The translations under genes and the position numbers were made by a program. 43,922 nucleotides of DNA from a virus: positions 1-43,922 of the IMG/VR virus record IMGVR_UViG_3300033143_002018; one strand, written 5' to 3'. Positions 1-43,922 of this stretch are shown here, in pieces. How positions within the stretch are numbered: the stretch's first letter is position 1; each line of letters opens with the position of its first letter. Under the pieces are notes generated by a model. That model was given only the letters and a program-made list of their open reading frames with translations. It made no database searches and was not told the origin of the DNA.

Positions 1-28
1 ATTAGTAGTCAAGGGAGGTAAATTCTCT

Positions 29-181
29 ATGACTGGTGCTAGCGGAGAAGAGCTGCTGTCAATAGTAGACGAAATACTACAAAAACTTACGACCACTACA
101 GCGCCGGGCTACGGAGCACCTATAAGCACTGTAGCTGATTTTGCAGCAATACAAGTTAAATTAGCCACTATAAAAGAGTAA
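29..181 (+). CDS. small baseplate-operon protein, hypothetical
   Basis: A 50-residue open frame starts at an ATG nine bases after a strong Shine-Dalgarno (GGGAGGT, 13-19). The same frame stays open to the left edge, so a start outside the window cannot be excluded. The product looks helical at both ends with a Thr/Pro/Gly-rich middle (TTTTAPGYGAPIS). It ends three bases before the next gene, so it is probably part of the tail/baseplate operon. Its GAP motif resembles the NGAPL motif of the next protein, which may hint at common origin. No family is recognised. Confidence 0.55.
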   Translation: MTGASGEELLSIVDEILQKLTTTTAPGYGAPISTVADFAAIQVKLATIKE

Positions 182-184
182 TGA

Positions 185-826
185 ATGTTAGATAAGACTG
201 AACTAGCAAAAGAGATAAATGACGCTATCGGAGCTACGGACGCAGAAGGCAATTCTATAGAGGTTACAGCTGAGATGGAGACGTACGCAGAAGCTATAAT
301 AACAACGTTGACTTCGGCTACATTTACACACTTATTAGTAGAAGGTACTACAGCTAACGGAGCACCTCTACAAGCTGGTAAGGCTGAGAACGGCTTATTC
401 TTACCTCCTCTACTAGCTCCTACTTGGTTAGGGGTGATGCAGACAGGCTTTCCTACTGCCAACCCAGCAGAACTACTTAAAGAAGCTACTTGTTCTACTA
501 CATACCTCTCAGGAGCCTCTAGGATCAATTTTAAACCGGGTAACATAACGGGACAATGTACGAGTACTCCCAGCTCTCCAGGCCCTCTAGCGGCTGGCCA
601 AGGCTCTCAAGGGACGTTAGATGAATTAGACGGATCAGACTGGAACAGTTCTTGTTTACCTCCTGACGGAGACCCAACACTTGGACAAAAGATACTCACT
701 GCGATAACCGATTACATCAATAAAAACTCAGAAGCTAGTTACTTACCCAACACTGTTAATGGAGTGTGTCCTCCTGGATCAGGACCTCTTACAGCTGGTA
801 TAGGGTCTGGAGGTACGATTAAGTAA
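185..826 (+). CDS. hypothetical baseplate-associated protein with internal repeats
   Basis: A 213-residue protein of unknown family, placed immediately before the gp25-like wedge gene and sharing one base with it (TAATG). It contains three copies of a short Gly/Pro motif, roughly G-x-P-L-x-A-G-x-(A/G)-x-x-G: NGAPLQAGKAENG near residue 59, GPLAAGQGSQG near 132 and GPLTAGIGSGG near the C-terminus. The first and last copies each follow a helical stretch (ITTLTSATF and ILTAITDYI), which suggests an internal duplication. Several cysteines occur in the middle. A structural role in the baseplate or tail spike is inferred from position only. Confidence 0.7.
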   Translation: MLDKTELAKEINDAIGATDAEGNSIEVTAEMETYAEAIITTLTSATFTHLLVEGTTANGAPLQAGKAENGLFLPPLLAPTWLGVMQTGFPTANPAELLKEATCSTTYLSGASRINFKPGNITGQCTSTPSSPGPLAAGQGSQGTLDELDGSDWNSSCLPPDGDPTLGQKILTAITDYINKNSEASYLPNTVNGVCPPGSGPLTAGIGSGGTIK

Positions 827-1233
827 TGACAACATCCTCAGAAGAAACACTTAACATAAGACTAGGGTCTGACACTAAGTTTCCTATCCAAGGTAGCTTC
901 GAGCCTATCAAAGGTATGAACCTTTTGTTACAAGACATACAACTATTACTGTTAACCTCTCCAGGAGAGAGAGTTAATAGACCTCAATACGGAGCAGGCC
1001 TACGAGCGTTAGTGTGGGAAAATATAGACGCAGTAGTTCTAGATGGTCCAGGAATTATAAGATCAGCACTGGAAAAATACGAACCTAGAATTAACGTAAT
1101 TTCCATTTCGGCAGACGCCAATAACAACACAGGCTTAGTGACCTTTAGCATAAGCTTCTCAGTAAAATCCACTGACACAAAAGTGAACTTAATATTCCCA
1201 TTAAGAACTGGTACAGATCTATCGTTCTCTTAG
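826..1233 (+). CDS. baseplate wedge protein, gp25/lysozyme-like family
   Basis: A 135-residue protein of the T4 gp25 / phage W family, a conserved baseplate wedge subunit of contractile tails and of type VI secretion systems. The hallmark segment SPGERVNRPQYGAGLRALVWE (read as two parts, SPGERVNRPQYG and AGLRALVWE) is present at about residues 45-65, followed by the usual beta-rich C-terminal half. Despite the family name these proteins normally lack lysozyme activity. The length is typical. The gene overlaps the previous one by one base and precedes the baseplate J gene, the usual order in contractile-tail phages. It is the only plus-strand structural gene seen here that ends in TAG rather than TAA. 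Confidence 0.92.
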   Translation: MTTSSEETLNIRLGSDTKFPIQGSFEPIKGMNLLLQDIQLLLLTSPGERVNRPQYGAGLRALVWENIDAVVLDGPGIIRSALEKYEPRINVISISADANNNTGLVTFSISFSVKSTDTKVNLIFPLRTGTDLSFS

Positions 1234-1245
1234 ACAAGGTAATCC

Positions 1246-4200
1246 ATGACTACTAACAGTTCAAATAAAGATATAGATTACATTAACCGTGACTACGACT
1301 CCGTTGTAGATGCGTTAATTTCTTACGCCAACGTTAATTTCGGATCGTCTACTTCTGCTAACAGGTTGTGGACAGACTTCAATGCAGACTCCTTCAGTCG
1401 CAACTGGTTAGAGATTGTCAGCTTTGTTTCAGACTCTTTATATTTCTATCTAGACGTACAAGCAACTCAGTCATATTTACAGACAGCGACAGTCAGATCT
1501 GCCGTTGAGGATATAGCTAAACAGTTTGGATACACTACAGCTACTGCAACTTCTGCTACTGGAGATGTAGTATTTACTACGTCTGGAGCAGTGACTATTC
1601 CAAGAGGATTTAGAGTACAAGCTACTAATGGGGAACAGTTCTACGTAACTACTAAGATAGTAACAACTGCCGCAGGAGAGATACCAGGAACTGTAATCCA
1701 AGGACAAGAAAATGAGGAGACTTTTGCTGCAACCGGCCTCCAGAACGAAGAGTTCTCTTTATCTGGAAAAGGTGTTATAAGAGACCTAACTAACACAGTA
1801 TCAGCTGACATTTCTCCCCAAGTAACAGTTAATGGAAACTCCTACACACTAGTTAATAGTTTTATTAGACATGACGGTAGCGATACCTCAGCAGTAACAG
1901 ACTCCTTAGGAAATATAGTAGGAGGAGGAGGAAGAGTATTCTCCTTAGAAAAAAGAAGAGACGACTCTGAGTATATCAAATTCGGAGACGGAGTATTCGG
2001 AAGAAAATTAACATCTTCAGATAACGTAATAATTACTTATAGAACAGGTGGAGGATCTGCCGGTAACGTATCTAAAAACTCTTTGGTACAGTTAGTAGAC
2101 TCTCTAACCAACTTAGATAGTGTCACAAACCCTGGAGATTTCTCTGGAGGATCTGACGAACAGACAATAGAACAATTAAGAGATCTTATTCCAGCCAGCC
2201 TCAGAACATTGGACAGAGCAGTAGCAGAACAAGACTACTCTGATATTATTGTTACAAATTTTTCAGAAGTATTCACAGCGTCTACAGAAAAAAACAGCAC
2301 TGATCTTGGAGTAGACATAAACATATTCGTAGTCCCTCAAGGAGCAGGGATTACTAAGATTACTGACAACTCTCTACTAACCAATAGAATAAATAATTTT
2401 GTGGAGCTTAGAAAAACAGTCACAGTACAGTTCCAATTATTAGATGCATACGGTATAGACACGCTAATAACATTAGAAGTATTTATATCAGATACTACAT
2501 CAAAGACAACTGTAGCCAGTGAAATTTCCACAGTAATTCAAGAGTTCTTTGACCTGAACTTAGGTGGAACTTCTGGAGCAGGTATAGGGTTCGCTGAGAA
2601 TATTTTACTGAAAGATATTGGAGACCTAGTACAAGAGGTAGAAGGTGTAGACCGTTTCGAAATAAAGAGACTGACGTATAGACCTAGAATAGACCACAAC
2701 ACAAAAGGCTTCTTAACTGAATACCAAACTAGTGAAGTTAATATCTTCCCTAACGTTAGTGAGTCGGAGTGGCTCCTTGCGCCTGCAGGCCCAGTAGGAG
2801 AAAATGCAGGAGAGGTGCTATACTCTAACGATAGTTTAGTTGACTTTTCGTACGACCAAACTACAGGAAAAATATCATACGTATCTGAAGTAGATTTATC
2901 ACAAGTTTCCTCAGGAGACACTTTCATCACTGGCGAAGGTTCTGCTGAAGTTAGTGAGATAGTAGTTCTTCCTGAAGCTGTAGGCCAGTTAGAAGAATCT
3001 AAGATAACCACATTATCAGACGAACAAGGTGTTCAAGAAATAACAAGCATAACTACTATAGCAGCAAGCCCTTCTATGGGATCTACTTATTTATTGTTAC
3101 AGGATCTAGCAGGATCTGTAGCAGTGTGGATTAACGTAGATACTTCAAACACACAACCTATTCACGGAGCTGATAGATCTCTCCAACTGGCAATATTATC
3201 AGCAGATTCAGCCGACGATGTTGCTCTAAAGTTACAAATATTAATTAACGGGGACCCTGAGTTCACAGCAACAGTAGTGTCGTCCGTAGTAACTATAACT
3301 AACAACACAAAAGTAGACATAACAAACGCTATAAACGGTTCGGCAAGTACAGGGTTTACAATCTCTACAACTCAAGAAGGTGTTACCCCTGACTTCTTAT
3401 CAGGTACTTACTTTGATATAGACAGTGATACAGGAATCAACAGAGTATGGTATAACGTTGATAGTGGGTCTTCCGCACCTTCAGCTGGAGGCAACACTCT
3501 ACAGGAAGTCTCCATAAGCTCTAATGATACTGCAGAAGCAGTAGCAACTGCTACAGAGTCGGTACTAGCTGCAGCAGGATACACTACAGTATTGGTAGGA
3601 AACTTAGTAACAGCTACCGACGCTACTGACGGAACACGTGTAGACATTTCTGACGGAATTGTAGCAACAGGGTTCACTCTAGAAACTTCTATCCAAGGAG
3701 CTAACAATGATAGCCTTGGAGGAAAGTACTGGCTACTTAACAGTCCTCATAATAAAGGTACTTACCATATTTGGTATAACACTGGGAGTTCTGTAGACCC
3801 AAACCCAGCCACATCATCAGCAGGAGTAGAAGTTAGTATTTCAGGGATAGCAACAGCAATAGAAGTAGCTGACAATTCAGCAGCCGCCATAGCTTCATTT
3901 AATCTGTCTGAGATAACTTCCATAACTACTACCAACTCTAACACCCTTAACGGAAAGTATTTCTTATTACATGAGACTGCAGGGTCTGTAGCATTTTATT
4001 ATAACGTTGCTGGAGGAACTCCAACCCCACCATTGAACATAGCTGATAGAACTCCTGTAGAGATTGTACTAGCAGCGAATAACTTATCAGCTAGCGATGT
4101 AGCAGCAGCTACACAACTAGTAGTAGACGCTGAAGCAACTTTCTCAGCAGTTAATACTCCTGGATCAGACGTAATAGTCGTCACTGGGTTTAACTCCTTT

Positions 4201-6213
4201 TTAGAAGACGCTAGTCCAGCAACATCAGGGTTCATTATCTCGACAATTCAACAAGGGATCAGCTTTTTAGCTGCTTCTGACGGTATAGATAAAGTCACAA
4301 TAACTAACGTAGTTAGCGGAATAACTGACGATACTAAGGATGGAGATAGTAGTTTTACTTTCTCAACATCTACACAAGGAACTACTCACCAAAGACCTAT
4401 AACTATTCAAGGTGTTAGTAACTTAGGAAACTATTTATACGCTGTGAGAGACTTAGTGATAAGTACAGACTTGAACGGAAATCCTGAACACGGTAACGTA
4501 ATCAAAGGCGATACTTCCTACGCTTCTTTCAAATGCTATAAGAAGACTTTAGCTACAGCTTCAAACTTGTCTGTAAATAGTATTACGGACAATAACTTAG
4601 ACCTATCGGTACTGAGAAGTACTGCTGCTTCTTTATCTACTAGAGTATTGCTAGACAACTCAAGAGTATTTATTGATGGTCAGTATGCTACTGGAGCATT
4701 CTTATTAATAGACTCTTCTAACAACATCTGGGATATTGTATCCAATACTAGCAACACCATAACTGTAGGTATTACTGCAGTCAGTGATGCAGGGGTTTCA
4801 ACAGTAGCTACTGGAGATTATAAGATTGTGACCAGGTTGATAGGAAGTGAAATACTGTTCAACGGAGTTACTTTTGCAATACAATACAACAGCGACAATA
4901 CAATATTCTCAATAGGTAGTCAACTATCACAGATAGGCACTATCGGAGACCCATTTGAAATAAGCGCAGTACAAAATAACTTAGGTAGTTTGGGAGTTGC
5001 GGCAGACTTAATATCTTTTAACGCCGCTACCAAGAACATACTACTTAATGGCTCTCCAGACTTAAGAGGAATCACAAGTTCTGATTTGCTTATTGACTCC
5101 TTGGGACAAGTGTTTAACATAACTGCCATAGACGGCAGAGTAAACTCTTCGACCCAATACTTAGCCACCAGTGCAACAAGCTCTTCTGTACTGAAGGGAG
5201 CTGGAGATGACTCTCAATTCGCTCAAGGGTTTAAAGTAGAGGATACTGAAGTGTATACTACAGTAAGCTTCAACCTAAAGAGAGAAGGAAATGTAATAGG
5301 TAATTTGATAGCTAGGATAGTAGCTGACGATGGCACAGGCCTACCAGACGTAACAAATTTAATAGCTATATCAAAGTCTCTATTAGTAACTAACGTTAGC
5401 GAAGACGAGGAGAAAGTACTATTCACTTTTACTACTCCTCCAACTCTATCCAGCGGCATTCAATACCACTTAGTATTAAGCGGTGATGCAGGATACCAAA
5501 CTTCTCAAGAAACTGAGACAGTGACTTATTCTAACGCAGGTTTAGTAGGCTATTCGTACACTGCTATAGACTCTACTTCAGGACAAATAGCCTACGCAGG
5601 TTCCCCAGATTTATCAGGAGTACTAGCTAATAACTTTTTCAGAGATTCTACTGACACTTACTTTAAGATATTAACAGTGGACAACGTACTAAAACTACTA
5701 ACTATCGCTAGCACTACTTTAGTATTACCTAGTGAAATAGTTGCAGTAAGCGCTGACGCATCTTGCTACGCTAAGGACAACGTACATATAACTTACGATG
5801 ACACTAGCCCCACTTACGCAGATGGAGCTATGACAACTTTCGACGGAATTTCGAATTGGACGCTTTTCGGTACAGCAGACGCCATGTTCTCTGTAGAAGG
5901 ACCTCAGTCAATAACAGTAGATAGTAACCTTACTCCACAGTTGGGAGAGGGTAGTACTATTAGTTCTAGGTACTATGACGATAACAACGAAGTATCCTTG
6001 GTGTTAGGTATCTCTAATGGTACTATAGTATTTGCTACTGATGTAAACGCTTACGGCAAAGGTACTGTAGAAGGAGTACCAAACAGTTCTGTAGATACTT
6101 TTATATTCAGAACAGCTAGATACTCTGACGACATAATAAACGTAAGGCTTAACGAAATTCCTCAAATCACAGCAGAGGATATTATCACTAATATATTTGG
6201 CGGTATCTCTTAA
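1246..6213 (+). CDS. giant baseplate J-like protein with inserted repeat domains
   Basis: A 1655-residue protein. The N-terminal ~500 residues look like the baseplate J / T4 gp6 / Mu gp47 family: a start typical of long J proteins (DIDYINRDYDSVVDALISYA), a central SGGSDEQTIEQLRDLIPASL segment and a DYSDIIVTNF motif. J-like proteins form the wedge ring that links the inner baseplate to the periphery and are usually 300-600 residues. Here about 450 residues (nt 3037-4386) are tandem beta-rich repeats, followed by further beta-rich units carrying GSPDL(S/R)G motifs. A Shine-Dalgarno (AAGG, 1235-1238) precedes the ATG, and the stop shares one base with the next gene. The extra domains are probably surface-exposed decorations; this is inferred. 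Confidence 0.88.
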   Translation: MTTNSSNKDIDYINRDYDSVVDALISYANVNFGSSTSANRLWTDFNADSFSRNWLEIVSFVSDSLYFYLDVQATQSYLQTATVRSAVEDIAKQFGYTTATATSATGDVVFTTSGAVTIPRGFRVQATNGEQFYVTTKIVTTAAGEIPGTVIQGQENEETFAATGLQNEEFSLSGKGVIRDLTNTVSADISPQVTVNGNSYTLVNSFIRHDGSDTSAVTDSLGNIVGGGGRVFSLEKRRDDSEYIKFGDGVFGRKLTSSDNVIITYRTGGGSAGNVSKNSLVQLVDSLTNLDSVTNPGDFSGGSDEQTIEQLRDLIPASLRTLDRAVAEQDYSDIIVTNFSEVFTASTEKNSTDLGVDINIFVVPQGAGITKITDNSLLTNRINNFVELRKTVTVQFQLLDAYGIDTLITLEVFISDTTSKTTVASEISTVIQEFFDLNLGGTSGAGIGFAENILLKDIGDLVQEVEGVDRFEIKRLTYRPRIDHNTKGFLTEYQTSEVNIFPNVSESEWLLAPAGPVGENAGEVLYSNDSLVDFSYDQTTGKISYVSEVDLSQVSSGDTFITGEGSAEVSEIVVLPEAVGQLEESKITTLSDEQGVQEITSITTIAASPSMGSTYLLLQDLAGSVAVWINVDTSNTQPIHGADRSLQLAILSADSADDVALKLQILINGDPEFTATVVSSVVTITNNTKVDITNAINGSASTGFTISTTQEGVTPDFLSGTYFDIDSDTGINRVWYNVDSGSSAPSAGGNTLQEVSISSNDTAEAVATATESVLAAAGYTTVLVGNLVTATDATDGTRVDISDGIVATGFTLETSIQGANNDSLGGKYWLLNSPHNKGTYHIWYNTGSSVDPNPATSSAGVEVSISGIATAIEVADNSAAAIASFNLSEITSITTTNSNTLNGKYFLLHETAGSVAFYYNVAGGTPTPPLNIADRTPVEIVLAANNLSASDVAAATQLVVDAEATFSAVNTPGSDVIVVTGFNSFLEDASPATSGFIISTIQQGISFLAASDGIDKVTITNVVSGITDDTKDGDSSFTFSTSTQGTTHQRPITIQGVSNLGNYLYAVRDLVISTDLNGNPEHGNVIKGDTSYASFKCYKKTLATASNLSVNSITDNNLDLSVLRSTAASLSTRVLLDNSRVFIDGQYATGAFLLIDSSNNIWDIVSNTSNTITVGITAVSDAGVSTVATGDYKIVTRLIGSEILFNGVTFAIQYNSDNTIFSIGSQLSQIGTIGDPFEISAVQNNLGSLGVAADLISFNAATKNILLNGSPDLRGITSSDLLIDSLGQVFNITAIDGRVNSSTQYLATSATSSSVLKGAGDDSQFAQGFKVEDTEVYTTVSFNLKREGNVIGNLIARIVADDGTGLPDVTNLIAISKSLLVTNVSEDEEKVLFTFTTPPTLSSGIQYHLVLSGDAGYQTSQETETVTYSNAGLVGYSYTAIDSTSGQIAYAGSPDLSGVLANNFFRDSTDTYFKILTVDNVLKLLTIASTTLVLPSEIVAVSADASCYAKDNVHITYDDTSPTYADGAMTTFDGISNWTLFGTADAMFSVEGPQSITVDSNLTPQLGEGSTISSRYYDDNNEVSLVLGISNGTIVFATDVNAYGKGTVEGVPNSSVDTFIFRTARYSDDIINVRLNEIPQITAEDIITNIFGGIS
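3037..4386 (+). repeat. tandem Ig-like/beta repeats inside the baseplate J gene
   Basis: Protein-level repeats, residues about 598-1047 of the J-like protein. Each full unit runs: ITSITT or similar, G-x-Y-(F/W)-(L/D)-(L/I), a (V/I)-W-(Y/I)-N-V strand, an alternating S-A-x-x-V-A helix, then GF-x-(I/L)-(S/E)-T-x-Q-x-G. Copies begin near nt 3037, 3388, 3709 and 3904. The third copy lacks its C-terminal half (stops near 3900). A fifth partial copy near 4258-4386 lacks its N-terminal half. The mosaic suggests duplication and deletion within the array. Confidence 0.75.
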
Positions 6214-7973
6214 TGACGTTGACTAGAAATTTTTTAGCATTGCCAGGACTTCCCAACGAAATAAATTTGAATTGGGATCAGCCAGAAGCATTTAACAATT
6301 CTACTGACGAACTGGTAATAGCTAGGACTGGATCACACTATCCTTCCGAGCTTGAGAATACTACATACCCTAACAGCAGTACTGATAACAGACCTATAGA
6401 AATTTATAGAGCTTCTGTAACTCAAGGTACCAGCACTAGTACTACGGCAGGTAACCTCACTGATAGTTCTGCTAACTTTCCTATAGCTCCAAAGCTTATT
6501 GGAAGATTGGTGAGAGATTGTGACAGTAAGGTCTACAGAATACTAGACAACACTAGTACGGAACTTACACTAGACACCACTGAAACTTCTCCGGTAGGAC
6601 CTTACGTAATACTGGCAGACTTTCCCAAAGAAGCTCATAGCTTAAGAAGCTTTGCCTTCGACGTCAGGACAGAAGTTGGCGCAGGTTACGTTAAAGATTT
6701 GGTAACGATAACCAACGGACAGTTAGTATTAGTAGAATTTGTAGTGGACGAATTGGCCAACCTTATTCACGTAGACGGGGCTGGAGTAAAGAGAGTAATA
6801 AAGTCTAATACAGAGGACACAGTATACTTCTTTGACGTAACTACCCCTTACACTAGCGGAGTAGGAACCTCAATATTAAACAGCTTCGCCGGAAACACTT
6901 TACCACTACCTTATGTAGACTCTTTTAACACTGACTTAGAAGCTGGAGTTAGAATCGGCTCAGGATTAATAGACAATAAATATTATTACTACACAGCCTT
7001 CAACCAACCTGAAGGAACCAACGTAGCACAGGCCAAGTTCTCAAGTATAGACTCTATTGACTCCACACAAACTTCAGCCATTAGTGTTAAAGATAGAGAC
7101 TTTGGAACACTGTTGTATAACTATTGGCCAGGAATAGTCAAAGACTTAGACACTACTGAGGATATAAAAGACTTAATGTCAGTCTTCGGATCTCAGATGC
7201 AAGAGAATCACGCTATTATAGATTCCTTTAAATTACAGGACACTTACAACGTACACGCTAACGCACTACCAGCATTAGCTGACCAGACAGGACTACCCAC
7301 TATAGGATCTTCTATAGGGGTAGACACTCTACGAAGAATAGCAAAAGATATGATTCCCTGCTGGCACCTTAAAGGAAGTAAGGAAGGTATTGGAGTATTC
7401 ATCCGTAAGATAACTACTTGGGATATTACTGACGGTACTGGGGATTGGGCTGGAGCTATAGCAGACTTCTTACCTAATATAGAAGCATTAAGATTGTTTG
7501 CTCCTTCTTTAGGTTCTACCAATACTAGGATGACTCAGACAGATCCTACAGTTGTTTCTGGAGGAAGGTTTGCTAGAAGTTTACCTGGAATAGTTATTCC
7601 TGGGTTCTTTACTTTTAGAGAGTTTGTAGTAACGTTACCAAACGTAGCTATGCTTATAGGAACATCAGAGACTATTACTATATCTAATGGAACTACCACT
7701 ATAGTAGACAATAGCGTAGACTACGGTGTAGATAATGGACTAGTAGGTAACTTCTTATTACCTAACGAAGAAGAGATTAATGATATATTTGAGATAATTA
7801 GTAATACTTCTAATAGCGTTACTGTTAAAGGTGCTATCATTAATAAGACTACTGAAGGTAGTATGATAGTATTGTCTCCATTAAACAAAGACAGATTTGT
7901 AGTCTTACATACCTTACTACCTTCTTACATCCCTTTTGGGACTAAAGCAGGGTTTCTTTTTACAATAACTTAA
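6213..7973 (+). CDS. phage tail protein, P2 gpI-like
   Basis: A 586-residue protein following the J gene with a one-base overlap, the position gpI occupies in P2-like baseplate operons. The recognisable part is about residues 300-420, with LYNYWPGIVKD, HANALPALADQTGLP, a DTLRRIAKDMIP segment and HLKGSKEGIGVFI; this matches the tail_P2_I pattern (a conserved ALxxLAxxxGL then RR...KGT). P2 gpI joins the baseplate wedge and helps attach fibres. The extra N-terminal 290 residues and the C-terminal beta-rich 130 residues are specific to this phage. The following gene is the large fibre, which fits a fibre-connector role. Confidence 0.75.
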   Translation: MTLTRNFLALPGLPNEINLNWDQPEAFNNSTDELVIARTGSHYPSELENTTYPNSSTDNRPIEIYRASVTQGTSTSTTAGNLTDSSANFPIAPKLIGRLVRDCDSKVYRILDNTSTELTLDTTETSPVGPYVILADFPKEAHSLRSFAFDVRTEVGAGYVKDLVTITNGQLVLVEFVVDELANLIHVDGAGVKRVIKSNTEDTVYFFDVTTPYTSGVGTSILNSFAGNTLPLPYVDSFNTDLEAGVRIGSGLIDNKYYYYTAFNQPEGTNVAQAKFSSIDSIDSTQTSAISVKDRDFGTLLYNYWPGIVKDLDTTEDIKDLMSVFGSQMQENHAIIDSFKLQDTYNVHANALPALADQTGLPTIGSSIGVDTLRRIAKDMIPCWHLKGSKEGIGVFIRKITTWDITDGTGDWAGAIADFLPNIEALRLFAPSLGSTNTRMTQTDPTVVSGGRFARSLPGIVIPGFFTFREFVVTLPNVAMLIGTSETITISNGTTTIVDNSVDYGVDNGLVGNFLLPNEEEINDIFEIISNTSNSVTVKGAIINKTTEGSMIVLSPLNKDRFVVLHTLLPSYIPFGTKAGFLFTIT

Positions 7974-7996
7974 TCACACCTACTTAATCAATAGTA

Positions 7997-8014
7997 CGGA
8001 GGGATATTACAATT
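7997..8014 (+). promoter_or_regulatory. Shine-Dalgarno plus probable ATT start codon of the giant fibre gene
   Basis: GGAGGG at 7998-8003 is the best ribosome-binding site between 7973 and 8108. The giant fibre frame is open from 7988 (stop at 7985) and has no ATG, GTG or TTG near this site. Eight bases after the GGAGGG is an in-frame ATT (8012). The peptide from there begins LKFNTFRSERYLRSRF, which looks like genuine coding sequence. ATT is a rare but known bacterial start (infC). Alternatives are ATT at 8006 or a mutated ATG. Confidence 0.5.
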
Positions 8015-11000
8015 TTAAAGTTCAACACATTCAGAAGTGAGCGGTATTTACGTTCACGATTCATTGAAGGTACTTTTCTACTTGCGTCAGAGGCAACTGA
8101 CTTAGAGTTGGAGTTGATGGAATTTTCTAGAGCTTTGATTAGAAATCAGCTCGGAGACGTTGCCGTTGGCGAGGCTTGGAAAGTAGAGAGATTAGATAAC
8201 TTAAGCTTTGTAGTCAGGCCTGGAGAAGCTTGGTACGACGGTCTTCCTTATTTCTTGAGGTCTTCTACGGACGCTCTTGTGTCTGGCACCGAACTAGCCT
8301 TAGGTATATACCCAACTGGAACTACCATTATAGACCTACAAACTACTGACGTAGGGTACCCAGGAAAAAAGATAACTCTATCGGGTTCCGTACCCAGTGA
8401 TACTTTCAGAGTAGTAATAGAAGCTCGTGAAGAAGTTGTTACTAACTTAGAAGACAAGTTTCTAAAGAGTGCTAACTTAAGTGAAGCTACAGCACAGAAG
8501 CTAAGGCTATCGTACACTATTAATATAGTTGAAGAGAGTTTACAAATAGAGAGTCAAACTCCTTACAAGAGTCATGACAATACAGATAAGAACTTAGTAA
8601 ACAAGATAATAGTAAACGTAGCAGGAGCTGGTTCTCCTGGATCAGTACTAGCTATTAATTCTATAGTAGGTTCTGAGCAGATTGACGGAAGAGATTTAGA
8701 CGTAGTCGTATTGAACAGCGCCACAGGACAACAAAATCCTTTACCTAAATCAAATACGAAACAAGACGATTTCGCTGGTGGAAAGCTTATAGATAACGTT
8801 GGGAACGAATATCATATTGTATTCCTACAGAACGACCCATCGAATACTACTGACCAAGATATAATCAAACTTGACAAAGAATACGGTCAAGTTAACCCAG
8901 TACTAAATTTGAATAGCTCTTACCAATTAGTCAAGAGAGACGTGTACACAACAGACACTGTTAACGGAAGCCCTTTAGGACAAAGATTTTTTCCAGTAGC
9001 AAAGTTCGTTTGGAAGAGCACTGACGGACTAACTCACGACTCCGTAATCACGGACATGAGACAGACGATCTCAAAAACAGGAGCTTCTCAAGACACAGCA
9101 AACACTAAGTTTGACTTGACTTTAGCTGGAGGTGGTACTACTACTGTAGAACCTGCTTCCAAAGCTTTCGGGTCTTTCACTATTACTTCTTTTGCTGACT
9201 TAAGCACTGATACCTTTGAGGTACGTGGAGTCACTTTCGTAGAAGGAACTGACTTTGTCGCCTCAGGTAGTAACCCAACAACTGCTACAGCATTGGCACA
9301 AGCTATCAACGCTAGTACTGATCCGTTATTGGTAGGGATACTTACTGCAGAAGATGCTGGAACTACTGTGACTATAACTTCTGTAGATAGTGGCACACCT
9401 GCCAACTCCTACACTATATCATACACTGACCAAGGCACTATCGGAGCTACAGTAAGTGGTTCCACTTTGACCGGAGGAACAGCTCTAATAGAAGGATTAC
9501 TAGTTTGGGAAGACCCTTACGCAATAGTAAATCCTCACAGCCTATACAAATCTACACTACCTGCTAGTACAGCCGTACTGCAAGATGGAGGCACCCTTGC
9601 GTGTTTCTTATCCTACGACCTTACTGCAGACATTAACGTTGCTAACGGGCAACTAAGCCTCACTACAACTAACTTTGGAGTAGCTGGAACTGCAATAACT
9701 TTAAGCGGCTCTCCAGACTTATCTGGCGCAAAGATAGGTAATACAGTGTTGATTACCTCTAGTAACGAATCAGCTGCCATAGTAGCAATTGACGACGTTA
9801 ACAAGACAATTACCCTAGACGGAGACGTTACAGCTTCTGGAACAAGCGTAGTGTATTTAGATACATTCGCCCCTGGAACTCTACCAGTAGGTTACAGTAC
9901 TTACGTAATAGCTACCAGAGAGACTAATACAATCTACATTAACAACGGCATCATACTAGCTTCTGGAGAGAGTAGTGCTGGAGGAGACGTAGGACAGGCT
10001 GACGTAGAGACTATCGTCAACCAAGACAGAACCGCTAAGTTAATTAGAGGTGGTACTTGGCACTGGGACTTAGGTACTGACACTCTTAGTTGGAGCACTG
10101 AAGCAAACGTCAGTGTTGCAGGACTAACAGAAGCTACCAATAGTATTGCTGCAGGAAGCTCTAGTGGACTAGATGCAGATGGTAAGGTGTTATACGTTAA
10201 CCTTAATAGATCTGCTCCAGGAGGAGTTCTTACTGTAAGTGCTATTGATATTGCTTTAGTACCGTTAGACAGTTCTATACTAGTTATTGCTAGACGAGTA
10301 GGAGACGACGTACTAGTAGGAAATAGCTTCTTACTAAAAGATAAAGAATACTTAGAGTTTGATGGAGCTTTAGCAGATCTTAATAGAATGTTAGGTCAGT
10401 TAAAACTATCCAGAGCTATAGATACTGCTGAAGTACACGTATCAGGAACTGATGTGAGTTTATTAGATGGTGCGACTTTGTCTCAACAGTCTTCAGACCT
10501 TATATTAGACTATCCTGGAGGAACTATAAACTTCACTGCCGGTACAGGTGCTACAGGAATAAGTGACATTGTTACTGAGATACCTACAAATAACGAATAC
10601 AAATGGTTCGGCATTTCGTTAGATGAGAGTTCCACAGGAGCAGACAATAGAAAAACAGGAATCTTAACAGCAGCTCCAGCAACAACTAGTGATGCTGTAC
10701 AAGCTTCCGCCCCTTACCCTACTATACCAGGAGATAAGAAAATAGGAGCAGTGTTAGTACAGAGAGTAGGTACTGTTGCTGTTGTCGTATCGTTGCGCAA
10801 ATTCATACTATCTAGCGATACTGCAGACCTTTCTTCTGGAGCACAAGCAGGAACTCTTCAAGAGGCTTATGATTTAGACCTTGTAAGTAGTCCTGTTAAA
10901 ATTACTACGGACTCTGGACAGGGCGACGTAGATATTACAGGTACTGAAGGGTTAGTAGTATCTGCAGAAAAAGGACTAAACGTTACTGGAGGCACTACCC

Positions 11001-12502
11001 AAACAACTTCCATAACTACAGAAACAACTTCCCAGTCAACCAGTACAGTAGGAGTGTCAGCCCCAACCGCCTACGGAGTGTCGGCTGCAGGTGCAAGGCG
11101 AGCACAAAAGTTTTTGAACACTGTGACAGGTAACATAAAAAACGTTGTAGTACCTTTCACTCAGAGTGAGCCAAACGGTACCTATTTAGTAACTTTGTTA
11201 GAAGAGCCTGAAATATCATCAGGAGTCCCTGTAGAAGCGTCTATTATAGACGTTAGCGCCGTACTAACTATACAAACTACTAACTTCTTTGATTACGAAG
11301 ACCAAACTTTTGTTTTTCTTAACTCAGCAAAAATAATTGCAGGGAAACACTATTACTTATTATTTGAGGAAGTAACAGATCCTGACAACTTTTCCGTAGG
11401 TAACATCAAAGGAACCTCCGACTCCTCTTATTACGAAGATGGGTATATGTTGGACGAATCTCCATTATGGTCTTTTGCTCCTTATAATAGCACACTAGAA
11501 TTTACTATAAACGTAACTAATACTGTTGAATCCACTAACATACAAATACACGGAGCAACTTCAGGTACAGTAGAGGTACAAGCAAAACCAGTAACAACAG
11601 ACTATAGAATGTTACTACCTGACTCACAAGGACAAGAAGGTCAGTCCATGGTAAATGACGGTAGTGGAGTTTTACAGTGGGAAAATAACCACTTAACAAC
11701 TATACAAGTTGACTTACTAGACAATCAACCTACTCCAGTTAATGTGGATAGTTTCTCAGTAAACTCTTTGGTAGATAAAGGCTTTTCTGCAGATATAGTA
11801 CTAAGTAGATCAAACGCAATAACTCCTACAATTAACACTACTTGGCAAACTGAAGTGAACGGATTTAACATTCCGTCTGGCAGCATAGTAGCTATGCATC
11901 CTGACGGATCTGCTATTGTAGGTCTTCCTGCAGAAGATTTAGGAACTCCTCCAAGACAGTTAATTAAAATTAGTCCCGATGGAACTGATGACGACGTTTT
12001 TAGGCAGAATTTTAATGACGTATCAGGATTCCAACTAACTCCAGCAATAGACTCAATAGTCATAGAACATGATGGAAATATACTGGTAGGAGGTAAGTTT
12101 TTCTACGCAGGAATTTACAATATAATTAGAGTGTCGCCTTCAGGAATACTAGACACTACTTTTGATTCGGGTGCGATAGGTAAATGGAGCGGACAACTAG
12201 GGTCCTCCGGCAACGACAGAGTCAGAAAAATACTCCTTCAAGAGAACGGGGATATAATGTTAGTAGGGTCTAACGCTACGACCACCGCCTCTCCTATCAA
12301 TGATATTGCTCCTGCTACTTCTCGCACAGCATTAGTAAGAATAACTCCTACTGCTGAGTTGGACACAGAGTTCGAAGAAAACTTCTTCGCTGCTCAACAC
12401 GATAGTACACAAACTAGTCAATTGGATGCCCGTCCAGCTGTTTACGGAGAACAAGTTGTAGTATTCCTTAATGGAGATATAGTAGCAGTTGCTCGTGAGT
12501 AA
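8012..12502 (+). CDS. giant tail fibre / baseplate appendage protein, N-terminal part (frameshifted)
   Basis: About 1496 residues if read from the ATT at 8012. The first conventional start is TTG at 8108 (1464 residues), which has no ribosome-binding site and would discard a good N-terminus. The first ~100 residues (VRPGEAWYDGLPYFL) look like an N-terminal baseplate-attachment region of DUF4815 type; that family call is tentative. The middle is made of beta-rich modules, including an ALAQAINAS/TVTITS unit (about 9170-9470) and a GSPDLSG unit near 9707-9830. The C-terminus carries delta-60-like beta-propeller repeats with SPDGT and VSPSGILDTTF motifs. The frame ends at TAA 12500, but the same propeller continues in the -1 frame, so the gene looks broken. 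Confidence 0.75.
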   Translation: MLKFNTFRSERYLRSRFIEGTFLLASEATDLELELMEFSRALIRNQLGDVAVGEAWKVERLDNLSFVVRPGEAWYDGLPYFLRSSTDALVSGTELALGIYPTGTTIIDLQTTDVGYPGKKITLSGSVPSDTFRVVIEAREEVVTNLEDKFLKSANLSEATAQKLRLSYTINIVEESLQIESQTPYKSHDNTDKNLVNKIIVNVAGAGSPGSVLAINSIVGSEQIDGRDLDVVVLNSATGQQNPLPKSNTKQDDFAGGKLIDNVGNEYHIVFLQNDPSNTTDQDIIKLDKEYGQVNPVLNLNSSYQLVKRDVYTTDTVNGSPLGQRFFPVAKFVWKSTDGLTHDSVITDMRQTISKTGASQDTANTKFDLTLAGGGTTTVEPASKAFGSFTITSFADLSTDTFEVRGVTFVEGTDFVASGSNPTTATALAQAINASTDPLLVGILTAEDAGTTVTITSVDSGTPANSYTISYTDQGTIGATVSGSTLTGGTALIEGLLVWEDPYAIVNPHSLYKSTLPASTAVLQDGGTLACFLSYDLTADINVANGQLSLTTTNFGVAGTAITLSGSPDLSGAKIGNTVLITSSNESAAIVAIDDVNKTITLDGDVTASGTSVVYLDTFAPGTLPVGYSTYVIATRETNTIYINNGIILASGESSAGGDVGQADVETIVNQDRTAKLIRGGTWHWDLGTDTLSWSTEANVSVAGLTEATNSIAAGSSSGLDADGKVLYVNLNRSAPGGVLTVSAIDIALVPLDSSILVIARRVGDDVLVGNSFLLKDKEYLEFDGALADLNRMLGQLKLSRAIDTAEVHVSGTDVSLLDGATLSQQSSDLILDYPGGTINFTAGTGATGISDIVTEIPTNNEYKWFGISLDESSTGADNRKTGILTAAPATTSDAVQASAPYPTIPGDKKIGAVLVQRVGTVAVVVSLRKFILSSDTADLSSGAQAGTLQEAYDLDLVSSPVKITTDSGQGDVDITGTEGLVVSAEKGLNVTGGTTQTTSITTETTSQSTSTVGVSAPTAYGVSAAGARRAQKFLNTVTGNIKNVVVPFTQSEPNGTYLVTLLEEPEISSGVPVEASIIDVSAVLTIQTTNFFDYEDQTFVFLNSAKIIAGKHYYLLFEEVTDPDNFSVGNIKGTSDSSYYEDGYMLDESPLWSFAPYNSTLEFTINVTNTVESTNIQIHGATSGTVEVQAKPVTTDYRMLLPDSQGQEGQSMVNDGSGVLQWENNHLTTIQVDLLDNQPTPVNVDSFSVNSLVDKGFSADIVLSRSNAITPTINTTWQTEVNGFNIPSGSIVAMHPDGSAIVGLPAEDLGTPPRQLIKISPDGTDDDVFRQNFNDVSGFQLTPAIDSIVIEHDGNILVGGKFFYAGIYNIIRVSPSGILDTTFDSGAIGKWSGQLGSSGNDRVRKILLQENGDIMLVGSNATTTASPINDIAPATSRTALVRITPTAELDTEFEENFFAAQHDSTQTSQLDARPAVYGEQVVVFLNGDIVAVARE

Positions 12503-12603
12503 GGAGATACGATAAGTTTGGTAGAGAAGATAGAGTATTTAAAACAACTGTAGGACCTATCAACACTGGAATAAATAAAATAATAGCTCAGAGAGATGGC
12601 AGT

Positions 12604-13191
12604 ATGATAGTTGCAGGAAGCCTTACAACGTTTAATGGAAGTCCTGTACAACGTATACTAAAACTTGACAGCAACGGTGTAGAAGATCCTGTATACAAAG
12701 CTACCATAGGAACTGGATTTGACAACACAGTCAATGATATTATTAGACAACCTGACGGAAGGTTAATAGTAGTAGGTAATTTTACTGACTTCAATGGTAC
12801 TCCAGTTACGGGTATAATCAGACTAAACCAAGACGGTACTATAGACACTACTTTCCCAACGCACTCATTTGACACCGTACCTCTCAGCAGTGCTGTACCA
12901 GGTCCAGACGGGCAAATCTTAGTCTACGGAACTTTCAGTACTGTAGATACTGTAGCAGCGACTAACTTAGTCTTGCTGTCTCCTGACCCCACCTACAGCA
13001 AGCAGTACACTCTTAGAGGGTTCTTCGACCACACTAATCAACAGTGGAACATCGGAGAGAACACTTTTATTGGAGAAGACGTTGGAGTAGATTTGACTAT
13101 GACTGACGAAGGACAACTTCAATACACTTCCACTAACTTAGGTGGATCTCAAATAATCAACTTCATAAGATTTTTATTAAGGAAACTATAA
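12604..13191 (+). CDS. C-terminal continuation of the giant fibre in the -1 frame
   Basis: 195 residues from the first ATG, but the frame is open from 12499 and those 35 earlier codons continue the repeat pattern (RRYDKFGREDRVFK, then KIIAQRDGSMIVAGSL). It carries delta-60/beta-propeller repeats: DGRLIVVGNF, RLNQDGTIDTTF, DGQILVYGTF. The 12604 ATG lies in mid-repeat without a Shine-Dalgarno, so independent translation from there is doubtful. The C-terminal ~60 residues look like a fibre tip or linker. The stop overlaps the next start by one base (TAATG). Read most simply, 8012-13191 was one gene of about 1725 residues. Confidence 0.65.
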   Translation: MIVAGSLTTFNGSPVQRILKLDSNGVEDPVYKATIGTGFDNTVNDIIRQPDGRLIVVGNFTDFNGTPVTGIIRLNQDGTIDTTFPTHSFDTVPLSSAVPGPDGQILVYGTFSTVDTVAATNLVLLSPDPTYSKQYTLRGFFDHTNQQWNIGENTFIGEDVGVDLTMTDEGQLQYTSTNLGGSQIINFIRFLLRKL

Positions 13192-13403
13192 TGAGTAGGA
13201 AATTACCGCCAAGACTAAAAGACGGCAGAGTTGAAGGTAGTACTATTATAGATACTACAGAAAGTATAGATGTTGACAAATGGGTAGCGGCTGATGGAGA
13301 CATTACCAGTGGAGGAAACGTTATAGCAACTACCGGAAGTGTGACGGCAGGGAATAACGTTAGTGCTACTAATACGGTCAGCGGAACTACGGTAACAGCG
13401 TAA
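13191..13403 (+). CDS. small fibre protein, N-terminal part before an in-frame TAA
   Basis: 70 residues starting with MSRKLPPRLKDGRVEGSTII, from an ATG with a clear Shine-Dalgarno (AAGGAA, 13180-13185). The second half is a low-complexity beta-repeat (ITSGGNVIATTGSVTAGNNV) typical of fibre shafts. Translation stops at TAA 13401, but the same frame continues the identical V-S-A-type repeat with no further stop until 14058. The full frame 13191-14060 would encode 289 residues with one internal stop. This N-terminal fragment alone would lack the fibre's distal domain. Confidence 0.7.
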   Translation: MSRKLPPRLKDGRVEGSTIIDTTESIDVDKWVAADGDITSGGNVIATTGSVTAGNNVSATNTVSGTTVTA

Positions 13404-13496
13404 GGAACTGTCAGCGGAGCTAACGTTAGTGCTTCTAGTACTGTATCTGCCGCAACTGTCAGTGCTACTGACGTTAATTGTAGTAACGTTAGTGCT
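13355..13496 (+). repeat. three 13-bp direct repeats flanking the in-frame stop
   Basis: TAACGTTAGTGCT occurs at 13355-13367, 13421-13433 and 13484-13496, with 66 and 63 bases between starts, both multiples of three. They encode the recurring N-V-S-A fibre-shaft motif. The TAA at 13401-13403 lies between the first two copies. Recombination between those copies would remove 22 codons including the stop and keep the frame. Confidence 0.85.
13401..13403 (+). other. in-frame TAA inside a fibre gene
   Basis: The codon context is GCG TAA GGA. Upstream and downstream frames are the same and share the same shaft repeat (GTTVTA before, GTVSGANVSA after). A single C-to-T change from CAA (Gln) would create it. 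It could be a real nonsense mutation, a readthrough site or a sequence error. Confidence 0.8.
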
Positions 13497-13502
13497 TTTG
13501 AC

Positions 13503-14060
13503 GTGACTAGTGTTGTTGCTGAGGCTAAACAAATAACAACCACGCCCACTACCGGTACTCCAGCTTTACCTACTAACTCTGACCTTACGATATACAACAA
13601 TAATAGTGGGAACATAAGCACTATAGATGCGTTTGGGGCCGTTAGACAGCTTACTAGCCCTCCACCAAACCAAGTCCAAACTAAATTCTTAATCGGTTCT
13701 ACTGGGTCTACAGGAACTTTGAACGATTTGAATTTTCAACTTCCAGCAGATGGATTATATAGAATAACTTTTCAATACTCAATATCACAGCCGGTAAACG
13801 CCGACACAAAAGTAGACTTTTTATTGTATTATTATAATGCCGGAAACATTGTAGGTACTGCAAGATGGCATCACACAGTTCTAGCACAAAATGGCTTTGC
13901 TAGCTCTACTTCCACAGTAGTAGCATTAACACAAGGATCACTTACTTTTGATGTGCAAACCCTTAATTTAGGTTATATTCAAGGAGCTGCTGGAGATAGG
14001 AGACATACTTTTGCTACAGTAGAGAAATTAGAGAACTACTCTGTGGCAACCACTTGGTAA
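13503..14060 (+). CDS. small fibre protein, distal part after the in-frame TAA
   Basis: 185 residues if started at the GTG at 13503; the frame is open from 13404, directly after the stop, so this is most likely the remainder of the 13191 gene. No Shine-Dalgarno precedes the GTG. It begins with the end of the shaft repeat and a TTTPTTGTPALPTNS linker, then YNNNSGNISTIDAFG, a motif common at the junction of phage fibre shafts and heads. The last ~130 residues form a beta-rich globular domain (GLYRITFQYSI, FLLYYYNAGNIVGTARW) resembling C1q/TNF-like fibre heads; that fold is inferred. It would be the receptor-facing part. Confidence 0.6.
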   Translation: MTSVVAEAKQITTTPTTGTPALPTNSDLTIYNNNSGNISTIDAFGAVRQLTSPPPNQVQTKFLIGSTGSTGTLNDLNFQLPADGLYRITFQYSISQPVNADTKVDFLLYYYNAGNIVGTARWHHTVLAQNGFASSTSTVVALTQGSLTFDVQTLNLGYIQGAAGDRRHTFATVEKLENYSVATTW

Positions 14061-14083
14061 CTCTATTTTACAACACTAAAAAA

Positions 14084-14107
14084 TTACTGAAAAGTAACTA
14101 ACTTTTT
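14084..14107 (+). terminator. weak hairpin followed by T-run after the fibre gene
   Basis: TTACT (14084-14088), GAAA loop, AGTAA (14093-14097), then CTAAC and five T residues (14103-14107). The five-base stem with a GAAA tetraloop is short, so this may be a partial terminator or only an RNA-stabilising hairpin. Confidence 0.35.
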
Positions 14108-14114
14108 ATAAATA
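14107..14114 (+). promoter_or_regulatory. TATAAATA, T4-late-promoter-like box
   Basis: TATAAATA lies 29 bases upstream of the ATG at 14143 in a gap between fibre genes. It matches the T4 late promoter -10 consensus. No matching late sigma factor is visible in this window and the box could occur by chance in AT-rich DNA, so it is only a candidate. Confidence 0.25.
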
Positions 14115-14142
14115 AACTAACAATATTTTTTAAGGAATTATA

Positions 14143-14610
14143 ATGGGATCACAAACAAAACTAGTCTTACAAAAACTAGTCCGTGAAGTAAAGAGCAGGA
14201 CTAAAGGAAACTTCGATAAGATAGATTTACGAGAAGAAGTTCTTAAAGAAAGTCGAGGAGTTATAGCTCTTATCAGAGGTCAGCAAAGAAGATTGGACGA
14301 CAGTTTCGGAGTAGACTCTGTAGGACAGGAAGCTCTAATAGCAGTGGAGATCGAAGCAGTAGATTTCGACAGACATGACTTCGGAGTATCAGACTACGGA
14401 CTTAGAATGACTCTAGCAGTAGGTCTAATAGAATCTTTGGGATTACTTCCAGGAGATAAAGTAGAACTACGAGAAGGAGAGTACGAAGCAAGAACAATCA
14501 CTATTGAGTCTGTTGATTCAGTTTTAGACGAGTTGCGTTTCGAAGATGACGTAGATAAGTTAGCTGAAACAGGCATTGTAGCTACAGTTAGAATTTCTTC
14601 AGCCACATAA
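14143..14610 (+). CDS. hypothetical structural-region protein
   Basis: 155 residues, ATG preceded by AAGGAA (14132-14137). The N-terminus is charged and helical (KLVLQKLVREVKSRTKGNFD). The rest is rich in acidic residues and short beta strands, with a central LGLLPGDKVELREGEYEA segment that resembles a small beta-barrel. Unlike its neighbours it has no repeat or low-complexity shaft, so it may be a chaperone or assembly factor for the fibres rather than a fibre. That role is inferred from position; no family is recognised. Confidence 0.75.
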   Translation: MGSQTKLVLQKLVREVKSRTKGNFDKIDLREEVLKESRGVIALIRGQQRRLDDSFGVDSVGQEALIAVEIEAVDFDRHDFGVSDYGLRMTLAVGLIESLGLLPGDKVELREGEYEARTITIESVDSVLDELRFEDDVDKLAETGIVATVRISSAT

Positions 14611-14652
14611 CGTTTACTTAGTGTATACTTTAGGTATATAAGGAATAATTAC

Positions 14653-14668
14653 AGTAACTTAGGTTACT
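14653..14668 (+). other. palindromic element in the 14611-14725 intergenic gap
   Basis: AGTAAC-TTAG-GTTACT forms a six-base stem with a four-base loop. It is not followed by a T-run, so it is not an obvious terminator; it may be an operator or RNA hairpin. The same gap also holds TATAAT at 14694-14699, a possible -10 box, without a good -35 box 17 bases upstream. Confidence 0.35.
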
Positions 14669-14725
14669 ACCTACCCAGTATAGCCTACCTATTTATAATC
14701 TAACCTCTTCAAAAAGGAATATAAA

Positions 14726-15292
14726 ATGAGCAACAATATTTCCAAACTAGCTAAGTTTGCAGACTACGATTTTATCGAAAGAATGAATGAATTATCAGAC
14801 GCTGTTCTTAATGCTCCGCCGCCGACACAAGGCGAACAAGGTATTCAAGGAGAGCAAGGTATTCAAGGGGTTCAGGGTGCTCAAGGGGTTCAAGGTATTC
14901 AAGGAGTTGATGGAGTTGGTTTATTAACTGCTGCAGGTAGCGCTAACCCAGAAGATTTTTTCTTTCAAGGTTCTATAGTTCTGGTACCAGCCGTAACAGG
15001 AAAATTTATAGTATTGCATTCTATAGCGTGGAAGCAGCATAACTCTAACGGTGATATGGCGGCAACTATTAGAGTGTACACTACCTCAACATTCCCTTTG
15101 ATACAAACCCAACTTTCCTCCGGCACAGCTGGAAGAGAGTATTTATGGGTGCCGACGGCAGGTCCAGTAGCCGGATCTCCTGGAGCTTTGGTAATGTCAG
15201 GGTACGGCAGCGACGAGCCAAATCTTCTTGATACTTCCGTACCTTCTAATTACATAGTAAACTACAGTTTAGTTGACATACCTTCAAACTAA
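14726..15292 (+). CDS. collagen-like fibre protein
   Basis: 188 residues, ATG after AAAAGGAA. Residues about 1-34 are helical (KLAKFADYDFIERMNELSDA) with a PPP linker. Next comes a collagen-like stretch of about ten Gly-X-Y triplets dominated by GIQ, GVQ and GEQ (residues about 36-66). A C-terminal beta-rich domain of ~120 residues follows (GKFIVLHSIAWKQH, ATIRVYTTSTFPLIQTQ). Gly-X-Y segments form trimeric rods in phage fibres. The C-terminal part resembles a small appendage or receptor-binding domain. It sits in a run of fibre genes. Confidence 0.8.
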   Translation: MSNNISKLAKFADYDFIERMNELSDAVLNAPPPTQGEQGIQGEQGIQGVQGAQGVQGIQGVDGVGLLTAAGSANPEDFFFQGSIVLVPAVTGKFIVLHSIAWKQHNSNGDMAATIRVYTTSTFPLIQTQLSSGTAGREYLWVPTAGPVAGSPGALVMSGYGSDEPNLLDTSVPSNYIVNYSLVDIPSN

Positions 15293-15309
15293 AAATAAAG
15301 GAATATATT

Positions 15310-15492
15310 ATGGCAGAAATAATTAAACAAGGCAATAAAACTTTAGTGTCTTTTACTGGTACGGAATCAGGGCTGTGGTCTTAGGATGTTTCCTCATCTT
15401 ATAATACAGGAGTATCCTTTTCAGCTGACGGAGAAGAAGTGACTTTTTCTCATTCTACGGATAACTATGCAGCAGGGTTACACTACAAGTAA
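15310..15492 (+). pseudogene. small fibre-region ORF with in-frame TAG
   Basis: ATG at 15310 after AAGGAA (15298-15303). The 60-codon frame begins MAEIIKQGNKTLVSFTGTES and is interrupted by TAG at codon 25 (15382-15384, context TCT TAG GAT). It then continues in the same frame with protein-like sequence (DVSSSYNTGVSFSADGEEV) to TAA at 15490. As written it makes a 24-residue peptide. A single C-to-T change from CAG or G-to-A from TGG would explain the stop. Readthrough or sequencing error are alternatives. Confidence 0.6.
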
Positions 15493-15537
15493 CTCTACTA
15501 TACCAAACAATATCAGTATAACTAATAGGAAATAACT

Positions 15538-15810
15538 ATGAGTAAAATTTTAGCACCAGGCAGAAGAGGTGTAAGCACTAGAGACATGTTAGGAACTAGT
15601 AGCCCAGCTTCAACAGCAACAAGTATAGAAAAGAGTAACGACTTTAAAGCAACTACCCCTACCAACTGGGACGGAGCTTCTCCAGAAGAGATGCAAGACG
15701 CCATCGACAGACTATCAGCATTGATTGCTGATTGGAGCAGTAAGTTAGAAGACACTGGGCCAGGAGGCGACGGGCTTACTATGAATGCAGACTACAGCAA
15801 CAAACCTTAA
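15538..15810 (+). CDS. hypothetical protein in the fibre region
   Basis: 90 residues, ATG preceded by AGGAAA (15527-15532). The first 45 residues are basic and Ser/Thr-rich (SKILAPGRRGVSTRDML). They are followed by one amphipathic helix (PEEMQDAIDRLSALIADW) and a Gly-rich tail. This layout could be a small trimerising or capping subunit of the appendage, but no family is recognised. It lies between two appendage genes, all in the same direction with Shine-Dalgarno sequences of their own. Confidence 0.75.
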   Translation: MSKILAPGRRGVSTRDMLGTSSPASTATSIEKSNDFKATTPTNWDGASPEEMQDAIDRLSALIADWSSKLEDTGPGGDGLTMNADYSNKP

Positions 15811-15831
15811 CCCAAAAAAGGAGATTAACTG

Positions 15832-16569
15832 ATGGCTAAGGTACCTTTACAAGACATGTCGGACAAAGGTTACGACAAAATGCCAGAATGGTCAGGATAT
15901 ATTCTAAGCGAGTTGAAAGACTTTGCTAGAGCAGCTACTGACCAGATTGAAAAAAAACTAGACCTAGCAGACATTCAACCATTGATTGATATGGTAGAAC
16001 GTCAAGAGAATCCAGACTTAGTAGCAACAGTAATGATGCTTACAGAAAGAGTGGAAGACTTAGCAGACCTAAGAGAGAACCTTATGTTAATAGCTTCTCA
16101 GTTAGATAAGTATGCAGTAAAGGACGAAGTGATAGAGTCTCTTACTTACTTGGCAGAACAAGCTGACCAACATAAGATTTATACTACTACTACTAGTATC
16201 ACTGCAGCAGAGATGCTAACACTTAACGCTAGTCCTAAGACTTTAGTAGCAGCTCCAGGAACTGGAAAATACATTGAAGTCATGAGAGCAGAGTTTTTGA
16301 TGACCTACGGTACAGCCGCTTACACTTCTGTAGACGCTACTAAGGACTTATCAGTAGATTATACTTCCGCAGGACAAGTGTTACAAATTGACTCCGTTGG
16401 CATGTTAGATCAAACTACCGACCAAAGAAGAGTAGCTCACCACACTAATACTCATTTAGTGGGAGAGAATGAAGCAGTTACTATTAAGGCTTTATCTGGA
16501 GAGGTCCTAACTGGAGACTCTGAGCTTAAGGTTAAAGTAGAATATAGAATAGCAGAACTATTAACATAA
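15832..16569 (+). CDS. hypothetical appendage protein with N-terminal coiled coil
   Basis: 245 residues, ATG after AAAAGGAGA (15815-15823). Residues about 1-115 are almost wholly helical and heptad-like (ILSELKDFARAATDQIEKKL, then MMLTERVEDLADLRENLMLI), consistent with a trimeric coiled coil. Residues about 116-245 form a beta-rich C-terminal domain (TLVAAPGTGKYIEVMRAEF, then a VTIKALSGEVLTGDSELKV segment). That C-terminal layout is frequent in phage tail or head appendages. The GTGK is not in a P-loop context. Specific function unknown. Confidence 0.75.
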   Translation: MAKVPLQDMSDKGYDKMPEWSGYILSELKDFARAATDQIEKKLDLADIQPLIDMVERQENPDLVATVMMLTERVEDLADLRENLMLIASQLDKYAVKDEVIESLTYLAEQADQHKIYTTTTSITAAEMLTLNASPKTLVAAPGTGKYIEVMRAEFLMTYGTAAYTSVDATKDLSVDYTSAGQVLQIDSVGMLDQTTDQRRVAHHTNTHLVGENEAVTIKALSGEVLTGDSELKVKVEYRIAELLT

Positions 16570-16594
16570 ACAACAAACAAAAAAGGAACAAACC

Positions 16595-17062
16595 ATGGCA
16601 GAATTTAATATTTCCAGCATCAGAACCTCTTACGAAACTCACGGAATGGTCTCAATAAACGAATCAAAACATTCAAACGCTGCAATAGCAGATAGCGTGC
16701 AGATAACATTCAACACACCTTTGAAAACAAAAGGCGTAAAAGAACTAACTTTGTCTTCTGACCACAACTCTGCTTTTTTGAACCTAACTTCTATAGCAAG
16801 TAATTCTATTATTACTTTAGTCGCCAGTGATTTCGGCCCTTCTACCACACAAGCTGAAGTTGATGCAGGAGCCACAACAATCACGTTATTGGTGCCGGAA
16901 TACGCCGAGTTTCATTTAAACACAAAGCTCGCAGGAAAGCTTGAAAATTATGAGATGAGTCTACGGAGTGAGGATGATTATGGGATTCTTAGAGGACTTT
17001 ATAGTATTGCTGCGAACGGAGGAGGAATGCTAGTATCAAGCGTATCAATTAGCTTAGATTAA
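16595..17062 (+). CDS. structural paralog A, hypothetical beta-sandwich protein
   Basis: 155 residues with AAAGGA upstream of the ATG. Mostly predicted beta strands, with HGMVSINESKHSNAA near the N-terminus and ELTLSSDHNSAFLNLTSI in the middle. It is related to the next protein, which has HGMVSVD at the matching place, TENHSAPTQYLEISRV in the middle and a similar C-terminal strand (GGMLVSSVSISL versus GSLRAVVPMRS). The pair probably arose by duplication. They may be decoration or fibre-tip subunits; that is inferred from position. Confidence 0.75.
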   Translation: MAEFNISSIRTSYETHGMVSINESKHSNAAIADSVQITFNTPLKTKGVKELTLSSDHNSAFLNLTSIASNSIITLVASDFGPSTTQAEVDAGATTITLLVPEYAEFHLNTKLAGKLENYEMSLRSEDDYGILRGLYSIAANGGGMLVSSVSISLD

Positions 17063-17109
17063 CACTCAGCTTAATACAAACAACAAACAATTAACTAAAG
17101 GAAATTATT

Positions 17110-17634
17110 ATGAATCTTACAGGATACCTTAGTCACGAAGCCCATGGAATGGTTAGTGTAGATGTAGAGAACGCAGGAGGATACACCAGTAATCCGTTGA
17201 CCGTCCCAGTACGGCTAGTTTTTGCCTCAACTTCAAATCCAGGCGGCAACGCTAAAGTAGTATTGAGAGCTTCCTCACTAACAGAAAATCACTCAGCACC
17301 CACTCAATACCTAGAGATATCCAGGGTTCTATCGACCGGAATAATTCTTAAAAGAGTGCTCGAAGAACTACCTACAACCCAAGCGGACATAGACTCTAGA
17401 GACTTTGACGGAGTTATTAATATATTACATGTTAATTATGACCAGTCAGGAAACAATGAGCAAGATTTTCCAGAAATCGCACAATGGGAAACTTTTGATG
17501 TTGAAATACAGACAGCAGGAAAGCTAAACCAGACCGTGGCGATGACCCCTACAATCGGCGGCCCTGATTTTATAAAGTTTAGGGCATCCGGTAACGGCTC
17601 TTTAAGAGCAGTCGTTCCTATGAGAAGTACTTAA
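17110..17634 (+). CDS. structural paralog B, hypothetical beta-sandwich protein
   Basis: 174 residues, ATG after AAAGGAAA (17097-17104). It is a diverged copy of the preceding gene: HGMVSVDVENAGGYTSN aligns with HGMVSIN, and TTQADIDSRDFDGVINIL aligns with TTQAEVDAGATTITLL. It is the last plus-strand gene, followed by a structured 3' region and a strong terminator. No family recognised. Confidence 0.75.
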   Translation: MNLTGYLSHEAHGMVSVDVENAGGYTSNPLTVPVRLVFASTSNPGGNAKVVLRASSLTENHSAPTQYLEISRVLSTGIILKRVLEELPTTQADIDSRDFDGVINILHVNYDQSGNNEQDFPEIAQWETFDVEIQTAGKLNQTVAMTPTIGGPDFIKFRASGNGSLRAVVPMRST

Positions 17635-17643
17635 TATAACCAA

Positions 17644-17709
17644 GAAAAGCTGGTAACAGCTCTAGAAAAGTTTACGTCGTGTTTCCTCGGCAGGTCGTGA
17701 GCTTTTCGC
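17644..17709 (+). other. structured 3' untranslated region of the late transcript
   Basis: GAAAAGCT (17644-17651) can pair with AGCTTTTC (17700-17707), enclosing about 48 bases. AGCTG-GTAA-CAGCT (17648-17661) forms a competing hairpin with a GNRA-type loop. The motif GTCGTG occurs twice inside (17676-17681 and 17694-17699). It may be an RNA-stabilising 3' end or small RNA. No open frame of note lies here. Confidence 0.35.
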
Positions 17710-17718
17710 ACTAACACT

Positions 17719-17756
17719 AAAAACCCCTTAGCTAGAAATTAGCTAAGGGGTTTTTT
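17719..17756. terminator. bidirectional rho-independent terminator between convergent modules
   Basis: Five A, CCCCTTAGCTA (17724-17734), GAAAT loop, TAGCTAAGGGG (17740-17750), six T. The eleven-base perfect stem is flanked by A- and T-runs, so it should stop transcripts from both directions. It sits between the last plus-strand gene and the last minus-strand gene. Confidence 0.95.
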
Positions 17757-17979
17757 ACTTGGTAAGTGTTTTACCACAAGAAGCTCTTGCTGGTTTGGAG
17801 GTTAGTAAAACCTCTCTAAAAGATTGTGCGGTAAGGTGGTTGTCCCTAAACAAATCTCTTATGGCTAGTGAGTAACCGAGTTCACAAGAAGACATGTAAA
17901 GCTCTCTCACCTGTTCTTTATGTCCGTCACTCTCTATGTCACACCCAATTAATAATAAAAATAGTAACAACTTTTTCAT
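17755..17979 (-). CDS. small lipoprotein
   Basis: 74 residues starting MKKLLLFLLLIGCDIESDG: short basic n-region, hydrophobic core and lipobox LIGC, so lipidated Cys13 is expected. The start is set by AGGAG upstream (minus strand, 17987-17991). A longer frame back to 18099 exists but would bury the signal peptide and is rejected. The mature part has two further cysteines (MSSCELGYSL, RASCGK) and is mainly helical. It could be an outer-membrane or periplasm-facing effector such as superinfection exclusion or a spanin subunit. It is the last gene of the minus-strand module. Confidence 0.8.
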   Translation of the reverse strand: MKKLLLFLLLIGCDIESDGHKEQVRELYMSSCELGYSLAIRDLFRDNHLTAQSFREVLLTSKPARASCGKTLTK

Positions 17980-18004
17980 AAATAATCTCCTGTTTTTTCT
18001 GGAG

Positions 18005-18025
18005 GGTAGGACGCTACTCCCTACC
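18005..18025 (-). other. hairpin in the 17980-18183 non-coding gap
   Basis: GGTAGG (18005-18010) pairs with CCTACC (18020-18025), a six-base stem with a nine-base loop just upstream of the lipoprotein ribosome-binding site. The rest of this ~200-base gap holds only tiny frames, such as a nine-codon MTSISLEKR, with no convincing gene. It may be a decayed coding region or a leader. Confidence 0.35.
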
Positions 18026-18183
18026 TCTACGTCTAGTAAGCTCAACTTGTACCCACTCTCTGTAAGAAAGATCAACCTCTTACGCAAGCAAGGCTCCATT
18101 TATTGCTCAGCGCTTCTCCAAGGATATAGAGGTCATAAGTATTCCTCAATCCTAGCTTCCAGTGCTGCCTCCAGTAAATTTAT

Positions 18184-18372
18184 TTAAACGTCTTTATCCA
18201 TTACAGTCTTCCTACCATCTGCCAAAGCATCTTCAATGCACTGGTCAATAGTAATAGTCAGTCTCTCTGACAGTAGAGTTAGAAAACCTTCTGAAGTTCT
18301 CAATCCCTTACTCTTAACATAAGCCTTAACTTTACTAGCTACAACTAGTAGTGGTACTTTCTCTTCAGTCAT
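18184..18372 (-). CDS. histone-fold DNA-binding protein
   Basis: 62 residues, close to the minimal histone fold. Layout seen: helix 1 (VVASKVKAYVKSKG), helix 2 (SEGFLTLLSERLTITIDQCI), loop 2 with GRKTV (residues 53-57) and a short helix 3 (MDKDV). This matches the bacterial singlet-histone pattern known from Bdellovibrio Bd0055 and related proteins, where the R-K-T of loop 2 contacts DNA and an acidic residue of helix 3 follows. Predicted role: dimeric DNA binding, bending or coating of phage or host DNA. It overlaps by 8 bases the acidic 38-aa gene upstream, so both are probably translated together. Family call from motif reading; fold prediction would settle it. Confidence 0.7.
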   Translation of the reverse strand: MTEEKVPLLVVASKVKAYVKSKGLRTSEGFLTLLSERLTITIDQCIEDALADGRKTVMDKDV

Positions 18373-18481
18373 CGTCTTCTCCTATTTCAATAGTAATATT
18401 AATTTCAGCGACTTCTTCGCTATCATCTCCATCTAGTCCTGAGGCATAGCCCCAGACAAACATGTCCCACCAATCTCTCAT
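18365..18481 (-). CDS. 38-residue acidic peptide, coupled to the histone-fold gene
   Basis: ATG at 18481 (minus strand) preceded by AAGGAG five bases upstream, a near-ideal ribosome-binding site. It begins MRDWWDMFVWGYASGL (Trp-rich, possibly membrane- or protein-binding) and ends with a highly acidic stretch (EIGEDDD); about a third of residues are Asp or Glu. Its stop codon lies inside the histone-fold gene (8-base overlap). No family is recognised. Acidic tails are common in histone chaperones and DNA mimics, so a partner of the histone-fold protein is a tempting but unproven idea. Confidence 0.65.
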   Translation of the reverse strand: MRDWWDMFVWGYASGLDGDDSEEVAEINITIEIGEDDD

Positions 18482-18490
18482 AACAACTCC

Positions 18491-19114
18491 TTAATATTCT
18501 AGTCTAGTAGGAAGGTTTACAGGTACGTACTGCCTGTTCATTATAGCAGCGTTAATGTACGTAGTACCTTCTTCTACGTACCTACCATAAGCCTCGTGTA
18601 TATGTCCAAACACATGTATTTTAGGCCTGACTTCCTTAACCCTAGTCAGTAAGGAAGAACACCCACAGTGGTCTCCCTCCAGGTTAGTGTCTAGGATGCC
18701 TCTAGGAGGGCCGTGAGTAATCAGTATGTCAGTGTCTTCTGGGATGCATTCCCACGTCCCTACGATGTCCTCTGGGCCTCTCATGTATGCCCAACCACAG
18801 AACTCAGGGGTAGTAGGAGTTCCGTATATCTTAACTCCGTTAATAACTACGCTCTCGTCTACTAACACTGTTATTCCTCGCTCTTCACAATACCTTCTGA
18901 AAGGTACGTGACCTTTGTCCCAGTCTACTTCGTGGTTTCCTGGAACAATGACTATGTCCTTGTAAAGGTCAAGGCTCCTAGCTAAATAGTCTAACTGCTT
19001 TTTGGTCTCTTTCGTCCTACCTCCGTAAGTAAGATCTCCAGCATGGATGAGTAAGTCTCCTCCTGGAAGTCCAGGCTCCGCACAGTGGGTGTCTGATATA
19101 TATGTTATGTCCAT
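18491..19114 (-). CDS. calcineurin-like metallophosphoesterase, MPPED/UPF0046-like
   Basis: 207 residues. Metal-binding motifs in order: SDTHC (7-11), HAGDLTYGG (~24-32), PGNHEVDW (~58-65), LITHGPPRG (~132-140) and VFGHIHEAYG (~164-173). The GxPTTPEFCGWAY and THGPP features point to the MPPED1/2 (UPF0046) branch of metallophosphoesterases, known mostly from animals and bacteria. Members hydrolyse phosphodiesters such as cyclic nucleotides with Mn or similar metals. The stop-start junction with the 63-aa gene upstream is one base (TAATG). Possible roles are destruction of a cyclic nucleotide defence signal or nucleic-acid repair; the substrate cannot be told from sequence. Confidence 0.88.
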   Translation of the reverse strand: MDITYISDTHCAEPGLPGGDLLIHAGDLTYGGRTKETKKQLDYLARSLDLYKDIVIVPGNHEVDWDKGHVPFRRYCEERGITVLVDESVVINGVKIYGTPTTPEFCGWAYMRGPEDIVGTWECIPEDTDILITHGPPRGILDTNLEGDHCGCSSLLTRVKEVRPKIHVFGHIHEAYGRYVEEGTTYINAAIMNRQYVPVNLPTRLEY

Positions 19115-19305
19115 TATTCTTTCTCCAGTCTCTTCCTAGCTAAGAATCCAGCCTTCCAATCTACTGTAGAAGTCCTCCAGTAGTCAGGATACATAGACCA
19201 GCCTGTACAGAAGTGTTCCACTTTGATAGGTTCTGCGGAGTCTAAATCTCCTAACCAAGCCTCGGCCTCAATCTTCATCAACTCTATGAGATTTACATTC
19301 CCCAT
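19114..19305 (-). CDS. hypothetical protein
   Basis: 63 residues, acidic first half (LIELMKIEAEAWLGDLDSAE), aromatic centre (GWSMYPDYWRTSTVDW) and basic end (FLARKRLEKE). It overlaps the 69-aa gene upstream by 13 bases and the phosphoesterase gene downstream by one base, so it is part of a tightly coupled operon. No family recognised. Confidence 0.75.
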   Translation of the reverse strand: MGNVNLIELMKIEAEAWLGDLDSAEPIKVEHFCTGWSMYPDYWRTSTVDWKAGFLARKRLEKE

Positions 19306-19502
19306 ACACTTTTCTTTCCAGTGGACACTAAGATCTTATCGTCGTGCTTCCAAGTCTTAATAAATACTACGTCGTCTTCCTCTACGTCCAGCTCAAAGGT
19401 AGTAATTTCTCCTGGGCCAACAATCCTAATGTCTTCAAAGTTAGTAATACCTAGTACGCAATTCTTCTTGTTATCGTTTAAATACTTGAATACTTGCTTC
19501 AT
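19293..19502 (-). CDS. hypothetical protein
   Basis: 69 residues, mostly short beta strands (NCVLGITNFEDIRIVGPGEI, DDVVFIKTW), consistent with a small barrel. It overlaps MgtC by four bases (ATGA) and the 63-aa gene by 13 bases. No family recognised. Confidence 0.75.
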   Translation of the reverse strand: MKQVFKYLNDNKKNCVLGITNFEDIRIVGPGEITTFELDVEEDDVVFIKTWKHDDKILVSTGKKSVWGM

Positions 19503-19924
19503 GACTTAACCTTTCTAATTAGAGATTCTATAAATCCTGTAACTGATACTGATATTACCATACCTACAGATAAAAGTAAACCTTCTTCTACTAAACCTAT
19601 ACCTATCAAAGCTCCTATAGCTGATACTACCCATATAAAGGCAGCTGTAGTAAGGCCTGATATCCTATCCTTACCTTTAAAGATAGCTCCTGCTCCTAAG
19701 AACCCTACTCCAGTCACTATCTGAGCAGCTATTCTAGCAGGGTCTACACTACCTAGCAGTATACCTAAGTGAGAGAATATAGCAGCTCCAGAACATATAA
19801 GTACAAACGTCTTAAGGCCTGCGTCTTTATTCCTAAACTCTCTCTCTAAGCCTACTATACCTCCAGCAACGGTAGCAAATAGCATCTTAAGTAATAGTTC
19901 TTGTAGCTCTGGAGTTAATATCAA
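19499..19924 (-). CDS. mgtC: MgtC/SapB-family inner-membrane protein
   Basis: 141 residues with 4-5 membrane segments. The family signatures are clear: GLEREFRNKDAGLKTFVLI (about 25-43), ARIAAQIVTGVGFLGAGAIF (about 64-83) and GLTTAAFIWVVSAIGALIGI (about 90-109). The C-terminal ACT-like domain of Salmonella MgtC is absent, as in many SapB-type short members. MgtC proteins sit in the inner membrane and in Salmonella affect F1Fo-ATPase and low-Mg adaptation. The start is TTG, overlapping the AAA+ stop as TTGA, with a weak ribosome-binding site, so translation likely depends on coupling to the AAA+ gene. In a phage it may tune host membrane energetics; that is inferred. Confidence 0.9.
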   Translation of the reverse strand: MILTPELQELLLKMLFATVAGGIVGLEREFRNKDAGLKTFVLICSGAAIFSHLGILLGSVDPARIAAQIVTGVGFLGAGAIFKGKDRISGLTTAAFIWVVSAIGALIGIGLVEEGLLLSVGMVISVSVTGFIESLIRKVKS

Positions 19925-20829
19925 ATCTTGTTCTCTACTCTATAGCTAGGAAGACGAACGTCCTCGTAGAGAGGAGACTCTTGGTACTCGTTATAAGCTC
20001 TCTTATCAGTACCAGCTAACTTCTTAACTTCGCTTATACGTTTGATAGTATCCTGTAAGCTATAACCAAAGCATTCAGTAGACTGTACTACTTCCTTAAG
20101 CTCATCAATAGATAACCCTTTGGTAGCCCTAGCAATACTCACAGCCTTATCTTCATTTAACTTAGTTCTTAGGTAAGCTTTCCTAGCCGCTGCGTTAGGA
20201 TACCCTACTTCAATAACAGAAGAGAATCTTCCAGGTCTCATTAGCCTAGGTGGTACTTCTTTAATGAAGTTAGTAGTAGCTAGATAAATTACGTTATCCT
20301 TCTGTACCTCTCCATCCAGTACGTTAAGAAGGTCTGACTCGTAGTTTACTAACAGTTGATCAATCTCTTCAAAGATTACTAGAACAGTACACTCAGGTTG
20401 TAGTTCTTTTAATATAGTTAATGCTTCAGGTAGTACGCTAGGTATAGGATTCAATAGAACAATACCATTATTATTAATAGTAGTCTTAGATACTCTATTG
20501 ACAATAGAAGTCTTACCAGTGCCTGGGAGTCCATGCAACAGTGAGCTTCTCTTGTATAAATAGCCTAGATCTTTGAACTTTTGTTTAGTCTCTTCTTTTA
20601 GAAAGTGTTCCATCTCGTTAACGACTTTTTCGTAAGAAGGGTCTGGCAGGTCTACCAAGTCGTCGCAGTTAACGTCAGTAGCTCGGAAATATAAGTTTCC
20701 TGCTAAGTCCTGCTCTATTGAGTAAGTTCCTAAAGGAAGCTTACTTTCTAGAGTTTGGTTGTCAGCAGCCTTGAACAGTCCGTTTCTGCTAATAAACCCT
20801 GAATAATTCTTCGTTTTGTTTCTACTCAT
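19921..20829 (-). CDS. AAA+ ATPase
   Basis: 302 residues. N-terminal ~95 residues unique; then a classic AAA domain: Walker A GLPGTGKT (100-107), Walker B VIFEEID (151-157), sensor 1 ATTN near 184, and an arginine-finger-type RLMRPGRF. The C-terminal helical lid (SIARATKGLSIDELKEVV) follows. The RPGRF motif places it near the classic AAA clade (FtsH, Bcs1, proteasomal ATPases) rather than ClpX. It may remodel a protein complex or membrane protein. It overlaps ThyX and MgtC by four bases each. It lacks a zinc finger or ClpP-docking loop, so it is not an obvious partner of the ClpP-like proteins. Confidence 0.9.
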   Translation of the reverse strand: MSRNKTKNYSGFISRNGLFKAADNQTLESKLPLGTYSIEQDLAGNLYFRATDVNCDDLVDLPDPSYEKVVNEMEHFLKEETKQKFKDLGYLYKRSSLLHGLPGTGKTSIVNRVSKTTINNNGIVLLNPIPSVLPEALTILKELQPECTVLVIFEEIDQLLVNYESDLLNVLDGEVQKDNVIYLATTNFIKEVPPRLMRPGRFSSVIEVGYPNAAARKAYLRTKLNEDKAVSIARATKGLSIDELKEVVQSTECFGYSLQDTIKRISEVKKLAGTDKRAYNEYQESPLYEDVRLPSYRVENKI

Positions 20830-21473
20830 TTTGAATGCTCCCAGTCGATAGCGTTGTATATAGTTGGTACTTCTGTTTTAAATATCTCTAAGATAGCCTT
20901 AGCCACCTCTTGATGCTCTATCTGAGTACCGTTACCAGTACGTAGTTGTAAGTAGTGTATCCAGCTCCTCACAGTACCGTTCATGTACATCCTAGTAGGG
21001 GTCAAACCCTCTGGAAGGAACACTCTTGCCTGCTCCTTGCCTATACCCCTGCCTAAGGCCTCTTTATACCTTTGAAGGTCTTGGGTCCAACTTTCATTTT
21101 GCGTAGCTTCAAACCAATCCTTGTCGCTCTGAGGCATATCGTCGTGTGTGTTTTGTCTGTTCTTATCGTCTTGGCTTCTGGCCTGAGATATAATAAGCTC
21201 TGTTCCTAAGGCTGTAACGTCTTGGTACCTTTGGGAAAATTCCTGATAAGTGAATGACCTGTGCCTAAGTATCTGTCTTGCTATGGTTCTGGAGCAGTTG
21301 ATCTCCACACATATGTTGGCCATTTCGAAAATGGAAAAGTGTTTGTTTCGTATGCAATAGCTTAGCAGCTTAGTATCGTCAGAATCCTGGTTAGCAGGGT
21401 TACTTACTCTTGCTGTATGCATAATAATTTTCTCTGCTTCTGGAGTAGCCCATACTAGTTTAGCTGTTTTCAT
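20826..21473 (-). CDS. thyX: flavin-dependent thymidylate synthase
   Basis: 215 residues, the usual ThyX length. The diagnostic ThyX motif RHR-x7-S-x-R is present as RHRSFTYQEFSQR (70-82), together with the NPANQDSDD and FLPEGLTPTRMYMNGTVRSW segments that contribute FAD and substrate binding. It makes dTMP from dUMP using methylene-tetrahydrofolate and FAD, feeding phage DNA synthesis together with dUTPase, dNMP kinase and RNR in this module. It overlaps the phosphoesterase upstream by 14 bases and the AAA+ gene by four. Confidence 0.97.
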   Translation of the reverse strand: MKTAKLVWATPEAEKIIMHTARVSNPANQDSDDTKLLSYCIRNKHFSIFEMANICVEINCSRTIARQILRHRSFTYQEFSQRYQDVTALGTELIISQARSQDDKNRQNTHDDMPQSDKDWFEATQNESWTQDLQRYKEALGRGIGKEQARVFLPEGLTPTRMYMNGTVRSWIHYLQLRTGNGTQIEHQEVAKAILEIFKTEVPTIYNAIDWEHSK

Positions 21474-22053
21474 CTATGATCTCCTTTATCCTATCTTCAG
21501 ACACTGGGGTGTAGTTATTGCAGTCTACTCCTACGTCAATCATCCTCTTGTCCAGCATAGTTTGAGAGCTAGAGTGGACGTGTCCGTGTAGCAGCCACAA
21601 GCCGTTGTCTTCTATTCTATATTTATCGTAGCGTTTGTCGTGTCTGTCAGAATCTTTTATCTTTTTGTACGGGAAGTGGTTAAGGTTAACTTCGACTCCG
21701 CACACACTAGTAGTAGTTACAGAGTCAATGGATCTCCATCCTGCTGTATAATATTTTTGTTTAACTTCTAAAGCTTTATCAACTTTTCTGCTCATCCTAT
21801 GACCGCTAAAACAACTGTCATGGTTGCCTGTTATCAGCTTCTTATGACCATTCAGTCTCTTAGTTAGTTCTTCGACTGCTCCCAAAGACATGGAGAAGTC
21901 ACCAAGAAAATATACAATATCCCCCTCGCTCACCACACTGTTCCAGTTTTTAATTAGAACCTCATTCATCTCCTCAACAGAGTCGAATGGCCGATCACAA
22001 TACTTGATTATGTTATTGTGATTAAAATGAGTATCAGATACAAAATATTTCAA
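21460..22053 (-). CDS. calcineurin-like phosphoesterase, phage type
   Basis: 197 residues with motifs SDTHFNHNNII (6-16), YFLGDFS (~48-54), LITGNHDS (~73-80), LNHFPYKK and LLHGHVH (~153-159). It belongs to the metallophosphoesterase group with the SDTHFxHxNII start that is common in phages and bacteria. Substrates are unknown; candidates are DNA 3'-phosphates, cyclic phosphates or nucleotides. The start is TTG (22053), supported by GGAGG seven bases upstream. It differs from the MPPED-like enzyme at 18491, so the phage carries two unrelated phosphoesterases. Confidence 0.9.
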   Translation of the reverse strand: MKYFVSDTHFNHNNIIKYCDRPFDSVEEMNEVLIKNWNSVVSEGDIVYFLGDFSMSLGAVEELTKRLNGHKKLITGNHDSCFSGHRMSRKVDKALEVKQKYYTAGWRSIDSVTTTSVCGVEVNLNHFPYKKIKDSDRHDKRYDKYRIEDNGLWLLHGHVHSSSQTMLDKRMIDVGVDCNNYTPVSEDRIKEIIDENS

Positions 22054-22106
22054 AGTAACTCCTCCACTTGCTGCATAATAACTTAACTGATAATAAAAGT
22101 CAAGTT

Positions 22107-22694
22107 TTAAATCAAATTTTTAAGTTGTTCTTGTAAATGTTTAATGTCTTTAGTGTTGTCTAACACGTTACTGAACGGGTAATCATCTAAGTCTCTTTCT
22201 GAAGGGTCGTTAGTATCTAGTTCCAATCCTCTATCTACCCTAGTTATCTTGGCTTCTGGAAAAGCTTCTAAGATTTGGTCAATCTCTGACCTGTATCTTA
22301 AGTCTGGTATCACTACGTTAGCATTTGCCCCCAACGCCTCAATAGCATTTAATACTACTTGTACCCAATAAGAAGATTTTACAGACCTTTTAATAGATCC
22401 TTCAAGTATGCACAGTGCTCTAGGAGTCCAACAGTCAGAGTCAAATTCAGCAGCAAGCATGTCGTGGATATTGTCAGTAAACCCGTCTGTAGATACTACA
22501 GGATATTGTTCCAGCGCAACTTCTTTTAATTTTTGATCGTGGAAATAGTTTAATGGTACTTCATATTGTTCTGATACCATCTCTTTTAGGGTGTCTGCGA
22601 ACGACAGTCTAGTGTATCCGTGACTATCTATTAAGTAGTCCGCTGCTGTGTCTTTTCCTGATCCTTTGTAACCTGATATTACTATTAGTCCCAT
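22107..22694 (-). CDS. deoxynucleoside monophosphate kinase
   Basis: 195 residues. P-loop GYKGSGKDT (8-16) followed by ADYLIDSHGYTRLSFAD, the classic start of T4 gp1-type dNMP kinases; TPRALCILEGS and a VVIPDLRYRSEID segment are also typical. It phosphorylates dNMPs to dNDPs for phage DNA synthesis. The 52-base gap before the next gene (22054-22106) holds nothing recognisable. It overlaps the lipoprotein gene upstream by 10 bases. Confidence 0.92.
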   Translation of the reverse strand: MGLIVISGYKGSGKDTAADYLIDSHGYTRLSFADTLKEMVSEQYEVPLNYFHDQKLKEVALEQYPVVSTDGFTDNIHDMLAAEFDSDCWTPRALCILEGSIKRSVKSSYWVQVVLNAIEALGANANVVIPDLRYRSEIDQILEAFPEAKITRVDRGLELDTNDPSERDLDDYPFSNVLDNTKDIKHLQEQLKNLI

Positions 22695-23026
22695 TTTATT
22701 ATCTCCATTTCTAATCGTTGTAGTAGCTCTTCCATATGAAGTACTACCTTAGTTCCGTCTGTTTTATAACTTACACATATTACATTGACACCAAAAAATA
22801 CGTTAGTGTCTGTGTAAAAGAAAACTTCAGAGTTATCGTTGATAAACAGTCCTCTGCACCTTGCTGCCAGATCACCGTACAACAAATTAGTAACCAATAC
22901 GTGTTGGTTTTTTTCTACAGACTCTTTAATAGCTTTTTGGTAAATCTCTAAGTCCATTACCCTAGTGTCAATGTCAGAAGATGAACACCCTACTAACATC
23001 AACACGAACAAAAAACATCTAAACAT
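22685..23026 (-). CDS. lipoprotein
   Basis: 113 residues starting MFRCFLFVLMLVGCSSSDID: signal peptide with lipobox LVGC, lipidation at Cys14. The ATG at 23026 is chosen because GGAGGAG lies seven bases upstream; an earlier ATG at 23047 would lengthen the n-region. The mature part is helical at first (MDLEIYQKAIKESVEKNQ) then beta-rich. It overlaps the 50-aa gene upstream by 8 bases and the kinase gene by 10. The adjacent Asp-free CSSS suggests outer-membrane sorting. Function unknown. Confidence 0.82.
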   Translation of the reverse strand: MFRCFLFVLMLVGCSSSDIDTRVMDLEIYQKAIKESVEKNQHVLVTNLLYGDLAARCRGLFINDNSEVFFYTDTNVFFGVNVICVSYKTDGTKVVLHMEELLQRLEMEIIKWD

Positions 23027-23171
23027 CTTTTGACTCCTCCATAGCATCTCTATAACCTCTAAGATACCCTTGAGTAAAAGCGTCTTTGATAGTACTAAAA
23101 CCTATAAAATCAATCACAAGTTCGAATACTCTATTAGCTCTTTGGTATATTTCTATTTCTTTATGGTTCAT
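23019..23171 (-). CDS. 50-residue hypothetical protein
   Basis: ATG at 23171 with AAGG six bases upstream, overlapping the stop of the preceding gene by four bases (ATGA). The product (MNHKEIEIYQRANRVFELVI, then FIGFSTIKDAFTQGYLRGYR) is helical with an amphipathic centre and an acidic C-terminus. It ends 8 bases inside the lipoprotein gene. Both overlaps and the ribosome-binding site support a real gene. No family recognised. Confidence 0.65.
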   Translation of the reverse strand: MNHKEIEIYQRANRVFELVIDFIGFSTIKDAFTQGYLRGYRDAMEESKDV

Positions 23172-23371
23172 TTCTTACCTTTTTTAGTCTGTTTAATCTT
23201 TCTTTCTAACAAACACTCTCCTAAAGCGGTAGAACCTAACTTCTTTTTTAGGACACACTTAAAGTACTCTTGTTGACAGGTGAGTTGGTACTGATCCACT
23301 TGCTCTGCGCTCATTAGTTTGATTGGTTTTACTTGACACAACATTGCTATTGCCATTATTATTTGAATCAT
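23168..23371 (-). CDS. small exported protein, hypothetical
   Basis: 67 residues with an N-terminal hydrophobic segment (MIQIIMAIAMLCQVKP) and a basic, Cys-containing remainder (LTCQQEYFKC, GEC, then KIKQTKKGKK). It looks secreted or membrane-anchored with possible disulfides. It overlaps the 40-aa gene upstream (ATGA) and the 50-aa gene downstream (ATGA) by four bases each. No family recognised. Confidence 0.72.
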   Translation of the reverse strand: MIQIIMAIAMLCQVKPIKLMSAEQVDQYQLTCQQEYFKCVLKKKLGSTALGECLLERKIKQTKKGKK

Positions 23372-23490
23372 TTGTTATCCTTCTGTTTAATTTTCTCTAT
23401 CTCTACCTTAGAATCACAATACTTGTCGTATGCCTCAGACAAGTAGGCTAGAAGTATTACTACACCCAAAAATATAAGTCCTGAACTCAT
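23368..23490 (-). CDS. 40-residue single-span membrane peptide
   Basis: ATG at 23490 with AGGAGG upstream. The product begins MSSGLIFLGVVILLAYLSEA, a single membrane segment, then a charged tail (SKVEIEKIKQKDNK). The stop overlaps the next gene as ATGA. The strong ribosome-binding site and coupling support translation. Possible roles are a holin-like or regulatory membrane peptide; unproven. Confidence 0.65.
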   Translation of the reverse strand: MSSGLIFLGVVILLAYLSEAYDKYCDSKVEIEKIKQKDNK

Positions 23491-23587
23491 TCCGCCTCCT
23501 GTCTTTGTCAAATTTGGTAGTACGTTTAATAAAACTGGTTGTCTTGTCCCCAGCCTCTAGTTCGACACAATCTAGTATACTTGTCAT
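23435..23587 (-). CDS. possible 50-residue ORF overlapping the membrane peptide in another frame
   Basis: ATG at 23587, overlapping the stop of an 11-codon leader by four bases. The product begins MTSILDCVELEAGDKTTSFI and is basic in the middle (KFDKDRRRNEFR). Its last 56 bases overlap the membrane-peptide gene in a different frame, and it lacks a strong ribosome-binding site. It may be real, translated by coupling, or a chance frame. Confidence 0.3.
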   Translation of the reverse strand: MTSILDCVELEAGDKTTSFIKRTTKFDKDRRRNEFRTYIFGCSNTSSLLV

Positions 23588-23619
23588 ACCATCACCGCAG
23601 CTGTGAATATGTTAATCAT
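23584..23619 (-). CDS. 11-residue leader-like ORF
   Basis: ATG at 23619 directly after AAGGAGGAT, overlapping the stop of the 117-aa gene (ATGA). It encodes MINIFTAAVMV and ends in a four-base overlap with the next frame. The perfect ribosome-binding site suggests translation; function, if any, could be coupling or a tiny membrane peptide. Confidence 0.35.
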   Translation of the reverse strand: MINIFTAAVMV

Positions 23620-23969
23620 TTATCCTCCTTTGGTTTAGGTTGTAGTCCTTTTAGGTAATTATTAGTAGCTTTGATTACATTATCTGGTAACTTAGCTAGC
23701 TCTTTATTATTGGTGAGTGTTTCTAGTCCGCAGATTAGTGCTACATCCTTACTTGTTGGTGTGAGTATTTGAAGTAGTGTTACCATTACCCCAACTATTA
23801 CACTAATAATCAACACATTATAGGCTATCTCAACGCTATGAGCTTTTACACACAATCCACAAGCTATACCCGATAGTGTGGCCGCCAATGTGGATAAAAA
23901 GATTAATCCCGCCAGTGCCTCCTTCACATTGTCTAGTCTAGTCCATAAATATAAATTAAATTTACTCAT
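23616..23969 (-). CDS. membrane protein, hypothetical
   Basis: 117 residues with two or three membrane segments: ALAGLIFLSTLAATLSGIAC (about 18-37) and NVLIISVIVGVMVTLLQIL (about 51-69), then a soluble helical tail ending KPKEDK. It overlaps the next exported protein gene by four bases. It could be holin-like by topology, but size and tail are atypical and no lysin is visible nearby, so the function is left open. Confidence 0.75.
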   Translation of the reverse strand: MSKFNLYLWTRLDNVKEALAGLIFLSTLAATLSGIACGLCVKAHSVEIAYNVLIISVIVGVMVTLLQILTPTSKDVALICGLETLTNNKELAKLPDNVIKATNNYLKGLQPKPKEDK

Positions 23970-24484
23970 TTCTTACTCCCAAACATTGTGGTTAAATCTT
24001 CTTTACTGGTGAGCTTTATAGCTCTCTTGGCCAGCTCTCCAGTTTTAAACAACACCTCACCAGAGTTCACATTGCTAATGGCGTAGACACTTATTTTGCC
24101 TCTTCTCCCAATCAATATGTATTTATTGGCAAATGACTTAAAACCCACACCTCCACCATTAAGTGCAAGTGCTAGCAGTTCCAACCTTTGCCTAGCTGCT
24201 CTCTTCTTTGCATAGTGTTGTGCAGTAGCCTTGTCTTTGAACATGTTACCAGCTTTAAAGTTTACTCTATCATACGCATGATTCACTGTGTTTCTGGAAA
24301 CACCATTAGATTCTATCTCATAGTATATAGCCCCTTCCTTAGCTTGCCACCTACCCCCACCACTATTATCCATACTCGTCACTATCTTCTCTAACTCTTT
24401 GATCTTAGTGAGTAGTTCTTCTTTAGTAGCACCTTCTGATGTACAAGGTACGAACAGTAGTCCTAGTATTAATAAATATTTCAT
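23966..24484 (-). CDS. exported hypothetical protein
   Basis: 172 residues starting MKYLLILGLLFVPCTSEGA, a signal peptide. The ATG at 24484 has AGGAGATAAA upstream; an in-frame ATG at 24511 also has a ribosome-binding site but would give a long n-region. After a short helix the mature part contains RWQAKEGAIYYEIESNGVSR and a KAGNMFKDKATAQHYAKKRA stretch. This layout (YY-x-I-x-S-x-G ... GN-x-F-x-(D/T)-K-x-x-A) recurs in many phage proteins of unknown function. The C-terminal part (SFANKYILIGRRGKISVYAI) is beta-rich. Confidence 0.75.
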   Translation of the reverse strand: MKYLLILGLLFVPCTSEGATKEELLTKIKELEKIVTSMDNSGGGRWQAKEGAIYYEIESNGVSRNTVNHAYDRVNFKAGNMFKDKATAQHYAKKRAARQRLELLALALNGGGVGFKSFANKYILIGRRGKISVYAISNVNSGEVLFKTGELAKRAIKLTSKEDLTTMFGSKK

Positions 24485-24495
24485 TTTATCTCCTG

Positions 24496-24600
24496 CTAAC
24501 CAGTTAAACATAATCCTCTCCCAATATAAATCCCAGCCGCCAAGTGAGCTAACATTAAAAATATTATAACCATCCCTATCAAATACGTCTTGGAATTCAC
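24496..24600 (-). CDS. 34-residue membrane peptide, GTG start
   Basis: GTG at 24600 with GGAGG four bases upstream. The product (MNSKTYLIGMVIIFLMLAHL, then AAGIYIGRGLCLTG) is one membrane span. It starts ten bases after the stop of the 74-aa gene and ends twelve bases before the exported-protein ATG. Too short for usual gene calls, but position and ribosome-binding site are good. Confidence 0.55.
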   Translation of the reverse strand: MNSKTYLIGMVIIFLMLAHLAAGIYIGRGLCLTG

Positions 24601-24610
24601 TCTACCTCCT

Positions 24611-24835
24611 TTAATACGTTCGTGTGTACACCACTTCATCTTCTAGAATATCGCAGGACAATGTGTGTATATCTACCGCATTCATAACGTCTTGGTAAGA
24701 GTCGTAAAAGGTGGTTATAGGCGCATAGTCTAGTCCTCCAAGGTACATCTCCCCAAGATCTGCCCAAAATGCAAATTTTTTTACTTGTATCTTGTATTTA
24801 TTGCTTTTTACTCTAACTATTCTAATCTTACTCAT
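24611..24835 (-). CDS. hypothetical protein
   Basis: 74 residues, basic N-terminal beta hairpin (SKIRIVRVKSNKYKIQVKK), then aromatic and acidic regions (FWADLGEMYLGGLDY). It overlaps the ABA-sandwich-like gene upstream by 8 bases. It shows a weak likeness in layout to the 86-aa protein at 27008, which also begins with KLRIEV and a YRIVSG strand. No family recognised. Confidence 0.75.
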   Translation of the reverse strand: MSKIRIVRVKSNKYKIQVKKFAFWADLGEMYLGGLDYAPITTFYDSYQDVMNAVDIHTLSCDILEDEVVYTRTY

Positions 24836-25175
24836 ACTTCACTCCTTTAGATTTTAGGGCTACTATGCATACAGCCATTGCAAGAGTGTCTTGGCAATTA
24901 GAACTCCACACCTCTTTGATATCACCGTCATTATAAGCAGATACATCCCACCTAACCCCCACACAACTCTCTCTGTTTATAGAGAAGGATAAATAGTCTA
25001 ATTTTTCAATGATAGTATAGGCGTACATAACATATTTGGAATACTCAGGAACTACGCTCCTGTTACCTCCTAGTTCGGAGTCCCAATGTCCTACTAACTG
25101 ATCATCTTCGTCAGGAGCTATCCCTCCCCAATCAAATATATGTTCTGCAATAAGGCAATCTATTTCTCTACTCAT
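24828..25175 (-). CDS. phage ABA-sandwich-domain-like protein
   Basis: 115 residues beginning MSREIDCLIAEHIFDW, then PEYSKYVMYAYTIIEKL and ending LAMAVCIVALKSKGV. This order (R-E-x-D-x-L-x-A at the start, a PxYSxD/Y helix, and A-x-x-I-x-x-A-L-K-A-x-G at the end) is the pattern of the small 'phage ABA sandwich domain' proteins common in phages, whose function is unknown. The gene sits among small membrane-protein genes. Family call from motif reading. Confidence 0.65.
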   Translation of the reverse strand: MSREIDCLIAEHIFDWGGIAPDEDDQLVGHWDSELGGNRSVVPEYSKYVMYAYTIIEKLDYLSFSINRESCVGVRWDVSAYNDGDIKEVWSSNCQDTLAMAVCIVALKSKGVKYE

Positions 25176-25209
25176 GTTCAGTTCCTTTGTTGTTCTTTTC
25201 GTAGTCTTA

Positions 25210-25237
25210 CATCAGCCTGAATTGCTCCGAGCTGATG
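25210..25237 (-). other. hairpin after the lipoprotein gene with CTCGGAG in its loop
   Basis: CATCAGC (25210-25216) pairs with GCTGATG (25231-25237), seven base pairs with a 14-base loop. On the transcript the loop contains CTCGG plus AG at the stem edge, the same heptamer that closes the structured RNA at 25581-25724. No U-run follows, so it is not a standard terminator. Confidence 0.5.
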
Positions 25238-25240
25238 CTG

Positions 25241-25558
25241 TTATTTAGTACACAAATCATCTGCATTCTCGGCTGTGAGTAGTTCTTCTATTGTACTGGA
25301 CTCTATTTCTTCTTCGTCTTCCGTAGATAAGTGTCCTTTCGTGAAGTGGAAAACAAAGTTCGTTATGGTGTAGTACCCTAAAGAAGATCTATCACAGTGT
25401 ACATACATATCCACCAACACATTTCCAGAAGCTCCGTATCTTCCTACGTTTTCATAACCTTTTGAGAACCTTCCATAATAAATCGAAGTTTCAGGCTCTG
25501 GTGGTTTCATTGTAGCACATCCTAACAACAAGGTCAACACCAATAAACATTTAATCAT
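25241..25558 (-). CDS. lipoprotein
   Basis: 105 residues with signal peptide MIKCLLVLTLLLGCATMKPP and lipobox LLGC (lipidated Cys14). The mature part is Tyr/Gly-rich (YYGRFSKGYENVGRYGASG), then has beta strands and an acidic end (EDEEEIESSTIEELL) finishing with a Cys. AGGAGTG upstream supports the start. The gene lies between the structured RNA and a hairpin, so it may be post-transcriptionally regulated. Function unknown. Confidence 0.8.
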   Translation of the reverse strand: MIKCLLVLTLLLGCATMKPPEPETSIYYGRFSKGYENVGRYGASGNVLVDMYVHCDRSSLGYYTITNFVFHFTKGHLSTEDEEEIESSTIEELLTAENADDLCTK

Positions 25559-25580
25559 CCCACACTCCTATTAAATTGTT

Positions 25581-25724
25581 CTCGGAGGGCAGTCGTGACC
25601 TGCCATCTATTTCTAGCGAAGGGTGCTACCCTCAGTGTGTCTCCAAGATGTAGTAGATTGTCTCACTTTTGGGGAGGTCGACTACCTCATTACTACTACA
25701 CCTAACTTCCCACACCGCTCCGAG
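25581..25724 (-). ncRNA. candidate structured RNA of unknown family
   Basis: On the minus strand, P1 is CTCGGAG (25724-25718) with CTCCGAG (25587-25581). Directly inside is P2, CGGTGTG with CACACTG, including one G-U pair. P3 is TGTAGTAG with CTACTACA. P4 is GAGGT-AGTCG-ACCTC. After P2 closes come AGGGT-AGC-ACCCT, a CTA-GAAA-TAG mini-hairpin with a GNRA loop, and GGCAG-(7)-CTGCC, before P1 closes. Nearly the whole 144 bases can pair as a multi-branch structure. No tRNA T-loop or known riboswitch core was recognised. It lies in the leader of the lipoprotein gene 25241-25558. It could be a small RNA, a cis-regulator or a nuclease-resistant element. Confidence 0.55.
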
Positions 25725-25727
25725 ATA

Positions 25728-25811
25728 TTATTTCTTTCTTAACCAGTCTACTATCTTACTGGATATCATCACACTTAATGCAGCTATGATAACCGCTTGT
25801 TCCCAAGTCAT
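25728..25811 (-). CDS. 27-residue membrane peptide
   Basis: ATG at 25811 overlapping the stop of the upstream lipoprotein by four bases (ATGA). The product MTWEQAVIIAALSVMISSK then IVDWLRKK is one hydrophobic or amphipathic helix with a basic end, resembling small toxin-like or holin-like peptides. It ends four bases before the structured RNA. The evidence is the coupling and composition only. Confidence 0.5.
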   Translation of the reverse strand: MTWEQAVIIAALSVMISSKIVDWLRKK

Positions 25812-26041
25812 TTTACATTCTCCGATGAGCAGGTATATATTGTTTGAGTATAGCTCGCACCTAAGATCATTTTATAGTCTGTAGTTATGATAGTATAGTA
25901 TTTAGGATAACAGTGAGCTTCAATACTACTCATGTTTGGGAAAATTCCCCAAGTCATTGAGGAGTACTTAGTTCCAACCTCACCTGTAGAAGTAGTAATA
26001 CACCCTGTCAACAACAAACTCATCAAAATTAATCTAATCAT
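25808..26041 (-). CDS. lipoprotein
   Basis: 77 residues, signal peptide MIRLILMSLLLTGCITTSTG with lipobox LTGC. The mature part is short and beta-rich with several Tyr and three Cys (EAHCYPKYYTII, TIYTCSSENVK). It overlaps the membrane-anchored protein upstream by 8 bases. It has the general look of a small outer-membrane lipoprotein such as an o-spanin or exclusion factor; this is not proven. Confidence 0.78.
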   Translation of the reverse strand: MIRLILMSLLLTGCITTSTGEVGTKYSSMTWGIFPNMSSIEAHCYPKYYTIITTDYKMILGASYTQTIYTCSSENVK

Positions 26042-26318
26042 TCTGTTTCATCCTTTGTTCAAGTTGCTCTTTAGTATATCTCCAGCCTCTGGCATCAGCT
26101 TCTTGGAGAGTGCAAATCTGAACAGATTCTACACCATATTGATCCCATAAAGGTAAGTAAAGACAACCTGTAGTACCAAGAGCAGTAACTAAATCATCTG
26201 ATATTCTCGCACTAGTTATATAAACTTCTTTCCTTACTAAATTGGGTGGAGACATCACCGTTCCAATCACCGCACCTACTACCATAGCCACTAATATTGT
26301 TACGAAGTTGGTCATCAT
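26034..26318 (-). CDS. membrane-anchored hypothetical protein
   Basis: 94 residues: one N-terminal membrane span (NFVTILVAMVVGAVIGTVMS) followed by a ~70-residue periplasmic domain with two Cys (GTTGCLYLPLWDQYGVESVQ, ICTLQEADARGW) and a charged helix at the end. It overlaps neighbours by four and eight bases. The partner gene downstream is a lipoprotein, so the pair could act across the periplasm, as spanins do; this is inferred. Confidence 0.72.
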   Translation of the reverse strand: MMTNFVTILVAMVVGAVIGTVMSPPNLVRKEVYITSARISDDLVTALGTTGCLYLPLWDQYGVESVQICTLQEADARGWRYTKEQLEQRMKQND

Positions 26319-26518
26319 TTAGTCTCCTTATTACTTATATCTACGCTAAACAAGTTAGTGATTAACTTTACAATGTAGTAAGCTCCGCTCCAACCTACTA
26401 CAAACTTTAGTAGAGGTATCAAACCACTGATTACAAAGTAAGTGATTACTGCAGAGCTAGCATCCCCAGACACTGTTTTTAATAGTTCTACTATTTGAGT
26501 TAAATTTTCAGCTTCCAT
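26315..26518 (-). CDS. small membrane protein
   Basis: 67 residues with one or two membrane segments (AVITYFVISGLIPLLKFVVG, SGAYYIVKLITNLF), N-terminal acidic helix. ATG at 26518 preceded by GGAGATACA. Overlaps its neighbours by 11 and 4 bases. Topology would fit a small holin, but nothing else identifies it. Confidence 0.7.
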   Translation of the reverse strand: MEAENLTQIVELLKTVSGDASSAVITYFVISGLIPLLKFVVGWSGAYYIVKLITNLFSVDISNKETK

Positions 26519-26735
26519 TGTATCTCCTTTTAATTGTTAATCTTATGTTATGATGTTTTACTATGTCTTGTATCAACACCTTCAAAACAAAAGCGGCAAG
26601 AGGCCAACTAAATGTACTACAAAAAGCCGACCCAAATACTGTACCAAAACTCCACCCAGTTTTGCGTGTTTCTAGTAGGAGTAGTAACACAAAAGCAATT
26701 ATACAACCTAGAAAATATCCTTCAATTGGAGTCAT
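26508..26735 (-). CDS. small membrane protein
   Basis: 75 residues with two membrane segments (YFLGCIIAFVLLLLLETRK, then FSWPLAAFVLKVLIQDI) and a strongly basic C-terminus (RLTIKRRYNGS). It overlaps the gene upstream by 14 bases and the 67-aa gene by 11. No family recognised. Confidence 0.7.
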   Translation of the reverse strand: MTPIEGYFLGCIIAFVLLLLLETRKTGWSFGTVFGSAFCSTFSWPLAAFVLKVLIQDIVKHHNIRLTIKRRYNGS

Positions 26736-27018
26736 TCTTATACACCTCTTCTTTAGTTTCTATATAGTCTGCGTTGCATATAAACTCTTTGTTAGTTGTC
26801 CAACTAACGTCCACAGTCCAAGCATCTGAACACTCTCCTATAAAATAAGCAATAAAAGGTTCTCCTATCTTAAAAGGAATCACTTGTTTAGTTGACAAAG
26901 ATATGTGCTTCTGCTTATACTTTCCGTACGTATCAATAAGATAGTTGTACGTTCCGTCATCTTCCTGACCAACAACAGTAAGGCTCATGTAAGATAGAAA
27001 TACCATTTTAATCCACAT
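26722..27018 (-). CDS. small exported protein, hypothetical
   Basis: 98 residues starting MWIKMVFLSYMSLTVVGQED, a likely signal peptide. The ATG at 27018 is preferred because GGAGG lies seven bases upstream; an earlier in-frame ATG at 27051 would add a hydrophilic extension. The mature domain is beta-rich with two Cys (FIGECSDAWTVDVSW, EFICNADYIE), possibly a disulfide. Overlaps the next upstream gene by 11 bases. Confidence 0.68.
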   Translation of the reverse strand: MWIKMVFLSYMSLTVVGQEDDGTYNYLIDTYGKYKQKHISLSTKQVIPFKIGEPFIAYFIGECSDAWTVDVSWTTNKEFICNADYIETKEEVYKNDSN

Positions 27019-27268
27019 CAACTTTCCTCCACTTTCTTCCAAGCTTTTCAATAGATTCGTTGTGAAGTCTTGTCTCTAATTTTTTTGAGATTATATTCTC
27101 CTCAACCAGTAAAGCTTTTTTAGCTTTTTGTAAAGAAGTCCATCTGTCCCTAAGCGGCTCGCTAACAAAGTCTAAATCTGGAATGCTGTGGATGTGTTTA
27201 GTAAACCATCTTCCACTAACTATTCTATACCTTCCATTACCGTTCACTTCTATTCTTAGTTTGGTCAT
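27008..27268 (-). CDS. hypothetical protein
   Basis: 86 residues, beta-hairpin start (TKLRIEVNGNGRYRIVSGRW) then a helix rich in Lys and Glu (LQKAKKALLVEENIISKKLE). Basic overall. It overlaps the upstream zinc-finger-like gene by four bases (ATGA). No family recognised. Confidence 0.72.
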   Translation of the reverse strand: MTKLRIEVNGNGRYRIVSGRWFTKHIHSIPDLDFVSEPLRDRWTSLQKAKKALLVEENIISKKLETRLHNESIEKLGRKWRKVDVD

Positions 27269-27588
27269 AATCCGCTATCTCCGTGAGTACTTTCATTATA
27301 AGTAGTGTCGCAAAGCTTACACCAAACGTCTCCTCCAGGAAATCCTGAGCCTACCCACTCGTGCTCACAACTAACGTAAGGAGTGGAAGTAGAGTTCCAA
27401 TCAGTACTCATAAACCCTACGATGTCCTCAGGGCATTCTACACTGCCGTAATAATGTCCAGCTGTAGTCCAGCTTCTATAGTTAGATATTATTGGGTACC
27501 TACTATCCCACTGAAACCCTGTCAGAGTAAAGGTATCTCCGTCTCTTGTGAGTACTGTTTTTCCAATATCATCTGCTGTGATTTCCAC
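27265..27588 (-). CDS. hypothetical protein with C-terminal zinc-binding motif
   Basis: 107 residues, GTG start at 27588. The N-terminal half is beta-rich (VLTRDGDTFTLTGFQWDSRY). The C-terminal half contains CEHEW ... WCKLCD, a Cys/His arrangement able to bind one zinc ion. It is the first gene after the RNR terminator, so the small-protein island probably has its own promoter or arises by readthrough. No named family. Confidence 0.68.
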   Translation of the reverse strand: MEITADDIGKTVLTRDGDTFTLTGFQWDSRYPIISNYRSWTTAGHYYGSVECPEDIVGFMSTDWNSTSTPYVSCEHEWVGSGFPGGDVWCKLCDTTYNESTHGDSGL

Positions 27589-27614
27589 TAAAAATATCTC
27601 CTACAAATGTTAAA

Positions 27615-27650
27615 AGCCCGACTACTCCTTTATAATAGAGTAATCAGGCT
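27615..27650 (-). terminator. rho-independent terminator after the RNR gene
   Basis: On the minus strand AGCCTGATTACTC, ten-base loop, GAGTAGTCGGGCT, then TTTT: a 13-pair stem with two G-U pairs. It lies 23 bases after the RNR stop and separates it from the small membrane-protein island. Confidence 0.85.
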
Positions 27651-27673
27651 TAAATGTCAAGCTCTAAATGTAT

Positions 27674-30220
27674 TTAAATGCCGCAAGAGCCTCCAACACA
27701 TTCATGCTCCTTCTCTTCGTACTCCACTCCCTCTTGTCCGAGAGCTTCTTTCAAGTCTACTCTAGTCAAAGGTTGACCTCCTCTAGAGCCGTCAGGGTAG
27801 CACGTAAACCCTCGTAATCGTTTAGCATATTTTAACAAAGTCTTAGCGTTCTTCTTACTAGTCTCTTCATTATTCTCTTCACTTCCCCAAGGACTCATAT
27901 TACAAGTGGAGCTAATTGCCATATCAACGTACTGCTGTACGTCTGCCTGAAACTTAACCCTCTCTTTAAACGAGATATCGTAGGCATCTTGTATGTTCTC
28001 TAACTTAACTCCAGAGGCCTCTAATCGCTTCACAGCTCCGTCTATTACGTACTGGTAGTGCCAGTCCTTATCCTTTAGGTATCGTCTCTTGTACGCCTTA
28101 CAGAACAGAGGCTCTATGCCTGTAGTAGTCTCTGCTAATATTCCTATAGTTCCTGTAGGAGCAATAGCACGTACTCCTTTTGGAATAGCTACCCCAAGTT
28201 CTTTGGCAGTTATAAAAGCTGACGCATCAGACTCTCTCTTATAAGTATTCAACCATTTGTGCAGTTCTTGGGTAACTTCGTACTTAGAACCTCTAAGCAT
28301 TAACCACTCGTGAACTCCGCCTAGGCCTAATCCTATACGATTGTTCTTAACTCCTACTTCTTTAATTCTTTCTGTAGGTACGTCAGAATAAATGCCGCCA
28401 CACATCAAAAACTTAGTAGATAGATTAACAGCATCGCTAAATTCCTCTTTACTAGTAAACCTGTTCATCCATAGAGTGCCTAAGTTACACTTGTCACTAT
28501 CGTCTTCACTAGTCACTTCACAACAAGCATTTCTAAGAGACTCACTATCTTTTAAAAAGTTGAAAGCCATTCCAGGTTCGGCAGTTTCAAAAGCTTGTTT
28601 ACAATTGTAGTCCCATACTTTTTTAGCATGTTTGTGTAGTTCGTGTTTCTTATCTTCTATCGCAACAAAAAATTCTGTATCATAATTAACAGAAATATTA
28701 GTTCCGTCTAACTTGGCAGGAAAACTAAAGTCAGTTTCCTTCAAGGCTCTTATTTCTTTTGGCCAGTCTTTTACTTCCATGTAGGCGAATATATCTGGGT
28801 GCTTCCAGCTTAGTCCTGACCATATAGCACTACGTCTGGAGCCTCCTTGCATAATATGTCTGCCAGCTTCGTTGACCATTTGCATTAAAGCTATAGGGCC
28901 TGTAGAAAATCCACCAGTCCTTCCTATCGGAGCGCCTTCTTCTCTGACCGAAGAATAATCTACTCCAATTCCTCCACCAGTCATCAAGCTAGAGGTTATT
29001 TTCTGCATTAAGTCTGCCCAACCTTCTCTAGAATCTTCTGCACGAAATAAAAAACAATTAGAAGTGAGCAGACCGTTCGATAGAGTGAAGCTCTCACTGT
29101 TTGTATTAGTCACGCAGTATACGTCCACCTCCACTTTCAGTGGCGTAGTACTTACTACATCAACCCACATCTTGCTAGGCCTAGTGTTTGGTTTGTCTTT
29201 AATCTGGTCAGCTCTTATTAACGGTGCGGAGAAGGGCTTAATACCAATAACACAAAGCTCTCTAGAACTTCCGTTAAAAGGATTTACAGTACTAGCTACG
29301 TGGATTCCCGTAACTACACAGCCTCCCAAAGCTGCTAACTTAGCGATGTTTCTAGCTCTAGTCAAACCTTCGCAGGATATAGTGACAGTACTTGTTTTGG
29401 TAGAGCCGTCAGTTGCTAAGAGTCCCGCAATAAACCCTCTAGCATACTCTGGAGTAACTTGTAAAGACGGTAACTCTTTGTAGGATAACGGTTGTAGTCC
29501 TATTTTGTACCCTGTCTTTATAGTACGTACAGTGTCATAAGACCTTACTGCACCTCCTCCTACAACAATCTCCACAACTTCGTTCTCAAACCAATTAACT
29601 AATTCTTGTTTTTTTGGTCCTATTAAACATACGTGACTATAGTTTCCTGAGGAAGTGCCGTCGCCGAAAATTATACCGTGCTTCACTCCCTCAGAGTCTG
29701 TTTCTATGTTAGTATTAGGTAATGTTAGTGGTATCCGTTTTACTTCTAGAGTATTTACTCTACTCCCATCCGCCTGCCACCATCTGTGAGTGGCTGTAGC
29801 ATCCACGAACTCTCCGTTAGACAATGATAGTCTATACAAAGTATCTTTACCAACTTTTTTAACTACTCCGTACTCCCACTTGCTGAACCTGTTTAAAATT
29901 TTTACTTGTTTATCTTCTTTACTGTCTAATCGGAAGATCCCTTTGTCGGTTACGAACTCAGTCTCTCCGCTGAAGCAATTGTTAACTTGGTGAAGAGATC
30001 TTCCAGCTGAGTATAAATACCGTCCTCCTGGAATAAATTTTCTATCTACCATTAACTGAGTTATTTTTTCTTTATCTTCTGTACTTAGTAACTGTCCGCA
30101 CACATTGTCTACTACTCTATTGCAAGTCTGTTCCCAAGTCTCCTGCCCATTCATACTATACTTCTGAAGGTAAATGTTATGACTGAAAGAATTGTCCCAT
30201 ACGTCATATTTAGCTGTCAT
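27674..30220 (-). CDS. nrdJ: adenosylcobalamin-dependent ribonucleoside-triphosphate reductase (class II) with intein
   Basis: 848 residues from the ATG at 30220 (AAGGAG five bases upstream; a GTG six bases earlier abuts that site). Without the 307-residue intein the enzyme is 541 residues, short for the class. Landmarks: GGRYLYSAGRSLHQVNN before the intein, C389 after it, GGGIGVDYSSVREEG, QGGSRRSAIWSGLSWKHPDI, thiyl-radical Cys566 in NACCE, redox partner Cys578 in CNLG, and C-terminal shuttle cysteines in CVGGSC (841 and 846). It reduces NTPs to dNTPs using a B12 radical. It therefore needs a host that makes or imports cobalamin. It supplies dNTPs with ThyX, dUTPase and dNMP kinase. Confidence 0.93.
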   Translation of the reverse strand: MTAKYDVWDNSFSHNIYLQKYSMNGQETWEQTCNRVVDNVCGQLLSTEDKEKITQLMVDRKFIPGGRYLYSAGRSLHQVNNCFSGETEFVTDKGIFRLDSKEDKQVKILNRFSKWEYGVVKKVGKDTLYRLSLSNGEFVDATATHRWWQADGSRVNTLEVKRIPLTLPNTNIETDSEGVKHGIIFGDGTSSGNYSHVCLIGPKKQELVNWFENEVVEIVVGGGAVRSYDTVRTIKTGYKIGLQPLSYKELPSLQVTPEYARGFIAGLLATDGSTKTSTVTISCEGLTRARNIAKLAALGGCVVTGIHVASTVNPFNGSSRELCVIGIKPFSAPLIRADQIKDKPNTRPSKMWVDVVSTTPLKVEVDVYCVTNTNSESFTLSNGLLTSNCFLFRAEDSREGWADLMQKITSSLMTGGGIGVDYSSVREEGAPIGRTGGFSTGPIALMQMVNEAGRHIMQGGSRRSAIWSGLSWKHPDIFAYMEVKDWPKEIRALKETDFSFPAKLDGTNISVNYDTEFFVAIEDKKHELHKHAKKVWDYNCKQAFETAEPGMAFNFLKDSESLRNACCEVTSEDDSDKCNLGTLWMNRFTSKEEFSDAVNLSTKFLMCGGIYSDVPTERIKEVGVKNNRIGLGLGGVHEWLMLRGSKYEVTQELHKWLNTYKRESDASAFITAKELGVAIPKGVRAIAPTGTIGILAETTTGIEPLFCKAYKRRYLKDKDWHYQYVIDGAVKRLEASGVKLENIQDAYDISFKERVKFQADVQQYVDMAISSTCNMSPWGSEENNEETSKKNAKTLLKYAKRLRGFTCYPDGSRGGQPLTRVDLKEALGQEGVEYEEKEHECVGGSCGI
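29057..29977 (-). mobile_element. intein with LAGLIDADG-type homing endonuclease domain in the RNR
   Basis: 307 residues (82-388 of the host protein), from Cys in CFSGETEF to Asn in LLTSN, followed by the extein Cys389. Splicing blocks seen: N-terminal CFSGETEFVTDKG; block B DATATHRWW with the TxxH motif; and C-terminal ESFTLSNGLLTSN. The penultimate residue is Ser instead of the usual His. Two degenerate LAGLIDADG motifs, HGIIFGDGT (about 181-189) and GFIAGLLATDGS (about 262-273), indicate a homing endonuclease. The insertion point is exactly before the redox-active cysteine, a site hard to lose without killing the enzyme. Confidence 0.9.
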
Positions 30221-30249
30221 CTCCACTCCTTATAAAGTTAGTTAATTGT

Positions 30250-30537
30250 TTAATCGTTCCAGTAATCTTCTACTTCCGAAGGAGTGAGGTCTTCTGCTTT
30301 CTCAACTACCTTCTTACTATTTTCAATATCCTCAATCTTCTTTGTTAAGTCTTTGTCCTGATCTCTAAGGTCTTTAATACCTGAGTCGAGGTTGTCTGAT
30401 TCTACTTTAGTTTTGTTCAGTCTATTCTCAGCCTCACTAGCTACCAGACCGTCGCTCTTGCTTTTAAATAAGAAAGCTAATACTCCTCCAACTAGCAGTA
30501 GGAAATACATCCCATAGTCTTTAAGTTTATTCAGCAT
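30250..30537 (-). CDS. membrane-anchored coiled-coil protein
   Basis: 95 residues from the ATG at 30537 (AAGG six bases upstream); a start at 30558 is less likely. One membrane span (DYGMYFLLLVGGVLAFLF) then a charged coiled coil (DLRDQDKDLTKKIEDIENSK) and an acidic tail ending YWND. This layout resembles inner-membrane spanins, but the outer partner cannot be assigned. Overlaps the nuclease gene upstream by 11 bases. Confidence 0.72.
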   Translation of the reverse strand: MLNKLKDYGMYFLLLVGGVLAFLFKSKSDGLVASEAENRLNKTKVESDNLDSGIKDLRDQDKDLTKKIEDIENSKKVVEKAEDLTPSEVEDYWND

Positions 30538-31027
30538 TTTTAGCCTTCTTTGATACAATACCCTTCTCGTTCACTCTCATCTCTTCGTAGTAAACTCTGC
30601 CAGACTGAATAATATTTTTAATAGTTCTCTGGTTCTTAGATGCTTTAGAGTTTCCTGATTTAACTTCTAGAAAAACTATTCTTCCAGCGTCTAAATCGTA
30701 TACCACGTAGTCAATTGGGTTGCCTTGGAAGTGCATAGACTTAGGGTCGTAAGCACATCCGTCTAAGAACGGTACTAGATTCTCTGTTATCTGACCTAAC
30801 CTAGTTTCAGAGGATTTCTTTTGCGAGAGTAGTGTTTTGTATTTGTCTCTCTCTGCTTCCAATGTTAGTAGCGCAACCTCAGCGTCCAACAAAGCCTCCC
30901 CAGCTTTTATGTTGGCTTCTTGTCTCTCTAAATCATTCTTTAGAAAGGCGTCTATTGCTACCATTATTAGTAATAGTACTACTATAATACCAGCGAATAA
31001 AGCTAGTGATGTTCCTGCACCCATCAT
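30527..31027 (-). CDS. membrane-anchored Holliday-junction-resolvase-related nuclease
   Basis: 166 residues. A membrane span at the N-terminus (LALFAGIIVVLLLIMVAI), a coiled coil rich in Glu and Lys (about 30-75), then a nuclease domain: NPIDYVVYD, an IVFLEVKSGNSKASKNQR segment and a SGRVYYEEMRV ending. This is the arrangement of the 'endonuclease related to archaeal Holliday junction resolvase' family (PF10107-like), with a PD-(D/E)XK core: Asp in PIDY, then E-V-K. A nuclease at the membrane could degrade incoming or host DNA. The family match is motif-based. Confidence 0.75.
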   Translation of the reverse strand: MMGAGTSLALFAGIIVVLLLIMVAIDAFLKNDLERQEANIKAGEALLDAEVALLTLEAERDKYKTLLSQKKSSETRLGQITENLVPFLDGCAYDPKSMHFQGNPIDYVVYDLDAGRIVFLEVKSGNSKASKNQRTIKNIIQSGRVYYEEMRVNEKGIVSKKAKNAE

Positions 31028-31029
31028 AA

Positions 31030-31443
31030 TTATCTCCCTGCCTGACCTATAGCGTAACCTGCCGCTACTGTCGTAAGTACTCCGCCTGCGAACAATACCC
31101 AGTCTTTGTAGTTTGTGTTGGTACGAATTTTTATTAAAGCTGTCGTACTTCTCTCAGCTTCCTTGCGCCATAACTCTGACTTCTGATTTTCTTTGTCAGC
31201 AACTTTAATCAACAGTTCGTACTTAGTTTTGTACAAGTCAGTCAAATCTTCTTGTAAACTTAGTCTACCTTTAATATACTTTAGGGTATATTCACCTTGC
31301 CTTGCTTTATGTTCTGCTTCAGGACTGAACAAATACCCAGTGCAAGGAGCTACTTCACCTCTACCCAAACTTGTCACATTCTTCTCACAACTTATAGCCA
31401 TGTCAGAAAATACCAACGAAAGAAGCACTAATAAATATTTCAT
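31030..31443 (-). CDS. exported/membrane coiled-coil protein, possible lysis-associated
   Basis: 137 residues with a signal peptide (MKYLLVLLSLVFSDMAISC), a GEVAPCTGYLFSPEAEHKA segment, a long coiled coil (about 55-105) and a C-terminal membrane span (WVLFAGGVLTTVAAGYAIGQ). The G-x-x-A-P-x-x-G-x-L-x-S/P pattern followed by a coiled coil recurs in phage proteins near lysis genes. No endolysin is present in the window, so lysis function is only suggested. Two-base gap to the nuclease gene. Confidence 0.72.
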   Translation of the reverse strand: MKYLLVLLSLVFSDMAISCEKNVTSLGRGEVAPCTGYLFSPEAEHKARQGEYTLKYIKGRLSLQEDLTDLYKTKYELLIKVADKENQKSELWRKEAERSTTALIKIRTNTNYKDWVLFAGGVLTTVAAGYAIGQAGR

Positions 31444-31444
31444 A

Positions 31445-31720
31445 CTACCCTCTTTTTTTCTTACGCTTAGCTCTAACTCTAGCTAGTACGATCTCTTCTT
31501 CGTAAAAAGCTTTGAACCTTTTGGTAATTTTTATTTTTGGTCGGTGGTTGTTGTTGCCTGCTGCTTTTGCCGCCTCTTCCCTAATCAAGTTTAGGTGCTT
31601 CAGTTGAGCCTTCAAGGACTGCTCCCATGCAGCAAAGCTTGCTTTCCCTGACAACTTGATAGCCATCGGAGGAGTTTTGTTAGTACCTTGCTTAACAACT
31701 CTGGTGATCGAATCTGTCAT
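31445..31720 (-). CDS. hypothetical basic protein
   Basis: 91 residues, mostly helical and basic, especially the C-terminus (KAFYEEEIVLARVRAKRKKK). It may bind nucleic acid or sit at a membrane surface. One base separates it from the exported coiled-coil gene, and it overlaps the membrane gene upstream by four bases. No family recognised. Confidence 0.72.
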   Translation of the reverse strand: MTDSITRVVKQGTNKTPPMAIKLSGKASFAAWEQSLKAQLKHLNLIREEAAKAAGNNNHRPKIKITKRFKAFYEEEIVLARVRAKRKKKRG

Positions 31721-31956
31721 TTTGATTCTCCTTTAGGTTTGGTGTTGGTAGTAGCTCTTCTCATAACGTATATTCCTCCCAATGCTGCCATAGCCATTGA
31801 GTAAGAAGTTCCAGTAAATACTTCCATGGTTTGTCCGAACAATTCCATACCACTGACCAGTAGTTTAAGATTAACTAGTGCGAATCCTACTACAAATGCT
31901 GTGACAGTTACGGACTTGTTACCTGAAGTGTCTTTCAAAGTTATTTTATTTAACAT
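31717..31956 (-). CDS. small membrane protein of a common phage type
   Basis: 79 residues with two membrane segments (VTAFVVGFALVNLKLLVSGM and SYSMAMAALGGIYVMRRA). The start KDTSGNKSVT followed by a long membrane helix is common to small phage membrane proteins found in head or lysis regions; their function is not settled. It overlaps the RuvC-like gene by 11 bases. Confidence 0.72.
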   Translation of the reverse strand: MLNKITLKDTSGNKSVTVTAFVVGFALVNLKLLVSGMELFGQTMEVFTGTSYSMAMAALGGIYVMRRATTNTKPKGESK

Positions 31957-32626
31957 ATTGATCTAAAGCTCCTAGGTGAGGATTAACTTCGTAATCTCCC
32001 ATGACTACCTTGCCAACTCCATACTTCTTTGTCCAACCTAAACCGATAGCAATAGCGTCGTACAGATCAGAAGGAGTAGTTCTTTCTTTGCCTGTTATAT
32101 TTGAAATAGATCTTTCAGGTATTTCATACAACTCTAGAACAACTTCTTTTGTAGGAGCTTTATAATCTCTTTTATTTTTGCCGTTTTTATCTAAAGTTAT
32201 TGTAGGTTTAATTCCCAGCTGAGATCTCCAAGTCTGAGGAAGGATGGAGGAGACAGACACTCCGTTTTCTTCCGCAGCAACCTTCACTACCCCCATCATC
32301 TCAGGTAATACTTGAACGCCTACCATTTTTTTAGGGTTGATTGAGTATTGCTCAGACACAATGTAATCAACTTGGCCTACTACCCAGAAGTACTGACTAA
32401 TAGCTTTGAACAAGTACGAGTATTTCTCTTGGTCTTTCCACTTCCTATCGAGCCATAGACTACCACAACTAGATAACTGACAGGTCTTGTCAGCAAAGTT
32501 TACTTTCATTATAGAGTAGCCCGTACAAGCCGAGCTAACGTCTAAGAATAGTATGTTAACTTCTTCAACTTTTTGTCCAATATTTATATCGTCCTTAACG
32601 TCTTCTACCGTCTCTAATTTTCCCAT
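31946..32626 (-). CDS. RuvC-like Holliday junction resolvase
   Basis: 226 residues from the ATG at 32626 (GGAG eight bases upstream; an alternative ATG is at 32644). RNase H-like fold of the RuvC type: FLDVSSACTGYSIM (Asp29), IVSEQ (Glu92), and a C-terminal PSDLYDAIAIGLGW with two Asp, giving the four acidic residues that bind metal. Phage RuvC-like proteins resolve branched DNA before packaging. It follows the PhoH-like ATPase and the RecA-like gene in the same operon, so recombination or branch resolution is the likely job. Confidence 0.85.
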   Translation of the reverse strand: MGKLETVEDVKDDINIGQKVEEVNILFLDVSSACTGYSIMKVNFADKTCQLSSCGSLWLDRKWKDQEKYSYLFKAISQYFWVVGQVDYIVSEQYSINPKKMVGVQVLPEMMGVVKVAAEENGVSVSSILPQTWRSQLGIKPTITLDKNGKNKRDYKAPTKEVVLELYEIPERSISNITGKERTTPSDLYDAIAIGLGWTKKYGVGKVVMGDYEVNPHLGALDQYVK

Positions 32627-33134
32627 ACTGCTCTCTCCAATCATTCTCTAGTTTTAGTGCCAACTCCTCGTTGCCATCTTTCCTAGCTTTTTTAATGTCC
32701 TTACGTAAACATCTCTCAACATTATATTTACGTAGCTCTTCGTAATGCTCTATTCTAGTGTCTATCATTTCAACTTTATCTTGTTTAGATTTCATATCAC
32801 TACCGTAGTGTACGTACATCCTCTCCAAAGTCTTTCTAAGCATTCTCTGACTAACGGTTTCATTATTTGCCAAAGCAATAAGCTCTCGCATAGACCCTAA
32901 GGCATCCATGTAATCTTCTTTAGAACCTCTTTTACTGACTTGGTTGATCTTTTGTTTTACTGTGGACAACCCTTCAGAATATTTTCTTTGGGTATCTGAC
33001 TCAAAAATAATTTGGTTAGGTCTTGAGGTGTAGTATTGTAACTCTTTGTCTAGATCTTTCTCCAAGACATTTTGATCTACCCAGAACTTAATCAACACAT
33101 AGTTATCAACGAACCAGTTTATTATTTTTTTCAT
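32595..33134 (-). CDS. hypothetical helical protein
   Basis: 179 residues, almost entirely helical and rich in Lys, Glu and Arg, with an N-terminal aromatic segment (IINWFVDNYVLIKFWVDQNV). It may be a coiled-coil scaffold or nucleic-acid-binding protein. It overlaps the PhoH-like gene upstream by four bases and the RuvC-like gene downstream by 32. No family recognised. Confidence 0.75.
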   Translation of the reverse strand: MKKIINWFVDNYVLIKFWVDQNVLEKDLDKELQYYTSRPNQIIFESDTQRKYSEGLSTVKQKINQVSKRGSKEDYMDALGSMRELIALANNETVSQRMLRKTLERMYVHYGSDMKSKQDKVEMIDTRIEHYEELRKYNVERCLRKDIKKARKDGNEELALKLENDWREQYGKIRDGRRR

Positions 33135-33976
33135 AGTGTGTCACTTATTAGTTTAGAAAGAGCACTTCTCTCATTTTTGATTAATTCTATGTGACTGCTT
33201 AGATCACTGTTCTTAATCCTAGTGCTGTTGACTAACTTTGCTAGGCCAGTGTCTTCCGCCTTACCTCTTCTATCTATCTGCTCAAAACTACCAGTTAGTA
33301 TCAAGGCACAGTCTTCTCCTAGTCTAGTCCCGAGCATTCTAAGCTCATAAGGAGACAGTCCTGCAATCTCATCAGCCCATACTAAAGTTCCAGGAGGAAA
33401 AGAAATACCTCTCATCAACTGTACTGGTAAGTATTCTATCTCACCCTTCTCCATCATCATGTCAATGTAAGCTCCGTCATCACCCATAATAGCTTTAAGA
33501 GTATACAAAAAACTTGCAGTGTGGTTGGCGAATTTTTCTTCAGCAGATCCTGGAAATAGTCCCAAAGTTTTTCCTACTTCGTCAGTAGTTCTGGTTAGAA
33601 CTAACTTATTGTAAGATTTTTTGTTCAGTAACATCTCTAACACACAGGCTGCAGTTATGTAATTCTTTCCTGTACCTTCTTTACCAGTAACTATCTTTAA
33701 CTTTACGTCGTCGTCCAACAACATTCCCATAGCAAGGGATTGTTCAGTGTTTTTTGGTCTAACTCCAAAGGCTTGAGTAAATGGTATCTTCTCTATGAAA
33801 TTACCTTTTACAATTCCGTGCTGCTTCTTGCCTTCGGATTTTAATACTACTCCCATATTAGGATAAAACGTTTTGTCCTTGTTGTATCCAGACAAACTAA
33901 TCTTGCCGTCTTCGTACCACTGCTGCCAATCAGTTTCTTTTACATCTAATACCAATACACCAGAGTAAACTTCCAT
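33131..33976 (-). CDS. phoH: PhoH-like P-loop ATPase
   Basis: 281 residues. The core has TEQSLAMGMLLDDDVKLKIV, Walker A GKEGTGKN (98-105), RTTDEVGKTLGLFPGS, Walker B LVWADEIAGL and a SFEQID motif, the order seen in phage PhoH-like proteins, relatives of superfamily 1 helicases. The last Walker A residue is Asn rather than Thr or Ser, which is unusual because that residue normally coordinates magnesium. The function of phage PhoH is unsettled; RNA helicase or nuclease-linked roles are suggested for bacterial relatives. Confidence 0.88.
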   Translation of the reverse strand: MEVYSGVLVLDVKETDWQQWYEDGKISLSGYNKDKTFYPNMGVVLKSEGKKQHGIVKGNFIEKIPFTQAFGVRPKNTEQSLAMGMLLDDDVKLKIVTGKEGTGKNYITAACVLEMLLNKKSYNKLVLTRTTDEVGKTLGLFPGSAEEKFANHTASFLYTLKAIMGDDGAYIDMMMEKGEIEYLPVQLMRGISFPPGTLVWADEIAGLSPYELRMLGTRLGEDCALILTGSFEQIDRRGKAEDTGLAKLVNSTRIKNSDLSSHIELIKNERSALSKLISDTL

Positions 33977-33984
33977 AAATATTC

Positions 33985-34287
33985 CTACTTTATTTCTGTT
34001 TTTAGTTTAGTAGCTACCACCAATACAATTTCTAAAGCATCAGCCACGTACATTTTATTTCCAGTCTCTTCTGTATAATTCTTACACAAATACCTAACAA
34101 TGTCAAACAATTTATTAGATAAGTGTACTTTGTCTACACAAATATCGCAATCACAGTACCCTTCTTTTTCAGCAGTTAGCATACACTGTTTGAACCTCTC
34201 CAAAAAATTCTCTGGAGATTTGAAAGGAGCTGGTACTTCTGACTCGGTTATTTTCTTCTTACTGAAGATGTTGTATAGATTATCCAT
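33985..34287 (-). CDS. hypothetical protein with CDCDIC motif
   Basis: 100 residues from the ATG at 34287, with a GTG at 34311 as alternative start; neither has a strong ribosome-binding site, so coupling to dUTPase is likely. Mainly helical, with GYCDCDICVDK in the middle, a clustered Cys motif that could bind metal. The tail is YVADALEIVLVVATKLKTEI. It overlaps the dUTPase gene by 8 bases. Confidence 0.68.
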   Translation of the reverse strand: MDNLYNIFSKKKITESEVPAPFKSPENFLERFKQCMLTAEKEGYCDCDICVDKVHLSNKLFDIVRYLCKNYTEETGNKMYVADALEIVLVVATKLKTEIK

Positions 34288-34717
34288 TAGTATTGGTAGA
34301 TCCGAAACCACCGATTCTGTCTACTCCAGATATTTCAATGCCATTTCCAGATAAATACTCTGCTCCTGACAGCACTAACTGTGCCACTCGTTCGCCAACC
34401 TTAATCTCGTACGGCTCAGAACCTAAATTCAGAAGGAGTACTCCGATCTCATCAGGGTAATCAAGGTCAATAGTTCCTACTCCATTAGCCAATATGATGT
34501 TGTGTTTGTACGCCATAGAACTTCTTGCTCGTACTTGAATCTCCCCCAGCATGTTTGACTCCAAATCATAATCGTCAATCCACAGTCCTGTAGGCACTGC
34601 CACTACCTTGTTAGGGGGTAGGGTAATGTTTGCTGTACTTACTACATCCAAACCAGCTGACATCCCTGTTTGATAGCTTAGTATAGTTCCTGTTTTGTTT
34701 TTAAGACTAACTCTCAT
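34280..34717 (-). CDS. dut: dUTP diphosphatase (dUTPase)
   Basis: 145 residues with all five trimeric dUTPase motifs: SAGLDV (motif 1), RARSS (2), GVGTIDLDYPDEIGVLLLN (3), KVGERVAQLVL (4) and RIGGFGSTN (5). It hydrolyses dUTP to dUMP, preventing uracil incorporation and providing substrate for ThyX. It overlaps the RecA-like gene upstream by 11 bases. Confidence 0.97.
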   Translation of the reverse strand: MRVSLKNKTGTILSYQTGMSAGLDVVSTANITLPPNKVVAVPTGLWIDDYDLESNMLGEIQVRARSSMAYKHNIILANGVGTIDLDYPDEIGVLLLNLGSEPYEIKVGERVAQLVLSGAEYLSGNGIEISGVDRIGGFGSTNTNG

Positions 34718-35636
34718 TCTGCTCTCCTATCTCAATATCACCCCAACTGTCTTTGTGAGTGTCTTTGTAATGTTTGATCGCTGTTGCATCGTTCGGTATG
34801 ATCTCATCTGCTGTGATAACAAATTCTCCTGCCATCGACACAGCTCCAGAGTGGTTCTTCTCTGTAGTTATTTTGGACACTATGCCAAACTTAAGTTTTC
34901 TTCCTTCCTTAATAGCTTCTAGTTTTTTAGTTCTAGCAGTTTTGATTATTAAGGTACAAACGTAGTAAGGTTTTTCCCCACCGTAAGGAACAAAAGAAGT
35001 CATTCCCCCAGGGAATGTGGGAGGTTTGTTGTAGCCGCTGTTGATAAATACGGCTCCTACTTGCTTTGGGCAAGGCTCTTTCCTAGTGTCGTTGATCTTC
35101 TTAGAAAATATTCTTAAGTTTGCTGACAATACTTTACTAGCCACCATCATAGTCTTAGCTCTAGTTAGCTTACCTGTCTTTGGATCTTTTTTCACTTCTT
35201 GCCGGCTAATGGTGTTGCCTATTGAGTCCCAGAAGAACATAATATTTTCTGGCAAAACTCCTGAGTGCATATCTTGTATCCTAGCTTCCATAAACTCGAA
35301 CACATCTTCCATGTACTCTAACCCAGAGTGTACTATAGCATTGTCTTTGTTGAAACCCATAGACGCTGCTCTATCCCAGTCTACCTTACCTTCAGTGATA
35401 ATTAGGATAGGTAATATTCCTTGTTGTTGAGCTTTTGCAGCAGCGTGAAACAACAGGCTGGTCTTGCCTGTGTCACTCTTGCCGTAAATCTGTGTTATAT
35501 GTCCTAGTTCAAATCCAGGTTGACCTAACACTGATTGCAAACACTCGTCCAACACTACATACTTAGACTTCTTTAAAGGAACTTCATCAACTCCTATAGA
35601 ATCTTTGTACGATTGTAAGTTGAATTTCTTTACCAT
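34707..35636 (-). CDS. RecA/UvsX-like recombinase
   Basis: 309 residues. Walker A GKSDTGKT (52-59), ILPILIITEGKVDWDRAASM with the RecA-type acidic residue, Walker B-like IMFFWDSIGN, then GGEKPYYVCTLIIKTARTKK and SKITTEKNH typical of phage RecA/UvsX proteins. It would catalyse strand exchange in phage recombination and replication restart. It is shorter than E. coli RecA (353 residues), lacking the large C-terminal domain. Directly followed (downstream) by dUTPase and preceded by the exported ClpP-like gene. Confidence 0.87.
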   Translation of the reverse strand: MVKKFNLQSYKDSIGVDEVPLKKSKYVVLDECLQSVLGQPGFELGHITQIYGKSDTGKTSLLFHAAAKAQQQGILPILIITEGKVDWDRAASMGFNKDNAIVHSGLEYMEDVFEFMEARIQDMHSGVLPENIMFFWDSIGNTISRQEVKKDPKTGKLTRAKTMMVASKVLSANLRIFSKKINDTRKEPCPKQVGAVFINSGYNKPPTFPGGMTSFVPYGGEKPYYVCTLIIKTARTKKLEAIKEGRKLKFGIVSKITTEKNHSGAVSMAGEFVITADEIIPNDATAIKHYKDTHKDSWGDIEIGEQNES

Positions 35637-36494
35637 TTAATATCCTTTGTGGACTACTCTGTTAACGTTGTTTAGAATCTTTTGTTTACGTTCGTTAATG
35701 CTAGTGATAATTTCGTGGTTTTGAGCAGCAGTTAAGACGTTGTCTTGATACCCGTCAGACTCTAGTAGGGGGCTGATATCAACCTCCTGCTTAATAACTC
35801 CAGTGTTCAAAGGACACTTATCTCTAGTGGTGATTAAATCGATCCTATATCCTTGTTGAAACCAAATGTCATGATAGTCTACAGTACCTTGCAAACTAGA
35901 GGCACAGGTTGCGTTTACAATGACATCGGCAAAGCCCTGTTTAATGCAGTCCGCTCCTTGACACCAATATTCATTCTCAATCAAGTTTCTATAAGACTTT
36001 AGAGTGTGCGTTCCTCTAGTCCTACTAACTGCAGTCTCTTCCATCACAGAGACCCTACGTAACCAAAAAGAGTACCTAGAATCTAATTGTCCTGGAAACT
36101 CTCCAAAGAAGCCTCCTCTTGCTTTGTGACTCATTAAAGTACCTTCTCGTTGAATGAGTCTAGTACCTAAACCTTGTACAGTTTGAAATCCCATAGACGC
36201 AGCAAACAATGTAATGGTTCGCACAGGTCTTTTGAGGTTCTTTAAGTTTTCTATTAACTCAAGACCTGCAGAGATAGAACCTCCTCCAGAATCTAAAATT
36301 AGATAGATGGGAGCTTTGGTAGGCAGTAGAGCATCTAGTTCGTGAGCCTTTTGCATAACCTTAACCACTGATCCGAAATAAAAATAATCTCTCATACTAA
36401 TAGTATTGTTCTCAGTTAAAGTAACTTTTACTGTTCTCGCTTCTGCAAATGTAGACAACATTAGTAAGAAGGCTGTTAATAATAATTTTTTCAT
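35637..36494 (-). CDS. exported ClpP/crotonase-fold serine protease-like protein
   Basis: 285 residues with a clear signal peptide (MKKLLLTAFLLMLSTFAEA, cleavage near 19). The ClpP-fold motifs are YLILDSGGGSIS (about 64-74), nucleophile Ser100 in FAASMGFQ and His123 in LMSHKARGG; the third acidic residue may be Asp138. Mature Cys residues (YWCQGADC, TCASS, KCPLN) fit a periplasmic, disulfide-containing protein. Secreted ClpP-fold proteins are known in bacteria, but this location in a phage replication operon is odd. It starts eight bases after the 120-aa gene upstream and abuts the RecA-like gene. Substrates unknown. Confidence 0.85.
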   Translation of the reverse strand: MKKLLLTAFLLMLSTFAEARTVKVTLTENNTISMRDYFYFGSVVKVMQKAHELDALLPTKAPIYLILDSGGGSISAGLELIENLKNLKRPVRTITLFAASMGFQTVQGLGTRLIQREGTLMSHKARGGFFGEFPGQLDSRYSFWLRRVSVMEETAVSRTRGTHTLKSYRNLIENEYWCQGADCIKQGFADVIVNATCASSLQGTVDYHDIWFQQGYRIDLITTRDKCPLNTGVIKQEVDISPLLESDGYQDNVLTAAQNHEIITSINERKQKILNNVNRVVHKGY

Positions 36495-36502
36495 TGTTTT
36501 CC

Positions 36503-36865
36503 TTAAATGTTTGAGGCTAATAACTGCTCATTTAAATCTGTTTTGAGCTGCTGATCATTACCGTTGATTACTACTGCTGCGAAGGTGTCAATGAACTCAT
36601 TGATATCATACGCATCGGATCTATTGTTGTTAGAGTTTCTAATAAAAACTAAGTCCTCTTGAAGAGCTTCATAAGCCTCTGCCAAATCTGTACTAAGTTC
36701 TAAAATTGCTGGGTTCTTACTCAAAGACAAGAACCTAATAACTTGGTTCACTGTCACTGTTCTATGGTTGTTGGTAGAGTCTCCTATAGCCAACTTAATG
36801 TCGTCTGTGTCGTACCTGTTTAATACTGATATTAGATTGTTAAAAAAGATTTTATATTTTGTCAT
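36503..36865 (-). CDS. hypothetical protein
   Basis: 120 residues, mostly helical (FNNLISVLNRYDTDD, AILELSTDLAEAYEALQEDL), Asn/Asp-rich. ATG at 36865 with GGAGG upstream. The 55-base gap to the CYTH gene holds a GTTCC-TCAA-GGAAC hairpin and a possible 17-codon GTG frame. No family recognised. Confidence 0.75.
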   Translation of the reverse strand: MTKYKIFFNNLISVLNRYDTDDIKLAIGDSTNNHRTVTVNQVIRFLSLSKNPAILELSTDLAEAYEALQEDLVFIRNSNNNRSDAYDINEFIDTFAAVVINGNDQQLKTDLNEQLLASNI

Positions 36866-36920
36866 ACTTATCCTCCATAAATGACATATTTAGTACGTTC
36901 CTCAAGGAACTGTTGATACA

Positions 36921-37481
36921 CTATTTTACAAACATTTCATACAGAGACTTCTTAAGTCTATTCTTAGGAGAAATCCCCAGCTCAGACAAAATCTTCTCGG
37001 CTTCATTCAAAGTAGCGCCTGCGTCATCCAGTCCGACCACTTTATCTTTGTTGACTTCCACTTCAATAAAGCGAGCCTTTTCTCTAAGCTCTTTGTCGTA
37101 TACTATGTAGTAAACAAAGTTGATGTTATCTAACCAAAAGATACTACAAGTTTTGTAGATTCTAAAGTTCTCTTTGTAGCCATCTAAAGCTACGTACTTG
37201 GAAACTATCTCTTCAGTAATTAGAGAAGGATCTAATGGTAGGTCTATCTCTACTCGTTCCCAATTATTGTTAGTATTTACCTTACGCTTCTTAGTAAGCT
37301 CTGGAGTGTTGCCTGATCTATACCGTTGAAAGCTCTCAGGCTCTCCCTCTTTAGTATAGTACCTATCCCAAGACGATACGTCCAACCTCTTCTCAACTTG
37401 TAACGTCTCCATAAGAGTGCAGAACTGGGTAAGTCCCACTCCGTCAGCTTTGTACTTATATTCTATCTCTCTAAAACTCAT
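36921..37481 (-). CDS. CYTH-family (triphosphate tunnel) protein
   Basis: 186 residues from the ATG at 37481 (AAGGAG upstream). The CYTH signature ExExK is REIEYKYK (Glu5, Glu7, Lys9). It is followed by further tunnel residues: RYRSGN, ELTKKRK, ERVEIDL and FIEVEVN near the C-terminus. CYTH enzymes bind triphosphate compounds and divalent metals in a beta tunnel; members include adenylate cyclase, thiamine triphosphatase and inorganic triphosphatase. A nucleotide-metabolism or signalling-nucleotide role is plausible. Substrate cannot be inferred from sequence alone. Confidence 0.82.
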   Translation of the reverse strand: MSFREIEYKYKADGVGLTQFCTLMETLQVEKRLDVSSWDRYYTKEGEPESFQRYRSGNTPELTKKRKVNTNNNWERVEIDLPLDPSLITEEIVSKYVALDGYKENFRIYKTCSIFWLDNINFVYYIVYDKELREKARFIEVEVNKDKVVGLDDAGATLNEAEKILSELGISPKNRLKKSLYEMFVK

Positions 37482-37508
37482 GACTTCTCCTTTCAAGTAC
37501 TAATAGTC

Positions 37509-37760
37509 TCATACTTTCAAAGACTTGTCAAGGTGTTTTTGTAATACTTTTAGTAATTTTGTTTGTTGTTGTATATCTAGCACAACCTCAGCCGAAGTGC
37601 TTCTCAACCCAAACATCATTTTTACGCCTTGGATGACTCTGTGGTGAAAGTAATCAGAAGGTATATTTAATACCTCTACATAAATTTCTTCGTCACCGTC
37701 TATACTAGACACTCTAATGGAGTGGGTTATTGAACTACAAATGCAAGTTAAGTATTCCAT
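37509..37760 (-). CDS. hypothetical protein
   Basis: 83 residues with two N-terminal Cys (LTCICSS), a beta-rich first half (IYVEVLNI) and a helical end (QQQTKLLKVLQKHLDKSLKV). ATG overlaps the DNA polymerase stop by one base, so it is coupled to the polymerase. Its job might be an accessory to replication; that is inference only. Confidence 0.75.
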   Translation of the reverse strand: MEYLTCICSSITHSIRVSSIDGDEEIYVEVLNIPSDYFHHRVIQGVKMMFGLRSTSAEVVLDIQQQTKLLKVLQKHLDKSLKV

Positions 37761-40075
37761 CAGTGACTCTCCGCCATGTTCTGAGCTATCTCAGGCTCTG
37801 CTATAAAAGGTACAGAAATTTTAGTAGTATTCTCCATACAATCTTGTATTATCTTAAACACTTCCTCTAACTCATTTTCAGGACAATCCACAATCAGTTG
37901 GTCGTGAACAGGGAGTATCATTCTAGCCTTATAGTTGCCTGCAGTAAATCTTCTAGCTATAGCTATCATAGCTCTGTTTAACACATGAGCTGCTAGACCT
38001 TGGATAGAAAAATTCTTAGCGTTGTTCAATCCATTCTTAAACTTACGTCTCACGTCGAGCAGACGGTTCTGGCTTGCCCAGTTGTAATCAAGTATATCTA
38101 TTCCATAGATTGCGTAGATACTTTTAACTTTGGGAAGATGCCTTACTCTACCGAACATGGTAGTGACTTTACCAGTAGTCATGGCCTCGTGTTCTTGGTT
38201 TTTCATATAAGTCTTAAGGCCTGGGTAAGTACTTAGGTACTTGTTTATGACAGATTTGGCCTCTTTGTTAGAGCATTTCATAGCCTGTGATATACGTCCA
38301 GCCTCAGCTCCGTACGGCACGGCCAAACAAAACACTTTTGACTTCTGCCTATACTCTGGGTCCACTTTTTTTAAGTAGTTTTTGTCGTTAGGGTTTGCAC
38401 TAATGTTTTTTAAGTCGAACACATCAATAGCAATTCTACTATACATGTCCTCACCTTTAGCCCAAAGATCTATTAGGCCTTTGTCCCCACTTACCGCACT
38501 AAAACACCGAGGCTCTAAAGCACTATAATCAGTGTCGATTAAACTGTGTCCCTCACTAGCAATAAAGCCTGCTCTAATAGCATTAGTATACTCCTCAACT
38601 ACAGTGGTAATTTTGTCTGGAGGCCTTGGCAAGTTGTTCAAGTTAGGATTCTTGCAAGCGTATCTCCCACTAGTAGTCCCAAACTGTAGTAGAGATGCGT
38701 ATATTCTTCCGTCAATCTGTCTGTCTAAAATACCCATAACATAAGTACTATAAAGCTTAGCCAGCTTCTTTAAAGTTAGTAAGTCGTCTATGATTGGCAA
38801 ACCTCCTGCAAAAGATTCCAATACCTCTACGTCCACTTGAGGCTTACCTCCGTCAGTAGTTTTTCTAGGGTCTTTAGGAAACTTATGAATTTGGAAGATC
38901 AAATGTGCTATATGATCAGTACTATTTAAATTGAATACGTGGGTTTTGCCCACATTCATAGACTTGTTAAAGTACATCTTCTCTTGAGCGTATCTCAAGT
39001 CTCTATTAGTTACACAAAGTTCTCCAGCTGCATTAGATAACTTACCTTTAGTAAAAGTTTTCTTCAGAGGGACTAAACCTGATAACCAATCGTAAAAAGG
39101 TTTGAACTGAGGGGTTGTCGTGGCCTGTTTCTCTAATGCTTTCGCCGCCAAAGAATAACTGCCAGTTTTTCTGTTTATTGGTAAAGGCACTCCTAATACT
39201 CCAGCTAAAATTTTAGGAAAGTTTCCTTTGTTTTTTACTGGGCAGTCTTTATTTAGTATACTCTGGACAAAATTATACACGTCCTGCGCAACATCTTTTT
39301 GTATCTTGGTGGTAAGAGCAGTCATGTCTGTTTCAATGTCGCTTTTTAGTTTCTCGAAATGAGCTACATCTATACGCACTCCCACCTCTTTCATAGGGAT
39401 CGTCACTTCTTTGTACAAAGGCATCACTTCTTCTTTATAGAAGAGGTCGTGAAGTCCTTCTGAAATCAGTTTTGCTTGGTAGATATTGAATAGTTCTAGA
39501 GTAAGTAGTACGTCCCAACAACAATATTTACCTAGTATCTCTGTAGGAGCTAAGTACATATCCTTTTGAGCTTTCTTCCAACTTCCTCCAGCGGCCAACA
39601 CAGCCTCTTTGAGGTCGTCTTGAGCTGAGTCTGCCCACTCTCCTAACTCACGTACTCCTATTTCTTTCAGGGCAAACGGACGCTCTTCGTCTATAGAATG
39701 TTTTAAGAGTATGGTATCACTATAAATAAGAGGAGTTAGATTTAGGGTAGTTTCATTACGAAATACTATAGTATCGAAAGAGATATTATGTCCGATTAAT
39801 TTAGACTTAGTACAGATGCTTTCTATCCAATCAGCTATCTCTTTTCTCTGCGAAACACTCCACACATGAGATCCGTCAGGATTTCTCCATGCTATGTAGA
39901 AAGCTTTTTTAAGATTAAAACATAAGCCGATACCATATACGTTGGCTATTTTTTCTATAGGACTATCAGTCTCAAGGTCTAGTACTACTAGATCTGGAGA
40001 GATAGTTTCATAGTAAGTGTGAAGTCTTTTTAATAGAGGTAAGGAATCAATCATGTGTGTTGTGGCGTTTTGCAA
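37760..40075 (-). CDS. DNA polymerase, family A, with 3'-5' exonuclease domain
   Basis: 771 residues. N-terminal exonuclease: LVVLDLETDSPIEK (about 29-42) and LIGHNISFD (about 92). Polymerase: LLQFGTTSGRYACKNPNLNN, motif A DTDYSALEPR (about 512-521), motif B KVFCLAVPYGAEAGR (about 580), motif C LPVHDQLIVDCPE (about 720). Motif A has the SALEPR form found in many phage pol A enzymes (E. coli: SQIELR). TTG start at 40075 is supported by GGAGG six bases upstream. This should be the replicative polymerase of the phage. The gene starts two bases after the membrane protein stop. Confidence 0.96.
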   Translation of the reverse strand: MQNATTHMIDSLPLLKRLHTYYETISPDLVVLDLETDSPIEKIANVYGIGLCFNLKKAFYIAWRNPDGSHVWSVSQRKEIADWIESICTKSKLIGHNISFDTIVFRNETTLNLTPLIYSDTILLKHSIDEERPFALKEIGVRELGEWADSAQDDLKEAVLAAGGSWKKAQKDMYLAPTEILGKYCCWDVLLTLELFNIYQAKLISEGLHDLFYKEEVMPLYKEVTIPMKEVGVRIDVAHFEKLKSDIETDMTALTTKIQKDVAQDVYNFVQSILNKDCPVKNKGNFPKILAGVLGVPLPINRKTGSYSLAAKALEKQATTTPQFKPFYDWLSGLVPLKKTFTKGKLSNAAGELCVTNRDLRYAQEKMYFNKSMNVGKTHVFNLNSTDHIAHLIFQIHKFPKDPRKTTDGGKPQVDVEVLESFAGGLPIIDDLLTLKKLAKLYSTYVMGILDRQIDGRIYASLLQFGTTSGRYACKNPNLNNLPRPPDKITTVVEEYTNAIRAGFIASEGHSLIDTDYSALEPRCFSAVSGDKGLIDLWAKGEDMYSRIAIDVFDLKNISANPNDKNYLKKVDPEYRQKSKVFCLAVPYGAEAGRISQAMKCSNKEAKSVINKYLSTYPGLKTYMKNQEHEAMTTGKVTTMFGRVRHLPKVKSIYAIYGIDILDYNWASQNRLLDVRRKFKNGLNNAKNFSIQGLAAHVLNRAMIAIARRFTAGNYKARMILPVHDQLIVDCPENELEEVFKIIQDCMENTTKISVPFIAEPEIAQNMAESH

Positions 40076-40077
40076 AG

Positions 40078-40398
40078 TTATCCTCCCAATTTCATCAATA
40101 CTATTCCTAGTATACCGAATAGTAATCCTAGTGTGTTCAGTCCAGTAAGCTTAATATTAAATAGTAACAAAGGTAATAATAAAAATGCTGCTGCAGCCAT
40201 GCCGTCCCAAACCATAGCAGCCAAGAAAGTAGCTTTTCCAGAGGTTATTTTAGCTATATAAAACCACAACAAAGCTCCTAAAGAGTTTAGTCCTACTCCT
40301 AGGGGATAATAATACCACTTGTCCTGTATAGAAGGTTCGTAACTTACGTAGGCTTGTCCTAGAAGTCCTACAAAACCTAGTATAAATGCTAACAACAT
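40078..40398 (-). CDS. four-span membrane protein, SMR/EamA-like
   Basis: 106 residues with four membrane segments (LLAFILGFVGLLGQAYVSY, YPLGVGLNSLGALLWFYIA, ATFLAAMVWDGMAAAAFLLL, GLLFGILGIVLMKLGG). The size and the final G-L-x-x-G-I-x-G-I-V-L-M-K-L resemble small multidrug resistance or half-EamA transporters, whose fourth helix ends similarly. It lacks the conserved early Glu of SMR pumps, so transport activity is doubtful. It lies between the ClpP-like and polymerase genes with tiny gaps. Confidence 0.65.
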   Translation of the reverse strand: MLLAFILGFVGLLGQAYVSYEPSIQDKWYYYPLGVGLNSLGALLWFYIAKITSGKATFLAAMVWDGMAAAAFLLLPLLLFNIKLTGLNTLGLLFGILGIVLMKLGG

Positions 40399-40407
40399 TA
40401 ATTCGCC

Positions 40408-41010
40408 TTACGTCAATAAAATTTCGTCTGCCAATCCCATATCAACTGTCTCCGCAGCTGTTAAAAACTTATCAAAAGCTATTTCAGACTGCAGCTTCTT
40501 TCTGGTATAGTTAGGCTTCTTAATGTGAATCTTTTCTAAATACAAATCTTCCATCCATTTATCAAATTTCTTACCTTCTTCTGCCCACTTATACACGTTT
40601 AGTGTGTGGTCGTTGTGACCCCAAGTACCGTAATGCAACATCATCCTAGAGTTTTCTGTCATAATTCTCCAGTCGGCAGCTTGTAGAATAATACTGCCCA
40701 TAGACATAGCATGTCCTAACACTTTTATATGAACCTCGCTACTACACATTTTAATAGCATCATAAATAGCCAGTCCGTGATACTCGTCTCCTCCTGGATT
40801 ATTCATTATAATATTTAAAGGAGTATCTGGCTTGGTCTTATCCAATAAATGCAGACCTTTGATTACCATCTCCGCCATCAAGAAATCGGTACCTGTCTCT
40901 CCATGTTCTTCAGAAGAATCTGCAGACCCTAAATACAAAGTCTTTGTAGGAAGGTGAATATTATAATCAAAAAACCTATCTATGTCGTCTCTATTGTAAG
41001 TACTAGACAT
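40408..41010 (-). CDS. ClpP-like serine protease, cytoplasmic
   Basis: 200 residues without signal peptide. NIIMNNPGGDEYHGLAIYD (about 67-85), nucleophile Ser103 in GHAMSMGSIIL and His126 in RMMLHYGTWG give the ClpP catalytic pattern. The C-terminal KFLTAAETVDMGLADEILLT is the usual ClpP ending. ClpP of phages may act in prohead maturation or modulate host proteolysis; no phage ClpX/ClpA is in the window. It overlaps the exonuclease gene by 8 bases. The second ClpP-fold protein (35637) is exported and only distantly similar. Confidence 0.88.
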   Translation of the reverse strand: MSSTYNRDDIDRFFDYNIHLPTKTLYLGSADSSEEHGETGTDFLMAEMVIKGLHLLDKTKPDTPLNIIMNNPGGDEYHGLAIYDAIKMCSSEVHIKVLGHAMSMGSIILQAADWRIMTENSRMMLHYGTWGHNDHTLNVYKWAEEGKKFDKWMEDLYLEKIHIKKPNYTRKKLQSEIAFDKFLTAAETVDMGLADEILLT

Positions 41011-41608
41011 GTAAAGCTCCTTTTGATTCTTTTAGAATATTTAATAATCTGTAGTAAACCTCTGCAGTGACAGCTACGTCTGTGGCAGCGTTGTGCAGGT
41101 GTTCTCCTTTTGGTATTAATACTCCTAAAGAGTTTGCCAATTCTCCTAGAGATACGCTGCCTTCTTTTAGCATACCAGCTTTCATCATAGTTCTGGCCAA
41201 GGAACAAGTATCTTCTACTCTATAACTGACCACTTGGTCCCAGCCAGTTATGTTGTATGCTTTTAGCGTGGTTTTTATAAATCCTATATCAAAATTTACA
41301 TTATGCCCACATAAATGAGCTTTCTTCATATCTAATTGCAATAACCAATCTATAAAACCAATAACCGCTTTTGACTCTTCTTCTCCCTCAGTCATAGTGT
41401 CTTCGAGATTTTGTTCAGTTATCTTTAACGCTCCCAAGCTGATAGACTTTTGAGGGTTTGGCACTGCTTTAAGTTTTTCGTAGAACTTGGCCACTACCAT
41501 ACCGTCAACGTGGTATTCTGCTGCAATTTGAGTGATCATATTAACACTATTATCTACTCCAGTAGTTTCTAGATCAATAAACAAAGTTTTATCCAAGGTA
41601 ACTGTCAT
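41003..41608 (-). CDS. DnaQ/RNase T-like DEDDh 3'-5' exonuclease
   Basis: 201 residues with LFIDLETTG (Asp12, Glu14), CGHNVNFDIGF and a C-terminal HLHNAATDVAVTAEVYY (His and Asp), the three motifs of DEDDh exonucleases. It is a stand-alone proofreading or nucleic-acid trimming enzyme, additional to the exonuclease domain of the polymerase. TAG stop, overlapping ClpP-like start by 8 bases. It overlaps the small gene upstream by 20 bases. Confidence 0.93.
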   Translation of the reverse strand: MTVTLDKTLFIDLETTGVDNSVNMITQIAAEYHVDGMVVAKFYEKLKAVPNPQKSISLGALKITEQNLEDTMTEGEEESKAVIGFIDWLLQLDMKKAHLCGHNVNFDIGFIKTTLKAYNITGWDQVVSYRVEDTCSLARTMMKAGMLKEGSVSLGELANSLGVLIPKGEHLHNAATDVAVTAEVYYRLLNILKESKGALHV

Positions 41609-41774
41609 AACTTCCTCCTAATCCGTAAGCTTCTAACGCCTCTGCCAAAGATCTTTCTGAAGATTTTCCAGAAGACTTTTTGATAGTCTCAGCCGAAGAT
41701 AATACTTTAGTGAATTTTTTTCCTGCTAACTTACGTGCTAACAGTAACACTCGTTTGTCTAGGTCTTTTTCCAT
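41589..41774 (-). CDS. small hypothetical protein
   Basis: 61 residues, basic helix (DKRVLLLARKLAGKKFTKVL) then Ser-rich helix (KKSSGKSSERSLAEALEAY) and Gly/Tyr end. ATG at 41774. The 58-base gap upstream holds an AT-rich stretch with seven T but no clear hairpin. No family recognised. Confidence 0.65.
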   Translation of the reverse strand: MEKDLDKRVLLLARKLAGKKFTKVLSSAETIKKSSGKSSERSLAEALEAYGLGGSYDSYLG

Positions 41775-41832
41775 AATAAGTTTCCCATATTTGGCAATTC
41801 ATTTTAAAAAAATAATCGTTCCCCGCTTGAGA

Positions 41833-42303
41833 TTATAACAGTCCTAATTTCTTTAGGGGAGTTTTTATGTCATTGATATGTATTTTGTCCAAAGGAACTT
41901 GAAAAAATAGCTCACCTTTATATACATACTTGTTAGGCACTTCTGTACAAGGAGATTTTAACATATCCTCACTAGTAACTGCTATGAACGAGGTTAAGTC
42001 GAAATTCCACATTATAAACACTGTAGGATCTGCCAGTTCGCAGAACTTCCGCTTTCTTTCTGGAAACTGTACTGTTGGGTATTGGAAGGTGTCTCCTTTC
42101 CATACACGCTTTATTTCAGTTTCTATATTAGCTACTACGTCGCCTTTTACGAATAGTTCCATATCTACTGCTGTGTGAGACTCGTGCTCCACAACTTCGA
42201 ACTTTTTGTTCCAAGGTAGGCTAAATAAATTCTCTACAGCCTCTTTTGCCACTCTGTCATTAGCCAGCCATAAATCTCTATCAAATGCTTTTCTAACTGT
42301 CAC
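41833..42303 (-). CDS. hypothetical protein, possible PD-(D/E)XK nuclease fold
   Basis: 156 residues, GTG start overlapping the ligase stop by four bases (GTGA). The centre reads HTAVDMELFVKGDVVANIET then EIKRVW, a D-x-E-x(12-14)-E-x-E-x-K arrangement compatible with a PD-(D/E)XK active site; the following strand is FIMWNFDLTSFIAVT. Its place after DNA ligase supports a DNA-processing role. Similar proteins of unknown function are common in phages. Nuclease activity is a hypothesis. Confidence 0.7.
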   Translation of the reverse strand: MTVRKAFDRDLWLANDRVAKEAVENLFSLPWNKKFEVVEHESHTAVDMELFVKGDVVANIETEIKRVWKGDTFQYPTVQFPERKRKFCELADPTVFIMWNFDLTSFIAVTSEDMLKSPCTEVPNKYVYKGELFFQVPLDKIHINDIKTPLKKLGLL

Positions 42304-43148
42304 TTGTCATCCCTCCATCTGTAGAATACTGGGTGTCTAAGACTTCCGTCTTTGGTTTCGTCCATATACTTGATTTCTGCTGTTCTTCCGATATACAGGC
42401 TTTGGTTTTGGAAGATCTCTTGGCGATCTTTGTCAGTAAAACCAGTACCAGCCCTAACGGTGATATCATCAGTAATATCCATGATAATACCTCCAGCCAT
42501 TCCAACATGTTTACCTTTACCTTCAAAAATACCACTTACTACAAAATCTCCAGTTTTCATCGGTTTTAGTTTTTGGACTCGTCTATCTACTCCGACTCTT
42601 CCCCATTTATAAAGTCCGTCTTCGTCCTTTATCATAGCACCTTCTAACCCTGAAGTCAAGAACTCTTTGTAAAGCTTTATTAGTTCGGAGGACGAATTTA
42701 CTGTGTCTGTAGGAACGTCCAATACTTTAGAATAGTCTGCTATAGAGTTGACTACTTTTCTCAATAAGGTCAGCCTAGAAGCGTAAGGCAGGTCACAGGA
42801 GCGACTTTCCCAATCTTCCAATGGTACAGCATCAAACACTCTAAACTGTAGCTTACAAACGATCCTACAGTCTTCTGTGGTCAGTACCGACTGAGTAGTG
42901 GAGAAGTCTACTCCTGCTACATACAGCTCTCCGTCTAATACTACGTGAGATGTTTCTAAACTACTAAAATACTCATCTAAATACTTATTACGGAAGGGTT
43001 TACCTGTCCTAGATACAAACCCCACTTCTGGAATGTAAGTAGCTCTAAATCCGTCGTACTTAGGTTGTACTAACGCTGGATAATTTACGTTAGTTATTTC
43101 TGCTAGTTTTGAGGGAGCTAGCATTACCTCATGTTTTTTCAATTCCAA
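42300..43148 (-). CDS. ATP-dependent DNA ligase
   Basis: 282 residues from the TTG at 43148 (AAAGG just upstream); an in-frame ATG at 43124 is the alternative. Nucleotidyltransferase motifs: I QPKYDGFRA with adenylated Lys30, FVSRTGKPF (Ia-like), III VVLDGELYV, IIIa FRVFDAV, IV GLEGAMIKD and V VQKLKP. The C-terminal OB-fold part is present (GRTAEIKYMDE). It is a short ligase sealing nicks during phage replication. Overlaps helicase by 10 bases. Confidence 0.95.
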   Translation of the reverse strand: MELKKHEVMLAPSKLAEITNVNYPALVQPKYDGFRATYIPEVGFVSRTGKPFRNKYLDEYFSSLETSHVVLDGELYVAGVDFSTTQSVLTTEDCRIVCKLQFRVFDAVPLEDWESRSCDLPYASRLTLLRKVVNSIADYSKVLDVPTDTVNSSSELIKLYKEFLTSGLEGAMIKDEDGLYKWGRVGVDRRVQKLKPMKTGDFVVSGIFEGKGKHVGMAGGIIMDITDDITVRAGTGFTDKDRQEIFQNQSLYIGRTAEIKYMDETKDGSLRHPVFYRWRDDK

Positions 43149-43922
43149 CTACCTTTAGTTGTTTTTACTGTTTCAAAGTCTTGTCTCTCTTGTTTGTAGT
43201 CTAATAACTCTCTAGGACTCATGTCTCGGATAACTCCTTTAGCTCCGTCCCAATGGAGTACTTCTTCTTTCTCCACTCCAAGGCGATTCTTAGCTAAGAA
43301 CAGTCTACACACGTCATCCTCTTCTGGATTACCCATGAAAGGTCTCCACATAGTTATAAGGTTGGTAGAACTTTCTTCCCAATCTGAAGAGTCTTTGGCT
43401 ACTCGCTTAGTTCGTAAAGGAGTGGCTCCATTCCCACTTATCCTACTAACTTGTGATATCCAAATCCACGCTGCGTCAGTGTCCACTGCCACTTCCGTAG
43501 ATTTTAGAGCATTGTACTTGGCATTTGCATAAGTATCTGAATATTGTCCTGTCACTCTAGAAGCGTAGTCTACGAGCACTAGTTTAATCTTACAGTTATT
43601 ACGTTCTTCCAAGCTTAGTACTTTATCTCTCATCTGCTCTATAGTTAGAGTAGCAGAAAAATCGAAGAAAGTATTTTTATATTTTGCTGCGATAGCTTTT
43701 TTAATCTCCTCTATTTTAGAGGTATTTTTATTTTTATAAAACCCAAGAATCTCATCTTGTCCGTACGGAGTTAGTTTTTGTGCTAATTTTAAATACACTA
43801 AATTTTTGTTCATATCTAAACTAAAGAACATGGTAAACTGGTCGCTGTCGTTGACAGTCTCCATAATATTTAGTGCAAGGGTTGTCTTGCCGCTATTATG
43901 CAGTACGTTAAAATATTGGTCT
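43139..43922 (-). CDS. DnaB-like replicative helicase (5' end beyond window)
   Basis: C-terminal ~261 codons; the frame is open to the right edge. The visible start has VLHNSGKTTLALNIM, a Walker A whose first position is Val instead of Gly or Ala. Further: TMFFSLDMNKN, Walker B KLVLVDYASRVTGQ, the sensor-type AAWIWISQVSRISG, and an arginine finger-type region MWRPFMGNPEEDD with LAKNRLG near the end. These are the RecA-like helicase core motifs of DnaB. It would unwind DNA for the family A polymerase. It is cut at the window edge; the N-terminal part is not seen. Confidence 0.88.
   Translation of the reverse strand, partial: DQYFNVLHNSGKTTLALNIMETVNDSDQFTMFFSLDMNKNLVYLKLAQKLTPYGQDEILGFYKNKNTSKIEEIKKAIAAKYKNTFFDFSATLTIEQMRDKVLSLEERNNCKIKLVLVDYASRVTGQYSDTYANAKYNALKSTEVAVDTDAAWIWISQVSRISGNGATPLRTKRVAKDSSDWEESSTNLITMWRPFMGNPEEDDVCRLFLAKNRLGVEKEEVLHWDGAKGVIRDMSPRELLDYKQERQDFETVKTTKGSWN

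Follow-up and report, generated by a model that had tools for sequence, protein, structure and literature searches.

A predicted bacterial-type histone of a tailed phage and the small acidic gene that overlaps it

A virus contig of 43,922 bases (IMG/VR virus record IMGVR_UViG_3300033143_002018), analysed here over its whole length and referred to as the window, carries a gene for a 62-aa protein that almost certainly belongs to the bacterial-type histones. Evidence that bacterial histones structure the DNA of bacteria dates only from 2023-2025 and, to our knowledge, the phage histone members described so far form a different, tailed class. The gene overlaps a second one, coding for a 38-aa acidic protein, and both ORFs, as well as their 8-base overlap, lie exactly where an earlier note made from the DNA sequence alone had placed them (Table 1).

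The phage and its leftward gene cluster

Gene products of the window include a baseplate wedge protein (PHROG 6, E 1e-33) as well as a family A DNA polymerase, a RecA-like ATPase, ribonucleotide reductase, ThyX and an ATP-dependent ligase. This combination of a baseplate wedge with a replication and nucleotide gene set indicates that the window comes from a tailed phage. Its structural genes run rightward, the last of them near 17634, while the leftward genes extend from the right end to about 17755, with the histone gene as the second-last member of the leftward cluster. Gene overlaps are common in this genome, and most neighbours of the cluster touch or overlap. No tRNA genes were found in the window, and a host search through its 586-aa tail-region protein gave no convincing relative among 369 Bdellovibrionota and 284 Myxococcota genomes.

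Table 1. Positions of the histone gene, the acidic ORF and other features mentioned in the text (window coordinates)
Feature	Position	Strand	Description
Histone gene	18184..18372	-	62 aa, predicted alpha3 (bacterial-dimer-type) histone; K14, K16, K20; RKTVMDKD loop; R54-D61 clamp
Overlap of the two genes	18365..18372	-	8 bases in which the acidic ORF closes with its stop and the histone ORF opens with its start codon and first codons; kept in sister phage L001
Acidic ORF	18365..18481	-	38 aa; predicted aromatic helix at residues 2-16 (WWDMFVWGY), then acidic tail
Histone ribosome-binding site and start, inside the acidic ORF	18370..18385	-	ATAGGAGAAGACG-ATG; identical in L001
Ribosome-binding region of the acidic ORF	18482..18500	-	ATTAAGGAGTTGTT-ATG, direct reading
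Metallophosphoesterase gene	18491..19114	-	Immediately upstream, part of the leftward cluster; Pfam PF00149, E 5.6e-13; order conserved in L001
MgtC-family membrane protein gene	19499..19924	-	PF02308, E 8e-33
Second metallophosphoesterase-like gene	21460..22053	-	In the leftward cluster
Ribonucleotide reductase large subunit gene	27674..30226	-	307-aa in-frame insert
Basic protein gene	31445..31720	-	91 aa, net +16

Several other genes on the same strand deserve mention in their own right. An MgtC-family membrane protein gene is present in this phage, and the leftward cluster holds a second metallophosphoesterase-like gene, called by sequence only, the first being confirmed by Pfam. The in-frame insert of the ribonucleotide reductase large subunit begins with CFSGETE, ends at SNC and is missing from the 541-aa homologue of the sister phage; it resembles an intein, and Pfam gave it no name. 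The 91-aa protein is strongly basic, ends in RAKRKKKRG, has no Pfam match and, judging from its composition, is possibly another nucleic-acid-binding protein of the phage.

Sequence, predicted fold and distribution of the histone

The histone ORF is preceded by a strong ribosome-binding site (AGGAG-AAGACG-ATG). In phmmer searches of the PDB, its product matched HLp (9qt0, E 2.4e-7), HBb, the Bd0055 protein (8cmp, E 1.1e-6), and the archaeal HTkC (0.0016), and a profile of 53 histone homologues matched HBb at E 2e-25. The residues that are invariant across these 53 aligned homologues, namely S13, K14, V15, K16, K20, R54, T56 and D61, are all kept in the window histone. No family match was obtained for it in Pfam at E<=1 or in PHROGs. 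The miss by PF00808, a model matched by 28 of the 53 aligned sequences (the NCBIfam archaeal histone model reaches 32), is a limit of the model's reach and not counter-evidence to histone homology.

A histone fold is also observed in the AlphaFold model of the monomer (pLDDT 92.5), which consists of a short helix (residues 12-21), a long helix (30-51) and a third helix of one turn (59-61); the layout of helix, long helix, loop and short helix, previously read from the sequence, is thus recovered in the prediction. Foldseek superposition gives the model TM values of 0.80-0.86 against HLp and HBb, at an rmsd of about 1 A. HBb contacts DNA through T8, S9, K10, K12, K16, N22, S24, K52, T53 and R57, with a clamp formed by R51-D58 (PMC11317129). 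The corresponding residues of the window histone are A12, S13, K14, K16, K20, R25, S27, K55, T56 and K60, with the clamp R54-D61; the whole set is kept or conservatively changed, except for T8, which is replaced by alanine as in many cellular relatives. Collectively, the phmmer matches, the invariant residues, the predicted fold and the Foldseek superposition rule out a chance resemblance to histones. The protein agrees with the Bd0055 class, with which the earlier note had compared it, in sequence, in predicted fold and in DNA-contact residues.

Five categories of alpha3 histones were distinguished by Schwab et al. 2024 (PMC11390915). The RKT...D motif, the conserved helix-1 lysines and the lack of extra domains place the window histone with the 'bacterial dimers'. 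Indeed, the modelled fold has the shortened helix 2 and one-turn helix 3 of this category, and the sequence clusters with HBb-like proteins, as the phmmer match to HBb shows. HBb of Bdellovibrio bacteriovorus, itself a 'bacterial dimer', is 41% identical to the window histone over the aligned core, and the two have in common the alpha3 fold, the one-turn helix 3, the R-D clamp, the KT loop and the helix-1 lysines. On the other hand, the window histone is phage-encoded, its core is much less basic, it carries D48, its chain stops at residue 62, one past the clamp aspartate, and its gene overlaps the acidic ORF.

Two other categories were considered and rejected. The 'phage histones' of the same study (for example A0A2E7QIQ9) are likewise alpha3-type and encoded by tailed phages, but they tetramerise through a C-terminal helix and show no RxTxxxD motif (PMC11390915). 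The window histone lacks any such C-terminal helix and does contain the motif, which rules out this class. HLp of Leptospira perolatii, a tetrameric face-to-face (FtF) histone, is the best match of the window histone both in single-sequence comparison and in fold. However, FtF histones join their dimers through an R and an N of helix 2 (PMC11390915), and D48 and D52 occupy the aligned positions in the window histone. Since these aspartates replace the key residues, the tetramer contact is not kept and the FtF tetramer type is ruled out as well. Among virus-encoded histones, the doublets of Marseilleviridae, as cited in PMC11390915, are eukaryotic-type and nucleosome-forming, with two folds per chain, and gave only weak fold matches to the window histone. 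The p6 protein of phage phi29, a small abundant protein structuring the phage DNA (PMC11894785), is without a histone fold, and no relation to the window histone was detected.

Bacterial-type histone genes are very rare in phages. With the window histone or three other histones as query, tblastn found no relatives in 50,697 deposited phage records, and scans of 2.9 million viral contigs revealed only four with such a histone (L001, L002, L003 and L007), a number to be read as a lower bound since the scans rely on exact matches to short peptide motifs. The histone of L001, the sister phage, is 94% identical to that of the window, and the one of L007 about 39%. When the window and L001 are counted as one, four phage lineages carry a bacterial-type histone. 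L003 and L007 are clearly phages, with portal, head protease, exonuclease, Sak4 and SSB genes; in L002, terminase-like and nucleotide genes are present. The module that harbours the histone gene differs from phage to phage, being recombination in L007 and head genes in L003, and one phage histone of the other lineages sits between recombination and nucleotide genes. As a separate observation, the L003 histone gene adjoins a gene (1572-2747 of that contig) for a Mu F-like head protein with an intein/HNH insertion.

Histones of this family are common in bacteria: one genome scan gave 280 confirmed matches, and a histone match was present in 335 of the 369 Bdellovibrionota genomes searched; some Bacteriovoracaceae loci (L055, L063, L073) show apparent tandem histone folds in one reading frame. 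The nearest cellular relatives of the window histone are about 52-55% identical to it. In a tree computed from a matrix of only 57 columns, the window/L001 pair stands beside Myxococcota/Spirochaetota rows, with the fork left open at 92/97.

The overlapping acidic gene

Sequence evidence shows the 38-aa acidic ORF to be a real gene. Ahead of it lies a ribosome-binding site of its own (AAGGAG-TTGTT-ATG), which is strong, as the earlier note had stated, and a 42-aa copy, 89% identical, exists in the sister phage, the two differing in length by indels of 3 and 9 nt that are in-frame only. The dN/dS ratio between them is about 0.19, from 8 changed codons. The last five codons do contain the histone ribosome-binding site and start, and the ORF could in principle be a mere by-product of the A/G-rich site and spacer; such an origin is extremely improbable and is ruled out by the in-frame indels and the conservation, notably that of the N-terminus. 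The best-conserved part is indeed the aromatic N-terminal helix, where 20 residues are identical save one inserted serine, and the middle of the protein varies in length and sequence between the two phages. A low-confidence model (pLDDT 64.5, from two sequences) predicts one aromatic helix, residues 2-16, followed by an unstructured tail. No homologues were detected in the PDB, in Pfam or, by tblastn, in deposited phages. A search with the DNA pattern of WDMFVWGY retrieved only the sister phage from the viral contig collection and nothing from 291 Bdellovibrionota genomes.

The acidic composition of this product, already pointed out in the earlier note, is a real outlier. Its net charge of -12 corresponds to -31.6 per 100 residues, and the next most acidic of the 66 predicted genes reaches -10.3. 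Part of this charge is a consequence of the gene overlap: the I-G-E-D-D near the C-terminus is encoded by ATAGGAGAAGACGATG, which is the histone ribosome-binding site and start. Since the histone Shine-Dalgarno and start codon lie inside the acidic ORF, the GEDDD part of the tail is forced. When the last four acidic residues are left out, the remaining 34 residues still carry -8, and the product is still the most acidic of the window. In both the window and L001, the most acidic terminus is that of the acidic ORF.

The two genes had been interpreted as a unit made of a histone and its acidic partner. Both are real, but the unit was not borne out, the pair being seen only in the window and in its close relative L001. 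No separate acidic ORF was found beside the histones of L002, L003 and L007 or at 79 cellular loci, these histones being only about 40-55% identical to that of the window. A histone gene kept without the acidic ORF in relatives is the outcome that the earlier note had named as refuting the unit. On balance, we lean to reading the acidic peptide as a small phage protein unrelated to the histone, with which it merely shares a transcript. The conservation of its aromatic helix rather than its acidic middle, the frequent contacts and overlaps of cluster neighbours and the restriction of the pair to one phage group all agree with this reading, although it leaves aside that the sole phage gene so charged lies directly against a histone gene and that acidic tails are found in cis in two other phage histones.

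These tails consist of a 21-residue N-terminal extension with a charge of -7 in the L002 histone and a 44-residue C-terminal extension with a charge of -12 in the L003 histone, and both genes have a good ribosome-binding site ahead of the start codon adopted here. The L007 histone has neither an acidic tail nor an acidic partner. Ranked within their contigs by the most acidic 21-residue end, the histones come 4th of 114 in L002, 1st of 9 in L003 and 15th of 50 in L007, and no cellular homologue examined has an extension with a charge below -4. The presence of acidic cis-tails in two of the three other phage histones is a weak hint of a recurrent histone-acidic link. Since the pattern was spotted after the fact, in four lineages and with a crude gene caller, it is treated as a lead.

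Whether the acidic peptide could be a histone chaperone or DNA-mimic partner, binding the phage or host histone and controlling its loading on DNA, was weighed against the same data. Its gene is adjacent to that of the histone, overlaps it and is conserved in both phages, its charge is extreme, and the cis extensions of L002 and L003 point in the same direction. Such a function nevertheless appears unlikely given the loci with a histone and no separate acidic ORF, the bare histone of L007, the imposed GEDDD end, the general abundance of overlaps in this genome and an association noticed only afterwards. Even more doubtful is the wider proposal that phages with bacterial-type histones repeatedly add an acidic module, fused in L002 and L003 or as an overlapping gene in the window and L001, which would serve as a built-in chaperone for histone loading on DNA and stripping from it in replication and packaging. 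That the histone and the acidic peptide work together is only a suggestion.

Charge, selection and possible role of the phage histone

Codons of the window and L001 histones differ by 21 synonymous and 4 non-synonymous changes, and with this dN/dS of about 0.05 the gene is, by sequence comparison, maintained under strong purifying selection. The core net charge is +1 in the window and 0 in L001, compared with +2 to +7 (mean 3.9) in 79 cellular homologues. This loss of charge concerns mainly helix 2, with D48 in place of what is mostly R, N or S in cells and L50 in place of mostly K or R; an acidic residue at position 48 occurs in none of the 49 cellular rows. With so low a core charge, the affinity for DNA could be weak. 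Since the loss spares the known DNA-contact set, DNA binding would be kept and the surface away from the DNA would be altered.

Histone homology, the predicted fold, conservation of the DNA contacts and purifying selection are established for the phage protein at the level of sequence and structure model. Its role is probably that of a dimeric DNA-binding nucleoid protein of the bacterial alpha3 kind, used by the phage during infection. The protein would form a homodimer, which would bind the DNA backbone non-specifically via helix 1 and the L1/L2 loops, like HBb, and could then serve in the infected cell as a nucleoid protein of phage DNA, host DNA or both. A comparable case is Lsr2, a host nucleoid protein of which mycobacteriophages carry copies, the role of the phage copies being unknown (PMC10066036); the window histone would likewise be a phage-borne nucleoid protein, of an unrelated family. 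The acidic peptide would be a separate small phage protein, and of all steps in this scheme, a regulatory action of this peptide on the histone, though possible, has the least support. The occurrence of such a histone gene in three other phage lineages supports a nucleoid role, while D48 and a core net charge below that of all 79 cellular homologues speak against it.

The same charge data suit a serious rival, in which the phage histone serves as a decoy, or as a dominant-negative subunit, that pairs with the host histone by the conserved dimer surface and loosens host chromatin. The loss lies in helix 2 and not at the known DNA contacts, and a histone-bearing host is plausible given the frequency of histones in Bdellovibrionota genomes. 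The loosening itself is proposed to come from the less basic histone and from D48/D52 at the dimer-dimer surface. Almost all DNA-contact residues are kept, however, which would be needless for a decoy; furthermore, the nearest cellular histones are as distant as given above. The decoy has a low probability, and a DNA-binding nucleoid protein is the reading that we retain.

The finding of an HBb-like histone in a phage suggests that such genes move between cells and phages. Should the acidic peptide turn out to be a true partner, a bacterial virus would provide a candidate for a very small histone chaperone. The window histone itself, minimal, HBb-like, under selection and of unusually low charge, may serve as a small test system in which to study the use or disruption of histone-based chromatin by phages.
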